This document shows positions 1-64,000 of a stretch of DNA of 64,000 nt, in pieces; positions within the stretch are counted from its first letter, which is position 1, and every line of letters starts with the position of its first letter. This DNA is from Haloferax litoreum (GTDB lineage Archaea > Halobacteriota > Halobacteria > Halobacteriales > Haloferacaceae), in assembly GCF_009674605.1 (NCBI RefSeq), contig NZ_WKJO01000001.1, forward strand, positions 2,914,001 through 2,978,000, in the 5' to 3' direction. The notes beneath the pieces are model-generated. The model was not told where the DNA came from. It did not search any database and was given only the letters and a program-made list of their open reading frames with translations. The position numbers and the translations under genes were made by a program.

Positions 1-1
1 C

Positions 2-328
2 CGAGCAGGTGCGCCGAGTTGGGGACAAGAAGAAGAAGAGGAGATTCCCTCGGAACTCGTCGAGTTCGCCTGCTTCAAAGGTGACCTCGAGACCGTACTC
101 CAGAACACGGCGCTTCAGTACCCGATGTTCCTCGTCCTCCGAGAGATTGCGATGCTCTCAGAGAAGGGGACGCTGACCGCCATCACCGAAGAGAGCGACG
201 AACTTCAGGCGACGCGCATCGTCGAAGGCGAAGTGCGCGCTGCGTCCGTCGAAGTCGTCGAGAACCCACAGCAGAACAGTTCGGCTGACAGCGGTGTCAA
301 CTGGCGCGACAACAAGTTCATCTCCTGA
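2..328 (+). CDS. C-terminal part of an unrecognised protein (5' end outside window)
   Basis: An open frame enters from the left edge and ends at a TGA, giving about 108 visible residues. The visible part begins with an acidic run of Glu residues, has a mixed middle (LVEFACFKGDLETVL, then LQYPMFLVLREIAML) and ends in a hydrophilic tail (SGVNWRDNKFIS). An in-frame ATG at 125 exists, but coding character continues upstream to the edge, so it is probably not the true start. I do not recognise the family. Helical segments without an obvious membrane span suggest a soluble cytoplasmic protein. Codon use (C/G third positions) fits the neighbours. Confidence 0.6.
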   Translation, partial: RAGAPSWGQEEEEEIPSELVEFACFKGDLETVLQNTALQYPMFLVLREIAMLSEKGTLTAITEESDELQATRIVEGEVRAASVEVVENPQQNSSADSGVNWRDNKFIS

Positions 329-428
329 ACTCGCCGTATCCTCTATCCCAGTCCGTCGCACCACGATAGCCTGCGGCCCTACTCGTGTGCGACGGTACCA
401 CGGGCCACACAATTCCTCGGTCAAAAAG

Positions 429-438
429 CATTTACACG
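429..438 (+). promoter_or_regulatory. TATA-like box ahead of the first CysD-like gene
   Basis: The AT-rich element TTTACA lies about 30 bases before the ATG at 464, in a short AT-rich stretch that contrasts with the GC-rich surroundings. This spacing is what haloarchaeal leaderless genes show. Inferred by inspection only. Confidence 0.4.
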
Positions 439-463
439 ACCTAATTAGATGTAATTACGTACC

Positions 464-1435
464 ATGTCGGAAGCCTTCCCAGACTACCTCGACGTCGACT
501 ACACCGACGGCGAGGGAGAGACGCCGGAAGATTACCCGAGCATCGAGGAGAAAATCGAGAAGGCCATCGAAGTCACGAAGGTCGGTCTCGAGCAATACGA
601 GAACCCTGCCGTCATGTGGACTGGCGGGAAGGATTCGACGCTCACGCTCTACTTCATCAAGGAAGTCGCCGAGCGCTACGACCTCGAAGTTCCCCCGGCG
701 GTCTTCATCGACCACTACCAGCACTTCGACGAAATCATGGACTTCGTCGAGCACTGGGCCGACGAGTGGGACCTCGACGTCATCTGGGCGCGCAACGAGG
801 ACATCGGCAACTACGTCGACGAACACGGCCTCGAACCCGGTGACGACATCGACGTCTCGGAACTCTCCGAGCACAACCGACACCACATCCGCAACATCCT
901 CGAGTACGAAGAGGACACCTTCCCCTTCCTCCTCGACACCTACGTCGGTAACCACCTGCTGAAGACCGTCGCACTCAACGACACCCTCGAAGAGTACGAC
1001 ATCGACGGCGTCATCTCGGGCGTCCGCTGGGACGAACAGGAAGCCCGTGCCGACGAGACGTTCTTCAGCCCGCGTCACGACCCCGACATCTACCCGCCGC
1101 ACGACCGCATCCAACCCATCCTCCAGTTCGAAGAGAGCGCCGTCTGGGACGCCTTCTGGTACTTCGCCGTCCCCGACACGGTCGAGAACTACCCCGAAGA
1201 CGGCTACGTCCCGGAGAGCGACGAGGACCTCCCCGAGGGCGTTTCGCAGGAAGACGTGCCCGTCTCGCCGAAGTACTTCGCCGGGTTCCGCAGTCTCGGC
1301 AGCGAAGTCTCGACGGACAAGTCCGCCGAAGAACCGGCGTGGCTGCAGGACATGGCGAACACGACCGAGCGCGCAGGCCGCGCCCAGGACAAAGAGGACC
1401 TGATGGAGCGCCTGCGTGACCTCGGCTACATGTAA
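464..1435 (+). CDS. CysD/PAPS-reductase-family PP-loop protein, copy 1
   Basis: This 323-residue protein belongs to the adenine nucleotide alpha-hydrolase superfamily. The PP-loop is visible near residue 50 (WTGGKDSTLTLYF). A second block near residue 190 (SGVRWDEQEARADETFFSPR) and the C-terminal block (TTERAGRAQDKEDLMERL, ending LGYM) resemble the GARRDEE and SERQGR...GYF blocks of sulfate adenylyltransferase small subunit CysD more than a typical PAPS reductase, whose catalytic C-terminal Cys I do not see. Likely activity is ATP pyrophosphate cleavage in sulfur activation. The start is the ATG 30 bases after a TATA-like box. A paralogue follows at 1556. No CysN-like GTPase is nearby, so the exact reaction is uncertain. 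Confidence 0.8.
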   Translation: MSEAFPDYLDVDYTDGEGETPEDYPSIEEKIEKAIEVTKVGLEQYENPAVMWTGGKDSTLTLYFIKEVAERYDLEVPPAVFIDHYQHFDEIMDFVEHWADEWDLDVIWARNEDIGNYVDEHGLEPGDDIDVSELSEHNRHHIRNILEYEEDTFPFLLDTYVGNHLLKTVALNDTLEEYDIDGVISGVRWDEQEARADETFFSPRHDPDIYPPHDRIQPILQFEESAVWDAFWYFAVPDTVENYPEDGYVPESDEDLPEGVSQEDVPVSPKYFAGFRSLGSEVSTDKSAEEPAWLQDMANTTERAGRAQDKEDLMERLRDLGYM

Positions 1436-1468
1436 CGTTCGGGTCTGAAGGCTCGATTCGACAACTCG

Positions 1469-1473
1469 TTTTT
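1469..1473 (+). terminator. Oligo-T tract after copy 1
   Basis: A run of five T in otherwise GC-rich DNA lies about 35 bases past the stop codon, before the separate TATA-like box of the next gene. Oligo-T tracts serve as intrinsic terminators in archaea; this one is short and unproven. Confidence 0.3.
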
Positions 1474-1522
1474 GCGGTCCTAACGGTCGATAAGCGCCGC
1501 CTACCGTCTCGTTAGTCCGAAA

Positions 1523-1531
1523 ACATAGATA
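1523..1531 (+). promoter_or_regulatory. TATA-like box ahead of the second CysD-like gene
   Basis: The AT-rich element ACATAGATA is centred about 28 bases before the ATG at 1556, suggesting a separate leaderless transcript rather than read-through from copy 1. Confidence 0.4.
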
Positions 1532-1555
1532 ACGCCTGCCGTCGATGCATCCACC

Positions 1556-2509
1556 ATGGTTCTTCGGTTTCCCGACTATCTCAGCCTCGATTACAGCGAG
1601 GGTCGTGACGAGACTGCCGCAGCGTACCCCACACTCGAAGACAAACTCGAAAAGGCGGCGTCTATCACCCGCACCGCACTCGAACAGTACGAGCGACCCG
1701 CAATCATGTGGACCGGTGGGAAAGACTCGACTGTCGTCCTCTACGTCGTCCGCGAAGTCGCCGCCGACCTCGGCGTGGCGGTTCCGCCGGTCGTCTTCAT
1801 CGACCACTTCGAACACTTCGACGAGACCGAACAGTTCGTCTACGACTGGGCCGACCGCTGGGACCTCGACCTCATCGTCGCCCGCAACGAGGACTTCGCA
1901 GGCCGTGGCATGGCCCCCGGCGACGAAATCGCCGTCTCCGACCTGCGCGACGAGACCCAACGCGAACTCGCCCGTCTCGGTTACGACGACGACACCATCG
2001 TCCTCGACGCCGATACCTTCGAGGGCAACCACCTGCTGAAGACCGTCGCGCTCAACGACGTCATCACCGAACACGGCTTCGACGGCATCTTCTCCGGCGT
2101 CCGCTGGGACGAACAGGAAGCCCGCGCCGACGAGACGTTCTTCAGTCCGCGCCACGAGTCCGACAAGTACCCGCCGCACGACCGGGTCCACACCATCCTC
2201 CAGTTCACCGAGGCGGACATCTGGGGTGCCTTCTGGAACTACGTCGTCCCCGACGCCGTCGACGGGTACCCCGTTGGCCACGTCCCCCAATCGTACGATG
2301 ACCTCCCCGAAGGAGTCGAACCCACCGACCTCCCCGTCTCGCCGAAGTACTTCGAAGGCTACCGCTCGCTCGGCACCGAATCCGGGTCGACGAAGGCCGA
2401 CGACCGCCCCGCGTGGGTGCAGGACCTCGCCGCGAGCAAGGAACGAGAAGGTCGCGCACAGGACAAAGAGAACCTGATGGCGCGCCTCCGCGACCTCGGC
2501 TACATGTAA
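1556..2509 (+). CDS. CysD/PAPS-reductase-family PP-loop protein, copy 2
   Basis: This 317-residue paralogue is colinear with the gene at 464. It has the PP-loop (WTGGKDSTVVLYV), the block SGVRWDEQEARADETFFSPR, and a C-terminus with EREGRAQDKENLMARL and the same LGYM ending. The two differ mostly between about residues 110 and 150, after the shared VARNED/WARNED segment, where copy 1 has a longer insert (NIGNYVDEHGLEPGDD region). This looks like an old tandem duplication with divergence of a specificity region. Role is inferred as sulfur or nucleotide activation with ATP. No partner GTPase or sulfite reductase gene is adjacent. Confidence 0.8.
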   Translation: MVLRFPDYLSLDYSEGRDETAAAYPTLEDKLEKAASITRTALEQYERPAIMWTGGKDSTVVLYVVREVAADLGVAVPPVVFIDHFEHFDETEQFVYDWADRWDLDLIVARNEDFAGRGMAPGDEIAVSDLRDETQRELARLGYDDDTIVLDADTFEGNHLLKTVALNDVITEHGFDGIFSGVRWDEQEARADETFFSPRHESDKYPPHDRVHTILQFTEADIWGAFWNYVVPDAVDGYPVGHVPQSYDDLPEGVEPTDLPVSPKYFEGYRSLGTESGSTKADDRPAWVQDLAASKEREGRAQDKENLMARLRDLGYM

Positions 2510-2759
2510 GACGACTTCGTACTCGTCGGGTCGCACTCCGTTCGACCGTTCACGGTGAGACTATCGTTCGAAACTCTCTGAGTGCGAGCGAAGCGAGTCG
2601 CCCATCGCAGGGGTAAAAAGGGAGATTCTGCGGGTGTACTGACCCAGAGCACGTATCAGTCAAAAATTCGTTCCGTCTGCTTCAGGAGGGAACACCCTCT
2701 TCACGGCAGTCTCCGCCGGAGAGGGCGTTGCCGGAGAACCCCAGCACGGAACTCGTTCG
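2510..2759. other. Gene-free stretch between convergent genes
   Basis: About 250 bases separate the second CysD-like gene from the end of the minus-strand permease gene. It holds short self-complementary segments (CTCCGCCGGAG near 2710) and the motif GCGAGCGAAGCGAG near 2583, but no open frame with haloarchaeal codon bias. Convergent ends here suggest terminators. Confidence 0.4.
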
Positions 2760-3599
2760 CTACTGGATGTCAGCGGTCGTAAAGCGCAGATATCCCAATA
2801 CGAGCGGAAGTGCACACCATAGTCCGAGAATCAGGAATCCGACCCAGTCGTCGAGGTACACTGCGCTTCCTTCCGGATAGGACGTAATCTCACCGTACTG
2901 TGGAATGACCGCCTTCGTTGCTTTCATGAAGGCAGTCGAAGGGTTGAGCGTCCCGACGAATTTGAACCAGTCGGGTAACCCCGCCTCCGGGATATCGTTC
3001 CCGTAAATCGCCAATTGGAGGAGGAGAAGCAGAACGTCCCATCCCAGCAGAAAAAGTGAGTACAGTGCTCCTGCACCGACGAATGCCCGCGTTCTCGACT
3101 TCATCCCCGCCGAGAAGCCCGTAGCGAGGCCGATGTAGACAGTCCCGTAAAGTATCGTCAGGAGCGTGTATTGACCGAAGACGACGGCGTCGAACGACTC
3201 GTAGGTCGCCAGAGCGATTGCCCCTGCGACGGTATAGCCGACGAGTATCGACACACCGATGACGGCAGTTCGCCCGACAAACTTCCCGAAGACGACTTCT
3301 GCTCGCGAATTTGGTAGGCTCAAGAGGAATCGGATTGTCCCGCTCTCCAGTTCACCCGCAACAGTGTCGTACGCGAGACTCAGACCGATTAAAGGGACCA
3401 TGAACACTGTGGGCTGTCTCATACTGTTCAAGAGTGCCAGCGTGCTTCTGTTCGCAGTGCTGTCTTGATACATGAGGGGAATCCACTGTATCGTGGCGAG
3501 CCACGTGGCGAACGCGACGAACAGCAACGTCGTAGTGAGGAGGGAAAGCGACCGTATCGAGTCCCGGAAATCTTTCTTTATCACTGCGGGGAGGGCCAT
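2760..3599 (-). CDS. ABC-2 family transporter permease
   Basis: A 279-residue protein that begins MALPAVIKKDFRDSIRS, the typical cytoplasmic start of ABC-2 permeases, followed by about six hydrophobic spans: one near residues 18-40, one after the amphipathic block AYDTVAGELESGTIRFLLSLP (a hallmark of the family), then four more to the end. It should form the membrane part of an exporter. I chose the ATG at 3599 because an AT-rich box lies about 28-30 bases upstream; a GTG at 3620 would add seven residues. No ATP-binding subunit lies beside it, so the partner must be encoded elsewhere. Codon choice is less GC-rich than in its neighbours. Confidence 0.8.
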   Translation of the reverse strand: MALPAVIKKDFRDSIRSLSLLTTTLLFVAFATWLATIQWIPLMYQDSTANRSTLALLNSMRQPTVFMVPLIGLSLAYDTVAGELESGTIRFLLSLPNSRAEVVFGKFVGRTAVIGVSILVGYTVAGAIALATYESFDAVVFGQYTLLTILYGTVYIGLATGFSAGMKSRTRAFVGAGALYSLFLLGWDVLLLLLQLAIYGNDIPEAGLPDWFKFVGTLNPSTAFMKATKAVIPQYGEITSYPEGSAVYLDDWVGFLILGLWCALPLVLGYLRFTTADIQ

Positions 3600-3742
3600 G
3601 AGTATCACCACACCTGTCAATCAAATGTATTTTTCGCACGTCGTCATCTCGGTACTCGTGGCTGTGCAGTCGTATCGTCGTCCTGCTGGCAGCACAGCAT
3701 CCACACCGTAGCGCCTATCTCTCTCAACACGGTATCGCACCC

Positions 3743-4453
3743 ATGGCATCCGAGTGGGTCAGTCTCTTCTCGGGCGGCAAGGACTCCTCGTGGGCGCTCT
3801 ACCGGGCGCTCGAAGAGGGATTGAACGTCACCCGCCTCCTGACCGTCCACCCGAGCGACGACTCGTACATGTACCACGTGCCGGCGACCGACCTCACCGC
3901 ACTCGCGGCGGAGAGCATCGGCATCGAACACGTAAACGTCCATCCCGGCGATTTGGAAGCGACCGACGCCACCGACTCCGGCGAACAGGGCGACGCCGAA
4001 CTCGAACCGCTCGAAGCGGCCATCGAAGAACTTCAATCCGAAATCGACCTCGCAGGCGTCACTGCGGGCGCCATCGAGAGCGAGTTCCAGACGAACCGGA
4101 TTCAGGGGATGTGCGACCGCCTCGGTATCGACCTCTTCGCACCTCTCTGGCAGGAGGACCCGCGCGAACTCGGCGAGGCGATGCTCGACGCCGGGTTCGA
4201 AATCACGCTGATTCAGGTCGCCGCGCACGGCCTCGACGAATCGTGGCTCGGCCGAACACTCGACGAAGAGGCACTCGACGAACTCGCAGAACTCAACGAG
4301 CAGTACGGCGTCCACGTCCTCGGCGAGGGGGGCGAGTTCGAGACGTTCGTCACCGACGGGCCCCACATGGACCGCCCGATTGAACTCGAATACGAGACCG
4401 AGTGGGAAGGGACACACGGGCGACTCCGCATCACCGACGCGTATCTGGACTGA
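3743..4453 (+). CDS. dph6: Diphthine-ammonia ligase (Dph6-type ATP-pyrophosphatase)
   Basis: A 236-residue protein with an N-terminal PP-loop (SLFSGGKDSSWALYRAL, residues 7-23) and the motif AGVTAGAIESEFQ near residue 110, both typical of the diphthine-ammonia ligase family. The block CDRLGIDLFAPLWQEDP is also diagnostic. It would catalyse the last, ATP-dependent amidation step of diphthamide synthesis on the histidine of elongation factor 2. It is a cytoplasmic enzyme, standing alone between a permease gene and a nucleotidyltransferase gene on the opposite strand. The length is usual for archaeal members. The C-terminal TDGPHMDRPIELEYETEWEG segment also fits. Confidence 0.88.
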   Translation: MASEWVSLFSGGKDSSWALYRALEEGLNVTRLLTVHPSDDSYMYHVPATDLTALAAESIGIEHVNVHPGDLEATDATDSGEQGDAELEPLEAAIEELQSEIDLAGVTAGAIESEFQTNRIQGMCDRLGIDLFAPLWQEDPRELGEAMLDAGFEITLIQVAAHGLDESWLGRTLDEEALDELAELNEQYGVHVLGEGGEFETFVTDGPHMDRPIELEYETEWEGTHGRLRITDAYLD

Positions 4454-4523
4454 GGTGACTATCCGGGATTCGTCTCGAACACGTACAAAATAGAACGCTG
4501 TTCTGCGAGTGCGGCAGTCGTTT

Positions 4524-5492
4524 CTACTGCCCGTTCGTCAACCGTGAGTGTGCGCCGATGAGCGCGTTCGAGAGGTCGAGGTTCTCGATGTGCGTCTCCT
4601 CGTCGACGATGGAGTTCTTCAGGTCGGCGTTGCGGATGATTGCACCGGGGAAGACGACCGACTCTTCGAGACTGGAGTTCTCGACTGTCGCGTTGGCCAT
4701 GATATGGACGTTCTGTCCGAGTTCGGTGTTCGTCACCGTCGCCGTGTCGTGGATGAAGTTCTCGCCTTCGAGGTACCACGCCACTGCGTCGAGGTAGCTC
4801 TGCGGCGTGCCGATGTCGAACCACGCGCCGTCGAAGGTGTACGCGAACACGTCGCCGTTCTGTTGCAGCCACTGCATGAACCAGCCCGGTTCGTCGGGGT
4901 TGTTGTCGCCGGAGAGGTACTCGTCGAACTTCGGCAGGTCGCCGGCAGGAATCGCGTAGCACGCGATGGAGACGAGCGTGCTCTTCGGGTTCTCGGGCTT
5001 CTCTTGGAAGCTGACGACGCGGTCACCGTCGAGTTCGACGAGACCGTACGATTTCGCGCGTTCGAGGTCCTTCACGTCGTAGGCGGCCAGAGTCGGTGCT
5101 TCCTTCTCGTAGAAGAAGTCCACGAAGTCGGCGACGTCGAAGCTGATGAGGTTGTCGCCGGCGATGACGACGAGGTCCTCGTCGACTTCCTCGCGGTCGA
5201 TGAGTTGGGCGAGTGCACCGACGACGCCGAACTTCTCGTCCTCGGCGCTGGTGTCTTCGACAGATAGCGTGGGCTTCTCGTACGGTGACTCGTCGATGTA
5301 CGTCTCGAACGACTCTGCGAACCGCTCGTTCGTGCTCACGAACACCTCGGAGACTCGGTCGTCGGCTTCGAGGTCTTCGAAAATGGTGTCGATAACCGTC
5401 TGGTCACCGACCGGGAGGAACATCTTCGGTCGGTGTTTGGTAATCGGCCACAGACGCGTTGCGTACCCACCGGCAAGGACGACTGCCTTCAT
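4524..5492 (-). CDS. Sugar-1-phosphate nucleotidyltransferase with left-handed beta-helix tail
   Basis: A 322-residue protein. The N-terminus MKAVVLAGGYATRLWPITKHRPKMF is the classical nucleotide-binding signature of NDP-sugar pyrophosphorylases. Metal/substrate motifs (IAGDNLISFD near residue 105, EKPENPKS near 160, FDIGTPQSYL near 222) are present. From about residue 245 a hexapeptide-repeat tail follows (ATVTNTELGQNVHIMANATV). It likely makes UDP- or dTDP-activated sugar from a sugar-1-phosphate for surface glycans or N-glycosylation. The substrate cannot be read from sequence. The ATG at 5492 starts the conserved motif directly; an upstream in-frame start would add nine unconserved residues. 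No glycosyltransferase gene is near. Confidence 0.85.
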   Translation of the reverse strand: MKAVVLAGGYATRLWPITKHRPKMFLPVGDQTVIDTIFEDLEADDRVSEVFVSTNERFAESFETYIDESPYEKPTLSVEDTSAEDEKFGVVGALAQLIDREEVDEDLVVIAGDNLISFDVADFVDFFYEKEAPTLAAYDVKDLERAKSYGLVELDGDRVVSFQEKPENPKSTLVSIACYAIPAGDLPKFDEYLSGDNNPDEPGWFMQWLQQNGDVFAYTFDGAWFDIGTPQSYLDAVAWYLEGENFIHDTATVTNTELGQNVHIMANATVENSSLEESVVFPGAIIRNADLKNSIVDEETHIENLDLSNALIGAHSRLTNGQ

Positions 5493-5607
5493 GTCCCTCA
5501 AATCCCACCACGTGGTCAAGGTCTTTTTGCATCCTCTCTATTTTGCTGACAGTTCGACGTGGTCGCACGGCGGAAGGAACTTTCCCCTCGGATACTAACC
5601 TCGTCCC

Positions 5608-5907
5608 ATGTCAGACCGGGAGTCTACCGCGACGACCCGCCAGCGTATCGCCGACGCCCTCCGCGCCGACCCGGCAACCGCCTCCGAACTCTCGACGAGT
5701 CTCGGTGTCCCTGCGTCGTCGGTCTACGGCCATCTCCAGCACGTCGCTCGCACCATCCAGAGTGAAGGCGACGAACAATTTCTCGTCGCCCCACCCGAGT
5801 GCCGAAACTGCGGATTCAGTGCCTTCGACGACCCGGTGAACTACCCCTCGCGGTGTCCCGAGTGTCGGAGTGAAGGTATCGAAGAAGCAGTCTTCAAAAT
5901 CGGGTAG
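5608..5907 (+). CDS. Small transcriptional regulator: winged helix plus zinc ribbon
   Basis: A 99-residue protein. Residues 8-55 form an HTH (TRQRIADALRADPATASEL, recognition part VPASSVYGHLQHVART). Residues 66-90 have two CxxC pairs (CRNCGF and CPECRSEG) that should bind one zinc. This architecture matches predicted archaeal regulators of the COG3357 type. It is likely a DNA-binding protein of unknown targets. It is divergent from the nucleotidyltransferase gene, with a 115-base shared upstream region, so either could be a target. Confidence 0.8.
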   Translation: MSDRESTATTRQRIADALRADPATASELSTSLGVPASSVYGHLQHVARTIQSEGDEQFLVAPPECRNCGFSAFDDPVNYPSRCPECRSEGIEEAVFKIG

Positions 5908-5931
5908 CGAAGTCAGCATCGACGACGCCAC

Positions 5932-6777
5932 TCAGAACGTGGCAATTTCTCTGTTGTGGTATTCGAGATACTGCTCGTCAACCTCGTGGTCATCGCGAAC
6001 GTACAGTGACGCACCGTCGATGTCTCGGTCGTATGCGTGTGCGATGGTCTTCGAATCGGGGTCGATTGCGAGCATCCCGTAGTCGAAATCTGCGTGATGG
6101 TCAGGGCAGAGAACGAGAACGTTCGCTTCGACGTCAGGTCCGCCATGAGGTCGGCCGAGTGGTTTGAGATGGTGGGCTTCCGCGTAGCCATCGTCCACAT
6201 TCCGTCGCCGCCGGTCTCCACAGACCTGACACGTGTGCGAGTATCGTTCTTTGAGTGCGGACGTGAGTTTCGTGTTTCTGATGATTCGACTTCGTGTCGT
6301 TTGGATTCTCTCAGGAGGCGAGAGGTCCGGTGTCGACTCGGCAGCATCCACCCGTTCTTCGTGTTCGGCCCGACGCCTGAGGACGAACTGGAATACCTCT
6401 CTGTCATCCGTATCGAACGGGCCGCACTCGTGGGAAACGACTTCGACTTGGCCTTGGTATTCCCAGTCAGCGTTGTTGTCTGGCCTGTGGAAAAAGAAGA
6501 TAGGAAGCGGGTTATCCTCGGCTTGCGCGAGAAACTTATTTCCACCCGTGAGCGTCTGGTCACCCGTCCGACCTTCGCCGATGTACGTGAATTGACCACC
6601 GGTTACATCATCCGCATACGGTCCTGTGTCACTCGAAAAGAGTCGAAGGTAGCGTTGCTCGTCGTCGTCGTAACAGATTTCGATGCCGCGTCCGGTCATC
6701 CCTCGGTCGAACCGGGCCTCCAGTTCTGAACCACTGAGACGTTCTCCGGGGGTGAGCGAAAGGTCTGCTAACTTCAC
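5932..6777 (-). CDS. SRA-like plus HNH endonuclease, probable modification-dependent (Type IV) restriction enzyme
   Basis: A 281-residue two-domain protein. Residues about 10-135 contain the block GGQFTYIGEGRTGDQTLTGG followed by NKFLAQ and IFFFHRP, resembling the SRA-type modified-base readers fused to HNH nucleases in ScoMcrA/TagI-type enzymes. Residues about 165-235 form an HNH/McrA nuclease: CQVC zinc pair, EAHHLKPLGRPHGG, then NVLVLCPDHHADFD with the catalytic Asn and His. This predicts cleavage of DNA carrying modified bases. The start is a GTG at 6777. The gene stands alone, with no methylase, and is visibly less GC-rich than its neighbours, suggesting acquisition. The nuclease call is firm; the SRA-like reader is moderate. 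Confidence 0.75.
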   Translation of the reverse strand: MKLADLSLTPGERLSGSELEARFDRGMTGRGIEICYDDDEQRYLRLFSSDTGPYADDVTGGQFTYIGEGRTGDQTLTGGNKFLAQAEDNPLPIFFFHRPDNNADWEYQGQVEVVSHECGPFDTDDREVFQFVLRRRAEHEERVDAAESTPDLSPPERIQTTRSRIIRNTKLTSALKERYSHTCQVCGDRRRRNVDDGYAEAHHLKPLGRPHGGPDVEANVLVLCPDHHADFDYGMLAIDPDSKTIAHAYDRDIDGASLYVRDDHEVDEQYLEYHNREIATF

Positions 6778-6840
6778 GACGGCACCGATGTAACCCCACC
6801 GAAAAAGTGTTACCTCACTGCCTGTAGTTGTCGATCCGAC

Positions 6841-7524
6841 TTACAGTTCGTCCAGTTCGTCGAGGAGCGTCTGCGCCCCTGCTGCCGACGACCCCGGACC
6901 GCGCGCCGTGATGAGGTCACCATCGACAGTCACACTTGTGTCGGCGTCGAGTTCGGCGTCCCAGACGCCACCGGCGGCCTTCACTTCGTCTTCGACCCAG
7001 TAGGGCAACTTCCGGCCGTCGGGCATCAGGTCGTCGTCGTCGACGATTCCTTCTTCCCACTCGTTCGGGAACCCGGTGACGTTGCGCCCGTCGACGAGGA
7101 ACGACCCGTCCGCCTCGCGGGTGAACGCGAGGATGCCGACGGCGTGGCAGACGACGAGGGCCTTGCTCTCGCCACCGGCGACGGCCTGCAAGAGTGCCTG
7201 TCGGGCGTGGCGGTCCTGATTGACGTCCCACTCGGTCCCGTGCCCGCCGGGGAAGACGACGGCGTCGTATTCGCGGGCGTCGACCTGTGCGAGTTTCTCG
7301 GGGTTCTGGAGACGTTCGTCGTTCTCGTGAACCTCCATCACGTGTTCGGCGAGTTCTTCGCCGACGTTCTCTGGGTCGACGGAGCGTTCGTCGACGACGG
7401 GGACGCCGCCAGTCGGTGTGGCGACGGTGATATCGACACCAGCGTCGCTCAGCGTGGTCAGTGGTTCGATACACTCCTCGCCCCAGTAGCCATGCTCGCT
7501 TACGATAAAGAGTGCTGACGTCAT
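6841..7524 (-). CDS. DJ-1/PfpI family (class I glutamine amidotransferase-like) protein
   Basis: A 227-residue protein starting MTSALFIVSEHGYWGEECIEPL. The flavodoxin-like fold carries the nucleophile elbow ALVVCHAVG with the catalytic Cys near residue 128, preceded by VVFPGGHGTEWD. Members act as glyoxalases, deglycases or chaperone-like proteins in stress defence; which applies here is not evident. I chose the ATG at 7524 because homology begins there; an upstream in-frame start adds 30 basic residues that read like noncoding sequence. It lies 90 bases after the end of the peptide transporter operon on the same strand and might be transcribed with it. Confidence 0.83.
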   Translation of the reverse strand: MTSALFIVSEHGYWGEECIEPLTTLSDAGVDITVATPTGGVPVVDERSVDPENVGEELAEHVMEVHENDERLQNPEKLAQVDAREYDAVVFPGGHGTEWDVNQDRHARQALLQAVAGGESKALVVCHAVGILAFTREADGSFLVDGRNVTGFPNEWEEGIVDDDDLMPDGRKLPYWVEDEVKAAGGVWDAELDADTSVTVDGDLITARGPGSSAAGAQTLLDELDEL

Positions 7525-7614
7525 CGACCTGTTGTACGACCTGCTGATAAATAGGCACCGGGGAGGCGGAAACCTCGTGTGGGTTCTGCGTACCGAGACC
7601 GGTGTCGTCCCCAC

Positions 7615-8919
7615 TCAGTCGTCGTTCGTGGGTGGGTCGATGGGGACGCCCTCGTCGACGAGGTGACACGCGGCGGTCGACCCTTGCGGCGTCGATTCGA
7701 GCACTGGATGGGTTTGCTCGCAGACGGTACTGAACGCGTCGTCGAGCGTCCGGCGTGCCGCCTGGTCGTCGCCGGCGACGAGGGCGGAGAGGCCGTTCGA
7801 GAGGAGTGCTTCGGCATCCGGGTCCGACAGTGTCGCTGGGATGTCGAACTCGCGCCGGAGTTCGCGTTTCACGGCGTCGTCCCCGACTTCTTCGGGTGTG
7901 TCTGCGTCCCCCTCTGCTACGAGGAACGTCCGAACGTCGTCGACGTCGACGTCACCGTCGATGCGTAGTCGTAAGTCGAGGACGCGACGCCACTCGGTCT
8001 GGTCGAGGTCGAACTGCTCGGGCTGGATGACCTCGGGACACCGGGTGTGGAACCGACACCCTTCGGGAGGGTTCGACGGACTCGGTACGTCGCCCGTGAG
8101 TTCGACACGGTGGCCTCTCCGCGAGGGGTCCGGTGTCGGAATCGACGAGATGAGTGCGCGTGTGTACGGGTGCTGTGGGTCTTCGAACAGCGTCTCCGTG
8201 TCGGCTACCTCGACGATTTCGCCGAGGTACATCACGGCCACCCGGTCGCACACCTCGCGGACGACGCCCAAGTCGTGACTGATGAACACGATAGCGAGTC
8301 CGAATTCGGCCTGCAACTCGCGCATCAGCGAGATAATCTCCGCCTGGATGGAGACGTCCAGCGCCGAGACGGGTTCGTCAGCGACGACGAGGTCCGGGTT
8401 GAGGACGAGCGCTCGTGCGAGTGCGATACGCTGTTTCTGCCCACCGGAGAACTCGTGCGGGTAGCGGTCGAAGTCCGTCGCCGACAGACCGACGCGCTCC
8501 AGTAGATTTTCGACGATTCGGCGGCGACGGCGCCGGTCACGCATCCCGTGGATGGCGAGTGGTTCGGCCACCGACTCGCCGACGCTCATCCGCGGGTCGA
8601 AACTCGACGACGGGTCCTGAAACATCATCTGTGCGCGGCGACGGAAGCGCTTCAGTTCGGTGTCGTCGTAGTCGGTGATGTCCTCGCCGTCGAAGACGAC
8701 TGCGCCGTCAGTCGGGTCTTCCAACCTGAGGAGCGACGTCGCCGCCGTCGACTTGCCACATCCGGACTCACCGACGAGTCCCAGCGTCTCACCGGCGGAG
8801 ACGTCGAACGAGATACCGTCGACTGCTTTCACCCGACCGACCTCCGATTTGAGGACGCCCTTCGTAATCGGGTAGTGTTTCTTCAGTTCCTGAACCGACA
8901 GCAACGGGTCAGAACTCAT
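7615..8919 (-). CDS. Peptide/nickel-type ABC transporter ATP-binding protein (OppF/DppF-like)
   Basis: A 434-residue ATPase: Walker A GLVGESGCGKSTAA near residue 50, signature FSGGQKQRIALARAL near 160, Walker B DLVVADEPVSALD, and H-loop FISHDLGVV. It powers peptide import with the ATPase encoded just upstream. The C-terminal oligo_HPY Cys region is unusual: it opens with CRFHTRCPE, is interrupted by about 100 acidic residues, and resumes with CEQTHP and AACHL. This makes it about 100 residues longer than bacterial DppF. The start codon overlaps the end of the preceding gene by four bases (ATGA), implying translational coupling. Confidence 0.9.
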   Translation of the reverse strand: MSSDPLLSVQELKKHYPITKGVLKSEVGRVKAVDGISFDVSAGETLGLVGESGCGKSTAATSLLRLEDPTDGAVVFDGEDITDYDDTELKRFRRRAQMMFQDPSSSFDPRMSVGESVAEPLAIHGMRDRRRRRRIVENLLERVGLSATDFDRYPHEFSGGQKQRIALARALVLNPDLVVADEPVSALDVSIQAEIISLMRELQAEFGLAIVFISHDLGVVREVCDRVAVMYLGEIVEVADTETLFEDPQHPYTRALISSIPTPDPSRRGHRVELTGDVPSPSNPPEGCRFHTRCPEVIQPEQFDLDQTEWRRVLDLRLRIDGDVDVDDVRTFLVAEGDADTPEEVGDDAVKRELRREFDIPATLSDPDAEALLSNGLSALVAGDDQAARRTLDDAFSTVCEQTHPVLESTPQGSTAACHLVDEGVPIDPPTNDD

Positions 8920-9998
8920 CGGGCGTCACCCCCAGACGAGTCGTGTCCGTCGTCAGGGTCCGCCACGGCGGCCCCGCCGTCTGCCACTCGTGATTCTGAG
9001 GCCGACCCACCACGAATCACCGACGAGTCGTACCCGGGGCCGTAGTACACGCACGCTGCTTCGTGGCCCGCGTCGACAGTGAGCGGTTCCGGGTGGTCAC
9101 CGGCACGACAGTCAGCAGTCGCGTGCGGACACCGTGGGTGGAACCGACACCCTGCGGGTGGTCTCTTCGGGTCGGGGAGCGTACCACCAATCGGCCGCAT
9201 CGACTCCCCTTGGCCGGGGAGGCAGTCGAGAAGTGCCTGCGTGTACGGATGCGACGGGCGGTCGAACACGTCGTAGACCGTACCGGACTCCATCACTTTC
9301 CCCGCGTACATGACGACGACGCGGTCGGCGATTTCGGCGACGACGCCCAGGTCGTGCGTGACGAAGACGATGCTCATGTCGAACTCGTCCTGTAAGTCGC
9401 GGAGGAGTCTGAGAATCTGGGCTTGTATCGTCACGTCGAGGGCCGTCGTCGGTTCGTCGGCGATGAGGAGGTCCGGGTCGGCAGACAGCGCCATCGCGAT
9501 GACGACGCGCTGTTTCATGCCGCCGGAGAACTCGTGCGGATAGTCGTCGATTCGAGCGGTCGCCTCTGGGATTCCAACGCGGTCGAGGAGGTCGATTGCG
9601 CGGTCACGCGCTGCCTGTTTCGACACGTCCCTGTGGAGGCGAATCGCCTCGACGATTTGTGCGCCGACCGGATAGACCGGGTTGAGGGCGCTCTGTGGAT
9701 TCTGGAAGACGTGTGCGATTCGACCGCCACGAATGGATTCGAGGCGCTTGCCCGACGCGTCGGTCAGGTCTTCACCGTCGAACAGAATCTCGCCGTCGGC
9801 AATCTCGCCCGGCGGCATCGGGAGGAGTCTCGTGATGGACTCACAGGCGACGGTCTTGCCGGACCCGGACTCGCCGACGATACAGACCGTCTCGCCGCGT
9901 TTCACGTCGAACGAGACGCCGTCGACGGCGCGGACGACACCTTCGTCGGTGTTGAACTGGACGTGCAAGTTCCGAACGGAGAGGAGTGGGTCGGTCAT
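8916..9998 (-). CDS. Peptide/nickel-type ABC transporter ATP-binding protein (OppD/DppD-like)
   Basis: A 360-residue ATPase with Walker A GESGSGKTVAC (residues about 40-50), signature FSGGMKQRVVIAMAL, Walker B LLIADEPTTALD and H-loop THDLGVVAE. The C-terminal oligo_HPY motif carries four Cys (CRFHPRCPHATADC, then AACVYY), the arrangement that binds an iron-sulfur cluster in some homologues. A further 35 hydrophilic residues (PGYDSSVIRGG onward) follow. It pairs with the ATPase at 7615. The start overlaps the upstream permease gene by four bases. Confidence 0.92.
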   Translation of the reverse strand: MTDPLLSVRNLHVQFNTDEGVVRAVDGVSFDVKRGETVCIVGESGSGKTVACESITRLLPMPPGEIADGEILFDGEDLTDASGKRLESIRGGRIAHVFQNPQSALNPVYPVGAQIVEAIRLHRDVSKQAARDRAIDLLDRVGIPEATARIDDYPHEFSGGMKQRVVIAMALSADPDLLIADEPTTALDVTIQAQILRLLRDLQDEFDMSIVFVTHDLGVVAEIADRVVVMYAGKVMESGTVYDVFDRPSHPYTQALLDCLPGQGESMRPIGGTLPDPKRPPAGCRFHPRCPHATADCRAGDHPEPLTVDAGHEAACVYYGPGYDSSVIRGGSASESRVADGGAAVADPDDGHDSSGGDAR

Positions 9999-11152
9999 GC
10001 CTCACCCTCCGAACGCGGGTCGAGTGCGTCCCGCAACGCGTCGCCGACGAAGTTGAACGCCAGCACCGTGAAGAACAGGAACACACCCGGGATGGTCGCA
10101 ATCCACCACGCGCTATCGAGGTCACCACGACCGGACGCGATGACCTGTCCCCACGACGGCGTCGAGGGGTCGGTCAGTCCGAGGAACGCGAACGTCGCTT
10201 CGAAGAGGATGAACGACGGGATGAGGAGCGTCGCCGCTGTGATGACCGTGTTCGACACGTTCGGCATCAGGTGACGGCGGATAATCCATCCGTCCGACGC
10301 ACCGGCGTTCTCGGCGGCGCGGATGTACGACTCCTCGCGCCGTTGGAGCGCTTCAGAGCGTACCAGTCTGGCGATACCGCCCCACCCGAGGAAGCCGAAT
10401 ATCGTGATGAGCAAGAAGAGACTCGGCTTGAACAGGTAGGTCACGATGAGGAACAAGAAGAACGTCGGGAACGTCTGCTGGATATCGACGTAGCGCATCA
10501 ACACCTCGTCGACGAGGCCAGAGAAGTACGCGGCAGACGTTCCGACAGCAGTCCCGATACTCACGACGATGAGCATCGTGACCAGTCCGACCTGCATACT
10601 CACGCGCATCCCGAAGACGACGAGTTTGGCGATGCCCTTCCCGTCGCTCGTCGTCCCGAGTGGGTACTGCCACGTACCGTGGCACAGTCCGTCGGCAGTC
10701 TGGCCGACACACGTCGTGGGCACGGCCGAATCGACGCTGAGGAACATTGGCGGTTGGTACGCCGCGAGGACGTTCAACTCTGGTTTCGCCAGCACCAACG
10801 GCCCGAACGTCCCGACGACGAAGACGACGATGAGGTACACGGCGCTCACGACTGCGGCGCGGTTCTTCTTGAATCGTCGCCAGTAGTACGCCGTCAACCG
10901 ACGGTTTTCGACCAACGGCCAGACGACGAAGAACGCCCCGACGAGCAACGTGAGGACGAACAACCAGTTCGTCCCCGACAAGAGGGCGTCGTCTGTCACG
11001 AACACGTCGTAGGCGACGGTGACGACGTAGGCCAGTGCGGTCACGACGAGAACTTGCGTTCGCCGCGGCAGGCCGAGTCCGCCCAGTTCGTCCCACTCCA
11101 CGTCCTCGAATCGTTCGGTGGTGCCCGCGTCGGGTTGCGTATCGGCTGCCAT
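9995..11152 (-). CDS. Peptide-type ABC transporter permease (DppC-like)
   Basis: A 385-residue membrane protein. The first 100 residues hold three predicted spans (VLVVTALAYVVTVAYDVF and two others) plus a basic YYWRRFKKNRAAV linker; the transport domain follows with the EAA-type loop RSEALQRREESYIRAAENAGA near residue 255. About six spans in the C-terminal part match DppC. It forms the membrane channel with the permease at 11152. The extra N-terminal spans are an extension seen in some haloarchaeal DppC proteins. The start codon overlaps the stop of the upstream gene by one base. Confidence 0.9.
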   Translation of the reverse strand: MAADTQPDAGTTERFEDVEWDELGGLGLPRRTQVLVVTALAYVVTVAYDVFVTDDALLSGTNWLFVLTLLVGAFFVVWPLVENRRLTAYYWRRFKKNRAAVVSAVYLIVVFVVGTFGPLVLAKPELNVLAAYQPPMFLSVDSAVPTTCVGQTADGLCHGTWQYPLGTTSDGKGIAKLVVFGMRVSMQVGLVTMLIVVSIGTAVGTSAAYFSGLVDEVLMRYVDIQQTFPTFFLFLIVTYLFKPSLFLLITIFGFLGWGGIARLVRSEALQRREESYIRAAENAGASDGWIIRRHLMPNVSNTVITAATLLIPSFILFEATFAFLGLTDPSTPSWGQVIASGRGDLDSAWWIATIPGVFLFFTVLAFNFVGDALRDALDPRSEGEA

Positions 11153-12126
11153 CAGCGGTCACCGTAGTCGATTCGCGGGTCCAACACGGTGTAGGCGATG
11201 TCCTGGACGAGGTTCCCGACGATGGCGATGAACACCGGCACGAGCGTCGTCGCCATGACGAGCGCCGTGTCCTGCTGGATGATGGCTTTGTAACTCAACA
11301 ACCCGAGACCGGGAATCTGGAAGACCACCTCTGTGATGTACGCACCGGCGAAGAGCAAGCCGAGGATGTCGGCGACGAGGATGGTCATCAACGGCACCAT
11401 CGCCGGTCTGAAGATGTGCCGGACGAGGACGCGCCAGTCGTTCGCCCCCTTCGCCCGCGCCGTCTTCACGAAGTCCGCGTGGACGTACTCCAGCGCTTCC
11501 GCGCGGGAGTACCGCATATTGCCGGCGATGGCACCCGTCGAGAGGACGATGACGGGTAAGAGGAGTTGCTTCGCGTTCGCGAGTGTCCAGACACCTCTCC
11601 CCGTCTGGTAGTAACTGGGCAACCACCCCAAGTCGACGGCGAACACGAGGATGAGCATGATACCGAACCAGAAGTTCGGGATGCTGATGCCGAAGAACGC
11701 CGTGAACGTCCCGACGTAGTCGGTCAGGGTGTACTGGTGTGTCGCTGAGTAGAGGCCGATTGCGTACCCGAAGACGATAGAGATGAGCGTGGCGGGCACG
11801 GCGTACATCAACGAGTAGGGATACGCGGCGGCTATCGCGTCTATCACCGGTTGGTTGCGGGTGAACGACCACCCCCAGTTGAACGTCGCCATGTTCACCA
11901 TGTAGTTCGTATAGCGGGTCAGTAACGGTTCGTCGCGGCCGGTTATCTCGTCGAACGTCTCTCGCGCCTCGTCCACGTCGCCGCCCTCGGTGGCGGCCTG
12001 AAACGCGAAGGCTGTCTGGCCGTCACCCGGTGCGACGGCGAGGAGGCCGAAGGTAATCGACAAGATGAGGTACGTCGCAACCACCGCCCACGCGACGCGA
12101 CGGGCGACGTACCAGTGCATGCTCAT
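11152..12126 (-). CDS. Peptide-type ABC transporter permease (DppB-like)
   Basis: A 324-residue membrane protein starting MSMHWYVARRVAWAVVATYL. The first span is followed by a large extracytoplasmic loop (FAFQAATEGGDVDEARETFD), then the EAA loop SRAEALEYVHADFVKTARAKG near residue 205 and further spans. It is the partner of the DppC-like permease. I chose the ATG at 12126 because the first span starts right after it, 16 bases after the binding-protein stop; the longer open frame overlaps that upstream gene and lacks membrane-protein character. Confidence 0.9.
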   Translation of the reverse strand: MSMHWYVARRVAWAVVATYLILSITFGLLAVAPGDGQTAFAFQAATEGGDVDEARETFDEITGRDEPLLTRYTNYMVNMATFNWGWSFTRNQPVIDAIAAAYPYSLMYAVPATLISIVFGYAIGLYSATHQYTLTDYVGTFTAFFGISIPNFWFGIMLILVFAVDLGWLPSYYQTGRGVWTLANAKQLLLPVIVLSTGAIAGNMRYSRAEALEYVHADFVKTARAKGANDWRVLVRHIFRPAMVPLMTILVADILGLLFAGAYITEVVFQIPGLGLLSYKAIIQQDTALVMATTLVPVFIAIVGNLVQDIAYTVLDPRIDYGDR

Positions 12127-12142
12127 CGGGGACCCTCCACCC

Positions 12143-14020
12143 TCACTCGAATCCGTAGTCGCCCGACAGGTTGTCGGCGAGCATCTGCTTGGCTTTCGCC
12201 GCGCCGTAGTTCTCGCCCACACCGGTCTTTTCGACCTTCGAGTCGTCGAACCACTCGGAGAACTCGGGTTGGTGTGTGTGGGCGACTTCAGCGTAGCCAC
12301 GGTCGATGTTCTCGACGATAGTCTGTTTGTTCACGCCCATCGAGAGCGCGTAGCGGACTTCGCGGGTCCGCAGTTGGTCCCACCCGTTCGCGCGCTGGTT
12401 GTACGCGAGAATGGAACAGAAGGCGTTCGGCGTCTGGATGACCTTCGTCGAATCGAGGTCTTCGAACTTCGTGGCCTTCGCCGAGGGGATTCCCGTCGCG
12501 CTGACTTCGCCCGTCTCGAACGCGGAGAGTCGCGTCGATTGCTCGCCGAACACCTGATACTTGTACTCCTCGAAGTAGGGCGTGCCGTCGTATCCCTCGA
12601 CGTCGCGGAGGTAGTAGTCGTCGTTGCGCGTGGCGACGAACACCGATTCGCGGTCCCAGCGCTCGAACGTGTACGGACCGAGGTTCCCACCGTAGGCAAT
12701 CTCTTGAATCTCCGTCGACTGGTTGAGTTGGTTGCCGCCGTCTTCCATATCGCGGTACTGTTCGACGAGGCCCTTCGGGAGGCAGTACGCGCCCCACATG
12801 ATTGGTTTCAAGACGAACGCCGGGTCGATTTCGGGGAGTTGGACTTCGAAGCTCAGTTCGCCAGTCTTCTCGACCGGGATGGGTTCGTCGTTGCGGAACC
12901 AGTCGGACTGGTTCACGTCGCCCGCCCAGTTGTCCTCGGCCTGATGGACTTCTTGGATGTAGTACACCCAGTCGTCGGCGGTCATCTGGCCGTAGCCTGC
13001 ACCCCACTGGAGGTTGTCGCGCAGGGTGAATTCGTAGTTCTGCTTGTCGTCCGTGTCGATGGATTCGACCCACAACGGGACGACGTTGTTGTCGTTGTCG
13101 AGTGAGTACGCGCCGTCGAGTACCGTGGCGAGTCGGTTCGACGACTCCTGGTCGTTGATGCGAATCGGGTTGAGTGTCTTGGCGTCGGTGCCATCACCGA
13201 CGTTGTACGCGCCCGTGACTGACGGCGTGCCGCCGGACTCACCGCGGAAGTACTGCTGATAGTTGTAGCCGATACTCGGCCCGGCGTCGATACCCTGGAT
13301 GTCCTGTTGGAATCCGTTGAGGTCGACCGAGAACTCGTAGAAGTTCACCGGTTGGTCACGACTGAGGATGCCGAACACGTTCGCGAGAATCGCCTGTCGC
13401 CTCGCGTCGTCCGTCTCTTTCGAGGCCTGGTCCAGCATCCCCGCGAGGTCTTCGCTCGGGCGGTACCCGTAGAAGTTGACCGTCGACTGCTGGCGTTTCT
13501 CTTCGCTTGTCCAGAACGGGCGAATCGCCGTCGGCGTCCGTGGGTACGAGTTGAATCCGATGCCGAGCATGAGGTCCCACTGCTCTTGACTCGTCGACTC
13601 GTCGCGCGGACCCGCGTTGAACGAGGTTCGTTCCTCGCCGTCGTCTGGCGTGTAGGTGTTCTGGGCGTACTTCGACAGCATCGTGTTGAACGGAACGCCC
13701 GTCAACTCGACGGCGATACCCATCTTCCCGTACTCCTGTTGCATGAACTGCGCGATGGTCTTGGTCGTCTCGCTACCCGTGCTGTAGACCATACTGAGCG
13801 AGACCTGTTCGCCGTCGGGTCCGACGAGCGTGTCGCCGAGGTCTTCTGCCGGCGTCTCGGTCGAATCTGACCCACCACCGCCGTCACCACTCTCGCTGTC
13901 TGGCGTCGACGTATCGTCGTCCGAACCCTGAGTACACCCTGCGAGTCCGACGACTCCCCCTGCCCCAAGTGTTCGCAATAGTGACCGTCTATCGAAATGG
14001 AATTTGTTACCGGATGCCAT
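12143..14020 (-). CDS. Peptide ABC transporter substrate-binding protein (family 5), Tat lipoprotein
   Basis: A 625-residue secreted binding protein. The N-terminus has a twin-arginine motif (DRRSLLRTLGAG) and a lipobox ending LAGC near residue 30, then an Asp/Ser/Gly-rich linker typical of haloarchaeal lipoproteins. The remainder matches bacterial extracellular solute-binding family 5 (oligopeptide, dipeptide or nickel), e.g. TLRDNLQWGAGYGQMTADDW. It captures substrate outside the membrane and delivers it to the permeases encoded next. It is the first gene of a five-gene operon. An AT-rich box at 14039-14048 lies about 25 bases before the ATG, so the mRNA is probably leaderless. Substrate is unknown. 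Confidence 0.9.
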   Translation of the reverse strand: MASGNKFHFDRRSLLRTLGAGGVVGLAGCTQGSDDDTSTPDSESGDGGGGSDSTETPAEDLGDTLVGPDGEQVSLSMVYSTGSETTKTIAQFMQQEYGKMGIAVELTGVPFNTMLSKYAQNTYTPDDGEERTSFNAGPRDESTSQEQWDLMLGIGFNSYPRTPTAIRPFWTSEEKRQQSTVNFYGYRPSEDLAGMLDQASKETDDARRQAILANVFGILSRDQPVNFYEFSVDLNGFQQDIQGIDAGPSIGYNYQQYFRGESGGTPSVTGAYNVGDGTDAKTLNPIRINDQESSNRLATVLDGAYSLDNDNNVVPLWVESIDTDDKQNYEFTLRDNLQWGAGYGQMTADDWVYYIQEVHQAEDNWAGDVNQSDWFRNDEPIPVEKTGELSFEVQLPEIDPAFVLKPIMWGAYCLPKGLVEQYRDMEDGGNQLNQSTEIQEIAYGGNLGPYTFERWDRESVFVATRNDDYYLRDVEGYDGTPYFEEYKYQVFGEQSTRLSAFETGEVSATGIPSAKATKFEDLDSTKVIQTPNAFCSILAYNQRANGWDQLRTREVRYALSMGVNKQTIVENIDRGYAEVAHTHQPEFSEWFDDSKVEKTGVGENYGAAKAKQMLADNLSGDYGFE

Positions 14021-14038
14021 GAAACCATGTGACAGCCA

Positions 14039-14048
14039 ATTATGCAAA
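14039..14048 (-). promoter_or_regulatory. TATA-like box of the peptide transporter operon
   Basis: On the minus strand the element reads TTTGCATAAT, centred about 24-26 bases before the ATG at 14020. Further AT-rich sequence (ATTATTATTG on the plus strand, 14058-14068) lies just upstream. Suggests one promoter for the whole operon. Confidence 0.45.
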
Positions 14049-14225
14049 TAGTCTTCGATTATTATTGTGTTGACACGAATAGGGCGACGCCATCCACGTA
14101 AACGTCGAAACTGTTCAGCGGTTGGATACGACGTGAGAAGAACCGCGATTCGGTACCGCGACGGGTGGAGTCATACGCGTCGACTCCGTGAGTTAGACGA
14201 CTGCCGCCGAGGTGGTCTGTCGTCT

Positions 14226-14792
14226 TCAGTCGTCGCCGTGTTCGTCGACGATGACGACTTCGCCGTCTTCGACGGTCACGTTGATGAGCGTCTTGACGTG
14301 GTGTTCCGAGTCGTCGAGTTCGTTCGGGCCGGCCTTCTTGATGATGGCCACGGTGTCGACGACGTCGGCACCGATGTGGTCGAGGGCGTCGAGGACGGCC
14401 TTCATCGTGCCACCCGTCGAGAGCACGTCGTCGAGGACGAGGACGCGGTCGCCTTCGTTCACGTCGTTGATGAACATGTCTCCCTCGGAGTACCCGGTCT
14501 GCTGGTGGAGAGAGACCTCACCGTCGAGACCGTACTCGCGCTTTCGGATGACGACGAGTGGGATGTCGGTCATGAGCGAGACGGCGGTGGAGATGTGGAT
14601 ACCCATCGCCGCTGGGGTGACGATTTTGTCGACGTCTTCGAGGTCCGCCTTGCGGATAATCTTGATGACGATTTCACGGAGGAGTCCGGGTTTCAGCATC
14701 GGAACCCCGTCGCTAATCGGGTGCACGAAGTATTCGTAATCGCCTTTTTCGATGATTGGCGCGTCGAGAAGCGACTGCCGCAACTGGTCCAT
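14226..14792 (-). CDS. hpt: Hypoxanthine/guanine-type phosphoribosyltransferase, archaeal
   Basis: A 188-residue phosphoribosyltransferase. The PRPP loop [19 protein letters not shown] is at about residues 120-138, and [17 protein letters not shown] (about 60-76) and [14 protein letters not shown] (about 83-96) follow the archaeal HGPRTase-like family. It should salvage purine bases to nucleotides with PRPP; within this family base preference varies (adenine or hypoxanthine/guanine), so specificity is an inference. The start is the ATG 26 bases after a TATA box; the longer open frame upstream runs antisense through a neighbouring region without coding character. Confidence 0.87.
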
Positions 14793-14813
14793 GTCGCCCG
14801 TTCCCCGGGTTAG

Positions 14814-14823
14814 ACATAAAATG
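14814..14823 (-). promoter_or_regulatory. TATA box of hpt
   Basis: Minus-strand element CATTTTATGT centred about 26 bases before the hpt ATG, so transcription should begin at or next to the start codon (leaderless). Confidence 0.6.
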
Positions 14824-15006
14824 TGGCGGTTCGCGGTCCGTCGGGTACGCAAACACACGATGGGCGGTACCGACTGGCACGCGAGGACGACGCTGTCCCG
14901 GCGGCGGTCACAGTTGCGTCTCGGTGTTCGGACCCACCGGCGAATCGGAACACCAGTGTTGCGACTCGTCGGTGCAGACAGTCCTCGGGGAGACCCCCGA
15001 GAGTCG

Positions 15007-15429
15007 TTACATTCCGCCGAGAAGGTGCGACGCCGTCCGAACGAGTGGTTCGACCGGTTCGTCGGTGTCGACGAAGAGCAACATACCACGTCCCCCGCAG
15101 TACACCTGCAAGACGCCGTGGTCGTCTCGTTCTTCGAATCGGTACTCGACACTGTTTTGGACCGGACTGAGTCCCGAGAACAGTCCACGTTCCATGAACT
15201 CCCTTCGTGTCTCTTCGGCGAGGTCACTCAGATGTGCGACGAGTTCGTCACGACTGCCGAACGACTCGCGAACCGACTCTCCCACGTGGAAGAGGTCGAA
15301 CGCCGTCGCACCGTAGACGGCGACCAGTGAGACAGCCCCCTCAGACGTCTCACGAATCGCGTCCATCGCGACGTCGCTCATTGGTCCCGGTCCGTTGACG
15401 GATGCCATCCGTGCCGGGTCGATTATCAC
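15007..15429 (-). CDS. Conserved haloarchaeal protein of unknown function
   Basis: A 140-residue protein when started at GTG 15429. Internal ATGs at codons 8 and 17 are alternatives. It is soluble and acidic, with [17 protein letters not shown], then [20 protein letters not shown], and a strand-rich end ([33 protein letters not shown]). I do not assign a domain. It looks like a small alpha/beta sensor-like protein, perhaps a signalling or regulator accessory factor, but this is only an impression. The GTG start overlaps the TGA of a 22-codon ORF that follows a clear TATA box, so the two are probably translated from one mRNA. Confidence 0.65.
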
Positions 15430-15494
15430 GCGTTCCCCCCCACGCCCTGACGCTGCGCGTCTCCCTGCCCGGAGCGCGCGTCTGGACCTGTCAT
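15426..15494 (-). CDS. Possible leaderless 22-residue leader ORF
   Basis: The first ATG after the TATA box at 15518-15525 is at 15494, exactly where a leaderless message would start. It opens a 22-codon frame (MTGPDARSGQGDAQRQGVGG, then NA) whose TGA shares bases with the GTG of the next gene (GTGA). The frame differs from that of the downstream gene. It may be a translated leader that couples ribosomes to the GTG start. The peptide has no recognisable domain. It is short, so the call rests on start, overlap and promoter geometry only. Confidence 0.35.
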   Translation of the reverse strand: MTGPDARSGQGDAQRQGVGGNA

Positions 15495-15517
15495 GAATTC
15501 CAGATTGTCAGATGTTG

Positions 15518-15525
15518 TTATAAAT
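15518..15525 (-). promoter_or_regulatory. TATA box upstream of the leader ORF
   Basis: Minus-strand ATTTATAA, centred 27 bases before the ATG at 15494 and about 92 bases before the GTG at 15429. It is the only clear TATA element in the 218-base gap. Confidence 0.55.
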
Positions 15526-15647
15526 GTGGAGGGGGAGTTTCTGGCCGTGAAAAATCGCCCCTCGTCTTCTGGAGAAGTATATACACGAACGAACGACTCT
15601 GTCGTCGAGTGCGAGTGTAACCCCAAATCGGAGCGAGAATCCGGCCG

Positions 15648-15989
15648 TCAGTCGTCGTCTGCGTTCGTTCGCTCGTGGAGGAACGTACCGTCGTCCAGCG
15701 AGAGATTCACGCGGAATCCGTCCGGAGTCAGTGAGACAGTCGTCCGGTCGAAGGTACACTCGTACTGCCGGTAGTGGGTGCCGTCCGACCGAACTTCGGT
15801 GGTGGACGTGACGAGGCCGAACTCACTCAACCGGTCGAGACGACGGTAGACTGTTGGAAGCGAGAGGCCGGCTGCCTCCCCGAGTTCTTTTGCCGACTGC
15901 GACTCTCGACGTAGGGCGACGAGCAACGCCCTCGCCTCGGTGTCTCCGAGGACGTCGAGTAGTTCGTTGCTCGGTACGCTTCCATCCAT
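15648..15989 (-). CDS. Winged-helix transcriptional regulator (ArsR/MarR-like)
   Basis: A 113-residue protein. Residues 8-60 form a winged HTH: LLDVLGDTEARALLVALRR, ESQSAKELGEAAGLSLPTVY as the recognition region, and RRLDRLSEFGLVTSTTEVRSDG as the wing. The C-terminal half (YRQYECTFDRTTVSLTPDGF) is a strand-rich domain also seen in haloarchaeal regulators of this class. It is probably a repressor or activator of local or remote genes. The ATG at 15989 lies 27-30 bases after a TATA box. It is divergent from the Mrp operon across a 600-base gap, so control of that operon is possible. Confidence 0.82.
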   Translation of the reverse strand: MDGSVPSNELLDVLGDTEARALLVALRRESQSAKELGEAAGLSLPTVYRRLDRLSEFGLVTSTTEVRSDGTHYRQYECTFDRTTVSLTPDGFRVNLSLDDGTFLHERTNADDD

Positions 15990-16015
15990 CTCTGGTGAAC
16001 CAGTCCGAATGTGTG

Positions 16016-16021
16016 TATAAA
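16016..16021 (-). promoter_or_regulatory. TATA box of the winged-helix regulator
   Basis: Minus-strand TTTATA, 27-32 bases before the ATG at 15989; predicts a leaderless transcript. Confidence 0.55.
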
Positions 16022-16454
16022 GTAGTTGCGTCCACTGAGTGACCTGCATCTCGATTGGTCGGTAGACCACAAAATAAGGAGAGCCGATACTGGGGACGAT
16101 GGGACGACTGCAACGACGACCCACGACGATTGATTGCGGTTCTCAGTCGAAGTTCCGGCCTCAGTTTGGAGGAGAGGCACAGTCTTCTCCGAGTGCGAGT
16201 CACGAGTCTCGGCGGCGGAGACACTTGCCGTATCGCGACGAAGTCGAGAGACGGACACACCAAACCACCACGTCGGTGTGACGTCGAGTGAACACGTTTC
16301 AGACCACCAGTCGAACGTGTCTTCGGTCACGAGGAGACGAGACTCGTTTCTCGCGGAGCACGAACTCTCTCGGAGCGTTTGCAGACGACACGCCTAGTGC
16401 AACAATTCTTCCGAGTCGCGTAACGCGCTCTAGTACGTAGTAACGTCGTCCTAG

Positions 16455-16463
16455 GATATAAAT
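16455..16463 (+). promoter_or_regulatory. TATA box of the Mrp operon
   Basis: GATATAAAT in a GC-rich context. A start of transcription about 25 bases downstream falls near 16484, which is itself an ATG opening an 11-codon frame; the MrpA start is about 106 bases further on. Confidence 0.55.
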
Positions 16464-16589
16464 TTCACCACTACATGACTATCATGAAGTCGAGAAACAG
16501 CTCGAAGAAGGCGGGATAGCGGGTGTCTCCGTGCCATCTGGCCGTCGGGTTTGACAACACCTAAGTCTGCGCTACCCACAATTCCCGGC

Positions 16590-18995
16590 GTGCAACCCAC
16601 ACCGGAAGTCGTCCTCGCAGTCGTCTTCCTGCCGTTTCTCGCCGCGGCGTTCACCCCGGCCGTCTATCGGTTGCTGGGCGAACGCACGGCGTACTTCGCG
16701 GCGGCCGTCGCGTTGGTCACACTCGGCCTCGTGACGGACCAGTATCTCGCGGGGGCGCATGGAACCGTCTCGTTCGATTGGATTCCCTCGCTCGGCATCT
16801 CGCTGGCGTTCTACGTAGACGGGTTGGCGCTTCTCATCGCCTTCCTCGCCAGCGGCGTCGGCGTGCTCATCCTCACCTACTCTGGGGGCTACATGCACGG
16901 CGAACCGGGCCAGGCGAAATACTACGCGACGTTGTTGGCGTTCATGGGTTCGATGCTCGGGGTGGCCCTCGCGGGTGACCTCGTCGCCCTGTTCGTCTTC
17001 TGGGAACTGACGAGTCTCTCGTCGTTCATCCTCATCGGCCACTACACCGGCGAGGAAGCGTCTCAGTACGCCGCTCGGAAGTCGATGCTCATCACAGTCT
17101 CCGGTGGACTGTTCATGCTCGTCGGCTTCGTCCTCCTCGTCTGGGCCTCGGGCCAGACGGCGGCCATCGAGGGGACGACCTACAGCATCCCTCTCCTCAT
17201 CGAGCACGCGGATGCTATCCGTGAGGTGCTGACGGCATCTGCGCTCCTCGTCCCCGTCCTCGTCCTCGTCGGACTCGGCGCGGCGACGAAGTCCGCGCAG
17301 GTCCCGTTCCACGTGTGGCTTCCGAACGCGATGGAGGCACCGACGCCGGTTTCGGCGTTCCTCCACTCCGCGACGATGGTCAAGGCGGGTGTCTATCTCG
17401 TCGGTCGTTTCCGTCCGCTCTTCCTCCCCGAAGAGGCGGCGGTCCTCGGCGACTGGACGCTCGTCTTCGCCGTCCTCGGTCTGTTGACGATGACCGTCGC
17501 GGCCATCCTCGCGGTGAGTGCGACGGACATCAAGGAACTGCTCGCGTACTCTACCGCGTCTCACCTCGGACTCATCATCGGCGCGTTCGGCTTCGCCAAC
17601 ACGTACGGCGCCGAGGCCGGCGCGTTCCACATCCTGAACCACGCGAGTTTCAAAGCGGCGCTCTTCCTCGTGGCCGGCATCATCGCCCACGAGGCCGGTA
17701 CCAGACAAATCGAGAAACTCGGGGGACTTCGGAAGCACCTCCCGATAACGGCGGTCATCGCCGTCGTCGCCTCGTTGTCGATGGCTGGCTTCCCGCCGTT
17801 CAACGGGTTCTACTCGAAGGAACTCCTGTTCGAAGCGACCTACTACGCCGCCGAAGAGATGGGCGGTGTCGCGTGGGTGTTCCCCGCCGTCGCGGTGTTC
17901 GGGAGCATCTTCACGTTCCTCTACTCCATCAAATTCGCCTCGCTGTTCTTCGGCGACGAACCAGATGGACTGGGACACGTCCACCGACCGCCGGTCGCGA
18001 TGCTCGTCCCACCAGCCATCCTCGGTGCCCTCGTCCTCGCCATCTCGGCAGCACCGAATTTCTTCATTAACGCGCTCATCGGCGAGGTGTACGGCAGCGT
18101 CGTTCCCGGCGAGGCGCACTCGTTCTCGGTGCACTTTCCCACGGAACTGACGCCGTACGTCATCATGAGTATCATCACCATCGCCGTTGGTGCCATCGCC
18201 TTCCCGTTCTACGACCGCATCCACGACGCGATTAACGCGATACTCCGTGGACCGGTCCGCGCGAACTGGTGGTACGACAACTTTGTCGAGGGGCTGACGA
18301 CGACCAGTGTCGCAGTCACGCCCAAGATACAGACCGGACTCCTCCGCACGTATGCGGCGTGGGGCTTCCTCGGGTTCGTCGCGCTTGCACTGGGTGGCTA
18401 CGCCGCCGCGGGCGTGTCGATGCCGGCATTCGACGGCCTCAGCGTGTCGATTCCCATCGTACTCGTCCTCTTGGTCGCACTCGTCGGAGCGTTCGCCGTC
18501 GACGTCGCACCCTCGCACGTCGCGGGCGTGTTGACACTCTCTATCGTCGGGTTCATGGTTGCAATCTTCTACATCCTCGCCGATGCACCGGACCTCGCGC
18601 TGACGCAACTCGTCGTCGAGACGCTCGTGTTGGTCATCTTCCTGCTCGTCTTGGACCGCCTGCCGGCGTTCTACGGCGACGCACCTGACCGACTCGTCTC
18701 GCTCCGCGACGGCGTCCTCTCCGTCGCAGTCGGTGCGACGGTGTTCTTCACCGTCCTCCTCTCGACGGACGCGTCGCCGGACCCACTCCTGAAGGAGTTC
18801 TTCGTCGCCCGTGCGGGCGTTCCGGCGGAACACGGCCCGTTCTTCACCGACTTCGGTGGCGGGTCGAACATCGTCAACGTCATCCTCGTCGACTTCCGCG
18901 GGTTCGATACCATGGGTGAGATTTCGGTGGTCGTGATGGCGTCGCTCGCCATCTTGACCCTGATTCGGATGCGTGGCCGAGGTGAGGCCCAATGA
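16590..18995 (+). CDS. mrpA: Na+/H+ antiporter subunit MrpA/MnhA
   Basis: An 801-residue polytopic protein when started at GTG 16590; a TTG at 16551 would add 13 hydrophilic residues. The N-terminal two thirds are the proton-antiporter module related to NuoL: HVWLPNAMEAPTPVSAFLHS (about 245-264), a conserved Lys in the MVKAG block, and ELLAYSTASHLGLI. The last 250 residues add more spans and the MrpA C-terminal part (ILADAPDLALTQLVVETLVL). It is the main ion-translocating subunit, expelling Na+ (or other monovalent cation) against proton entry. It starts the complete A-G operon. Confidence 0.92.
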   Translation: MQPTPEVVLAVVFLPFLAAAFTPAVYRLLGERTAYFAAAVALVTLGLVTDQYLAGAHGTVSFDWIPSLGISLAFYVDGLALLIAFLASGVGVLILTYSGGYMHGEPGQAKYYATLLAFMGSMLGVALAGDLVALFVFWELTSLSSFILIGHYTGEEASQYAARKSMLITVSGGLFMLVGFVLLVWASGQTAAIEGTTYSIPLLIEHADAIREVLTASALLVPVLVLVGLGAATKSAQVPFHVWLPNAMEAPTPVSAFLHSATMVKAGVYLVGRFRPLFLPEEAAVLGDWTLVFAVLGLLTMTVAAILAVSATDIKELLAYSTASHLGLIIGAFGFANTYGAEAGAFHILNHASFKAALFLVAGIIAHEAGTRQIEKLGGLRKHLPITAVIAVVASLSMAGFPPFNGFYSKELLFEATYYAAEEMGGVAWVFPAVAVFGSIFTFLYSIKFASLFFGDEPDGLGHVHRPPVAMLVPPAILGALVLAISAAPNFFINALIGEVYGSVVPGEAHSFSVHFPTELTPYVIMSIITIAVGAIAFPFYDRIHDAINAILRGPVRANWWYDNFVEGLTTTSVAVTPKIQTGLLRTYAAWGFLGFVALALGGYAAAGVSMPAFDGLSVSIPIVLVLLVALVGAFAVDVAPSHVAGVLTLSIVGFMVAIFYILADAPDLALTQLVVETLVLVIFLLVLDRLPAFYGDAPDRLVSLRDGVLSVAVGATVFFTVLLSTDASPDPLLKEFFVARAGVPAEHGPFFTDFGGGSNIVNVILVDFRGFDTMGEISVVVMASLAILTLIRMRGRGEAQ

Positions 18996-19465
18996 GTGGG
19001 TCTTCCGGGCGCACGACGGTCATCTCACAGACCGTCGCGCGCATCGCCGTCCCCATCATCCTCGTGACGGCCATCGCACTGCTCTTCCGCGGGCACAACC
19101 TGCCCGGTGGTGGATTCATCGGTGCGGTCCTCGCAGTGGCCGCCTTCGCGTTGGTGTACGTCATCTTCGGCCTCGAGTTCATCCAGCGCGAGATACTCGG
19201 CATCTCGCCCGACGGGTCGGAGCAACACCGCCTCGTCGAGAGTTATCGATGGATGGCGTCGCTCGGTCTCGCCATCGCAGTCGGGTCGAGTCTCGCACCA
19301 CTCGCGTTCGACTTCCCGTTCCTCACGCAGGGTGTGCTCTTCCTTGAGCACCTGCCCATCTACGGTGAACTCGAAGTCGCCAGTGCGTTCGCCTTCGACA
19401 TCGGCGTCTTCTTCGCCGTCGTCGGCGGCCTGCTCACCATCGTCGCGGAGGTCGGTAACGAATGA
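18992..19465 (+). CDS. mrpB: Na+/H+ antiporter subunit MrpB/MnhB
   Basis: A 157-residue membrane protein with four predicted spans. The motif ALLFRGHNLPGGGFIGAVLA near residue 30 is the MnhB domain signature, and the C-terminal ASAFAFDIGVFFAVVGGLLT also fits. It is an integral part of the Mrp complex. The ATG overlaps the mrpA stop by four bases. Confidence 0.92.
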   Translation: MSGSSGRTTVISQTVARIAVPIILVTAIALLFRGHNLPGGGFIGAVLAVAAFALVYVIFGLEFIQREILGISPDGSEQHRLVESYRWMASLGLAIAVGSSLAPLAFDFPFLTQGVLFLEHLPIYGELEVASAFAFDIGVFFAVVGGLLTIVAEVGNE

Positions 19466-19803
19466 CCGAAGTCTTCCTCGCGGGCATCCTCGGTGTCCTC
19501 TTTAGCATCGGAACGTATCTCGTGCTTCGGCGCGACGTCGTCCGCGTCGTCTGGGGTATCACCATCATCAGTCAGTCAGCGAACGTCTACCTCGTCACCA
19601 TGGGTGGGTTCGGCGGACTCGGACCCATCCTCTCCGGTCACGGCGGGGGCGGCCCAGCACCGACCGACCCAATCGTGCAGGCGTTGGTGCTCACCGCCAT
19701 CGTCATCGGGTTCGGGACGACGGCACTCGCCCTCGTCTTGACCTACCGGGTGTACGAGGAACACGGAACTATCGACATGTACGAACTCGGAGGTAGCAGA
19801 TGA
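19462..19803 (+). CDS. mrpC: Na+/H+ antiporter subunit MrpC/MnhC (NuoK-like)
   Basis: A 113-residue protein with three hydrophobic spans, related to NuoK. The conserved block GITIISQSANVYLVTMGG (about 33-50) and DPIVQALVLTAIVIGFGTTA (about 70-89) are typical of MrpC. It overlaps both neighbouring genes by four bases. Confidence 0.92.
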   Translation: MTEVFLAGILGVLFSIGTYLVLRRDVVRVVWGITIISQSANVYLVTMGGFGGLGPILSGHGGGGPAPTDPIVQALVLTAIVIGFGTTALALVLTYRVYEEHGTIDMYELGGSR

Positions 19804-21500
19804 GCACGCTCGTCATCGCACCGCTCCTCGTGGCCCTCGTGACAGCAATCGTGACGCTGCTCGTGCGCCCGAGCGACATACTCCAGCGAACGGTCAGTCT
19901 CCTCGGTGCCGTGGGCTACCTCGGTGCCGTGGCCCTGCTATTCGACGCGGTGATGCTTCCGCTCGGCAGCGAGTCGGGCGTCCTGGTGTATCAAGTGTCG
20001 AACTGGGCCGCACCGTTCGGCATCACGCTCGTCGCCGACGGCCTGTCGGTGTTCATGCTGGCACTCGCCGGCATCGTGTCCCTCTTGGTACTCGTCTACT
20101 CCATCGCGTCCATCAGCGCGTTCGGCCAGCGACTCAGTTACCACCCGCTGTACCACTTCATGATGGTCGGCGTGACGGGGTCGTTCCTCACCGGCGACAT
20201 CTTCAACCTGTTCGTCTGGTTCGAAGTGATGCTCATGTCGAGTTACATCCTCGTCCTGTTCTACTCCGGTCGTGAGCACACGCGTGCGGCGCTCAACTAC
20301 GTCGTGCTCAACCTCATCGGGAGCGCGGTGATGCTCGTCGCTATCGGTGGCCTCTACAGCACGACGGGGACGCTCAACATGGCCGACATGGCGCGACGCC
20401 TCGCCGACCCGGCAGCCTACGACGTTGCCGTCCTACCGGTGCTCGGTCTCTCGGCCGTGTTGTTCTCGGTGTTCGCGCTGAAGGCCGGCCTCGCACCCTT
20501 CCAGTTCTGGGTGCCGGCGGCCTACCGCGCCGCACCGTCGCCAGTCACCGCGATGCTCGCCGGCGTCGTCAAGAAGGTCGGTGTGTACGCCATCGTCCGT
20601 CTGTACTTCACCATCTTCGCCGCGGCGTCGGTCGACCTCGCGTTCCTCGGTATCAGCGGCGACTCTGTCCTCGGCTTCTTCGGTCCGGTCATGTTCGCCA
20701 TGGCCGCGGTCAGTATCGTCCTCGGTGGCATCGGTGCCGTCGGCCGGGACGACGTGGACGGTATCCTCGCGTACTCCTCTATCAGTCAGGTCGGATTCAT
20801 CGTCCTCCCACTGGCAGTGGCCGCGACGGCACCGTCCGACGCAGTCGCAGTGCTCGGCGTGACCGCAGCACTCGTGTACGCGTTCAACCACGGCCTCGCG
20901 AAGAGTCTCCTCTTCCTCGCCAGCGGTACCATCCAAGACGTCGTGGGCAGCGACAAACTCTCGGACCTCGGTGGCCTCGCCGACCGTGCGCCAGTCCTCG
21001 CGGCCGGGTTCTTCCTCGGCGCGTTGACGCTCATCGGCGTCCCACCGATTTCGGGATTCTTCGGCAAGTTCCTCGTCTTTCAGGCCGCCGCAGAGGCACT
21101 CGCCGCCGGCGCAACCGGGTCGGCACTCGCGCTCGCCGTCGCCCTCGCTGGTGCCATCCTCACCATCGCGTACTACACTCGTGCGTGGAATCAGGTGTTC
21201 TGGGGCACCACGACCGAACTCGTCGACGCAGCGATTCCGTCCCGGTGGACGCTCGGCACGCACAGCGCAGCGATGACTGACGGCGGCGACGACGGCCTCG
21301 AAGCCCTCGAACTCACCACGCAAGTGACGGTGGTCGTCGCTCTCGCCATCGCCGCTATCGGGTTCGGTATCGGCTTCGAGGCCGTGTTCGCTGCCGCCGA
21401 CGCCGCGGCCCACGCCGCACTCGACACCAACGCCTACGTCGACGCCGTCATGCACGGGCCGGGCGTTGGCATGGACGCAGGCACGGGAGGTGGGCACTGA
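19800..21500 (+). CDS. mrpD: Na+/H+ antiporter subunit MrpD/MnhD
   Basis: A 566-residue polytopic subunit related to NuoM/N. Visible motifs include NLFVWFEVMLMSSYILVLF (about 138-156), FQFWVPAAYRAAPSPVTAML (about 236-255) with the following Lys pair, and ILAYSSISQVGFIVLPLA. The C-terminus adds a span and an acidic tail (DTNAYVDAVMHGPGVG). It is the second antiporter-like channel of the Mrp complex, expected to carry protons. Slightly longer than bacterial MrpD because of its tail. Confidence 0.92.
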   Translation: MSTLVIAPLLVALVTAIVTLLVRPSDILQRTVSLLGAVGYLGAVALLFDAVMLPLGSESGVLVYQVSNWAAPFGITLVADGLSVFMLALAGIVSLLVLVYSIASISAFGQRLSYHPLYHFMMVGVTGSFLTGDIFNLFVWFEVMLMSSYILVLFYSGREHTRAALNYVVLNLIGSAVMLVAIGGLYSTTGTLNMADMARRLADPAAYDVAVLPVLGLSAVLFSVFALKAGLAPFQFWVPAAYRAAPSPVTAMLAGVVKKVGVYAIVRLYFTIFAAASVDLAFLGISGDSVLGFFGPVMFAMAAVSIVLGGIGAVGRDDVDGILAYSSISQVGFIVLPLAVAATAPSDAVAVLGVTAALVYAFNHGLAKSLLFLASGTIQDVVGSDKLSDLGGLADRAPVLAAGFFLGALTLIGVPPISGFFGKFLVFQAAAEALAAGATGSALALAVALAGAILTIAYYTRAWNQVFWGTTTELVDAAIPSRWTLGTHSAAMTDGGDDGLEALELTTQVTVVVALAIAAIGFGIGFEAVFAAADAAAHAALDTNAYVDAVMHGPGVGMDAGTGGGH

Positions 21501-22096
21501 TGAGTCGCCGTTGGCCCCTGACTGGCTTCTTGCTGGCCATCTTGTGGCTCTTCGTCCGCGGCGTCGAACTGACGCCGATTCGACTCCTCGAAGAGCTCAT
21601 CATCGGCCTCGGCGTCGGAATGGGAATCGCGTTCTTCTTCCGGCGCTTCTACGCCGACCGGACATCATTCTCCTGGAGCGCCCGCGTCGCCCCCTTCGCC
21701 ACGCTCTACATCCTGACGTTCCTGTGGGAACTCCTCACGGCCAACGTTGACGTGGCACGCCGGACACTCGCGCCGTCGATGCCCATCGACCCGGCCGTGG
21801 TCGAAGTCCCACTCCGCGTGCGCACGCCGCTCGCTGTCACGACTATCGCGAACAGTATCACCCTCACTCCGGGGACGTTGACAATGGACTACGACGACGA
21901 CACCAACACGCTGTACGTTCACAGCATCGACGGGAGCGACCCGGCGGGTATCCTCGAACCGATTCGCCGCTGGGAAGACTACGCGCTCGTCATCTTCGAC
22001 GAAGAACTGAAACCCGGCGACCCGGCACCGCAAGCGCGGGTCACCACAGAGACCGACCACGCCGCCGCCGTCACGGGGGGTGAACAGCATGGCTGA
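21500..22096 (+). CDS. mrpE: Na+/H+ antiporter subunit MrpE/MnhE
   Basis: A 198-residue subunit. After two or three N-terminal spans (LTGFLLAILWLFVRGVEL; ARVAPFATLYILTFLWELL) comes a cytoplasmic part with VVEVPLRVRTPLAVTTIANS and ITLTPGTLTMDYDDDTNTLY, the MrpE signature, and HSIDGSDP. The last 30 residues are an acidic extension. One base overlaps with mrpD and eight with mrpF. Confidence 0.9.
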   Translation: MSRRWPLTGFLLAILWLFVRGVELTPIRLLEELIIGLGVGMGIAFFFRRFYADRTSFSWSARVAPFATLYILTFLWELLTANVDVARRTLAPSMPIDPAVVEVPLRVRTPLAVTTIANSITLTPGTLTMDYDDDTNTLYVHSIDGSDPAGILEPIRRWEDYALVIFDEELKPGDPAPQARVTTETDHAAAVTGGEQHG

Positions 22097-22382
22097 CCCA
22101 GCGTACCTCGCGGTGGTTGACACCGTTCTCTACGGTGCCCTCGTGCTCGCTGCGGGCCTGACGCTCCTCGTGAGCTATCGGGTCATCCGCGGCCCGACGG
22201 TCCCTGACCGCGTCGTCGCACTCGACACCATCGCGACGAACGTGGTCGCCATCGCCGCGCTGTACGCCATCTGGACCCAGCAAGGCTACTTCGTCGGCGT
22301 GAGCCTCGTGCTCGCCATCATCGGGTTCATCAGCACGATTACCGTGGCTCGCTACGTCACGGAGGGGGACATCATCGAATGA
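22089..22382 (+). CDS. mrpF: Na+/H+ antiporter subunit MrpF/MnhF
   Basis: A 97-residue protein with three spans. SYRVIRGPTVPDRVVALDTI (about 33-52) is the MrpF signature. I chose ATG 22089; a GTG at 22080 would add three residues. It overlaps mrpE by eight bases and mrpG by four. Confidence 0.91.
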   Translation: MADPAYLAVVDTVLYGALVLAAGLTLLVSYRVIRGPTVPDRVVALDTIATNVVAIAALYAIWTQQGYFVGVSLVLAIIGFISTITVARYVTEGDIIE

Positions 22383-22771
22383 CCGCAGAGAGCGCGGCCG
22401 CAGTGACGGTCGGTCCCGTCCGCGCGGCCCTCGTCATCTCGTTGACGCTCGTCGGGAGTTTCTTCCTCCTCGTCGGGACCATCGGACTGCTGCGGTTCCC
22501 CAACGTCTACAATCGGATGCACGCCACGACGAAGGCGACCACCCTCGGCGCGGCGTCTATCGCCCTCGCCGGGTCGGTGTACTTCCTGCCGCACGGCGAC
22601 GGGTTGATGTCGCTCGTGACGGTGGCGTTCTTGTTCCTCACCGCACCGACCGGCGCGCACATGATATCGCAGGCCGCCCAGCGGATGGGCGTCCCGTTCG
22701 TCGGCGGCGTCCGATGGCCAGGGACGCAAAACGACGTGATGGCGGATGGCGACGGCGAAACCGACGACTGA
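22379..22771 (+). CDS. mrpG: Na+/H+ antiporter subunit MrpG/MnhG
   Basis: A 130-residue protein with three spans. GTIGLLRFPNVYNRMHATTK (about 39-58) is the MrpG signature, followed by APTGAHMISQAA. The last gene of the seven-gene operon; it converges with coaBC, whose stop lies 15 bases beyond. Confidence 0.92.
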   Translation: MTAESAAAVTVGPVRAALVISLTLVGSFFLLVGTIGLLRFPNVYNRMHATTKATTLGAASIALAGSVYFLPHGDGLMSLVTVAFLFLTAPTGAHMISQAAQRMGVPFVGGVRWPGTQNDVMADGDGETDD

Positions 22772-22786
22772 CTGTCGCCACTCGCG

Positions 22787-23938
22787 TTACAGTTCTTTTT
22801 CGAGTTCGTCGGCGACGCGCCCGCCGAGGTCGACTTTCGACCCGACGAACTCGCTCGTGTCGCCGTCGCGGACGACGAGTGCTCGCGTCGTCTCGTCGCC
22901 CATGACCGAGGCGTCGTTGGCGACGACGAATGCGAGACCGACGCGGTCCATGATTCGGCGTGCTTCTTCGACCATCGCCTCGTCGTCGCCGCTCGTCTCG
23001 GCTTTGAATCCGACGATGGTGAGGTCCGGGTACGACTCGCGGACGGTGTCGATGAGTTTTGGCGCAGGTTCGAGGTCCAGCGTAATCGCCTCGCCGGAGC
23101 GAATCTTCTGGTCGGCCGCCTCCACGGTGAAGTCGGAGATGGCCGCCGCCGAGACCAGCGCGTCGGCATCTCCCGCCGCCTCCTCGACCGCCGCGAGCAT
23201 CTCCGCCGCGGACTCGACCTGTCGCACGTCGGCGTAGTGAACGTCGTCGCCGTCGTGGACGAGCGTCACGTCCGCGCCGCGAATCGCGAGGGCGCGAGCG
23301 ACGGCGCGTCCCGTCCGCCCCGACGCGCGGTTCGAGAGCGTCCGAATGGGGTCGATAGACTCCGTGGTCGACCCCGACGTGACGACGACAGATTTGCCGG
23401 CCAGCGTCTGCTCGGTGGCGGCCTTCGCGACGCCCGTGACGATGGCGTCCTCGGTGGCAATCTTGGCTTTGCCTTCCTCGATTCGAGGGTCGACGAACTC
23501 GACGCCCCACGATTCGACGCGTTCGATGGCCTCCAAGACGCCCGGGTGGTCGTACATCGGTTCGTGCATCGCGGGCGCGACGACGACGGGAACACCGGCA
23601 CCGAGCGCCGTCGTCGCGCACGTCGTGACCGGCGAGTCGTCGATGGCGGCCGCCATCTTTCCGACCGTGTTTGCCGTCGTCGGTGCGACGAGGAACACGT
23701 CCGCCCACCCGTCGCGGCCACAGAGTTCGACGTGTTCGACGCGACCCGTTATCTCGGTGACCACGTCGTTCTCGGTGGCGAACTCGACTGCCCACGGGTG
23801 GATGATTCCCGTCGCGGCGTCGGTCATCACCGCGCGAACGGACGCTCCCTGTCGGCGGAGTTCGTGCGCCAACTCGACGACCTTCACGGCCGCGATACTC
23901 CCTGTCACCCCGAGTGCGACGTTGACACCTTCCAGCAT
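22787..23938 (-). CDS. coaBC: Bifunctional phosphopantothenoylcysteine decarboxylase / phosphopantothenate-cysteine ligase
   Basis: A 383-residue two-domain enzyme of coenzyme A synthesis. The N-terminal FMN-binding decarboxylase (CoaC, residues 1-170) shows ALGVTGSIAAVKVVELAHEL, VAPTTANTVGKMAAAI and APAMHEPMYDHPG. The CoaB ligase (about 180-383) shows VVVTSGSTTESIDPIRTLSN, RASGRTGRAVA and AAISDFTV near residue 265. It joins Cys to phosphopantothenate and decarboxylates the product. Archaea use this fused form. An AT-rich box about 27 bases upstream (TTTTAACC, 23964-23971) suggests a leaderless mRNA. Confidence 0.92.
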   Translation of the reverse strand: MLEGVNVALGVTGSIAAVKVVELAHELRRQGASVRAVMTDAATGIIHPWAVEFATENDVVTEITGRVEHVELCGRDGWADVFLVAPTTANTVGKMAAAIDDSPVTTCATTALGAGVPVVVAPAMHEPMYDHPGVLEAIERVESWGVEFVDPRIEEGKAKIATEDAIVTGVAKAATEQTLAGKSVVVTSGSTTESIDPIRTLSNRASGRTGRAVARALAIRGADVTLVHDGDDVHYADVRQVESAAEMLAAVEEAAGDADALVSAAAISDFTVEAADQKIRSGEAITLDLEPAPKLIDTVRESYPDLTIVGFKAETSGDDEAMVEEARRIMDRVGLAFVVANDASVMGDETTRALVVRDGDTSEFVGSKVDLGGRVADELEKEL

Positions 23939-24016
23939 TCACTCGTGTCTGCGCCCGCTATCGGTTAAAAGGATTCGCGTCTGCGGAGGTGAAAACGGGT
24001 CCGCAGATTGGCGAGC

Positions 24017-24081
24017 GTGGAGTGGGGTGGAGTAGGGTGAACTGAAGTGAAGTTGGGACAGGTTGGAGTGGGGTGGGTTGG
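24017..24081. repeat. Degenerate pentanucleotide tandem repeat
   Basis: Thirteen consecutive 5-base units close to GTGGA or GTGGG fill the short gap between the coaBC promoter and the end of the FAD oxidoreductase gene. The first seven read GTGGA GTGGG GTGGA, GTAGG GTGAA CTGAA GTGAA. The minus-strand transcript would be a pyrimidine tract. Purine/pyrimidine strand bias is strong. Confidence 0.65.
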
Positions 24082-24085
24082 GCGG

Positions 24086-24865
24086 CTACTCGTCGAGTCG
24101 CCCGAGTTCGTCGTCGACGAGGCTCGGATGGGTCCGCTGGGGTTCGGGATGGCGTTCTCCGAAGAACTCGCGCATGACCTCCCGAGACTCCGCCTCGCGA
24201 CGCTCCCACTCGTCTTCGTCTATCTCTTCGCACGCCGGCGGTACCTCGCGTCCGCGGTCAGTGAAGTACCCGGTCGGGGTGACCCAGTCGTTGTAGAACG
24301 GTGTCTCCGAGTCGTGAATCAGCGTGATTGCCATCTCGGCGGCGTCGCCCGCGGCGACGACGGTCTGATGGTAGATTTCGGTGAGTCGGCCGGCGGCGTA
24401 GATACCCGGGACTGCCGTCCGTCCGAGTTCGTCCACGTCGACGTAGGTCTTCGACCCGGCGTCGCGGAGCTCGACACCCGTGTCTTCGAGGTACGAGGAG
24501 TCCGACCACGAGGCGGCGACGACACGAGTGGCCGTGCGTTCGTCCGTCCCGTCGTCGGTTTCGACCGTTGCACGGAACAACGGGTCGTCGTCGCTACCGA
24601 GTACGTCCACGTCGACGACGCGACCGGTCAGCGTCTCCGCACCGGCACGGTCTGCCTGTTCGCCGAGAAGGTCGGTGAATAACCGACTGTTGACTCCGGC
24701 GGGGAATCCCGGTACGTTTTCGAGGTGGGCATTGCGTCGAACAATAGACTCGCCGTCGTTTACGACCAGTGTGTCGAGGCCGGCGCGAGCGAGGAACGTC
24801 GCCGCGGTGAGACCAGCGACGCCGCCGCCGACGACGAGCACGTCTCGCGGATTCGTCTCGTCCAT
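24086..24865 (-). CDS. FAD-dependent oxidoreductase, thioredoxin-reductase-like fold without CxxC
   Basis: A 259-residue flavoprotein. The FAD dinucleotide fold is at the N-terminus (VLVVGGGVAGLTAATFLARA, residues 9-28) and the second FAD motif is GIYAAGRLTEIYHQTVVAAG near residue 160, as in thioredoxin reductases. It lacks the CxxC redox pair (the only Cys is in PPACEEI) and is shorter than standard thioredoxin reductase, so the NADP domain is reduced. The C-terminal 60 residues are charged and helical (DEWERREAESREVMREFF). Substrate and electron partner are unknown. Confidence 0.78.
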   Translation of the reverse strand: MDETNPRDVLVVGGGVAGLTAATFLARAGLDTLVVNDGESIVRRNAHLENVPGFPAGVNSRLFTDLLGEQADRAGAETLTGRVVDVDVLGSDDDPLFRATVETDDGTDERTATRVVAASWSDSSYLEDTGVELRDAGSKTYVDVDELGRTAVPGIYAAGRLTEIYHQTVVAAGDAAEMAITLIHDSETPFYNDWVTPTGYFTDRGREVPPACEEIDEDEWERREAESREVMREFFGERHPEPQRTHPSLVDDELGRLDE

Positions 24866-25033
24866 ACGTGTCGTTAGAAAAGCGCTGAGTAAAGGGACGC
24901 GGTTCCCTCTGTCGAAAACCTCGGAAGGTGATAGTTCGTCGAGGGCGTAGTAATACAGCGTGCGGGTCGGTGAAACGTGTCAGCGATGATTCTTGAGACC
25001 CTTTTCCTTTAGCACCTCCTACTCGCCGCACCG

Positions 25034-25627
25034 ATGACCAACACGGAACGTGACTATCAGGGCTACACCCCGATGGACTACGATGCAGACAGCGAGGCTG
25101 ACGAGGTGTACCAGAAGTGTCTGGCGTATCTTCTCACGCACGCCCCAATCGAGCGCGATGATACTGTGGTCGATATCGGTACGGGCACAGGTATCGTCGC
25201 CCTCGAACTCGCGTCGAAGTGCGACCACGTGTTAGGGCGGGATATCTACGACGAGTGGCTCCGGTACGCCCGTGAGAAAGCCGAGCAACGGAGTATCGAG
25301 AACGTCTCGTTCGACCACGGTTCGTTTCGTGACCCGAACGTCGAGGAACCGGTGGACGTCGTCGTCGCGAGCTACGCACTGTACATGGCCTACGACGAGG
25401 GAGGCGAGACCGAATTGCGCGCAGCCATCGACGGACTTGCAGCGTTGAATCCGCGTTGGTTGGTCGTGGCCGACAAGATACGCTTCGGGCCGACGCAGAC
25501 CCCGACCGATTACGAAACACTGCCATCGATGGGGACCATCGCCACGCTCCTCGCAGATGCAGGCTTCACGCTCACCGACGTCGAAATCATCACTGAGTCG
25601 GCCGGTGTCCTCGTCGCCACCCGATAG
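25034..25627 (+). CDS. Class I SAM-dependent methyltransferase
   Basis: A 197-residue protein with SAM motif I VVDIGTGTGIVALELA (about 42-57), an acidic residue after the second strand (GRDIYDEW), and motif IV VDVVVASYALYMAY. The substrate domain is minimal. C-terminal strands AGFTLTDVEIITES close the fold. Substrate is not evident; the N-terminal YQGYTPMDYDADSEADEVYQ may form a lid. A TATA-like CCTTTAGC lies about 28 bases before the ATG. It stands alone. Confidence 0.8.
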   Translation: MTNTERDYQGYTPMDYDADSEADEVYQKCLAYLLTHAPIERDDTVVDIGTGTGIVALELASKCDHVLGRDIYDEWLRYAREKAEQRSIENVSFDHGSFRDPNVEEPVDVVVASYALYMAYDEGGETELRAAIDGLAALNPRWLVVADKIRFGPTQTPTDYETLPSMGTIATLLADAGFTLTDVEIITESAGVLVATR

Positions 25628-25837
25628 TCCCACAGCAGCGGCATTCTCCCGAAACCTCGGTCTCGTATTGTCCCGAGATGAACACAGAGAACATACCGTA
25701 ATCGCCTGCAACAGACTGCCTCTGTCTGTCCCACGCCACACCTGTCGAAATGTAAGGGACCGACAGAACCGCCCGACTCTCTCACTGTCGAAAATCGACC
25801 CTGCCGCGTCCGGCGTGCCCACTCCCGACTCGACGCG

Positions 25838-26761
25838 CTACTCCCTGTTCTCCTGGCTTGGTGTCACACCGGAATCGTGGAGCCAGCGGTTCTCCGCGAC
25901 GTCGACACTGACGAGTCCGTCCGACGGAATCTCTGGAGAAACCTGGAGACGGAGACGCCACCGGGCGTCAGACAGCGCTTCACCGTCGATGAATTCGACA
26001 CACCGGGTGGGCGTCCGTGTGAGCAGGTCGACGGCGATAGGGAGCGTCGGAATCCGACCCGTTCGCTCTGCGAGGGCGTAGTCGCCGAAGGTGACCTCCC
26101 AGCGTCGGGCCGCCTCGCCGGCGGTACTTCTCGCACTCTCGCCGCCGGTGAGGGGTCGAACTGTGTACCCGTCGAGGAACCCGACGGATTCGAGGTTTCG
26201 AAGCGTCGCTCCGACCGGATTCGGGGTTCGCTCCGAGGCGAACACCGAAGCGGCCTGCTCGACGACGGCCGTCTGTTCGTCTGCCGACAGTCGCACGTCC
26301 ATCTCACTCATTAGACTCCACACCATCGTGAGACAGTAGTCGTCTTCGTCGCCGACGACTTCGGCCAGCGTGAGATACGTCTCCATCGCGGCGGACTCGA
26401 CTTCCCGGTGACCAGACTCGGAGAGTGACTCGAACACCGCACCGGCGACGTCGTGGCAAAACGAGGTGAACCTCGTCCGCCGGTCGCCAGCGTCCGTCGC
26501 GAGCGGCGGTATCTGACTCGACGACGCCTCGTGGACGAGTGGGTCGCAGTACGGTGCCGCCGGGTCGTATCGTCGAAGCACAGAGCGATACTCGCTCGCG
26601 AGTTCGGCAGCCTCTCCAGCGGCGTGTCGGTCCGGAAACGACAGGCCGGATGTTGCCGACGGCGCAGTTCCACTGCGCCCACACAGGACTTCGTAGTCGC
26701 CATCGGGACAGGACAGCGACCGAACCTCTGCCCTGATGTCCCGCAGCGTTCCCCCCACCAT
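25838..26761 (-). CDS. Haloarchaeal protein of unknown function with helical and winged-helix-like parts
   Basis: A 307-residue soluble protein. An N-terminal region (GTLRDIRAEVRSLSCPDGDY) is followed by a Cys-containing middle (YEVLCGRSGTAPSA) resembling a degenerate binding pocket. Residues about 190-235 (VFASERTPNPVGATLRNLES, then VGFLDGYTVRPL) read like a helix-turn-helix-type segment. I do not recognise the family. The start could be the GTG/ATG at 26761, just after the intergenic AT-rich box. Composition is normal for the genome. A regulator or sensor role is only a guess. Confidence 0.6.
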   Translation of the reverse strand: MVGGTLRDIRAEVRSLSCPDGDYEVLCGRSGTAPSATSGLSFPDRHAAGEAAELASEYRSVLRRYDPAAPYCDPLVHEASSSQIPPLATDAGDRRTRFTSFCHDVAGAVFESLSESGHREVESAAMETYLTLAEVVGDEDDYCLTMVWSLMSEMDVRLSADEQTAVVEQAASVFASERTPNPVGATLRNLESVGFLDGYTVRPLTGGESARSTAGEAARRWEVTFGDYALAERTGRIPTLPIAVDLLTRTPTRCVEFIDGEALSDARWRLRLQVSPEIPSDGLVSVDVAENRWLHDSGVTPSQENRE

Positions 26762-26876
26762 CTCGACTCTAGGTGTTTACACGGGCCGATTATAGGTTGC
26801 GATGACGCGCTCACGGGGTGTGTACTGGGTATCTGCGGCCCACAAGGCTTAGTTCTCCCCGGATACATCACCTTGC

Positions 26877-27413
26877 GTGGACGAGATAGCCGTCAGTACC
26901 GTCGTCTACCTGCCTCCCGAAGATATCTACGAGTTCCTCGTAGACTTCCCCCGGTACGCGAACTACTCGAAACACTTGCGAGAGGTTCGGAAGTCGGGCG
27001 ACGGGTCGCCAGGAACCCGCTACGCGCTCCGGTTCTCGTGGTGGAAGCTCACGTACACCGCCGAGTCGAGGGTGACGGACGTTACGCCGCCGACGCGCAT
27101 CGACTGGAACATCACGAAGGACATCCACGCCGTCGGACGCTGGCGTATCGAAGAACTCGACGAACTCCCGGCCGACGCACCGTCTGGGGCCGAGACGGCC
27201 TCTCGTGTCTTCTTCGAAGTCGAGTACGACCCCGACACCGTCTCTGCCGGTGATATCGACCTCCCCCGGTTCGTCTCGCTCGGGTGGGTCATCGACAAGC
27301 TGAAACCCGTCTTGCAGACCGAAGCAGAGCGCATCGTCGAGCGTATCGTCGCCGACATCGAGGGCCGCCCACGACAGGTCGAGATTACGATTCACACACA
27401 ACATGGGAACTGA
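26877..27413 (+). CDS. SRPBCC (START/polyketide-cyclase-like) protein
   Basis: A 178-residue protein with a GTG start. The pattern VSTVVYLPPEDIYEFLVDFP, YANYSKHLREV, then FSWWKLTYTAESRVTDVTPP and IDWNI matches ligand-binding SRPBCC domains of the coenzyme Q-binding/cyclase-like group. The C-terminal helix (KPVLQTEAERIVERIVADIE) is typical. It would bind a hydrophobic ligand in the cytoplasm. It precedes the trkA gene by 126 bases on the same strand. Confidence 0.78.
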   Translation: MDEIAVSTVVYLPPEDIYEFLVDFPRYANYSKHLREVRKSGDGSPGTRYALRFSWWKLTYTAESRVTDVTPPTRIDWNITKDIHAVGRWRIEELDELPADAPSGAETASRVFFEVEYDPDTVSAGDIDLPRFVSLGWVIDKLKPVLQTEAERIVERIVADIEGRPRQVEITIHTQHGN

Positions 27414-27539
27414 GCGGTCCAGTCTCGGTTCGTGGGTGTGTGCCGGTGGTGAGGTACCGTCCGACGCACCCGTGGACGAAGGGAAATGCACATACGCACC
27501 CGCAGTCCAACCGAGAGGTATGACAGGGGCTGGTCCAAC

Positions 27540-28877
27540 GTGCGCGTGATTATCGTCGGTGCCGGACAGGTCGGGTCGTCGATTGCGGCCGACCTGGACG
27601 CGACCCACGAAGTCGTCATCGTCGACTGCGACCCCGAGCGAGTGGACGAACTGAACTACTCGCTCGACGTGCTGGCGATTCGCGGGGACGGGACCTCCGT
27701 CGACACGCTCGAAGAAGCGGGCATCGAACGGGCCGACATGGTCATCGCCTCCACCGACGACGACGAGACGAACATCGTCGTGTGCGCGACGGCGAAGGCC
27801 GTCTCGTCGGCGTTCACCATCGCCCGCGTGAAGAACACCGAGTACCTCCGGACGTGGCAGCACTCCGAGAAGGCCTTCGGCATCGACTTCATGGTCTGTA
27901 CGAACCTGCTCGCCGCAGAGTCAATCGTCCGCGTCGTCGGCCTCCCCGCCGCACGCGACGTTGACCCGTTCGCCGGCGGCGAAGTGCAGATGGCCGAGTT
28001 CGAAGTCGACGACAACAGTCCGGTCGCCAACCAGACGGTCAGCGAGGCTGACCGATTCGACTCGCTGACGTTCGCCGCGATTCTCCGCAACGGTGCCGTG
28101 ACGATTCCCCGTGGTGACACCATCATCCGACCCGGTGACCGCGTCGTCGTCATCGGGAGTCCCCAGAGCGTCCAGGGGTTCGCAACGTCTATCTCACCAG
28201 ACGAATCTCCGGGGACGGCCGAAGAAGTTGTCATCGTCGGCGGGAGCGAAATCGGCTACCACGTCGCTCGTCTCCTCGAAGAACGCGGGTTCAAACCGCG
28301 CCTCCTCGAACAGGACCCAGAGCGTGCTCGTGAACTCGCCGAGCAACTGCCCGGAACCATCGTCATGGAGAGCGACGCGACAGATATCGACTTCCTCGAA
28401 CGCGAGTACATCGGCGACGCCGACTTACTCGTCTCCGCGCTCGACTCCGACGAGAAGAACCTGCTCGTCTCGCTTCTCGCGGCACGCCTCGGCGTCGAGC
28501 GAACTGTCGCCGTCATCGACACCACCCCGTACGTCGACCTGTTCGAAGCAGTCGGCGTCGACGTCGGCGTGAGTCCGCGCGAAGTTGTCGCTGAAGAGAT
28601 TACGCGTTTCACCCGCGAGGGGGGCGCAGAGAACGTCGCACTCATCGAGTCCGACAAGGCGGAAGTCCTCGAAATCGAAGTCGATGCCGATAGCGTCCTC
28701 GCCGGACGACCGATTCGCGAGTCGGTGACGTCGCTCCCGGAAGGTGTCGTCATCGGTGCAATCACCCGCCAGCGTGAGTTCATCACGCCGCGCGGTGACA
28801 CCGTCATCGAACCCGGCGACCACGTCGTCGTCTTCGCGGATAGTTCCGTCGTCGGCGACGTCGCCCCCAAACTGTAA
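27540..28877 (+). CDS. trkA: TrkA potassium uptake regulatory subunit, copy 1
   Basis: A 445-residue protein built as two tandem RCK units (TrkA_N, TrkA_C, TrkA_N, TrkA_C). The first Rossmann motif is VIIVGAGQVGSSIA at the very N-terminus; the second is VVIVGGSEIGYHVARLL near residue 230. TrkA_C blocks contain IPRGDTIIRPGDRVVVIG and ITPRGDTVIEPGDHVVVFA. It binds NAD(H) or other nucleotides and gates the TrkH channel. I chose GTG 27540, which places the Rossmann strand directly at the start; an upstream ATG would add 18 residues unlike TrkA. TrkH follows 117 bases on. Confidence 0.92.
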   Translation: MRVIIVGAGQVGSSIAADLDATHEVVIVDCDPERVDELNYSLDVLAIRGDGTSVDTLEEAGIERADMVIASTDDDETNIVVCATAKAVSSAFTIARVKNTEYLRTWQHSEKAFGIDFMVCTNLLAAESIVRVVGLPAARDVDPFAGGEVQMAEFEVDDNSPVANQTVSEADRFDSLTFAAILRNGAVTIPRGDTIIRPGDRVVVIGSPQSVQGFATSISPDESPGTAEEVVIVGGSEIGYHVARLLEERGFKPRLLEQDPERARELAEQLPGTIVMESDATDIDFLEREYIGDADLLVSALDSDEKNLLVSLLAARLGVERTVAVIDTTPYVDLFEAVGVDVGVSPREVVAEEITRFTREGGAENVALIESDKAEVLEIEVDADSVLAGRPIRESVTSLPEGVVIGAITRQREFITPRGDTVIEPGDHVVVFADSSVVGDVAPKL

Positions 28878-28994
28878 CGCTGGGCATCCCCCCGACAACG
28901 GCCACTGGGTCGCTAGCCACCACGTCACATGCTCTCGTAGGCGAGCGAGAACCCGAACAGGCAAGAACCCTGCGTCCGGAACGTTTCTCCACGA

Positions 28995-30599
28995 ATGAAA
29001 CTGCGCGTCGATTACAAAGCCAGCCTTCGTCTCGTGGGGACGGTCCTGAAGTATCTCGCAGTCCCCCTCTGTTTTCCCCTCGTCGTCGCGCTGTACTACG
29101 GTGAGTCGGTTCTCCCGTTCGTCGTCACGATGGCCGTCACGGTTCTCGTCGGCATCGGACTCGAACGTCTCGCCGACGAACCCGACATCGGCGCACGCGA
29201 AGGCTTCTTGATGGTCGCAACGACGTGGTTCGCGGTGACACTCGTCGGTGCGATTCCGTTCCTCATCGAGGCACACGGCGTTCCGTTCGTGACTTCGGCC
29301 ATCCACCCGGAGTCGACGCTCGGCAACCCGGTCAACGCACTCTTCGAGACGATGAGTGGGTTCACGACGACTGGGGCGACAGTCCTCGGGGACATCTCGT
29401 TCGAGTCCCACACTCGCAGTATCATGATGTGGCGGCAACTCACACAGTGGCTCGGCGGGATGGGTATCGTCGTCCTCGCGGTGGCAATCCTCCCCGAACT
29501 CTCGGTGGGTGGGGCGCAACTGATGGACGCAGAGGCACCCGGCCCCGGTATCGAGAAACTCACGCCGCGCATCGCCGAGACGGCACGCGCACTCTGGGGT
29601 GCGTACCTCGGCCTCACCGTCCTCGAAATCGTCCTCCTCTACAGCCTCCACGTCACCGGCAACGCGCCGAACATGGACGTGTACAACGCCATCGCCCACG
29701 GCCTGACGACGATGCCAACGGGCGGGTTCTCACCCGAAGCACGGAGTATCGAGGCGTTCTCTGCGGCCGCACAGTGGGTCATCATCCCGTTCATGGTCGC
29801 TGCCGGGACCAACTTCGCCCTCTTCTGGCACGTGCTGACGGGCGAACCGAAGCGACTCGTCCGCGACACGGAGTTCAAGTCCTACCTCGGCATCATCGGT
29901 GTCATCTCGGCCATCCTCGCGGCAGTCCTCTTCCTCGGCGACGGACTCGTGTCGGTGGCTCCGGCGGGCGAGACGTACGACCAGTTCTACCTCGAAGGCG
30001 TTCGAACGGCGCTCATCGGCAACGTCGAACCGTCGCTTCGACAGTCGATATTCCAAGTCGTCTCTATCGTAACGACGACTGGCTACGCGAGCATGGACTT
30101 CAACGCGTGGAGCGCACCGACGCAGTACGGCCTGCTGTTCGCGATGTTCATCGGTGGGTCGGCCGGGTCGACTGGCGGGGCCATCAAAATCGTTCGCTGG
30201 TACGTCATCCTGAAATCGCTCCGCCGCGAGTTGTTCACGACTGCACACCCCGAGGCGATTCGCCCGGTCAGACTCGCTGGTCGCGCCGTCGACGAACGCG
30301 CCATCCGCGGTATCTACGCGTTCACGCTCCTGTACCTCGTGCTGTTCTTCGTCTCGACGGGCTTGCTCCACCTCGATGCGGCCCGTATCGACCTCGGACT
30401 GAGCGTGCTGGAGTCGATGAGTGCCGTCGCCGCGACACTCGGGAACGTCGGGCCGGGATTCGGTATCGTCGGACCCATGGGGAGTTATCTCGACTTCTCG
30501 AACAGTTCGAAACTGTACATGGTCATCCTGATGTGGATGGGTCGTCTCGAGATTCTCCCGGTGTTCGTCCTCTTCACCCCCGAGTATTGGCGGCGGTGA
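28995..30599 (+). CDS. trkH: TrkH family potassium uptake membrane subunit, copy 1
   Basis: A 534-residue polytopic protein. The fourfold pore architecture of the Trk/Ktr/HKT family is visible through filter-like blocks: ETMSGFTTTGATVLGD, GLTTMPTGGFSPEARSIEAF, SIVTTTGYASMDFNAW, and MSAVAATLGNVGPGFG. The N-terminus MKLRVDYKASLRLVGTVLKY is cytoplasmic. It conducts K+ inward, gated by a TrkA partner. Since this organism type uses high internal K+ for osmotic balance, it is likely important. Flanked by two trkA genes. Confidence 0.93.
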   Translation: MKLRVDYKASLRLVGTVLKYLAVPLCFPLVVALYYGESVLPFVVTMAVTVLVGIGLERLADEPDIGAREGFLMVATTWFAVTLVGAIPFLIEAHGVPFVTSAIHPESTLGNPVNALFETMSGFTTTGATVLGDISFESHTRSIMMWRQLTQWLGGMGIVVLAVAILPELSVGGAQLMDAEAPGPGIEKLTPRIAETARALWGAYLGLTVLEIVLLYSLHVTGNAPNMDVYNAIAHGLTTMPTGGFSPEARSIEAFSAAAQWVIIPFMVAAGTNFALFWHVLTGEPKRLVRDTEFKSYLGIIGVISAILAAVLFLGDGLVSVAPAGETYDQFYLEGVRTALIGNVEPSLRQSIFQVVSIVTTTGYASMDFNAWSAPTQYGLLFAMFIGGSAGSTGGAIKIVRWYVILKSLRRELFTTAHPEAIRPVRLAGRAVDERAIRGIYAFTLLYLVLFFVSTGLLHLDAARIDLGLSVLESMSAVAATLGNVGPGFGIVGPMGSYLDFSNSSKLYMVILMWMGRLEILPVFVLFTPEYWRR

Positions 30600-30740
30600 A
30601 CGACTGCTGTCGGGGACTCTTCTACCGACTGTCTCGACCCACAGACGGTGGCGTCTTTTCACGTCCGCACTCCGGAGCAGAAATGTTGATGGGTGTGGTA
30701 CTTCACTCGTGAGTATGAGAAACACGCGAGGGTGTCGTCC

Positions 30741-32078
30741 GTGCGCGTAGTCATCGTCGGCGCGGGCGAAGTCGGGTCGAACATCGCAGCGAGTCTCGCC
30801 GATTCACACGACGTCGTCGTCGTCGATGTCGACCCCGACCGAGTCGAGGAGTTGAACTACTCACTCGACGTGCTGGCGATTCACGGCGACGGTGCCGCGA
30901 TAGAGACCTTAGAAGAGGCCGACGCCGGGAGTGCCGACCTCCTCATCGCGAGCACCGACCACGACGAGACGAACCTTGCGACCTGCGGCACGTCCAAAGT
31001 ACTCGGCGACGCGTTCACCATCGCTCGCGTCAAGCACGTTGGATTCCTCAGGACGTGGGAACGCTCGTCTGGGGCGTTCGGCGTCGACTTCATGGTCTGT
31101 TCGAACCTGCTCACGGCGGAGGACATCGTCCAGATTATCGGTCTCCCCGCGGCAGTGGACGTCGAGTGGTTCGCAAACGGCCTCGTGCAGATGGCCGAGT
31201 TCGAAATCGGCCCGGAGAGTCATCTCGTCGGGCAGACGGTCCAAGAGGCCGACCAGTTCGACCTGCTCACGTTCGCCGCGATTCTTCGGAACGGCGACGT
31301 AGAGTTACCGCGCGGAGACAGCACACTTGACGCCGGTGACCGTATCGTCGTCATCGGACCGCCCGAACGAGTCTACCAGTTCGCGACGACTGCGTCGCCG
31401 AACGACGCAGCGACCGACACAGAGAACGTCTTCGTCGTCGGCGGGGGGGAAATCGGCTTCCAGACAGCGCGATTACTCCAAGAACGCGGCATCAAACCGC
31501 GCCTCATCGAAGAAGACCCAGACCGCGCCCGCGAAGTCGCAGAGACGCTGTCGGACACACTCGTCTTCCAGTTCGATGCGACCGACACGGAGGCACTCGA
31601 ACGAGAGAACTTCGGGGCCGCCGACACCGTCGTCGCGGCCCTCGACAGCGACCAAGAGAACCTCCTCGTCTCACTTCTCGCCAAACGACTCGGGGTCAAT
31701 CAGACCATCGCCGTCGTCGAGACTGGCGAGTACCGCGACGTGTTCGAGGCCGTCGGCGTCGACGTGGCGGTGAACCCGCGCGTCGTGACCGCCGAAGAGA
31801 TAACTCGAATCACGCGTGAGGAGACGACGGAGAAACTCACCTTCATCGAGGACGACCGGGCCGAAGTCATCGAAGTCGAAGTCGACGAGAAGAGTGCGCT
31901 CGCCGGTGAGATGATTCGGGAGTCGATTCCGCGGTTACCGAAAGGTGTCGTCGTGGGTGCCATCGCACGCGAGCAAGAACTCGTCTCCCCCCGCGGCGAT
32001 ACGGTCATCGAAGTCGGCGACCACGTCGTCCTCTTCGTCGACGAACGCGTCGCCGAAGAGGTTACCTCGTCGGTGTAA
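30741..32078 (+). CDS. trkA: TrkA potassium uptake regulatory subunit, copy 2
   Basis: A 445-residue paralogue of the protein at 27540, the same length and colinear throughout. It has two Rossmann motifs (VVIVGAGEVGSNIAASL; VFVVGGGEIGFQTARLL) and TrkA_C segments (LPRGDSTLDAGDRIVVIG; SPRGDTVIEVGDHVVLFV). The shared block VEELNYSLDVLAIHGDG marks a recent duplication. Starts at GTG 30741. It converges with the second trkH 18 bases beyond, and either TrkH could be its partner. Confidence 0.92.
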   Translation: MRVVIVGAGEVGSNIAASLADSHDVVVVDVDPDRVEELNYSLDVLAIHGDGAAIETLEEADAGSADLLIASTDHDETNLATCGTSKVLGDAFTIARVKHVGFLRTWERSSGAFGVDFMVCSNLLTAEDIVQIIGLPAAVDVEWFANGLVQMAEFEIGPESHLVGQTVQEADQFDLLTFAAILRNGDVELPRGDSTLDAGDRIVVIGPPERVYQFATTASPNDAATDTENVFVVGGGEIGFQTARLLQERGIKPRLIEEDPDRAREVAETLSDTLVFQFDATDTEALERENFGAADTVVAALDSDQENLLVSLLAKRLGVNQTIAVVETGEYRDVFEAVGVDVAVNPRVVTAEEITRITREETTEKLTFIEDDRAEVIEVEVDEKSALAGEMIRESIPRLPKGVVVGAIAREQELVSPRGDTVIEVGDHVVLFVDERVAEEVTSSV

Positions 32079-32096
32079 CGCGACGGCCCTCGAACC

Positions 32097-33641
32097 TCAC
32101 GAGCGCCAGTACGACGGCGTGAGGATGATGAGGACCGACAGAATCTCCAGACGACCGATCCACATCAAGAAGACCATGTAGAGCTTCGCCGCGTTCGAGA
32201 ACGGGAGGAAGTTGTTCATCGGCCCGGCGATACCGACACCGGGACCGATGTTTCCGAGCGTCGCGATGGCGACGCCGACGGCCTCGATACCGGAGAGTTC
32301 GAGCCCGATTCGGAGGCTATCGAGGTAGATGAGGACCGTCGAGACGGCGAAGATGGCGAGGAACGTCATCGTGAAGACGAACAGGCCGCGGATGGTCGAC
32401 TCGTCGACGACGTCGTCGGCGAGGCGAACGGGACGGACCGCGTCGGGGTGGACCGACGTGAACAACTCGCGGACCGCCGCTTTCTGGATGAGGTACCAGC
32501 GAATTATCTTGACCGACCCGGCCGCAGACCCGGCGGACCCGCCGAGGAACATCGCCAAGAGGAGAACGACCTGTGCCGACTGGTCCCACGTGTTGAAGTC
32601 CATGCTCGCGTAGCCAGTCGTCGTCACGATTGCGACGGTCTGGAAGACGGCCTGTCGGACCGCGTGTTCGAGGTCACCCGGAATCGTGGGGACGTTGGCC
32701 GGCACCACGTCGAGACCGAGGCCGGTAAAGAGGAGGACCGAGAGGACGCCCCCCACGAGACCCATCATCAGGAGGTACGACCGAAACTCGGCGTTCTTCG
32801 TCAAGCGCTCGGGTTCGCCGGCGAGGACGTACCAAAACAGGGCGAAGTTGGTTCCGGCGACGACCATGAAGACGACGACGGCCCACTGAATCGCGGGCGA
32901 GAACGCTTCGACGCTCCGTGCTTCCGGCGAGAACCCGCCCGTCGGAAGCGTCGAGAGGGCGTGGGCGAGTGCGTTGTAGAAGTCCATGTTTGGTGCGAGA
33001 CCGGCGAGGTGCAATCCGTAGTAGACGACCATGGCGGCGATGGTGAAGCCGATGTAGATTCGCCAGAGTGCGCGGGCCGTGTCCCGAATCCGAGGGGTGA
33101 GTTTCTCTATCGACAGCCCCGGCGCTTCCTGGTCGATGACCTGCGCACCACCGACCGAGAGTTCCGGAAGAATCGCGACCATCAGAACGATGATTCCCAT
33201 CCCGCCGAGCCACTGGGTCACCTGCCGCCACATCATGATGCTCCGAGTGTGCGTGTCGAACGAGATGCTACCGAGGACTGTCGCCCCAGTCGTCGTGAAT
33301 CCGCTCATACTCTCGAAGAGTGCGTTGACCGGTGTGGCGACGGTTCCCTGCCCAGCGACGAGGTACGGAATCGACCCGACGATGGGGACCGCAAGCCACG
33401 TCAGACTCACCAACAGAAAGGCTTCGCGGTGCCCGAGGTCCGGGTCCGACCGGAGACGTTCGAGGCCCACCCCGACGACGACCATGACGGCCATCGTGAC
33501 GACGAACGGGACGGGACTCTCGCCGTAGTAGAGTGCGACGGCAATCGGCAACAACGGCGGGAGTGCCATGTACTTGATTACCGACCCGAGGAACCCCAGA
33601 CTCGTCCGGTAATCGACGTAGGTTTTGAAATTCGCGTTCAT
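32097..33641 (-). CDS. trkH: TrkH family potassium uptake membrane subunit, copy 2
   Basis: A 514-residue paralogue of TrkH at 28995. Matching filter blocks are SMSGFTTTGATVLGS, ALSTLPTGGFSPEARSVEAF, AIVTTTGYASMDFNTW and VAIATLGNIGPGVG. I chose ATG 33641; a GTG four codons upstream (33653) is possible. It is transcribed toward trkA copy 2 and away from the APC permease gene. The two TrkH proteins differ mostly in loops, suggesting different affinity or gating. Confidence 0.92.
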   Translation of the reverse strand: MNANFKTYVDYRTSLGFLGSVIKYMALPPLLPIAVALYYGESPVPFVVTMAVMVVVGVGLERLRSDPDLGHREAFLLVSLTWLAVPIVGSIPYLVAGQGTVATPVNALFESMSGFTTTGATVLGSISFDTHTRSIMMWRQVTQWLGGMGIIVLMVAILPELSVGGAQVIDQEAPGLSIEKLTPRIRDTARALWRIYIGFTIAAMVVYYGLHLAGLAPNMDFYNALAHALSTLPTGGFSPEARSVEAFSPAIQWAVVVFMVVAGTNFALFWYVLAGEPERLTKNAEFRSYLLMMGLVGGVLSVLLFTGLGLDVVPANVPTIPGDLEHAVRQAVFQTVAIVTTTGYASMDFNTWDQSAQVVLLLAMFLGGSAGSAAGSVKIIRWYLIQKAAVRELFTSVHPDAVRPVRLADDVVDESTIRGLFVFTMTFLAIFAVSTVLIYLDSLRIGLELSGIEAVGVAIATLGNIGPGVGIAGPMNNFLPFSNAAKLYMVFLMWIGRLEILSVLIILTPSYWRS

Positions 33642-33854
33642 CCTCTTGTTCACGAGTCAAGATTGGGAGCAGCCATATGATTCCTTAGGTCTCTCGAAGC
33701 ACCCGTCTCCCTCTCGTCGCCGAATCTGCCGTGAGAAGACGGCCGAGTGAACGAGTGCAGACACACGGGCTGACATTTATCACAGTCCATGGTGATATCG
33801 CATTCACACACGCATGACAACTCGACGACGAGAGGATGTCGAGAGGGTGGCCCA

Positions 33855-35237
33855 GTGAGTCACTCTGGCGGACGTGAGCCTTCGGTTAGCCTCAGTCTGT
33901 TGGACGCGACGATGGTCGGTATCGGCGCAATGATTGGGGCAGGAATCTTCGTTCTGACCGGCCTAGCCGTCGACATCTCTGGCCCGGCAGCACTCGTGGC
34001 GTTTGCTCTCAACGGGGGCGTCACGACGTTCACAGCGCTCTCGTACGCCGAACTAGCCTCGGCGATTCCGCGAAACGGCGGCGGGTACGCGTACGTCCGA
34101 GAAGTGTTCTCCGCACCCGTCGCCTTCGTCATGGGATGGACGCGCTGGTTCACGTACATGATTGCCGGGTCGCTCTACGCGCTCGGATTCGCCTCGAACT
34201 TTCTCGAATGGGGCCACATCTACGGCATCACGCTCCCCGGCCAACCAGTGTTGTACGCACTGGGTGCCGTCGTGGCGCTCGTCGCGCTCAACGGCCTCTC
34301 GACGGAAGCGTCGGGACGAGGCGAGACGGTCATCACCATCGTCAAAATCGCTATCCTCGCCGTGTTCGTCGTCTTCGGCCTCACGGCGACGCGAGTCAAC
34401 GAGTTCGACCCGCTCTTCACGAAGGGCCCGTTGTCGCTCCTGCCCGCGATGGGCCTGACGTTCATCGCGTTTCAGGGGTACGACCTCATCGCCACCGTCA
34501 CCGAGGAAGTCGAGAACCCGCAGGTGAACATCCCGCGAGCGATTCTCTTGTCAGTCCTCGTCACCGTCGTCGTCTACCTCTTCGTCGTCTTCGTCGCCAT
34601 CGGAACGCTCGGTGCCGAAGAACTCGCCGGGGCGGGTGAGACGGCCATCGCACAGGCGGCGGAGGGGTTCATGCCGTCGTTCCCGATAATCGGAACTGGT
34701 GCGTCACTCATCGCCTTCGGGGCGGTGTTCTCGACGATTTCTGCGCTCAACGCAGTCGTCATCGGGTCGTCGCGGGTGGCGTTCGCGATGGGTCGTGAGC
34801 GCCAGTTGCCCGCCCGTCTCGGCCGGTTCCACCACCGGTACGGGACACCGCTCGTGGCGATTATGGCCTCTGCGGTGGTGATGCTCATCGCCGTCGTCGT
34901 GGTTCCCATCCGTATCGTCGGAAATCTCGCGAGTCTGTTCTCGCTTCTGGGGTTCATCATCGTCAACTACGCGTTGATTCGACTCCGGCGACGACAACCC
35001 GACCTCCAGCGACCTTTCGAGGTTCCGTTCTACCCGGTCACGCCGATACTCGGTATCGTCTGTAACGCGCTTCTCGGGTTGTTCATCGACCCGTTCACGT
35101 GGATACTGGCTATCGGCTGGTTGCTCTTCGGTGGTGTCGTCTACCTCGCGTTGTCGAGGCGGGGCGACATCGGCCCATCGGGTCCACCGGAGATTCAGGA
35201 ACCGGAGCCAATCCAGACGACAGACACCGACGACTGA
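33855..35237 (+). CDS. APC-family amino acid/cation permease
   Basis: A 460-residue transporter when started at GTG 33855 (an ATG at 33789 would add 22 His/Ser-rich residues, but a TATA-like TTTATC at 33775-33780 places transcription near or past it). About twelve spans. The first carries MVGIGAMIGAGIFVLTGLAV, the unwound substrate-binding helix of the APC superfamily; GGGYAYVREVF and FIAFQGYDLIATVTEEVENP are also typical. The C-terminus (DIGPSGPPEIQEPEPIQTTD) is cytoplasmic. Amino acid uptake is the family default. An RCK-domain gene follows after 88 bases, which hints at nucleotide-gated transport. Confidence 0.87.
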   Translation: MSHSGGREPSVSLSLLDATMVGIGAMIGAGIFVLTGLAVDISGPAALVAFALNGGVTTFTALSYAELASAIPRNGGGYAYVREVFSAPVAFVMGWTRWFTYMIAGSLYALGFASNFLEWGHIYGITLPGQPVLYALGAVVALVALNGLSTEASGRGETVITIVKIAILAVFVVFGLTATRVNEFDPLFTKGPLSLLPAMGLTFIAFQGYDLIATVTEEVENPQVNIPRAILLSVLVTVVVYLFVVFVAIGTLGAEELAGAGETAIAQAAEGFMPSFPIIGTGASLIAFGAVFSTISALNAVVIGSSRVAFAMGRERQLPARLGRFHHRYGTPLVAIMASAVVMLIAVVVVPIRIVGNLASLFSLLGFIIVNYALIRLRRRQPDLQRPFEVPFYPVTPILGIVCNALLGLFIDPFTWILAIGWLLFGGVVYLALSRRGDIGPSGPPEIQEPEPIQTTDTDD

Positions 35238-35325
35238 GGAACCGAGACAGACTCGCCCCACAGAACCGACACCGACCAAACAGACCACCGAGACCACTAC
35301 GACAGTCCCACACGAATATACACTC

Positions 35326-35988
35326 ATGCCAAAACCAGTGACTCAGGATTTACGCGTCATCATCGGCGGCGGGGGAGAGATGGGCGTCCGTACGGCCGAA
35401 CTCCTCTCAGACCGCGGCCACGACGTCGTCATCGTCGAATCCGACCCGGACCGCTGCAACGAACTCTCCGAGAAGTACGTCGCGACCATCATCGAGGGTG
35501 ACGCCTCGCGCCCGGAGAAACTCAGACAGGCCCAACCCGAACGAAGCGACGTGGTCGCCGCGTTGACCGACGACGAGACGACCAACTTCGCCATCTGTAT
35601 GGCCGCCCAGCGGATGTCGGACGCTCGAACCGTGATGCGCATCAACGAGACACCGGACGAACTCTACGAGGAGTTCGTGGATGGTCTCGTGTTCCCGGAG
35701 CGACTCGGTGCCCGCGCGGCGACGAACGAAATCGAGGTCAGCGGCGTCAGAACTATCGAGGACATCGGCGGCAACGTCGAAGTCGTCGAAGTCGAAGTCG
35801 CCGACGACGCACCCGTCGCCGGAAAACGACTGGACGAGGTTCGCCTGCCGCGCGGGAGTCTCATCATCGTCGACTACCACGGCAACCGACTCGGTGGCCC
35901 CGACACGCTCCTCGAAGCGGGTCACCGCTACGTCCTCGCCGTCGAGTCGAACGTCGCCGACGAAGTGATGAACCTGTTCCGCGGGTAG
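35326..35988 (+). CDS. Short RCK protein (TrkA_N plus TrkA_C)
   Basis: A 220-residue single-unit RCK protein, half the length of the TrkA proteins nearby. TrkA_N runs from residue 9 (LRVIIGGGGEMGVRTAELLS) to about 130; TrkA_C from about 140 (EVVEVEVADDAPVAGKRLDE) to the end (GHRYVLAVESNVADEV). The GGGGEMG loop keeps the nucleotide-binding glycines. It follows the APC permease on the same strand and probably regulates it, or less likely the Trk channels. TrkA_C domains in other organisms bind c-di-AMP, a point relevant here only by analogy. Confidence 0.87.
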   Translation: MPKPVTQDLRVIIGGGGEMGVRTAELLSDRGHDVVIVESDPDRCNELSEKYVATIIEGDASRPEKLRQAQPERSDVVAALTDDETTNFAICMAAQRMSDARTVMRINETPDELYEEFVDGLVFPERLGARAATNEIEVSGVRTIEDIGGNVEVVEVEVADDAPVAGKRLDEVRLPRGSLIIVDYHGNRLGGPDTLLEAGHRYVLAVESNVADEVMNLFRG

Positions 35989-36058
35989 TCGGCAGACGAA
36001 CTGTCCGGTGGGCACGCCCCCTGAAGGCTTATTCCGCGTCGTGTCTGGATTTTGAACA

Positions 36059-36937
36059 ATGTCCCCCTCACCTCGCACCCGACGGGGCGTTCTCAGCCTC
36101 GGTGGAAGTGCGCTCGCCCTCCTCACTGGGTGTCTCTCTGCGTCACCGGCGACCAGCGACGACGTCGAACCGACCGAGAACCCGACGCAGACGACAGCGA
36201 CGACCACACCTACGTCCGCCCCCGCCGACGTGACCGTCTCGAACGTCCAACTCACGCCGGAACTCGTCGCCCTCGATTCGCCGGACTCCATCGGAACGTT
36301 CGGCGAGCGAGGCGAACAGTTCGTCCTCGTCACCATCCTCGTCGACAGTACACCGTGGCCAGCAGTCGATGAGTTTTCGCTTTCGACCGACGACGAGTCA
36401 TTCACGCCGCTCCCGACCGAGGAGGTGCCGGGATACGGTCGCCTCTGGGAACGTGGATACGCCTACGGAGGACACGGGAACGAAGAAAGCGGAGGTCAGT
36501 CCGGCTATCTGGTCTTCGAGGTTCCGAAACCGCTCGAAGCCTCAAACGTGGTGTTCCGAGGCCCCGGCGGTCAGTTTTCTCTCGGCCAAACTGCCCGCGA
36601 CACACTCGCCCGGCGGCCGACAGAGTTCGCCGTGACAGACGTTACTGCCCCAGAAACGGTCGAGAGCCTGACGGAGATGGAACTCTCGGCGACGATAGAG
36701 AACGTCGGGACGTACGACGGAACGTTCGTCGGCGCAATGAATCGGGTCGGCCCGCACGTGGCCTATACACCGGTCACGCGCGTCTCGCTCGACCTCTCGG
36801 CCGGCGAGTCGAAAACGTGGACGCACTCGTACCGGCCGCAACTGACCGCCGGTAATGCTCCGATGCCGATGCGATTCAAACTCGACTGGCGCGATGGAAG
36901 GATTTCGACCGAAACGATGGTCGAATGGCCGTCCTAA
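36059..36937 (+). CDS. Tat-exported lipoprotein of unknown function
   Basis: A 292-residue protein. The N-terminus has twin Arg (RTRRGVLSLGGSALALL) and a lipobox ending TGC near residue 25, then a Thr/Pro-rich linker (NPTQTTATTTPTSAPADV) that tethers a strand-rich domain to the outer face. Two beta-sandwich-like parts are likely (about 55-190 and 190-290); the second (ELSATIENVGTYDGTFVGAM) resembles CARDB-like domains. No enzyme motif. TATA-like box about 28 bases upstream (36028-36033). Neighbours give no clear role. Confidence 0.75.
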   Translation: MSPSPRTRRGVLSLGGSALALLTGCLSASPATSDDVEPTENPTQTTATTTPTSAPADVTVSNVQLTPELVALDSPDSIGTFGERGEQFVLVTILVDSTPWPAVDEFSLSTDDESFTPLPTEEVPGYGRLWERGYAYGGHGNEESGGQSGYLVFEVPKPLEASNVVFRGPGGQFSLGQTARDTLARRPTEFAVTDVTAPETVESLTEMELSATIENVGTYDGTFVGAMNRVGPHVAYTPVTRVSLDLSAGESKTWTHSYRPQLTAGNAPMPMRFKLDWRDGRISTETMVEWPS

Positions 36938-36947
36938 GCGCCGGCAA

Positions 36948-38219
36948 TCAGTTCTCGACGGCAGACGCCGCGCGAATGATGGTCTCTTCGTCGAACTTCT
37001 TGCCGATGAGTTGGAGTCCGACCGGGAGGCCGTCCGTCTCGCCCGCGGGCACGGAGATAGCGGGGAGGTTGGCGAGGTTCACCGGGACGGTGTTGGCGTC
37101 GGCGAGGTACATCTGAAGCGGGTCGTCGAGGCTCTCACCGAGTTTGAACGGCGGCACGGGCATCGTCGGCGAGGCGAGTACGTCCACGTCCTCGAACGCC
37201 GCGTCGAAGTCCTGTTTGACCCACGCGCGGGCGTCCTGCGCCTTCGCGTAGTACTTGTCGTGGTACCCGGCAGAGAGCGCGTACGTGCCGAGGAGGATAC
37301 GGCGCTTCACTTCGGGGCCAAACCCTTCTTCGCGGGCGCGGGCGAAGGCGTCGTTCCAGTTGCCCTCGTAGCCACCGGATTTGCCGTAGCGGACGCCGTC
37401 GAACCGCGCGAGGTTCGAAGACGCCTCGGACATGGCGATGACGTAGTAGGCGGCGACGGCCTTTTCGACCGACGGCATGCTGACTTCGCGGTACTCGGCA
37501 CCCTGTGCTTCGAGTTCGTCGAGGGCGGCCCAGAAGGCTTCCTCGACGCCCTCGTCGGCACCGTCGACCAGTTCGGTCGGGACGCCGATAGTGAGGCCGT
37601 CCACGTCGCCGTCGGCGGCCGAGGCGTAGTCGGAGTCGGCACCTTCGTCGTGGGTGGTGCCGTCGCGTTCGTCGGGGCCGGCGATGACGTCGAGGAGGCC
37701 TGCGGCGTCTTCGACCGTCGGCGCGATTGGGCCGATTTGTTCGAGGGAGTTCGCGTAGGCGACGAGGCCGTACCGTGAGACGAGGCCGTAGGTGGGCTTG
37801 ATGCCGACGACGCCACAGAAGGCGGCGGGACAGCGGATAGAGCCACCCGTGTCAGACCCGAGTGCGAGGTCCGCTTCACCGGCGGCGACTGCGGCGGCAG
37901 ACCCACCGGACGACCCACCGGGGACGCGGGATTCGTCCACGGGATTCTTCGTCGGGCCGAACGCCGACGTTTCGGTGGTCGTCCCCATCCCGAACTCGTC
38001 CATGTTTGCCTTGCCAACGATGGTCGCGCCGGCGTCTTTCAGCAGTTCGACGACCGTCGCGTCGTACGGCGGGACGTAGTCTTCGAGCATCGCAGACCCA
38101 CAGGTCGTGCGGAGACCCTTCGTCGAGATGTTGTCCTTGACGGCGATGGTCTTCTCGCTGAGCGGACCGTCTTCGTCGCTCTCGACCGTCTCTTTCGTGA
38201 TGAAGGCGTTCAGCGACAT
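36948..38219 (-). CDS. gatA: Asp-tRNA(Asn)/Glu-tRNA(Gln) amidotransferase subunit A
   Basis: A 423-residue amidase-signature enzyme. The Lys of the catalytic triad is in [11 protein letters not shown] near residue 28, the serine-rich signature is [20 protein letters not shown] (about 105-124), and the nucleophile is in [17 protein letters not shown]. It hydrolyses Gln to supply ammonia for converting misacylated Asp-tRNA(Asn) (and possibly Glu-tRNA(Gln)) with GatB, which is not in the window. The start codon is directly next to the gatC stop, so the two are coupled. Confidence 0.93.
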
Positions 38220-38498
38220 TTAGGACACCCGCGGACCCTTGAAGTAGCCGTCTTCGGTCTCTTCGGCGTTCGAGAGCGCCTCGTCTTGCGTCAGGCCCTC
38301 ACGGACCTCGTCGGGGCGCATCACGTTCACCAGTTCGTCTTCGCGGTCCACTTCGGGGACCTCGTCGAGGGCGTCGAAGTACTCGAGGATGTCCGCGAAC
38401 TGCGTCGCGAACTCCTCCACTTCGTCCTCGTCGAGGTCGACCCGCGCCAACTCGGCGACGTGTCGAACCTCGTCGGCGTCGACGGGCGTATCGCTCAT
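38220..38498 (-). CDS. gatC: Asp-tRNA(Asn)/Glu-tRNA(Gln) amidotransferase subunit C
   Basis: A 92-residue protein. VRHVAELARVDLDEDEVEEF and FADILEYFDALDEVPE are the GatC signature, and the C-terminus has LVNVMRPDEVREGL and GYFKGPRVS. It anchors GatA to GatB. ATG at 38498; transcribed with gatA. It is divergent from tfb with a 209-base shared upstream region. Confidence 0.9.
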   Translation of the reverse strand: MSDTPVDADEVRHVAELARVDLDEDEVEEFATQFADILEYFDALDEVPEVDREDELVNVMRPDEVREGLTQDEALSNAEETEDGYFKGPRVS

Positions 38499-38640
38499 AT
38501 ATCGCAGGTGACGGAGACTGGGAGTAAGGGTTTCGGTGTGCCCTCTCGCCACCAGTCGGGTGGTCCCCGGGCAGTCTGTTCCCAATCTATCGAGACGGCT
38601 ATCGGTCCCCGCTATATTCAGTCGTTTTATTGCCGTCAGA

Positions 38641-38647
38641 TATAAGT
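38641..38647 (+). promoter_or_regulatory. TATA box of the tfb gene
   Basis: TATAAGT, preceded by an AT-rich stretch (GTTTTATTGCC). A transcription start about 25 bases on would leave a leader of about 40 bases before the ATG at 38708, so this message is probably not leaderless. Confidence 0.5.
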
Positions 38648-38707
38648 AACCGGCGTCGATACGAATAGACGGAGAACGACCGTTCCCAGTTGCTTCTCTC
38701 GCACACA

Positions 38708-39718
38708 ATGACAGGAAGTGTCCGACGTTTCACGACCGATACCGCGCGCGTGCGCAAACAGGCAAACGACCAGTCCGAACGCGATAGCGAACGGACCAAA
38801 CACGAACAGAACGAGTCGCTCACGTGCCCAGAGTGCGGTTCTGAGTCGCTCGTCTCTGATTCGGAGCACGGTGAGACGGTCTGTGACGACTGCGGACTCG
38901 TCGTCGAGGAAGACGAGATAGACCGCGGGCCAGAGTGGCGTGCGTTCAACTCCTCGGAGAAAGACCAGAAGTCCCGTGTCGGTGCCCCCACCACCAACAT
39001 GATGCACGACAAGGGACTGTCGACCAACATCGGCTGGCAGAACAAAGACGCCTACGGACGCTCGCTGTCGTCGCGACAGCGAGAGAAGATGCAGCGTCTC
39101 CGCACGTGGAACGAGCGCTTCCGCACTCGTGACTCCAAAGAGCGCAATCTGAAGCAGGCACTCGGCGAAATCGACCGGATGGCCTCGGCCCTCGGTCTTC
39201 CGGACAACGTTCGTGAGACTGCTTCAGTCATCTACCGACGCGCCCTCAACGACGACTTGCTCCCCGGCCGGTCCATCGAGGGCGTCGCCACGTCGTCGCT
39301 CTACGCCGCCGCCCGCATGGCTGGGACGCCTCGCTCGCTCGACGAGATTACGAACGTCTCGCGGGTCGAAAAGGACGAAATCGCTCGCACGTACCGATAC
39401 GTCGTCCGAGAACTCAAACTCGAGATTCAACCCGCAGACCCCGAGCAGTACGTCCCACGCTTCGCGAGCGACCTGGGTCTCGCAGACGAGACCGAGCGAC
39501 GCGCACGACAACTCTTGAAGACCGCGAAAAAGCAGGGCGTCCACTCGGGGAAGTCACCGGTCGGCCTCGCCGCCGCCGCCGTCTACGCCGCTTCGCTCCT
39601 CACCAACGACAAGGTGACGCAAAACGAGGTATCTGATGTGGCCAACATCTCCGAGGTCACCATCCGGAACCGCTACCACGAACTGCTCGAAGCGGAAGAG
39701 CAAATCCAGACGCCCTAA
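38708..39718 (+). CDS. tfb: Transcription initiation factor B (TFB)
   Basis: A 336-residue archaeal TFIIB homologue. The N-terminal zinc ribbon has CPECGSESLVSDSEHGETVC followed by DDCG (about 40-63), the B-finger region is RAFNSSEKDQKSRVG, and two cyclin-like repeats follow (about 135-235 and 235-330; e.g. PGRSIEGVATSSLYAAARMA and GKSPVGLAAAAVYAASLLTN). It bridges the TATA-binding protein and RNA polymerase. Haloarchaea encode several TFBs; which one this is cannot be told. Start is ATG 38708; an in-frame upstream start would add six residues. Confidence 0.93.
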   Translation: MTGSVRRFTTDTARVRKQANDQSERDSERTKHEQNESLTCPECGSESLVSDSEHGETVCDDCGLVVEEDEIDRGPEWRAFNSSEKDQKSRVGAPTTNMMHDKGLSTNIGWQNKDAYGRSLSSRQREKMQRLRTWNERFRTRDSKERNLKQALGEIDRMASALGLPDNVRETASVIYRRALNDDLLPGRSIEGVATSSLYAAARMAGTPRSLDEITNVSRVEKDEIARTYRYVVRELKLEIQPADPEQYVPRFASDLGLADETERRARQLLKTAKKQGVHSGKSPVGLAAAAVYAASLLTNDKVTQNEVSDVANISEVTIRNRYHELLEAEEQIQTP

Positions 39719-39776
39719 CGGGGTCGGCCTTTTCGCGTTCCGCAACACCGATACTCACTGCGCTAGAGCGTCGCGT

Positions 39777-40250
39777 ATGGAGACGACACGACACTTCACC
39801 GCCACGGTGTACATCGTCAACGACGGGGCCGTTGCCCTCCACCGACACGAACGCCTCGGCATCCGCATCCCACCCGGCGGCCACGTCGACCGCGACGAAC
39901 TCCCCCACGAAGCCGGTTTGCGCGAGGTTCGTGAGGAGACCGGTCTCGACCCCCAACTCGTCGACGACACCGATTCCGTGCCCGCTCCCGACGGCGAAGC
40001 GCTTCCGCACCCGCGCCAGCAGATGCTCTACGACATCAACGTCCACGGCGATGGAAGCGTCGGCCACCAACACATCGACCACATCTACTACGCTCACGTG
40101 GACTCTCGTGACATTGACCCTGCACCGGGTGAGGCCGACCCCGACGTGTGGGAGTGGTACGACTCCGACGACCTGCGAGAGAGCGAACTCGACCCAGATA
40201 CGGTGCAGTTTGCGCTGGAAGCTATCGAAGTCGTGTCGGACGAAGACTAA
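39777..40250 (+). CDS. NUDIX hydrolase
   Basis: A 157-residue protein. The NUDIX box runs GGHVDRDELPHEAGLREVRE followed by ETGLD (about 36-60), matching GX5EX7REUXEEXGU. The remainder (QHIDHIYYAHVDSRDIDPAP) is typical of the fold. It hydrolyses a nucleoside diphosphate linked to another moiety; substrate unknown. The ATG at 39777 starts the first strand. It is about 60 bases after tfb on the same strand. Confidence 0.85.
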   Translation: METTRHFTATVYIVNDGAVALHRHERLGIRIPPGGHVDRDELPHEAGLREVREETGLDPQLVDDTDSVPAPDGEALPHPRQQMLYDINVHGDGSVGHQHIDHIYYAHVDSRDIDPAPGEADPDVWEWYDSDDLRESELDPDTVQFALEAIEVVSDED

Positions 40251-40265
40251 CCTCGGACCGGCCGC

Positions 40266-41378
40266 CTACTCGACGAGCGACTCCACGTACTGCTGGACGT
40301 GGTTCTCCATTCGACGTTTGAACCCCGCCTGTCGGGCGAGTCGGTCGAGTTCCCGAGACGCGTAGGTTCCGTACTGCACCGCTTTCTTGTCCGCCTCGGC
40401 GACTGACTCCGGAAGGACTGGTTTCGCCGCCTCCCTGAGGGCGACTTTCCGCCGGCCGTCGGCGACGAGTAACTCGTCGGGAAGCGGGAGTGCCGCTTCG
40501 ACGACTCGGTCGTGCAGAAGTGGTGCGACCGGTTCGACACCCGCCGCACGGAGCGTGAGCACGTCCCGTTCGAGTTGGTCGGGAAGAGTGAGAATCATCT
40601 CACGGGCGGCCCCGCGAACCGTCTCGGCTTCGACCCGCGGGTCGTTCGGTGCTTTGGCAACCTTCGCGTACCCGCCGAACAGTTCGTCAGCGCCCTGCCC
40701 GACCGCCAGTCGGTCGTAGCCATCGGCGGCGACTCGTTCGGCAAGCAAGTACAGCGGAAGGACGATTTGCACGTCCATCGGGTTCGTGCGCCCGAGGGCC
40801 GCGACGATTTCGGGCACGGCGCGTTCGATAGCCTCGTGCGTGAGTTCGACGACGCGAAGGTCACGGTCCATCGCACCCGCGGCGTCGCGGGCGGCGGCAA
40901 TGTCGTGTGAGCCCTCGAACCCGGCGACGTAACACGGTGCGTCTGGAACGCCAGACGCGACGACGGCGGAATCAACACCGCCAGAGAACGCGACGGCGAG
41001 GCCGTCGTCGTCGACTGAGTCGACGGACTCGAAGACGGCCGCTCGGACCTGTGCGAGTGCCTCCTCGGCGTCGGTGGCAACGTCCGGGGCGGGGAGTGTC
41101 CAGACCTGTTCGGCGCGTCCGGCATCGTCACCGGTCGTGGGGCGAGACTGACCCGACGGAACCGCCACAGGGTCTGTCAGGTCACGGTGGTCGAACGACC
41201 ACACCGAGGGGTCCTCTCGCTCGGAGAAGAGTGGTTGGCGTCCGAGCACGTCGCGGACGAGACGGCCGTCAATCTCACCGGCGAACCCGGCGGTGCCGGG
41301 AAGCGGGTCGCGTTCGTTGAGGGCCCGTCGAACGAGTGCGTCGTCTGCGCCACGCATCGCGTCGTCCTCGTCGCCCAT
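40266..41378 (-). CDS. Asparagine-synthase-related ATP-pyrophosphatase without glutaminase domain
   Basis: A 370-residue protein. Residues 1-110 are a short, diverged N-terminal part without the Cys nucleophile of a glutaminase. The synthetase-like domain carries the PP-motif VAFSGGVDSAVVASG (about 130-144) and GQGADELFGGYAKVAK (about 245-260). It could use ammonia to form asparagine or a different amide. The ATG overlaps the stop of the PHP gene by one base (TGATG type), implying coupled translation and possibly linked function. Another in-frame ATG lies seven codons on. Confidence 0.8.
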   Translation of the reverse strand: MGDEDDAMRGADDALVRRALNERDPLPGTAGFAGEIDGRLVRDVLGRQPLFSEREDPSVWSFDHRDLTDPVAVPSGQSRPTTGDDAGRAEQVWTLPAPDVATDAEEALAQVRAAVFESVDSVDDDGLAVAFSGGVDSAVVASGVPDAPCYVAGFEGSHDIAAARDAAGAMDRDLRVVELTHEAIERAVPEIVAALGRTNPMDVQIVLPLYLLAERVAADGYDRLAVGQGADELFGGYAKVAKAPNDPRVEAETVRGAAREMILTLPDQLERDVLTLRAAGVEPVAPLLHDRVVEAALPLPDELLVADGRRKVALREAAKPVLPESVAEADKKAVQYGTYASRELDRLARQAGFKRRMENHVQQYVESLVE

Positions 41379-42061
41379 CAGAGCAGGTCGGTCAGCGCGT
41401 GTTTCACGCGGCGTTTCGCGCCGCCGGCGGCCTGTTGGAAGGAGATGCGCCACGGTGTCTTGCTCCCGACCACGCTGGTTCGTCCCTCGGTGATGGCTTC
41501 GAGGATGGCGTCGGCGGTTCTGGTGTCGGTTCCGACTTCGGTGACTGCCTGTCCGACCATCTCACTGATGTGGGCGTCGCTGCCGGCGGTCATCGGGAGT
41601 CCTCGACGCTTCGCGAAGCGTTCTGCACGCTGGTTGGCGATGCCGGTGAGGAGACGTGAGTTGTAGACTTCGATGGCGTCCGCGGCGGCGAGTTGGGCAC
41701 GTGAGATGTGCGGGGCGACGCCGTGACGCGACTTCTGGAACGGGTGGGGGACGACTGCGATGCCCCCGGCGTCGTGGATTCGGTCGAGTGTCTCGTCGTA
41801 CGAGAGGCCGGCGGGAATGAGTTCTCGCACGCCGAGTGCGAGTACGTGCCCTGCTGCACAGGTGATTTCCATCCCCGGAATGCCGACGAGTCCGTAGTCT
41901 GCTGCAACGTCTGCTGCTTCGAGACTCGCGTCTATTTCGTCGTGGTCCGTCACGGCAAGCGCGTCTAATCCGACGGCCGCCGCCTGTTCGAGGAGGAGTT
42001 CGACCGGGTCCCGCCCATCGTACGAGAGGGACGAGTGCGAGTGCAACTCGACCGATAACAC
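41378..42061 (-). CDS. PHP-domain phosphoesterase
   Basis: A 227-residue PHP protein. Metal ligands are visible: ELHSHSSLSYDG at the N-terminus, LAVTDHDEIDASLEAA near residue 37, GMEITC, VVPHPFQKSRHG, and TAGSDAHI near residue 165. This pattern matches trinuclear-metal phosphoesterases such as RNase AM/YciV-type or histidinol-phosphatase-like members. It probably hydrolyses a phosphate ester of a nucleotide or RNA. Starts at GTG 42061, next to the HSH motif; a TTG five codons upstream is possible. First gene of a two-gene unit with the asparagine-synthase-like gene. Confidence 0.85.
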   Translation of the reverse strand: MLSVELHSHSSLSYDGRDPVELLLEQAAAVGLDALAVTDHDEIDASLEAADVAADYGLVGIPGMEITCAAGHVLALGVRELIPAGLSYDETLDRIHDAGGIAVVPHPFQKSRHGVAPHISRAQLAAADAIEVYNSRLLTGIANQRAERFAKRRGLPMTAGSDAHISEMVGQAVTEVGTDTRTADAILEAITEGRTSVVGSKTPWRISFQQAAGGAKRRVKHALTDLL

Positions 42062-42134
42062 GAGGTAACCTAACAAATGAGGCTAAAAAAGCGCCCCGGT
42101 CCCGGCTCGATAGGTGTGTCTCACTCACGCACGG

Positions 42135-42216
42135 ATACCACCCAAGCGCAGTGATTGAACATTCACCGACACGTGGTATGTTTCCGAGAGTGTCTACGAG
42201 AGACGACATACCACCC
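42135..42216. promoter_or_regulatory. Repeated ATACCACC-type motifs, possible operator
   Basis: ATACCACCC occurs at 42135-42143 and again at 42208-42216. An inverted copy at 42173-42181 pairs with the second over nine bases (GTGGTATGT, then ACATACCAC, 24 bases apart). The group lies between the PHP gene and the TATA box of the CBS gene. Looks like binding sites for a dimeric regulator; unproven. Confidence 0.35.
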
Positions 42217-42241
42217 GAACTGGTCAAAGTGTAAGAACACA

Positions 42242-42250
42242 GATATAATA
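42242..42250 (+). promoter_or_regulatory. TATA box of the CBS-domain gene
   Basis: GATATAATA. Transcription from about 42270 would leave a 50-base leader that holds a small hairpin (GTGGT, loop, ACCAC; 42293-42306) and a purine-rich GGGGAGAAG (42308-42316) just before the ATG, an unusual Shine-Dalgarno-like element among mostly leaderless neighbours. Confidence 0.5.
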
Positions 42251-42320
42251 TGCCAGTGGACAATATTTCGATACGGTGGGGAGACCCGACGAGTGGTGGG
42301 CACCACCGGGGAGAAGAACG

Positions 42321-42755
42321 ATGACTGTACGAGACATCGCGCGACCGAAGGACGAATTGGTAACTGCGAAGGTAGACACGCCGGTCGACGAACTGGCGAA
42401 GATGATGGAAGACAGGATGGTCGGGTCTGTCGTCATCGCCAACGGCGACGATATCGAAGGCATCGTCACAGACCGTGACATCGCACTCAAGTGCGTCGGG
42501 GCGGGCGGCGACCTGAAAGGGATGACTGCGAGCGACGTCATGACAGGCGAACCGTTCACCGTGGATGCGGACCTCGGCGTCTACGACCTGTTCCACCAGA
42601 TGCGTGAACACGGCGTCCGTCGTGCCCCTATCGTCGACAACGGGAAACTCAGCGGTATCGTCACCCTCGACGATTTGCTCGTCCTCCTCGAAGACGAGAT
42701 GCACGAACTGTCCGAAATCATCCGTGCTGGGTCGCCGCCGTACACGCCCGCGTGA
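42321..42755 (+). CDS. CBS-domain protein
   Basis: A 144-residue protein with two CBS motifs: about 5-60 (LVTAKVDTPVDELAKMMEDR, GSVVIANGDDIEGIVTDRDI) and about 70-130 (DVMTGEPFTVDADLGVYDLF, RRAPIVDNGKLSGIVTLDDL). Paired CBS motifs bind adenine nucleotides and act as energy sensors. No catalytic domain is attached. It precedes purL by about 100 bases on the same strand, though purL seems to have its own promoter. Confidence 0.87.
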   Translation: MTVRDIARPKDELVTAKVDTPVDELAKMMEDRMVGSVVIANGDDIEGIVTDRDIALKCVGAGGDLKGMTASDVMTGEPFTVDADLGVYDLFHQMREHGVRRAPIVDNGKLSGIVTLDDLLVLLEDEMHELSEIIRAGSPPYTPA

Positions 42756-42853
42756 GCGTTCGACGACCCGACACCGACGACCGACGCTGTTTTTTTGAGC
42801 ACTTTTGTGCACATAGAAAGGGTTTACACTATGCGTTCTGACCATACCAATGA

Positions 42854-44962
42854 ATGACGCTTCCCGACGCGGACCGCGACCTCGTCGTCGCCGAACTCGG
42901 TCGAGACCCGACGCCGGCCGAGGAGATACTCTTCGAGAACCTGTGGAGTGAACACTGTGCGTACCGGTCGTCTCGCCCCCTCCTCTCGGCGTTCGACTCG
43001 GACGGAGAACAGGTCGTCATCGGCCCCGGTGACGACGCCGCCGTCGTCTCGCTGGACGACGACACGTACATCACACTCGGCATCGAGAGCCACAACCACC
43101 CCTCGTACGTCGACCCCTACGACGGCGCGGCGACGGGTGTCGGCGGCATCGTCCGCGACACGCTCTCGATGGGCGCGTACCCAATTGCACTCGCCGACTG
43201 TCTGTACTTCGGCGACTTCGACCGTGAACACTCGCGGTACCTCCTCGACGGTGTCGTGGAGGGAATCGCCGACTACGGCAACGCCATCGGCGTCCCGACG
43301 GTCGCAGGTGCGACGTCGTTCCACGAGAAGTACGAGGGCAACCCACTCGTCAACGTCGCCTGTGTCGGTCTCCTCTCCGCCGACCGTCTCGTGACGGCGG
43401 TTGCACAGGAGGCCGGTAACAAACTCGTTCTCGTCGGCAGTTCGACCGGCCGTGACGGCCTCGGCGGCGCATCCTTCGCGAGTGAGGACCTCGCCGAAGA
43501 CGCTGAAACCGAAGACCGACCGGCCGTGCAGGTCGGCGACCCGTACACCGAGAAACTGCTCATCGAGTGCAACGAGACACTTCTCGACGAGGAACTCGTC
43601 GAATCTGCACGTGACCTCGGTGCCGCCGGCCTCGGTGGCGCATCGTCCGAACTGGTCGCGAAGGGTGGCTTCGGCGCCGAAATCGACCTGAACGCCGTCC
43701 ACCAGCGCGAACCGAACATGAACGCCTTCGAGATTCTCCTCTCGGAGTCCCAAGAGCGCATGTGCTACGAAGTCGCGCCGGAGAACGTCGAACGCGTGCA
43801 GGCGATTGCCGAGCGATTCGACCTCGGAAGCGCCGTCATCGGCGACGTCGCCGAAGGCAACTACGTCTGCACCTTCGACGGCGAGACGGTCGTCGACGTG
43901 CCGCCGGAGTTCCTCGCCGAAGGCGCGCCGATGAACGACCTCGACGCTACGGAACCCGAGGCGGCCGAACGTGACCTCCCCGAAGTCGTTCTCTCCGAGG
44001 CCCTCGAAGCGGTCCTGTCGGACCCAAACACCGCCTCCAAGGAGTGGGTCTACCGCCAGTACGACCACGAAGTCGGCCTGCGAACGGCCCGGCGACCCGG
44101 CGACGACGCGGCACTCCTCGACATCCCAGAAGCAGGGACGAAACTCGCCTTCACGGCCGGTGCCGACCCGAACTGGACCGACGCGGCCCCGTACGACGGT
44201 GCCCGCGCCGTCGCCTTCGAGAACGCGACTAACCTCGCCGCGAAGGGGGCCAACCCACTCGCAGCAGTCGACTGCCTGAACGGCGGTAACCCCGAGAAAC
44301 CCGACGTATACGGCGGATTCAAGGGAATCGTTGACGGCCTCGCGGACATGTGCAGTGCACTCTCCGTGCCCGTCGTCGGCGGGAACGTCTCGCTGTACAA
44401 CGACTCCGTCTCGGGTCCGATTCCGCCGACGCCGACCCTCGCGATGGTCGGCGAGGCCGACGGCCCCTCGCCCGGCATGTCGCTCTCGGGCGACGGTGAC
44501 CTGTTCCTCGTCGGCTATCCCGGTGACGCGCTCGGTGGGTCGACCCTGCTCCAGCACGAAGGCGGGTCCGACGCCTTCCCGACACTCCCCGACGACGAAA
44601 CCGCGGCCGCCGCACTCGATGCGATTCGTGCCATCGCGTCCGAGGATTCGACGCGTGCCGTCCACGACGTGAGTCACGGCGGTCTCGCGGTTACACTCGC
44701 CGAGATGGTCACCGAAGAAGTCGGCGCAGACATCGCCGTCGAGAACGTCGTCCAACTCTTCGACGAGACGCCGGGTCGCGTCGTCGTCGAAAGCACGGAC
44801 GTAGATGCACTCGTCTCCCTCGCCGGCGACGTGCCACTCTACGAACTCGGCACGACGACCGACAACGACTATCTGGGTGTGACCGTCGACGGCGACTACG
44901 TTGCCTTCGACGCCGCGAAAATCGCCGACCTGCGCGACGTGCTCACGCACGAACTGGACTAA
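42854..44962 (+). CDS. purL: Phosphoribosylformylglycinamidine synthase subunit PurL
   Basis: A 702-residue enzyme, the usual archaeal PurL length. The N-terminal [19 protein letters not shown] carries the conserved His region; [20 protein letters not shown] and [14 protein letters not shown] form the ATP site; the second half repeats the fold ([34 protein letters not shown]). It makes FGAM from FGAR in purine synthesis with PurQ and PurS, neither present here. TATA-like TTTACAC about 30 bases before the ATG. Confidence 0.94.
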
Positions 44963-44988
44963 GAATAAACGGAAGCGACGACAGTCGC

Positions 44989-45960
44989 TTACGGTTCGAG
45001 GACGACTTTTCCAGTGCTCTTTCTGTCTTCGATGTACTGGTGTGCCGCCGCCGCATCTTCGAGGGGGAACGACTCGCCGACGATAACGTCGAGTTCGCCG
45101 GCAACGAGGAGTTCCGAGAGTTCGGGAACAGCACCGAGCACCGACTCGGGGCGCTTCCGCATCGCGTTTCCGAGGTGGAACCCGATGACCGACTTGTTCT
45201 CGAAGAGGAGGCGTGTCGTATCGGCTTTGGCAACCTCGCCAGAGGCGGCACCGTAGGTGACGACTCGGCCGAAGTCAGAGAGTGCGTCCAGACTGTGCTG
45301 GAACGTCTCGCCGCCGACACCGTCGAGGACGAGGTCCAGACCTTCACCGTCAGTCTCGTCGGCGATTGTCTCGCGGAAGTCTTCGTCGGTGTACTGGATG
45401 GGGTGGTCGAGGCCGAGGTCTGTCGCGAGGTCCAGTTTCGCTTCGGTGCTGGCCGTGCCGAACGTCTCGGCACCCGCGAGTGACGCAAGTTGGACGGCAG
45501 CGGTGCCGACCCCGCCGGCGGCGGCGTGAATCAGCACTCGTTCGCCTGCTTCGAGGCCACCCCACTCGTGGAGGCAGTTGTAGGCGGTGAGGAACTGGAT
45601 GGGGAATCCGGCGGCCTCTGCAAAGGACATCGACTCCGGCACGTCGAACAACCCGTCCGCACGGGCGTTCACGTACTCGGCGTACGCGTTTCCACCGGTC
45701 ATGGCGACGACGCGTTCGCCGACGTCGCGGTCGACGCCCTCGCCGACGGCGTCGATGGTTCCTGCCGCTTCCATCCCCGGCGTGTAGGTCGGGGTGGGGC
45801 CGTCACGGTAGTGGCCGCGCCGTTGCATGATGTCGGCGAAGTTGATGCCGACTGCTTCGACGGCGAGTCGGACCTCACCCGGCCCCGGGTCTGGCATCTC
45901 CGTCTCGCGGACTTCGAGGGTGTCGCTACTCCCGTACTCGGTGACGACTATCGATTTCAC
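44989..45960 (-). CDS. Quinone oxidoreductase-like MDR family protein (zinc-free)
   Basis: A 323-residue medium-chain dehydrogenase/reductase. MKSIVVTEYGSSDTLEVRE starts the GroES-like part; the nucleotide fold shows AGERVLIHAAAGGVGTAAVQ near residue 140 and VLDGVGGETFQHSLDALSDF. No structural zinc Cys cluster is present, matching the quinone reductase branch. It would reduce quinones or enones with NADPH. It converges with purL. Confidence 0.87.
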   Translation of the reverse strand: MKSIVVTEYGSSDTLEVRETEMPDPGPGEVRLAVEAVGINFADIMQRRGHYRDGPTPTYTPGMEAAGTIDAVGEGVDRDVGERVVAMTGGNAYAEYVNARADGLFDVPESMSFAEAAGFPIQFLTAYNCLHEWGGLEAGERVLIHAAAGGVGTAAVQLASLAGAETFGTASTEAKLDLATDLGLDHPIQYTDEDFRETIADETDGEGLDLVLDGVGGETFQHSLDALSDFGRVVTYGAASGEVAKADTTRLLFENKSVIGFHLGNAMRKRPESVLGAVPELSELLVAGELDVIVGESFPLEDAAAAHQYIEDRKSTGKVVLEP

Positions 45961-46023
45961 AGTCCTCCTTCGCGACGCTGACAGAAAAACGGAGAGAAAG
46001 CGGAAGTTCGTTGGATGTCGGTT

Positions 46024-46197
46024 CTACGCGAGGAACAGAGGGAGACCGAACGTGACGGCGAGGCCGACGACGAGGACGAGAACGCCGGTCGTGACCTGTC
46101 CCATCGTGAAGTCCTGCATCGGCGAGGTGACGCGCCCTTCTTCGCCCGAGTGGTGGTCGCCGTGGTCGTGGTCGCCCGAGTGGTGGTCGTCGCTCAT
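46024..46197 (-). CDS. Small His-rich single-span membrane protein
   Basis: A 57-residue protein. The first 20 residues are His/Asp-rich (MSDDHHSGDHDHGDHHSGEE), and a single hydrophobic span follows (TTGVLVLVVGLAVTFGLPLF) to the C-terminus. It may bind divalent metal at the membrane surface. It may belong to a haloarchaeal DUF7550-like family; that name is from memory. The ATG at 46197 is chosen because the His-rich run begins there. Confidence 0.7.
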   Translation of the reverse strand: MSDDHHSGDHDHGDHHSGEEGRVTSPMQDFTMGQVTTGVLVLVVGLAVTFGLPLFLA

Positions 46198-46333
46198 ACG
46201 CGACGCGACGGGTTCGCGGTACAAAAACGCACCTAACCGTCGCTCTGGACGTGGAGAAGTGAGCCACAGTCGTCCGGTGTCGAGAGACCGCTGCCGCCCG
46301 ACAACCTAAGTTCCACGCGTGAGACTCCTCAGT

Positions 46334-48100
46334 ATGACTTCAGTTCCCGCGGACGAAGAACGCCGATGGTGGAAAGAAGCGGTCGTCTACCAAATCTATC
46401 CGCGTAGTTTCAACGACTCCGACGGTGATGGGGTCGGCGACATTCCGGGCATCATCGAGAAGGTGGAGTACCTCGCCGACCTCGGTGTCGATTGCATCTG
46501 GCTCAACCCCGTCTACGAATCACCCAACGCGGACAACGGATACGATATCTCAGATTACCGCGCCATCATGGACGAGTTCGGGACGATGGCCGACTGGGAG
46601 GAACTGCGCGACGCCCTCCACGAACACGACATTCGCCTCATCATGGACCTCGTCGTCAACCACACCTCCGACGAACACGCCTGGTTCGTCGATTCGCGGT
46701 CGTCGCGAGATGCCGACAAGCGAGACTACTACTGGTGGCGCGAGGGACGCGACCCCGAGGCGACGGACCTCGACCCCGACGACTACGATACACCCGCCGA
46801 CGTGGACGAAGTCCCGCCGAACAACTGGGAATCGTTCTTCGACGGTCCGGCGTGGACCTACGACGACCAGACCGGCGAGTGGTATCTCCACCTCTTCGAC
46901 CGGAAGCAACCAGACCTGAACTGGCAGAACGACGCGGTCCGCGACGACGTGTTCGAGATGATGGAGTGGTGGTTAGACCGCGGTATCGACGGGTTCCGCA
47001 TGGACGTCATCAACCTCATCTCCAAACCCGACGGCCTCCCCGACGCCGACCCGGAACACGACGTCAAGACCATCGACCGGGCGGTCAACGGTCCCAACAT
47101 CCACGAGTACCTCGGCGAGATGCGTGACCGAGTCCTCGACGAAGACTTGCTCACCGTCGGCGAGATGATTGGCGACGAGATGCCACTGGAGACGGCGAGG
47201 CGCTACACGAGTCAGGAACCCGGCGGCGACGGCCTCTCGATGATTTTCCACTTCGAACACATGCTCCTCGACGAGGGCGACGAAGCCTGGGACGTCGTCG
47301 ACTGGGAACTCTCCGACCTGAAGGTGGTCATGGACCGCTGGCAGGAGGGCCTCGCCGACGAGGGGTGGAACTCGCTGTACCTCAACAACCACGACCAACC
47401 GCGGATGGTCTCTCGCTTCGGCAACGACGAGGAGTACCGGCGCGAGTCGGCGAAACTGCTCGCGACGTTGCTCCACACACTCCGCGGGACGCCGTACATC
47501 TACCAGGGCGAGGAGTTGGGGATGACCAACTACCCCTTCGATTCCCTCGACGAGGTGCGCGACGTGGCCACGCTCAACCCCCTCCGAAACGCAATCGAGG
47601 CGGGGACAATCGACGGGTTCGACGACGTGAAAGACATCGTCCGCGTGAAGAGTCGCGACAACGCGCGGACGCCGATGCAGTGGGACGACTCCGAGCACGC
47701 CGGATTCACCGACGACGACCCGTGGATTCCGGTGAATCCGAACCGTGACCACATCAACGTCGAGGCCGAACGAGCCGACTCTGCGTCTGTCTGGCACTAC
47801 TACCGTGACCTCATCTCACTCCGGAAGGACCGCGACGTACTCGTCTACGGCGACTACGACCAACTCACTCCGGACCACGAATCGCTGTGGGCCTACACCC
47901 GGACACTCGAAACTGCTGACGGCGACGACACACTGCTCGTCGTCCTCAACTTCGACGGCGACGAGACGCGTTTCGAACCCCCGGCAGACCTCGCTAGCGA
48001 ACCCGCCGAGATGCTCGTCTCGAACTACGATGCGGACGTCGAGAGCGTCGAGACCACGACGCTCCGCCCGTGGGAAGCGCGCGTCTACGACCTCGCCTAA
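46334..48100 (+). CDS. GH13 alpha-glucosidase / oligo-1,6-glucosidase, copy 1
   Basis: A 588-residue glycoside hydrolase. The N-terminus WWKEAVVYQIYPRSFNDSDG is the oligo-1,6-glucosidase/maltase signature. Catalytic regions: MDLVVNHTSDEHAWF (I), DGFRMDVINLISKP with the nucleophile Asp (II), LLTVGEMIG with the acid Glu (III), and LNNHDQPRMVSRFG (IV). The C-terminus forms a beta-sandwich (LLVVLNFDGDETRF). It lacks a signal peptide, so it acts inside the cell on imported malto-oligosaccharides. The ATG at 46334 is preferred over a GTG five codons upstream. A paralogue follows. Confidence 0.9.
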   Translation: MTSVPADEERRWWKEAVVYQIYPRSFNDSDGDGVGDIPGIIEKVEYLADLGVDCIWLNPVYESPNADNGYDISDYRAIMDEFGTMADWEELRDALHEHDIRLIMDLVVNHTSDEHAWFVDSRSSRDADKRDYYWWREGRDPEATDLDPDDYDTPADVDEVPPNNWESFFDGPAWTYDDQTGEWYLHLFDRKQPDLNWQNDAVRDDVFEMMEWWLDRGIDGFRMDVINLISKPDGLPDADPEHDVKTIDRAVNGPNIHEYLGEMRDRVLDEDLLTVGEMIGDEMPLETARRYTSQEPGGDGLSMIFHFEHMLLDEGDEAWDVVDWELSDLKVVMDRWQEGLADEGWNSLYLNNHDQPRMVSRFGNDEEYRRESAKLLATLLHTLRGTPYIYQGEELGMTNYPFDSLDEVRDVATLNPLRNAIEAGTIDGFDDVKDIVRVKSRDNARTPMQWDDSEHAGFTDDDPWIPVNPNRDHINVEAERADSASVWHYYRDLISLRKDRDVLVYGDYDQLTPDHESLWAYTRTLETADGDDTLLVVLNFDGDETRFEPPADLASEPAEMLVSNYDADVESVETTTLRPWEARVYDLA

Positions 48101-48193
48101 CCCGGAGGTTTCGCCGGACGACACTCGATTTGGCGGACGGTGAGACGGGCGAACCGACGGAGTAAAAACACGGAACCGAGTGAATCTCCAGTA

Positions 48194-49939
<1,746 letters not shown>

Positions 49940-49973
49940 ATCGGGAGCGAAACCCCGCTCGTTTCCAGAGCGG

Positions 49974-50597
49974 TTAGGCAGTCTCGTTCGCGGCTAACGA
50001 CGCCATCTCGAATCGAGACTGTTCGACGTGCTCGCCTTCGACGCGTGCTTCTCTGACCGCGGCCTTCGGACCGCGGACGGGGACGACGCGAAGGTTGTGT
50101 ACGTCGCCGAGGACGGCGTGCAGGCCACGCGAGATGTCGTCGCGCGCCTCGACCGGAACGGCGAGTGAGACGTTCGTGAACTGGCAGTCTGACGCCGGAC
50201 CGAGTTCGCCGACCACGTCACTGTCTGCGGCCTGCAGTTCGACCCGGAACCCCCACGGCGTGACGAGGAACGTCCGGCGCTCGTTTTCGGTTACTGACCA
50301 ACCGTGTTCTCTCGCTCGCTCGACGACGTCGGAAACCTCGTCGACGACGACACCGAAGTGGTCGAAGTCGAGTCGTGGGGCCGGTGTGAGCGTCACGTCT
50401 GCAAATCCGCCGCGGTTCGTCTGGAGTCTGCGTGTGAACTCGGGTGGGGTGTCTTCTTCGGGCGCGAGTGCGACAGACTCGCCATCGACCGAACCGAACC
50501 GGGCAGTCGGCGTGATGCCGTGTGCCGAGAGGAGAGACGCGGCGAAATCGACGTCCGGAACGTGGTAGTGGAGGTGGAAGATGGAAGGGAGGTCCAT
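49974..50597 (-). CDS. VOC-superfamily (glyoxalase-like) protein
   Basis: A 207-residue protein with an N-terminal VOC half (IFHLHYHVPDVDFAASLLSA, then FDHFGVVVDEVSDVVERARE near residue 80 and WGFRVELQAADS near residue 115) and a second half (CQFTNVSLAVPVEARDDISR). The metal-binding His/Glu positions may be H80 area and E118. It may be a dioxygenase- or glyoxalase-like enzyme; substrate unknown. Confidence 0.75.
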   Translation of the reverse strand: MDLPSIFHLHYHVPDVDFAASLLSAHGITPTARFGSVDGESVALAPEEDTPPEFTRRLQTNRGGFADVTLTPAPRLDFDHFGVVVDEVSDVVERAREHGWSVTENERRTFLVTPWGFRVELQAADSDVVGELGPASDCQFTNVSLAVPVEARDDISRGLHAVLGDVHNLRVVPVRGPKAAVREARVEGEHVEQSRFEMASLAANETA

Positions 50598-50687
50598 GTC
50601 GGTGAGGTCTTCGCAGACCAGTATGAACGTAGCGCTGTCGTCACTCGCTCCCCACGTGCGCAGTGCGAAAAGACGGAGGCCAGACGA

Positions 50688-50912
50688 TTACCTATCGAGC
50701 GTGTCGATACCGAGAACGCTGTACAGCAGGCACGTCTCGGTGGTTGCGGTGACGAACAACACTGCCGCGACGAGGAGCGACACTCCGGCGACTCCGGCCG
50801 TCGTGGGCACGTCCCACGGCCGGAGATAGGTGGTACTCATCGAGACGACGGTGAGGAGTAATCCTAGTGCGATACGAACTCCTTTGTCAAGTGAACCGAC
50901 GTTTTGCTCCAT
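50688..50912 (-). CDS. Small DUF2892/YgaP-type membrane protein
   Basis: A 74-residue protein with two hydrophobic spans. The pattern MEQNVGSLDKGVRIALGLLL and the end CLLYSVLGIDTL match DUF2892, the membrane part of YgaP. Function unknown, often found near sulfur transferases. Confidence 0.78.
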   Translation of the reverse strand: MEQNVGSLDKGVRIALGLLLTVVSMSTTYLRPWDVPTTAGVAGVSLLVAAVLFVTATTETCLLYSVLGIDTLDR

Positions 50913-51023
50913 ATCGATAGTACGCTGTTTTGAATAGAGTAGCCACCCGCTGACTCTCGGCGGGCGAGAACGAGACTGACCGGTTCACGATATCCGCGGA
51001 CGCGAGTTCTCTCCTGCCGTAGT

Positions 51024-51058
51024 CGAAACGGTGAAACGGCTCATTCGCCAACGTTTCG
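51024..51058. promoter_or_regulatory. Inverted repeat just before hisF
   Basis: CGAAACG (51024-51030) and CGTTTCG (51052-51058) form perfect seven-base arms 21 bases apart, ending seven bases before the hisF ATG. This spans the expected transcription start, so it could be an operator or a short stem in DNA. Chance occurrence cannot be excluded. Confidence 0.3.
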
Positions 51059-51065
51059 GTAGCGA

Positions 51066-51878
51066 ATGCTCACGAAGCGCATCATCCCCTGTATCGACGT
51101 GGACCTCGACGACGACGGGAATCCGGCCGTCTACACCGGGGTCAACTTCGAGGACCTGAAGTACACGGGCGACCCCGTCGAGATGGCTAAACTGTACAAC
51201 GAGGCCGGTGCCGACGAGTTCGTCTTCCTCGACATCACCGCCTCGGCCGACGGCCGTGAGACGATGCTCGACACCGTCTCGAAGGTCGCAGACGAGGTGT
51301 TCATCCCGCTGACCGTCGGTGGCGGCATCCGCACCCGCGACGACATCAAAGAGACACTCCGCGCCGGCGCGGACAAAGTCTCTATCAACACCGCGGCGTT
51401 GCAGAACCCCTCGCTCATCGAAGCGGGCGCACGCTCGTTCGGCAGTCAGTGTATCGTCATCTCGGTCGACGCACGCCGCCGCTACGACGAAGACGGCGAG
51501 TACTACGCCGAAGTCGACGGCGAGTCGTGCTGGTTCGAGTGCACCGTCAAAGGCGGCCGCGAAGGAACCGGCGTGGACGTGGTCGAGTGGTCCCGCGAGG
51601 CCGAGTCACGCGGTGCCGGCGAGTTGTTCATCAACTCCATCGACACCGACGGCACGAAAGACGGCTACGACATCCCGCTGACGAAGGCCGTCTGCGACAA
51701 CGTCTCGACGCCCGTCATCGCCTCGTCGGGGTGCGGCGGTCCCGAGGACATGTACGAGGTGTTCACCGAGGCGGGGGCGGACGCCGGCCTCGCCGCCTCT
51801 ATCTTCCACTTCGACGAGTATTCCATCCGCGACGTGAAGGAGTACCTCGACGAGCACGACGTCCCGGTCCGCCTGTAA
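51066..51878 (+). CDS. hisF: Imidazole glycerol phosphate synthase subunit HisF
   Basis: A 270-residue TIM-barrel cyclase. [20 protein letters not shown] carries the catalytic Asp near residue 11; [70 protein letters not shown] and [16 protein letters not shown] are all HisF motifs. It makes imidazole glycerol phosphate and AICAR with HisH, which is not in this window. About 15 residues longer than bacterial HisF, in the early loop and the mid acidic insert ([18 protein letters not shown]). Confidence 0.93.
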
Positions 51879-51978
51879 GTCAGGGCCGCGAGTCGCGGGC
51901 GACACGTCCCGCGGTCGTGCGCACCGTGCGCAGTCGAAACCAATCTTAACCACGATAGCGGCCGTATCTCCGACCGCG

Positions 51979-52569
51979 ATGACTGACGATTCTTCTTGGT
52001 TGACTGACCTGCAACGGCACCGCGAGCAGAAAGACCACTATCTCGCTCACGACCGCCACTCACCGATACCCCCCGACCAACGCGAGTCGTTCGACGGCCT
52101 GTCGTACTTCGACCCCGACCCCGACCTGCGGTACGAACTCGAACTGTGGGAGTACGACGACCCCGAGACCATCACTATCGGCACGTCGACGGACGGAGAG
52201 CGCGAGTACCTCGTCTGGGGCACGTTCGAGTTCGAACTGGACGGCGAGACGTACACCTTGGACGCGTATCGAACGAGTCCAGACGAGGACCGATTCTGGG
52301 TCCCCTTCCGCGACGAGACGAACACGAACGAAACCTACGGTGCCGGTCGGTATCTCGACCTCGAAGCCGACGACCGGACCGAAGACGGCCGGTGGGTGCT
52401 CGACTTCAACTACGCGTACAACCCGTTCTGTGCGTACTCCCCACGATACGAGTGTCCGCTCGTCCCCATGGAGAACTGGCTTCAGGTCAGCGTCGAGGCC
52501 GGTGAGATGGACTACGAAGGTCCCGCGGGGGCAGAAGACGCTCACGGCGCGCACGGCCACGCGGACTAA
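51979..52569 (+). CDS. DUF1684 family protein
   Basis: A 196-residue acidic protein. The pattern REQKDHYLAHDRHSPIPPDQ near the N-terminus, RFWVPFRDETNTNETYGAGR (about 100-119), and LDFNYAYNPFCAYSPRYECP near residue 140 match DUF1684. Biochemical role unknown; the conserved NPFCAYSP-type core implies a binding site. TATA-like CTTAACC about 30 bases before the ATG (51945-51951). Confidence 0.85.
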   Translation: MTDDSSWLTDLQRHREQKDHYLAHDRHSPIPPDQRESFDGLSYFDPDPDLRYELELWEYDDPETITIGTSTDGEREYLVWGTFEFELDGETYTLDAYRTSPDEDRFWVPFRDETNTNETYGAGRYLDLEADDRTEDGRWVLDFNYAYNPFCAYSPRYECPLVPMENWLQVSVEAGEMDYEGPAGAEDAHGAHGHAD

Positions 52570-52648
52570 CTGGTACACCCAACCATCGCTGCCCTCAGTC
52601 GACAGCCAGACGGCTCAGGGGGAGAGGAAACGAGCGTAGAACGGCAGT

Positions 52649-52939
52649 TTACGCGTCGATGCCTGCTTCGTAGGCGGCGGTGAAGTTGTCGGCGGTGTCC
52701 TGAACGCCGCGAGCGGCCTCGGCGAGCGCGTCGAGTGGGTCGACGCCCGCTTCAGTCTTGATAGAGAGCACGGGGTCAGTCTGTCCACCGGACTGCTCGG
52801 GGTTCACGTCGTACGTCGCCGCAGTCACGCTCTCGGTCTGGAGGAGTTCACCTTTCAGCACGTTCATGAAGGTGTGGTCCTCGCCGCCGATTTCGATGCG
52901 GAGTTCCTCGTCGGTCTTGTCGATGACCCGCAGTTCCAT
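52649..52939 (-). CDS. rpoL: DNA-directed RNA polymerase subunit L
   Basis: A 96-residue protein. MELRVIDKTDEELRIEIGGE, DHTFMNVLKGELL and VTAATYDVNPEQSGGQTDPV fit subunit L (Rpb11-like), which dimerises with subunit D in polymerase assembly. It has its own TATA-like GTTAAAAC (52963-52970, minus strand) about 27 bases upstream, which overlaps the stop codon of the metallo-beta-lactamase gene, implying a leaderless mRNA. Confidence 0.92.
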   Translation of the reverse strand: MELRVIDKTDEELRIEIGGEDHTFMNVLKGELLQTESVTAATYDVNPEQSGGQTDPVLSIKTEAGVDPLDALAEAARGVQDTADNFTAAYEAGIDA

Positions 52940-52962
52940 GGCTCTCCGTTCCGTCCAGCGGC

Positions 52963-52970
52963 GTTTTAAC
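52963..52970 (-). promoter_or_regulatory. TATA-like box of rpoL, overlapping the stop codon of the preceding gene
   Basis: Minus-strand GTTAAAAC. The stop of the upstream gene occupies 52966-52968 inside it. Centre is 27 bases before the rpoL ATG. Confidence 0.5.
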
Positions 52971-53952
52971 GTTTCGTCTCGGGGACAGGCACGAGTGCGT
53001 CTACGTCCACCGCGGTTCCGGTGAGGGCGTATTCGGACCCGTCCTGTTCGATGACGCCCTCGGCGACGAGATGGTCGAGGTGGGCGAACGCTTCGCCGGG
53101 GCCGTGGAGGATGTGGATGTTCGAGAGGTCACCGAAGAGGTGAGCACTCACCGTCCACGCGTCGGCGGGGCCGTGTTCGTCGAGGACAGAGAGGACGCGT
53201 TCGGTCCGTTCGCGGTGGTGTTCGGCGATGACGCGCGCCCGACCCGCGGGGTCGTCGATAGCGTCGCGGTGTCCCGGCCACGCGCGTGCGAAGTCGAGGT
53301 CAGCGATTTCTGCGAGACTGTCGAGATACGTTTCGAGCGGTCGGTCGACGCGGAGGTCCGCACCGCCCACGTTCGGCGTGTACTTCGGGAGGATAACGTC
53401 GCCGACGAACGCCTCACGTCCCTCGTCGCCGTCGAAGGCGAACGCGCTCAGGCCGGCGGCGTGGCCGGGGAGGTGAACCACTTCGAGTTCGTCGTCACCG
53501 GCGGCGATTCGGTCGCCGTCTTCGACGGGCGTCACGTCCACCGAGTTCCCGTACATGTCGTCGTGGCCGTCGAGGAACGACGTCACTTCCTCGCGTGGCC
53601 CCTTCGGAATCCGCCACTCGTCGAACCGCTGTTCGCGGATGTCGCGTTCTTCTGCGATGGCGTCGTCGTCGCGGGCGACGATTCCAGCGTCGGCTTCGTG
53701 GACGTACACCTCAGCGCCGCTCGCCGCTTGAAGTTCACCTGCAAGTCCGGTGTGGTCGGCGTGCCAGTGGGTGAGGACGATTGCGTCGAGGTCGGACACC
53801 TCGTAGCCGACGGCGGCGAGGCCGTCGCGAACGTCCTGCCGGACCGAATCTGTCGCGACGCCCACGTCGACGAGCGTCGGTCGGTCACCCGGGATGAGGT
53901 AGGCATTGTTCCGCCCTTCGAAGACGGTGTTGCCCAGCCGAATTCGTTCCAT
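52966..53952 (-). CDS. Metallo-beta-lactamase-fold hydrolase
   Basis: A 328-residue protein. Metal motif THWHADHTGLAGELQ near residue 68; later His in LPGHAAGLSAFAFDGD and WPGHRDAIDDPAGRA complete the sites. The C-terminal third (HLFGDLSNIHILHGPGEAFA, HLDHLVAEGVIEQDG) is a winged-helix-like domain, as in haloarchaeal and LACTB2-like members. Substrate unknown. The ATG at 53952 starts the fold; the longer frame upstream adds 28 residues without coding character. Confidence 0.85.
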   Translation of the reverse strand: MERIRLGNTVFEGRNNAYLIPGDRPTLVDVGVATDSVRQDVRDGLAAVGYEVSDLDAIVLTHWHADHTGLAGELQAASGAEVYVHEADAGIVARDDDAIAEERDIREQRFDEWRIPKGPREEVTSFLDGHDDMYGNSVDVTPVEDGDRIAAGDDELEVVHLPGHAAGLSAFAFDGDEGREAFVGDVILPKYTPNVGGADLRVDRPLETYLDSLAEIADLDFARAWPGHRDAIDDPAGRARVIAEHHRERTERVLSVLDEHGPADAWTVSAHLFGDLSNIHILHGPGEAFAHLDHLVAEGVIEQDGSEYALTGTAVDVDALVPVPETKR

Positions 53953-54066
53953 GAGAGCACCTGGCCGTCGAGGTTCATGATTATTCCGAAGGGACCCGGC
54001 GACACCGCCACAGTCCGACTCGCCCGGTACATTCAAAAGCCATCCTCACATCGGTTCGCACGTCGA

Positions 54067-55263
54067 ATGCCGGTGGACTTCTACGAACTCCTCGGGGTCG
54101 AACGCGACGCCGAGAAGACCGAAATCAAACAAGCCTTCCGTCAGATGGCGCGGGAGTATCACCCCGACGTCAACGACGACGAACGAGCGACGGCCCAGTT
54201 CACCGTCGTCAGAAAGGCCTACGAAGTCCTCACCGACGAGACCGAACGAGCGGACTACGACCGGATGGGTCACAGCACCTACGTGGAAAAGCGACTCGAC
54301 GGTCTGACCAAGTTCAAGTTCCCCGGACAGGCAGGCAACGGAAGCACGTCGACGAGTTCGTCGTCTTCCTCGTCGCGGTCCACCCCGTCTACGTCGCGGT
54401 CCACCTCGTCTTCATCACGCTCGTCTCGGTCGTCATCTTCGCGTTCGTCTTCCGCTCGGTCGTCATCTTCCCGGTCGTCTACGTCGGGGTCGTCTTCTTC
54501 GCGCTCGTCGGGACGAACGTCGTCGTCCTCGCGGTCTACGTCCTCGAACCGGTCGTCAGCCAGAACATCGACAGGGTCGTCCAACGGGTCGAGTACGTCT
54601 TCGCGGACGCGTTCGTCTCGAGGGGCTTCCAGTCGGTCGTCTACGTCGACGAGTCGCTCGAACCGGTCGTCGTCGCGGAGCAGTCGAACTCGTTCGACGA
54701 GTAATTCCTCTCGAACTGGGGGGTCGAGGAAGTCGAATCGATTCGAACGCGAACGCGGACAATCGGCGTCGTCGACGACAGACCAGGAGAGTGGGACGAA
54801 CCCGTTGTGGTACGGATGGGCCATCTCCCTCGTTACCTTGCTCGCGTACTTTGGTGGTCTCGGATGGTACCTCGTCGGTGCGGGTGCCCCCTTCGTGACA
54901 GCAATCGCATCCATCGATACCGCCGCGCCTGTGCCGTCGTTACTCGCGGTGTCACCTCTGACGACGCCGAGTATTGCCGCGTTACAGACCGCGGTTTCGA
55001 CTGCCCCGACGACACTCGTCCTTCCGGGGACTGCCGTACTGCTCGCCGTCTCGCTCCTCGGCGTCATCGCGCGGTTCGGTCACTCGTGGACGACGTGGCT
55101 CTACGCACTGGCGGCAGCAGTGCCCGTGGTCATCCTCGCCGCGGGAGCAATCGGTGTTGCTCGGCCACTCCTCGTCGATATCGTCGGACTCGTCGTCTGC
55201 CCGTTGGTCGGTGCCGGTGGGTTCGTCTTCGACGCCGGGCGGTATCTCTTCGCCACTCGGTGA
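54067..55263 (+). CDS. J-domain membrane protein with Ser/Arg-rich linker
   Basis: A 398-residue protein. Residues 1-70 are a J domain with DFYELLGVERDAEKTEIKQA and the HPD motif (YHPDVND near residue 38). From about 92 to 235 the sequence is a run of Ser, Arg and Thr ([20 protein letters not shown] and onward). Four or so membrane spans follow (WYGWAISLVTLLAYFGGLGW; LVLPGTAVLLAVSLLGVIA; WLYALAAAVPVVILAAGAIG; VDIVGLVVCPLVGAGGFVFD). It may recruit Hsp70 (DnaK) to the membrane. The linker is basic, the opposite of the acidic proteome. J domain and spans are in the same frame, supporting a single gene. Confidence 0.75.
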   Translation: MPVDFYELLGVERDAEKTEIKQAFRQMAREYHPDVNDDERATAQFTVVRKAYEVLTDETERADYDRMGHSTYVEKRLDGLTKFKFPGQAGNGSTSTSSSSSSSRSTPSTSRSTSSSSRSSRSSSSRSSSARSSSSRSSTSGSSSSRSSGRTSSSSRSTSSNRSSARTSTGSSNGSSTSSRTRSSRGASSRSSTSTSRSNRSSSRSSRTRSTSNSSRTGGSRKSNRFERERGQSASSTTDQESGTNPLWYGWAISLVTLLAYFGGLGWYLVGAGAPFVTAIASIDTAAPVPSLLAVSPLTTPSIAALQTAVSTAPTTLVLPGTAVLLAVSLLGVIARFGHSWTTWLYALAAAVPVVILAAGAIGVARPLLVDIVGLVVCPLVGAGGFVFDAGRYLFATR

Positions 55264-55332
55264 CCACGCCATCGTGGCGAGTCGTCTCACGAGGTACTCA
55301 CGATTATTGCCACGGGAGTCGAACGTGTCAGT

Positions 55333-56028
55333 ATGACTACTTCCGGTGGCCGAGTCAGGCGATTTCGCCTCGGTGGAGCGAACGCGTACCTCGTCGTCGA
55401 CAGCGCCAGCAGTCGCGAGGACGGGGACGAGGTGGTCCTCGTCGACGCCGGGATGCCGTGGGACCGGCGGCGTCTCTTGGGCGGCCTCGCCGACGCCGGA
55501 CTCGACGCTGGCGACATCGACCGTGTCCTCCTGACGCACTACGACCTCGACCACGTCGGCACACTCGCGACACTCGGCCTTCGAGACGACGTGCCGATTC
55601 ACGTCGCCGAACCGGACGCGTCGCACCTGACAGGCCAGTCGAAACCGCCTCTCCGGTCGCACAAGGGTGCCTTCCAACGACTCACCGCCCCGTTCTTCGA
55701 CCGACCGACGAACCCCGTCGAAGTCGTCGAAGACGGTGACGAAGTCGGCGGGTTCGTGGCCTACCGAACGCCGGGACACACACCGGGCCACACGGCATTC
55801 GTTCACGGACGCCTCGGTGTCGCCTTCGTAGGTGACATGGTACGTGCATCCGGTGAGAAACTCGCACCGATGCCGTGGGTGGTCGCTGCCGACGCCACGG
55901 AGAACCGTCGAAGTATCCGAGAGTTCGCCGCACGGTGCCCACCGGTCGACGTGGTTGCGATGGGACACGGCGACCCCGTACTGGAGCACGGGTACGGGGC
56001 GCTGAAGCGACTCGCCGACCGCGTGTGA
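55333..56028 (+). CDS. Metallo-beta-lactamase-fold hydrolase with a variant metal motif
   Basis: A 231-residue protein. The metal motif reads LLTHYDLDHVGTLATL near residue 70, with Asp where the canonical second His stands (HxDxDH variant). Later ligands lie in TPGHTPGHTAFVHG (about 145), VGDMVR and AMGHGDPVLEHG. It is a stand-alone hydrolase. It shares the fold, but little else, with the protein at 52966. The ATG follows an AT-rich box by about 30 bases. Confidence 0.83.
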   Translation: MTTSGGRVRRFRLGGANAYLVVDSASSREDGDEVVLVDAGMPWDRRRLLGGLADAGLDAGDIDRVLLTHYDLDHVGTLATLGLRDDVPIHVAEPDASHLTGQSKPPLRSHKGAFQRLTAPFFDRPTNPVEVVEDGDEVGGFVAYRTPGHTPGHTAFVHGRLGVAFVGDMVRASGEKLAPMPWVVAADATENRRSIREFAARCPPVDVVAMGHGDPVLEHGYGALKRLADRV

Positions 56029-56045
56029 ACGTCTCACTCGACTAA

Positions 56046-56055
56046 TACTTTTAGC
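56046..56055 (+). promoter_or_regulatory. TATA-like box of the DUF4097-like lipoprotein gene
   Basis: ACTTTTAGCC lies 23-32 bases before the ATG at 56078, in an AT-rich pocket (CTAATACTTTTAG); suggests a leaderless transcript. Confidence 0.5.
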
Positions 56056-56077
56056 CGGGCCGTTCGTCTGTACAGAC

Positions 56078-56884
56078 ATGAACACGCCCTCCAGACGGTC
56101 GGTTCTCAAACACGGTGGTGTGCTCGGACTCGCAGCACTCGCGGGGTGCGCGGCACCCAGCATCGAGACGCGAGAAGAAGAGACACAGGTCGTCCAGCCG
56201 AGTGGATACGAGTCGTTGGAGGTTCGGAACGTCAACGGCAGCGTCAGGGTCCAACCGTGGAATGCAGACGAGGTAGAGGTTCACATCGTCAAACGCGCCT
56301 TCTTCACCGATGCCCTCGGGTCGGTGCAAGTCGACATCGGCGGCGACGACACCCTCGAAATCACGCGAGTCGTCCGTGACGAAGACTCCGGACGTGTCGT
56401 CGTGGATATCGAGGTTCGCGTGCCCTCTGACTTCCCGGTGACACACGCGTCGTCGTCGAACGGGTCCATCGACGTACAGGGGACGACGGGTGACCTCGAA
56501 GCGCGGACGAGCAACGGGAGCGTCACTGTCCGGCGACTCGATGGCTTCGCCGAGTTGACGACCAGCAACGGAAGCATCACCGCCTTCGATGTGTCGGGAC
56601 TCGACGGCGTCCGAACGACGAACGGGTCTATCGAAGTCGACGTTCGGTCGATTCGTGACGACACGAGCATCGAAACGTCGAACGGGTCCGTCGCGGCGGC
56701 CCTCGCAGGGGACCTCGACGCCGAACTCGTCGCCCAGACGGCAACTGGGTCCATCGACACGAGTGGACTCTCGCTCACTGGTGGCGACGTCTCACGAACC
56801 CGAGTCACAGGGACGCTGGGTGACGGAGGGCCGACGCTCACTGTGTCGACGAGTAACGGGAGTATCGAGCTGTCGCTCTTGTAG
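56078..56884 (+). CDS. Tat lipoprotein with DUF4097-like beta-strand repeats
   Basis: A 268-residue surface protein. The signal has SRRSVLKHGGVLGLAALAGC with twin Arg and a lipobox (Cys at about residue 24). The mature part is a run of short strands with turn motif NGS repeated seven times (VNGSVRV, SNGSIDV, SNGSVTV, SNGSITA, TNGSIEV, SNGSVAA, SNGSIEL). This matches DUF4097-type right-handed beta repeats. Each NGS is also a consensus N-glycosylation sequon. No enzyme motif. Confidence 0.82.
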   Translation: MNTPSRRSVLKHGGVLGLAALAGCAAPSIETREEETQVVQPSGYESLEVRNVNGSVRVQPWNADEVEVHIVKRAFFTDALGSVQVDIGGDDTLEITRVVRDEDSGRVVVDIEVRVPSDFPVTHASSSNGSIDVQGTTGDLEARTSNGSVTVRRLDGFAELTTSNGSITAFDVSGLDGVRTTNGSIEVDVRSIRDDTSIETSNGSVAAALAGDLDAELVAQTATGSIDTSGLSLTGGDVSRTRVTGTLGDGGPTLTVSTSNGSIELSLL

Positions 56885-57233
56885 GAGTAAAGAGCGGGGA
56901 CCGCGGCCGAGCGCAGGTCCCCGGACTGACCAAGCCACTGCGAGGAGCACCAATCTCACAGTTGCCTGACGCGCCCGGCGGAAATGAATCGAACCACGCG
57001 CGTCAACACCACGTATGGTTCTTGTTGTAAAAAATCCTTTGTTCTCGCCAATTAGGGCCGCGCCATACAGAACCACTGGATAAATATGCTCTTATGTGAT
57101 GCATTTAGCTGTAGAAAGTGAACATTTGGGAACCTTCATGGTTCTTACTGGACGAACGGCCGGCAGAATCGTGAAGAATTCAGAGAATCGAACGACGACG
57201 GTAGAATAGGAGAGAAAACGAGAGAGAAGACGG
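56885..57233. other. 349-base gene-free, AT-rich intergenic region
   Basis: It starts with a perfect seven-base-arm hairpin (56896-56922), then turns AT-rich (TAAAAAATCC, ATAAATATGC, TTATGTGATGC) over about 57020-57120 and purine-rich (GGAGAGAAAACGAGAGAGAA) near the end. I find no open frame with coding bias and no convincing tRNA. Sits between convergent genes. Confidence 0.5.
56896..56922 (+). terminator. Hairpin after the DUF4097-like gene
   Basis: GGGGACC and GGTCCCC form a seven-base stem with a 13-base loop, 12 bases past the stop. No T-tract follows, so termination is uncertain; it could also be an RNA end-protecting stem. Confidence 0.35.
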
Positions 57234-57860
57234 TTATCTGACGAGATACGGGTCGTCACCGGGGATGAACCGCCCGAGGTCGGATTCACGGCGGAAGTCC
57301 GTCGACTGGAGTGTCGTCAAGCCAGCGACGAGTTCGTCGTGGTCATCGTCGTCCCACTCGAGAGGGTCCTTGATAGGAACGACGAGGAATCCACTCCCGC
57401 GAATCTCCTGTCCGTGGAGTGCTTCCATGTCGATATCGGTCTTCCATCCGACAGACGTGTAGTTGTTCAAGACGTGGTCCGTCGCGACTGCGCCCACAGG
57501 GAGCAGAACGTGGGCGGCGATTGCGCGGAGTTCTGCGTCGAAGAATCGCTCCATGTCGGTGTAGTCTGCGGCCGTCGGTGTCCCGTCTGGGACACACATG
57601 TGCAGATACGACACGAACGTCGAGTTCACGGTCGGTTCGTCGCCCGTCGTCCCCAAGAGGCCTGCATCGACGAGTGCTGCCTGGAGTCGCTTGCCTGCTT
57701 CGTTGGTGAACGGGACGCCGGTTTCGGCCCCACCGTGGATACCGGGGTGGTCACCGATGACGTGAAAATCAGCGTTGGCGTCGCCGTATCCCGGGACGAA
57801 CCGGTCACACGACGGTCGCATGCCGAACGGGTTGCTCGTGCGGTCGGTTACGTTCCTCAC
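57234..57860 (-). CDS. Uracil-DNA glycosylase family protein
   Basis: A 208-residue protein. IGDHPGIHGGAETGVPFTNE followed by AGKRLQAAL matches the GEAPG...GxPFxGxAGxxL core of family 4/5 uracil-DNA glycosylases, with a changed first motif (GDHPG). NSTFVSYLHMCVPDGTPT replaces the usual KCRPP segment. Visible Cys (two) are fewer than the four that bind the FeS cluster in classic members. It may remove deaminated bases. The GTG start at 57860 gives MRNVTDRTSNPFGM; a later ATG is at codon 14. Confidence 0.75.
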   Translation of the reverse strand: MRNVTDRTSNPFGMRPSCDRFVPGYGDANADFHVIGDHPGIHGGAETGVPFTNEAGKRLQAALVDAGLLGTTGDEPTVNSTFVSYLHMCVPDGTPTAADYTDMERFFDAELRAIAAHVLLPVGAVATDHVLNNYTSVGWKTDIDMEALHGQEIRGSGFLVVPIKDPLEWDDDDHDELVAGLTTLQSTDFRRESDLGRFIPGDDPYLVR

Positions 57861-57947
57861 GGTATCTCTTGAGGCGTCGTCAGATAAAGAAGACGTGGTT
57901 CGTCCCGAAATCGTACACGAACGTGTATGAGCATCCCGTTCGCCGAT

Positions 57948-58421
57948 TCAGAGTTCGACGCCAGACGGGATGAGACTCCGGCCACGGAGTAGACTGCCGT
58001 CTACGTCGTAGACGAGAAACATCGACTTCTCGAACGTGGCGAAGTGTTCGCCTTCGATGGCGACGTCGACACGATAGTGGCCGTCTTTGTCGTCCGAATT
58101 TCGGCCGTACTCCCGCGCCGCGCCGATGAAGTACAGCACGTCTTCCGCGTCGGCGTTGAGTTCGAGGACGTAGTCACCGGTCAGGCGGTCAGTCACACTG
58201 ACGACACCTCGTGTGTCCGTCTCGGTGATTGGACCCTGGAGGCGCAAAGATACGTCTAAGTCCCCCGACGCGAGGACGTCGCCGCCGGGTGCGGAGAATC
58301 GCTCCCGGAGTTCCTCGGGTGGGCCATAAAAGTCGATAGAGACCGTCGGTTGGCGAGGAGTGTCGTCTTCCTCGTACCAATCGACATCGCGAACGTCGAG
58401 TTCAAAGTAATCACGCCGCAT
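57948..58421 (-). CDS. Conserved haloarchaeal protein, DUF5793-like
   Basis: A 157-residue soluble protein. MRRDYFELDVRDVDWYEEDD, TVSIDFYGPPEELRERFSAP, TGDYVLELNADAEDVLYFIG and the C-terminal SLLRGRSLIPSGVEL agree with the family I recall as DUF5793. Role unknown. ATG at 58421; a longer frame upstream lacks coding bias. It is divergent from the membrane protein gene at 58566. Confidence 0.75.
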   Translation of the reverse strand: MRRDYFELDVRDVDWYEEDDTPRQPTVSIDFYGPPEELRERFSAPGGDVLASGDLDVSLRLQGPITETDTRGVVSVTDRLTGDYVLELNADAEDVLYFIGAAREYGRNSDDKDGHYRVDVAIEGEHFATFEKSMFLVYDVDGSLLRGRSLIPSGVEL

Positions 58422-58565
58422 TCCGTACGGTGTAGTATTATTGCGCGACCTATTAACGTGACGCCCACTCTCTCCCACGTGTCAGACGCACAATCGCACC
58501 GGAACTCCGACTCGGTGGTCGGACAGGTCGGTAGTTTTTACCCGACGCACCGTGGCGAATGTCGC

Positions 58566-59063
58566 ATGGTCTGGGTCCGGTCTGAACACGCAGGCGCACT
58601 GGCAGTCGTTTCGACGTGGCTCTGCGCACTTCTCCCGTGGAACATCACGTACTCGTCGAGCATCGCCGGCGTCAGTTTCTTGTTCGTCAGGTTTCCCTTC
58701 CTCGAAATTCAGTACGCGTGGGGGCTGTCCCAACGCGTTGCTGTCCGTAATCCGTTGTCTGCGCTGTCGCTCCAGTCGGGACAGACCGTCGAAATCGCCT
58801 ATCAGGTGTGGGTCGTCGGTGCGGCGGCGTTGGCGCTCGCACTCCTCTTTTCGTTCGCGTACTATCTACGTGAAGAACGCGTCGAGGCGGGGCCAGTCGA
58901 CCCTGTCCGACTCCTCGGCGGCCTCCTCGGAGTCGTCGGCCTCTCGTTCGGAGCGTCGTCGTATCTGCTCGCAACGCGTGGAATACCGGGCATTCCGCTC
59001 CCTGTCGGCGTCGTCATCGCACTCGTCTTCGCCGGCGTCCTGTTGACTGTCGAACGTTCCTGA
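58566..59063 (+). CDS. Haloarchaeal membrane protein of unknown function
   Basis: A 165-residue protein with about five hydrophobic spans (HAGALAVVSTWLCALLPWNI; YQVWVVGAAALALALLFSFA; LLGGLLGVVGLSFGASSYLL; PLPVGVVIALVFAGVLLTVE). The N-terminus MVWVRSEHAGAL may fit a family I know as DUF7549, from memory. ATG 58566 is chosen; a start near 58480 would add 28 hydrophilic residues. It precedes the pilus genes by 67 bases but a TATA box intervenes. Confidence 0.65.
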   Translation: MVWVRSEHAGALAVVSTWLCALLPWNITYSSSIAGVSFLFVRFPFLEIQYAWGLSQRVAVRNPLSALSLQSGQTVEIAYQVWVVGAAALALALLFSFAYYLREERVEAGPVDPVRLLGGLLGVVGLSFGASSYLLATRGIPGIPLPVGVVIALVFAGVLLTVERS

Positions 59064-59080
59064 GTGTCGGGCGCGCGGAC

Positions 59081-59090
59081 CATTTAAGTA
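59081..59090 (+). promoter_or_regulatory. TATA-like box of the pilB-pilC pair
   Basis: CATTTAAGTA, about 45-50 bases before the ATG at 59131. Predicted start of transcription near 59110 leaves a leader of about 15-20 bases. Confidence 0.45.
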
Positions 59091-59130
59091 GTGACCTCTC
59101 ATACCACCCGACCAACTGAACCGGGTGACG

Positions 59131-60825
59131 ATGCCACGAGATAGCACGAGAGATACGAGGCCGACAATCGACGCTGCGGGCGGCAGAGGCGTCTTCCGAC
59201 TCCTCCGCGATGGTGACTTCGACATCGCCGCCGACGAGACGAGACGAATCTTGCGGCGAACCGCAGAGATGCTTCGCGGGTCGAGCCTGAACGTCCGTCC
59301 ACTCATCCCAGAGGACACGCCACTCGGGACGTACGACATTCCAGAGGGGCACGAAGAACGCGAGCGATACTGGGTGAACGCGCCGTTCGCGTACGTCGTC
59401 GTCACCTTCGATACGAACGCGACTGCACACCACTACCACGTCGTCGAACCGAACCTCGACGAGTTCGAGGCGTCGCTCCTCGAGCGCGTTCGTACCGACA
59501 TCCGCGACCCGTTGTTGTACAATCGCGACATCGACCCGACGCGCGAGGACGCCCTCACGAACGAACTCGCGACACTCCTCGAACAGTACGGTCTCGAACT
59601 GGGGATGGACTCGTTTCACACCCTGCTGTACTACCTCCGGCGCGACTTCCACGGGTACGGACCGCTCGACCCGTTGATGCACGACCCGCACATCGAGGAC
59701 ATCTCCTGTGACGGGTACAACCTCCCGCTGTTCGTCTATCACGACGAGTACACCGACATCGTGACGAACATCTCCTTCGAGAGCGAGGAACTCGACAACT
59801 ACGTCATCCGCCTCGCACAGCGCTCCGGCCAGCACATCAGCGTCGGTGACCCCGTCCTCGGAACGACGCTCCCCAACGGTGCGCGCGCCGAGTTGGCACT
59901 CGGTGAAGAGGTGACGCCGCGCGGGTCGGCATTCACCGTCCGGATGTACGCTGAAGAGCCATTCACGCCCATCGACCTCGTGGAGTACGGGACGTTCTCC
60001 ATCGAAGAGATGGCGTACCTGTGGCTCTGTATCGAGCACAACAAGAGCCTCATCTTCGCCGGCGGGACGGCCTCCGGGAAGACCACCTCGATGAACGCCG
60101 TCTCGATGTTCGTCCCACCGCGGGCGAAAGTGCTCTCGATAGAGGACACTCGCGAACTCGCGCTGTACCACGACAACTGGCTGTCGTCTGTCACCCGTGA
60201 ACGCCTCCACGAAGGCACGGACATCACGATGTACGACCTCTTGCGGTCCGCGCTTCGCCACCGTCCGGAGTACATCATCGTCGGCGAAGTCCGCGGCGAG
60301 GAAGCGGTGACACTCTTCCAGGCGATGAACACGGGTCACACGACGTTCTCGACGATGCACGCCGACAGCATCGAGACGGTCATCAACCGACTGGAGAACG
60401 AACCCATCAACGTCCCGCGTGCGATGGTCCAATCGCTCGACTTGCTGTGTGTGCAGACGCTCACACGGCACGACGGCGAACGCGTCCGTCGGTCACAGAC
60501 GATTGGCGAGATTGGCGACATCGACCAGCGAACCGGCGAACTCGACTACTCCGCCGCCTTCTCGTGGGACCCCGAAGACGACACGTTCAGCCAGAGCGAC
60601 AGTTCGTTGCTCGACCAGATTCAACGCGAGAACGGATGGTCGCGGACCGAACTCCGTCGGGAACTTCGGCAACGTGAGCAGTTCCTCCGATACCTCCTCG
60701 ACAAGGGCGTCTCCGACTACCGCCGGTTCACCGCACTCATCAACGAATACTACGCAGACGCCGACGACGTGATGGCCCGCGTCGAGGCCGACGAAAACAT
60801 CGTCGACGCAGGAACGAGGCCCTGA
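59131..60825 (+). CDS. pilB: Type IV pilus / type II secretion assembly ATPase, PilB family
   Basis: A 564-residue ATPase. Walker A IFAGGTASGKTTSMNAVSMF near residue 310, Asp box ALYHDN region, Walker B IIVGEVRGEEAV, and the HTTFSTMHADSIETVI His box are all visible. The N-terminal 250 residues are acidic and resemble the haloarchaeal PilB/TadA-like branch. It powers pilin assembly at the inner face of the membrane. A GTG two codons earlier is an alternative start. pilC follows one base later. Confidence 0.9.
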   Translation: MPRDSTRDTRPTIDAAGGRGVFRLLRDGDFDIAADETRRILRRTAEMLRGSSLNVRPLIPEDTPLGTYDIPEGHEERERYWVNAPFAYVVVTFDTNATAHHYHVVEPNLDEFEASLLERVRTDIRDPLLYNRDIDPTREDALTNELATLLEQYGLELGMDSFHTLLYYLRRDFHGYGPLDPLMHDPHIEDISCDGYNLPLFVYHDEYTDIVTNISFESEELDNYVIRLAQRSGQHISVGDPVLGTTLPNGARAELALGEEVTPRGSAFTVRMYAEEPFTPIDLVEYGTFSIEEMAYLWLCIEHNKSLIFAGGTASGKTTSMNAVSMFVPPRAKVLSIEDTRELALYHDNWLSSVTRERLHEGTDITMYDLLRSALRHRPEYIIVGEVRGEEAVTLFQAMNTGHTTFSTMHADSIETVINRLENEPINVPRAMVQSLDLLCVQTLTRHDGERVRRSQTIGEIGDIDQRTGELDYSAAFSWDPEDDTFSQSDSSLLDQIQRENGWSRTELRRELRQREQFLRYLLDKGVSDYRRFTALINEYYADADDVMARVEADENIVDAGTRP

Positions 60826-60826
60826 C

Positions 60827-63013
60827 ATGGAGTTCGGCCTGCACTATCTCCCCCTCCTCGTCGCCATCGCCATCACGCTTCCCGTGGTGCTGTCGCCGGT
60901 GAGCAGGCGCGCTGACTTGGTGGTCTCGCAGGTCGCACTCCCAATCTTCGGCTTCTACGTCGCCAACGAGAACCCACGGCGCAGAGAGCAACGCCACCGA
61001 CTCCGCGCGGCGCACGTCGGTGTCACTCATCGTGTGTACGCCTCGCGGACCTTGCTCATGGCCGGAGTCTTCGGCGTCGCAGGGAGCATCTTCGGCGTCT
61101 ACGTCGCCGCCGCACTCCTCGAAACGCTCGCCGTCTCGTCAAAGACGGTGCAATCGACGCTCCCCGCTGCACTCCAGTTCCTCGGTGGCCTCGCGGGCAT
61201 CGAGGCCCTCTCGCTCGGTCAGTTGTTCTTCATCCTCCTGTTTTCGAGTGCGACCATCGGGACGGTGCTCGCCGTCGGCGTCTACTGGATTCGCTGGTAC
61301 TACCTCGTCGAGCGTGCGGACACGCGCTCTGCGGAAATCGAGGCGACACTCCCGCGGACAGTGGCGTTTACCTTCGCTCTCTCACGGTCCGGGATGCCGT
61401 TCCCGAAGGTGCTCCAGACACTCGCTCGCAACGAGGCAGTCTACGGTGAGGCGGCCCGAGAAGTTGGCGTCGCCGTCCGCGACATGGACGCGTTCGGGAC
61501 GGACGTCCTCACCGCGCTAAAGTCGATGGCGACGCGGACGCCGAGTCCGAACCTCGAAGAGTTCACGGCGAACCTCGCGAGCGTCCTCGGAAGCGGTCGA
61601 AACCTCTCGTCGTTCCTCCGCGAACAGTACGAGCGGTTTCAGGAGGAAGCAGAGGCCCAGCAGCAACAGTACCTCGAACTCCTCTCGACGCTCGCCGAGG
61701 TGTACGTCACCGTGCTCGTCGCGGGACCGTTGTTCTTCATCACGGTTCTCGTCGTCATCGGCCTCGTCCTCGCGGATACACTGTTCGTCATCCGTCTGCT
61801 CGGGTACGTCGCGATTCCGCTCGCCAGTTTCGGCTTCGTCGTCTACATCGACAGCATCACTCGCTCGCTTCGGGGAAGCGTCGTCGTCGACGACGACGTA
61901 CAGACGGCGGGCGACTCGATTCGGGCAATCGAGGGACGAACGGAGTCTGGCACGCGGCCTGCGACAGACGGTGGAGAAGTCGCAGACCGGTGGCAGGCGA
62001 ACCGCGAACGACTCGCCGCGTACGACCGGTTCGCCTGGCTTCGCCGGTGGGTCGACCAACCCATCAGTCAACTCGGGCGGAACCCGTTTGCGACGCTCGT
62101 CATCACGATTCCGCTCGGAATTCTCTGGGTCGCCCTTCAGTCGTCGCCGCCCGACATCTCGCTCGAACGACTCCTGTCGTCGCCACCGCCGATTCCGACT
62201 GTTGCACTCCCGGAGACGTCGGCAACCACCAAGATGATACTCGACGTGGTCGCCGCCGTCGACCAACACGTCGTCGAGGCGGGTATCGTCTCGCTGTTCG
62301 CCATCGCCTTCGTCTACGAGGCGCGGAAGCGCCGGGTTCGGGCCATCGAACAGGGCATGCCCGACTTTCTGGACAGACTCGCGAGCGTCAACGAAGCGGG
62401 CCTCACTATCGTTCAGAGCCTTCGACGCGTGTCCTCGTCCGACCTCGGCCCACTCGGTGACGAAGTCGAGCGAACCTGCCGCGACATCGACTGGGGGGCC
62501 GACGCACAGACGGCGCTCCGCCGGATGGACCGCCGCACGACGAGTCCGATGGTCTCGCGGTCGGTCACGCTCATCACCAACGCGATGAGTGCGAGCGGCG
62601 ACATCGCGCCGGTTCTCAGAATCGCGGCAAACGAGGCGCAGGACAGTCGCCGACTGGCCCGAGAACGAACTCAGGAGATGCTGACGTACCTCATCGTCAT
62701 CTACATCTCCTTCTTCGTGTTCCTCGGCATCGTCGTCGCCCTGACCGTCTCGTTCATCCCGGCGGTCGAACAGGCGACGTCCCAGGCGGCGGTCGGGTCC
62801 GGAGGCGTCGCAGGCGTCACCTCCGGGACGTTCTCTGGCCTGCGCGACGTGGACACGCAGGCCTACTCGGTGCTGTTCTACCACCTCTCTGTGATACAGG
62901 GCGTCTGCTCTGGCCTCATTGCAGGCCAACTGGGAGAAGGCGAAGTCGCCGACGGCATCAAACACGCGGGCGTCCTCCTGCTCATCACCTACGCCCTGTT
63001 CTCGTTTATCTGA
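60827..63013 (+). CDS. pilC: Type IV pilus membrane assembly protein, PilC family (two T2SSF domains)
   Basis: A 728-residue membrane protein. Two type II secretion F domains: first about 170-330 (FALSRSGMPFPKVLQTLARN, FLREQYERFQEEAEAQQQQY), second about 520-660 (FLDRLASVNEAGLTIVQSLR, NAMSASGDIAPVLRIAANEA). Nine or so hydrophobic spans. It is the platform for pilus assembly with PilB. Start ATG 60827 lies immediately after the pilB stop. No pilin or prepilin peptidase gene is in the window. Confidence 0.9.
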   Translation: MEFGLHYLPLLVAIAITLPVVLSPVSRRADLVVSQVALPIFGFYVANENPRRREQRHRLRAAHVGVTHRVYASRTLLMAGVFGVAGSIFGVYVAAALLETLAVSSKTVQSTLPAALQFLGGLAGIEALSLGQLFFILLFSSATIGTVLAVGVYWIRWYYLVERADTRSAEIEATLPRTVAFTFALSRSGMPFPKVLQTLARNEAVYGEAAREVGVAVRDMDAFGTDVLTALKSMATRTPSPNLEEFTANLASVLGSGRNLSSFLREQYERFQEEAEAQQQQYLELLSTLAEVYVTVLVAGPLFFITVLVVIGLVLADTLFVIRLLGYVAIPLASFGFVVYIDSITRSLRGSVVVDDDVQTAGDSIRAIEGRTESGTRPATDGGEVADRWQANRERLAAYDRFAWLRRWVDQPISQLGRNPFATLVITIPLGILWVALQSSPPDISLERLLSSPPPIPTVALPETSATTKMILDVVAAVDQHVVEAGIVSLFAIAFVYEARKRRVRAIEQGMPDFLDRLASVNEAGLTIVQSLRRVSSSDLGPLGDEVERTCRDIDWGADAQTALRRMDRRTTSPMVSRSVTLITNAMSASGDIAPVLRIAANEAQDSRRLARERTQEMLTYLIVIYISFFVFLGIVVALTVSFIPAVEQATSQAAVGSGGVAGVTSGTFSGLRDVDTQAYSVLFYHLSVIQGVCSGLIAGQLGEGEVADGIKHAGVLLLITYALFSFI

Positions 63014-63106
63014 GAGGTTGCTGCTGGCGTCGGGGGGTCGGTGACGACCCGTGTCGTGACCGACGCGACCCGTGGAGTCTTTGTCGCGGCACCGCCACGG
63101 GCCGAC

Positions 63107-63754
63107 ATGGACGACCCTCGAACCGCGGTCCGCGAAACCTACGACCGCATCGCGTCACACTTCGCGTCCACACGCGAGTATCCGTGGCCGGAAGTCGAAT
63201 CGTTCGTCACGGACGCGACGGCCGACGGGCCCGCCACGCGCGCTCTCGACCTCGGGTGCGGCAACGGCCGACACGTCGAACTCCTCTCGGGACACGCCGA
63301 CGACGTCGTCGGATTAGACGTGAGTCGTGGCCTGCTGGACGAGGCAACGACCAGAGCGACGGACCGAGGGTTCGACGCTGGACTCGTACAGGGCGACGCA
63401 TCCAGACTTCCGTTCGTCGACGACGCCTTCGACCTCGCCGTCTACGTGGCGACGCTCCACCACCTCACTCCTCGCGAGTCGCGCGTCGCGAGCCTCGACG
63501 AACTCGCTCGCGTCCTCGCGTCTGATGGTCGCGCCGTCGTCAGTGCGTGGAGTACGGCACACGACACCTTCGACAGAGAGGAGGGGTTCGACACGACGGT
63601 CGATTGGACGCTCCCCGGTGGCGAGACAGTGCCGCGGTTCTACCACATCTACTCGCCCGACGAATTCGACGCCGACCTCGCCGAAAGTTCGCTCACAGTC
63701 GTTGAATCGGAGATTTCGAGTGGGAACTGCTACGCTATCGTCAGCGGCGTGTGA
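63107..63754 (+). CDS. Trm9/ALKBH8-like SAM methyltransferase
   Basis: A 215-residue methyltransferase. The N-terminus (TYDRIASHFASTREYPWPEV) matches the N-terminal region of eukaryotic Trm9, which methylates the wobble-uridine side chain in tRNA. SAM motif I ALDLGCGNGRHVELL (about 47-61), motif II VVGLDVSRGLL, and AVYVATLHHLTPRESRVASL near residue 125 follow the same pattern. In eukaryotes the enzyme needs Trm112. Likely an archaeal tRNA-modifying member; substrate is inference. The ATG at 63107 starts the conserved block. Confidence 0.8.
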   Translation: MDDPRTAVRETYDRIASHFASTREYPWPEVESFVTDATADGPATRALDLGCGNGRHVELLSGHADDVVGLDVSRGLLDEATTRATDRGFDAGLVQGDASRLPFVDDAFDLAVYVATLHHLTPRESRVASLDELARVLASDGRAVVSAWSTAHDTFDREEGFDTTVDWTLPGGETVPRFYHIYSPDEFDADLAESSLTVVESEISSGNCYAIVSGV

Positions 63755-63865
63755 CGAACCGGAACGCTCTGCGGCAGGAGTGTGACACGGCGTGACATTT
63801 CGCGGCTGGATACTGTCCTCGCACAGGTGATGTGGGCTTAAGGCCAGTCAGACGTATCGACGTGT

Positions 63866-64000
63866 ATGACCAAGACCGACGAACGACAGGAGTACGAGGT
63901 GGTCGTCGTAGGCGGCGGCCCGGCAGGGTTGCAGACCGCACTCTACACGACGCGACTGGGGCACGACACCGCACTCGTGGACCGCGGCGGTGGCCGCGCC
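63866..64000 (+). CDS. N-terminal part of a FAD-dependent oxidoreductase (cut by window edge)
   Basis: Forty-five residues are visible. EVVVVGGGPAGLQTALYTTR (about 11-30) is the FAD-binding dinucleotide motif of NAD(P)/FAD oxidoreductases such as thioredoxin reductase. The 3' end lies beyond the window. A TATA-like CTTAAGG is about 25-30 bases upstream. Which branch it belongs to cannot be judged from this part. Confidence 0.7.
   Translation, partial: MTKTDERQEYEVVVVGGGPAGLQTALYTTRLGHDTALVDRGGGRA

Follow-up and report, generated by a model that had tools for sequence, protein, structure and literature searches.

RCK proteins are textbook gates of K+ channels. The locus described here, from Haloferax litoreum, raises the question of what such a protein does directly behind a permease of the APC family. 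The window (the whole stretch of DNA that was analysed, 64,000 nucleotides) carries the two genes on the same strand, with the following features:

33855..35237, + strand: APC-family permease, likely of the amino-acid transporter type (460 aa, GTG start, PF13520)
34344..34346, + strand: codon of Lys164 in TM5, by alignment the equivalent of GkApcT Lys191 and of the MjApcT TM5 lysine
35238..35325, + strand: gap of 88 bp from the APC stop to the RCK start
35326..35988, + strand: stand-alone single-RCK protein, proposed regulatory subunit (220 aa, ATG start, PF02254 and PF02080)
35368..35385, + strand: predicted nucleotide-binding loop G15-x-G17-x-x-G20 of RCK_N (from sequence, conserved in the alignment)
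35773..35982, + strand: RCK_C (TrkA_C) domain, residues about 150-219 (PF02080, strands in the model)

The open reading frames and the Pfam scan agree with the earlier note, which had placed an RCK gene 88 bases behind an APC gene. The permease (P0001) matches PF13520 (AA_permease_2) with an E-value of 5e-54, while the RCK protein (P0002), which is 99% identical to a match from Haloferax profundi, contains TrkA_N at residues 11-109 (E 5.5e-23, protein) and TrkA_C at residues 153-218 (E 2.1e-9). An alternative start of the permease at ATG 33789 is possible; aligned relatives favour a start at the position of 33855. The same note had called the RCK gene half-length; 220 aa is a normal length for stand-alone RCK subunits. 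KtrA, KtrC and CabP are of the same size.

The co-occurrence check proposed in that note was run on two samples, and conserved adjacency was found in each. In the family sample of 60 genomes (the window's included; APC relatives taken at E<=1e-110), comparison of coordinates with the RCK search placed an RCK gene immediately downstream at all 28 APC places. In two further cases (L033, L037) the APC ahead of the RCK is frame-broken, and in one (L034) the RCK has no APC beside it. The class-wide sample covered 145 Halobacteria genomes, in each of which the best 20 RCK candidates were scored, so that weak copies may be undercounted. It contained 49 APCs of the window clade in 45 genomes, and at least 79 family RCKs in 49 genomes among the best 20 candidates per genome. 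Every one of the 49 clade APCs has an RCK neighbour, which is directly downstream and on the same strand in 47 cases. A divergent RCK was found at no fewer than 18 of the 49, and RCK genes on both sides at no fewer than 16; the divergent gene is a second copy, several such loci also carrying RCK downstream of APC. All 45 genomes with a clade APC also have the RCK (Fisher's test on genome presence of the two genes, p ~3e-33, a value that ignores phylogeny). The APC-RCK adjacency is far beyond chance.

In most loci the two genes either overlap slightly or are up to about 90 bp apart, and most relatives have a shorter gap than the 88 bp of the window, or an overlap. The pair is also present on plasmid pHS3 of Halobacterium salinarum R1, with an overlap of 11 bp, and on a Natrinema (Natrialbaceae) plasmid; among the matches listed in the plasmid search, APC-flanked ones occurred only in haloarchaea. 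Beyond the Haloferax synteny block, no gene other than the RCK was found to recur beside the APC. On pHS3 (L206, 1864-8481) the pair abuts a siderophore (IucA/IucC) cluster, and the divergent RCK is separated from the APC by a TnpB gene. Long open frames considered as fused APC-RCK genes (Rosetta-stone) proved to lie in a different reading frame from the APC. We do not rely on a tree and a distance correlation (r 0.69) that were built on mixed downstream and divergent copies.

The best solved relative of the window permease is GkApcT (5oqt, E 2.7e-55), and GkApcT and MjApcT are its best natural solved matches. Residues were counted over 71 paired APCs and their RCKs. K164, D210 and Y241, corresponding to Lys191, Asp237 and Tyr268 of GkApcT, are kept in all 71 permeases; the TM5 lysine stands in place of the Na2 sodium, as expected, together with PF13520, for an ApcT/CAT-like carrier. 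The proton-coupling Glu115 of GkApcT is replaced by Ala or Thr. A sequence search of solved structures with the window permease returned no match to KimA, whose acidic K+-coordinating residues D36 and D117 are absent from the 71 aligned permeases: the D36 position (TM1) has A at residue 29 in 69 of 71, with two gaps, and the D117 position (TM3) has A or T at residue 100 in all, both having been placed via GkApcT and not by direct alignment to KimA. Because the TM5 lysine, D210 and Y241 are kept and the K+ ligands of KimA are unmatched, the window permease is likely an ApcT/CAT-type carrier of amino acids, and K+ transport by it is unlikely. The analogy to KimA and K+ uptake drawn in the earlier note is not supported by these comparisons. 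A structure model of the permease (pLDDT 49.5) was too poor for fold comparison.

The RCK protein, which carries a single TrkA_N and a single TrkA_C domain in about 220 aa, is of the single-RCK, KtrA-like kind according to Pfam, the structure model and the fold match. Its model (m3143d9bc23d0) has a pLDDT of 82, with RCK_C weaker, and Foldseek ranks TM1088B (3l4b) first, followed by TrkA, MthK and KtrA. The GxGxxG...E/D motif is present as G15, G17, G20 and E38; E38 is kept in 71/71 RCKs and the glycines are near-invariant. The ATP/cation site of KtrA involves Arg16 and Glu125 (PMC11078986). Matched by motif, the Glu125-like position is E125 in 69 of the 71 proteins and the Arg16-like position is R18 in 50 of them, but E18 in the window protein. 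The nucleotide theme of the earlier note thus finds a counterpart in the aligned residues, by which the RCK is predicted to keep an adenine-nucleotide site like that of KtrA. In a tree, full TrkA stands apart from the half-RCK family to which the window RCK belongs, and APC-linked members are spread across that family. Another half-RCK family is found beside a dehydrogenase E1 gene (PF00676) in the window genome (L074, G000:C1:1454000-1461000, at 3147-3830) and in Halobaculum too (L153, L154; Pfam on L153).

The cytosolic parts of related permeases provide further context. An RCK is missing from the 1.5-kb flanks of all seven other APCs in the window genome, five of which bear fused Usp tails. 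Across the phylum, the APCs next in similarity have 730-880 aa, with Usp in all eight that were scanned, and the aligned RCK-paired APCs end at about 460-535 aa. Usp (PF00582) was absent from the three paired APCs scanned with Pfam (P0001 and those of L206 and L208). Since the other APCs lack an RCK in these flanks and are mostly Usp-fused, as are the closest relatives, the window clade seems to have a separate RCK in the position of their Usp tail. A more distant APC subfamily also occurs near half-RCK genes: in L081 the RCK directly precedes the APC, and in L210 and L211 the order is RCK, Usp-like gene, APC (Usp E 5e-5 in L211; the L210 equivalent has no Pfam match). In Halobellus clavatus (L124, 4706-6654), a relative of the RCK stands directly behind an Ion_trans channel gene, a possible switch of partner. 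Taken with the Usp patterns, these loci suggest that either an RCK or a Usp can serve as the cytosolic controller of a membrane carrier. The L211 locus (3652-7415) continues after RCK, Usp and APC with a 544-aa protein, likely a K+ channel, in which a filter-like TTTGFGSD motif is combined with two RCK units.

Because the pair stands together in every sampled relative that has the transporter, the RCK is probably a control subunit of that transporter. The explanation we prefer, and hold to be probable from sequence and gene order, is that the two genes form an operon-like module in which the RCK serves an amino-acid transporter as a dedicated regulatory subunit that senses nucleotides. The RCK would assemble through its own domains into an oligomer, sometimes including the second, divergently encoded RCK, and this oligomer would dock on the cytoplasmic face of the transporter. 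A bound adenine nucleotide (ATP/ADP or NAD(H)), with c-di-AMP possibly at RCK_C, would then turn uptake up or down, and the separate RCK gene would do what fused Usp domains may do in related APCs. In this scheme we infer the physical contact, the formation of a ring, the ligand and the direction of control. The fuller picture of a nucleotide-gated amino-acid transporter, that is, a secondary APC carrier under a detachable RCK oligomer with two different RCK subunits in many species, the RCK replacing the fused Usp domains of related permeases, has about an even chance of being right.

Several points count against a regulatory subunit. Of the 79 RCKs found among the best 20 candidates per genome, 65 adjoin an APC and 14 have no adjacent APC, and the L124 protein stands by an Ion_trans gene instead. 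The loci examined contained no protein in which APC and RCK are fused. The known RCK rings sit on dimeric or tetrameric channels, whereas many APC transporters work as monomers. The tail of the window permease is short, ending about 25 aa past the last predicted helix with no obvious docking domain, and R18 is replaced by E in the group of the window genome.

The first alternative is that the RCK is a regulator of a K+ channel or TrkH (KtrA- or TM1088-like) that is merely stored beside the APC, the link being thematic (amino acids and K+ as osmolytes) and not physical. Upstream of the pair, the window holds a K+ island (27486-33641):

27486..28877, + strand: full-length TrkA with two RCKs (NF007034, 758 bits, cut-off 344)
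28995..30599, + strand: TrkH (PF02386, E 1.7e-77)
30741..32078, + strand: full-length TrkA with two RCKs (NF007034, 672 bits, cut-off 344)
32097..33641, - strand: second TrkH, transcribed divergently to the APC; Haloferax-group loci alone have TrkH close to the pair (PF02386, E 2.4e-66)

This neighbourhood favours a K+ regulator, as do the closest solved proteins (TrkA, TM1088B, KtrC/KtrA) and the Ion_trans gene in front of the L124 relative. Against it, TrkH lies within about 6 kb of the pair at nine Haloferax-group loci, whereas the other 46 named APC-RCK loci have none in that range, the two TrkH of the window are already matched by the two full-length TrkA, and an RCK stands beside every sampled copy of the APC clade. 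The partner adjoining the RCK is the APC, not a TrkH-type protein as in KtrAB. The outcome that the earlier note had set against its own proposal, an RCK acting only on TrkH, is thus disfavoured by neighbourhoods outside the Haloferax group, and it keeps some weight because a search for pair-bearing genomes lacking TrkH yielded none (TrkH in 26/26 tested). Overall, we regard a stored K+ regulator as unlikely.

It is similarly improbable that the pair is a functional unit in which the RCK has no direct effect on the APC and instead, say, senses nucleotides or redox state in solution and controls expression, or several transporters, in trans. Such a role would fit the several loci with two RCK genes to one APC, and also the RCK copies that lack an adjacent APC and have unrelated neighbours, HMG-CoA reductase and FttA among them; on the other hand, the RCK has no DNA-binding domain, the RCK proteins studied work on membrane partners, and co-occurrence with a single transporter clade is near-perfect. 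At two loci where a family RCK without APC adjoins HMG-CoA reductase (L214, L215; Pfam on L214), a hydrophobic 459-aa transporter-like open reading frame lies 1.2-1.6 kb away.

As for the second messenger, c-di-AMP is made by Haloferax volcanii (PMC6741144), in line with what the earlier note had said of haloarchaea. In the window genome, a gene with a diadenylate cyclase (DAC) domain is found close to an MscS-like mechanosensitive-channel gene (L079, G000:C1:2340000-2346000), which matches the dacZ-mscS2 arrangement of H. volcanii and makes c-di-AMP plausible as a cell signal in this organism. Compared with known c-di-AMP receptors, the RCK_C sequence gave no convincing match, only TM1088B-type domains being convincing, and its weak lactamase-type matches are due to chance. 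That c-di-AMP gates specifically at RCK_C, while the APC imports K+ as KimA does (the strongest version of the earlier proposal), is very improbable: c-di-AMP is bound by RCK_C of KtrA, CpaA and BusR and the cyclase gene is present, but the permease has no KimA match, A facing D36, A/T near D117 and a conserved lysine of the amino-acid type, and RCK_C matches no known c-di-AMP receptor convincingly.

If a dedicated regulatory subunit of the transporter is what the RCK provides, RCK control would reach beyond ion channels and antiporters to amino-acid carriers with the LeuT fold. RCK-regulated transport is already known; the APC would be a new class of partner. Open-access literature yielded descriptions of APC-Usp fusions and none of an APC with a stand-alone RCK. 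Genome annotation names these RCKs 'TrkA family potassium uptake protein', a label that would be misleading for the whole haloarchaeal family if the RCK controls an amino-acid carrier. The module would also offer a direct handle on the coupling of amino-acid uptake to energy or second-messenger state in salt-in archaea.

Among known systems, KtrAB and KtrCD resemble the locus in having a separate RCK gene of about 220 aa beside a membrane partner and a nucleotide site in RCK_N with positions like Arg16 and Glu125 (by motif, with E in place of the Arg in the window protein), but the partner here is an APC amino-acid permease and not of the KtrB/TrkH fold. The two-subunit TrkA ring of TM1088A and TM1088B (3l4b) supplies the best fold match, and its two distinct half-RCK genes are reminiscent of those loci here that carry a divergent RCK as well; it is described, however, as a K+ channel gating ring, without APC. 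Among natural solved proteins, the permease itself is closest to the CAT/SLC7-like GkApcT and MjApcT, sharing the TM5 lysine with both and the D210 and Y241 equivalents with GkApcT, but differs at Glu115 of GkApcT, and for these carriers no RCK partner is reported in the literature examined. KimA (KUP family, APC superfamily, controlled by c-di-AMP) likewise combines an APC-superfamily fold with cytosolic control, but has K+ as substrate, a fused cytosolic domain and K+-binding acids that the window permease lacks. The nearest APC relatives are the archaeal APC-Usp fusion permeases noted in the literature (PMC12159084), in which a cytosolic, typically nucleotide-binding domain also accompanies the permease; there the Usp is fused, whereas here the module is an RCK from a separate gene.
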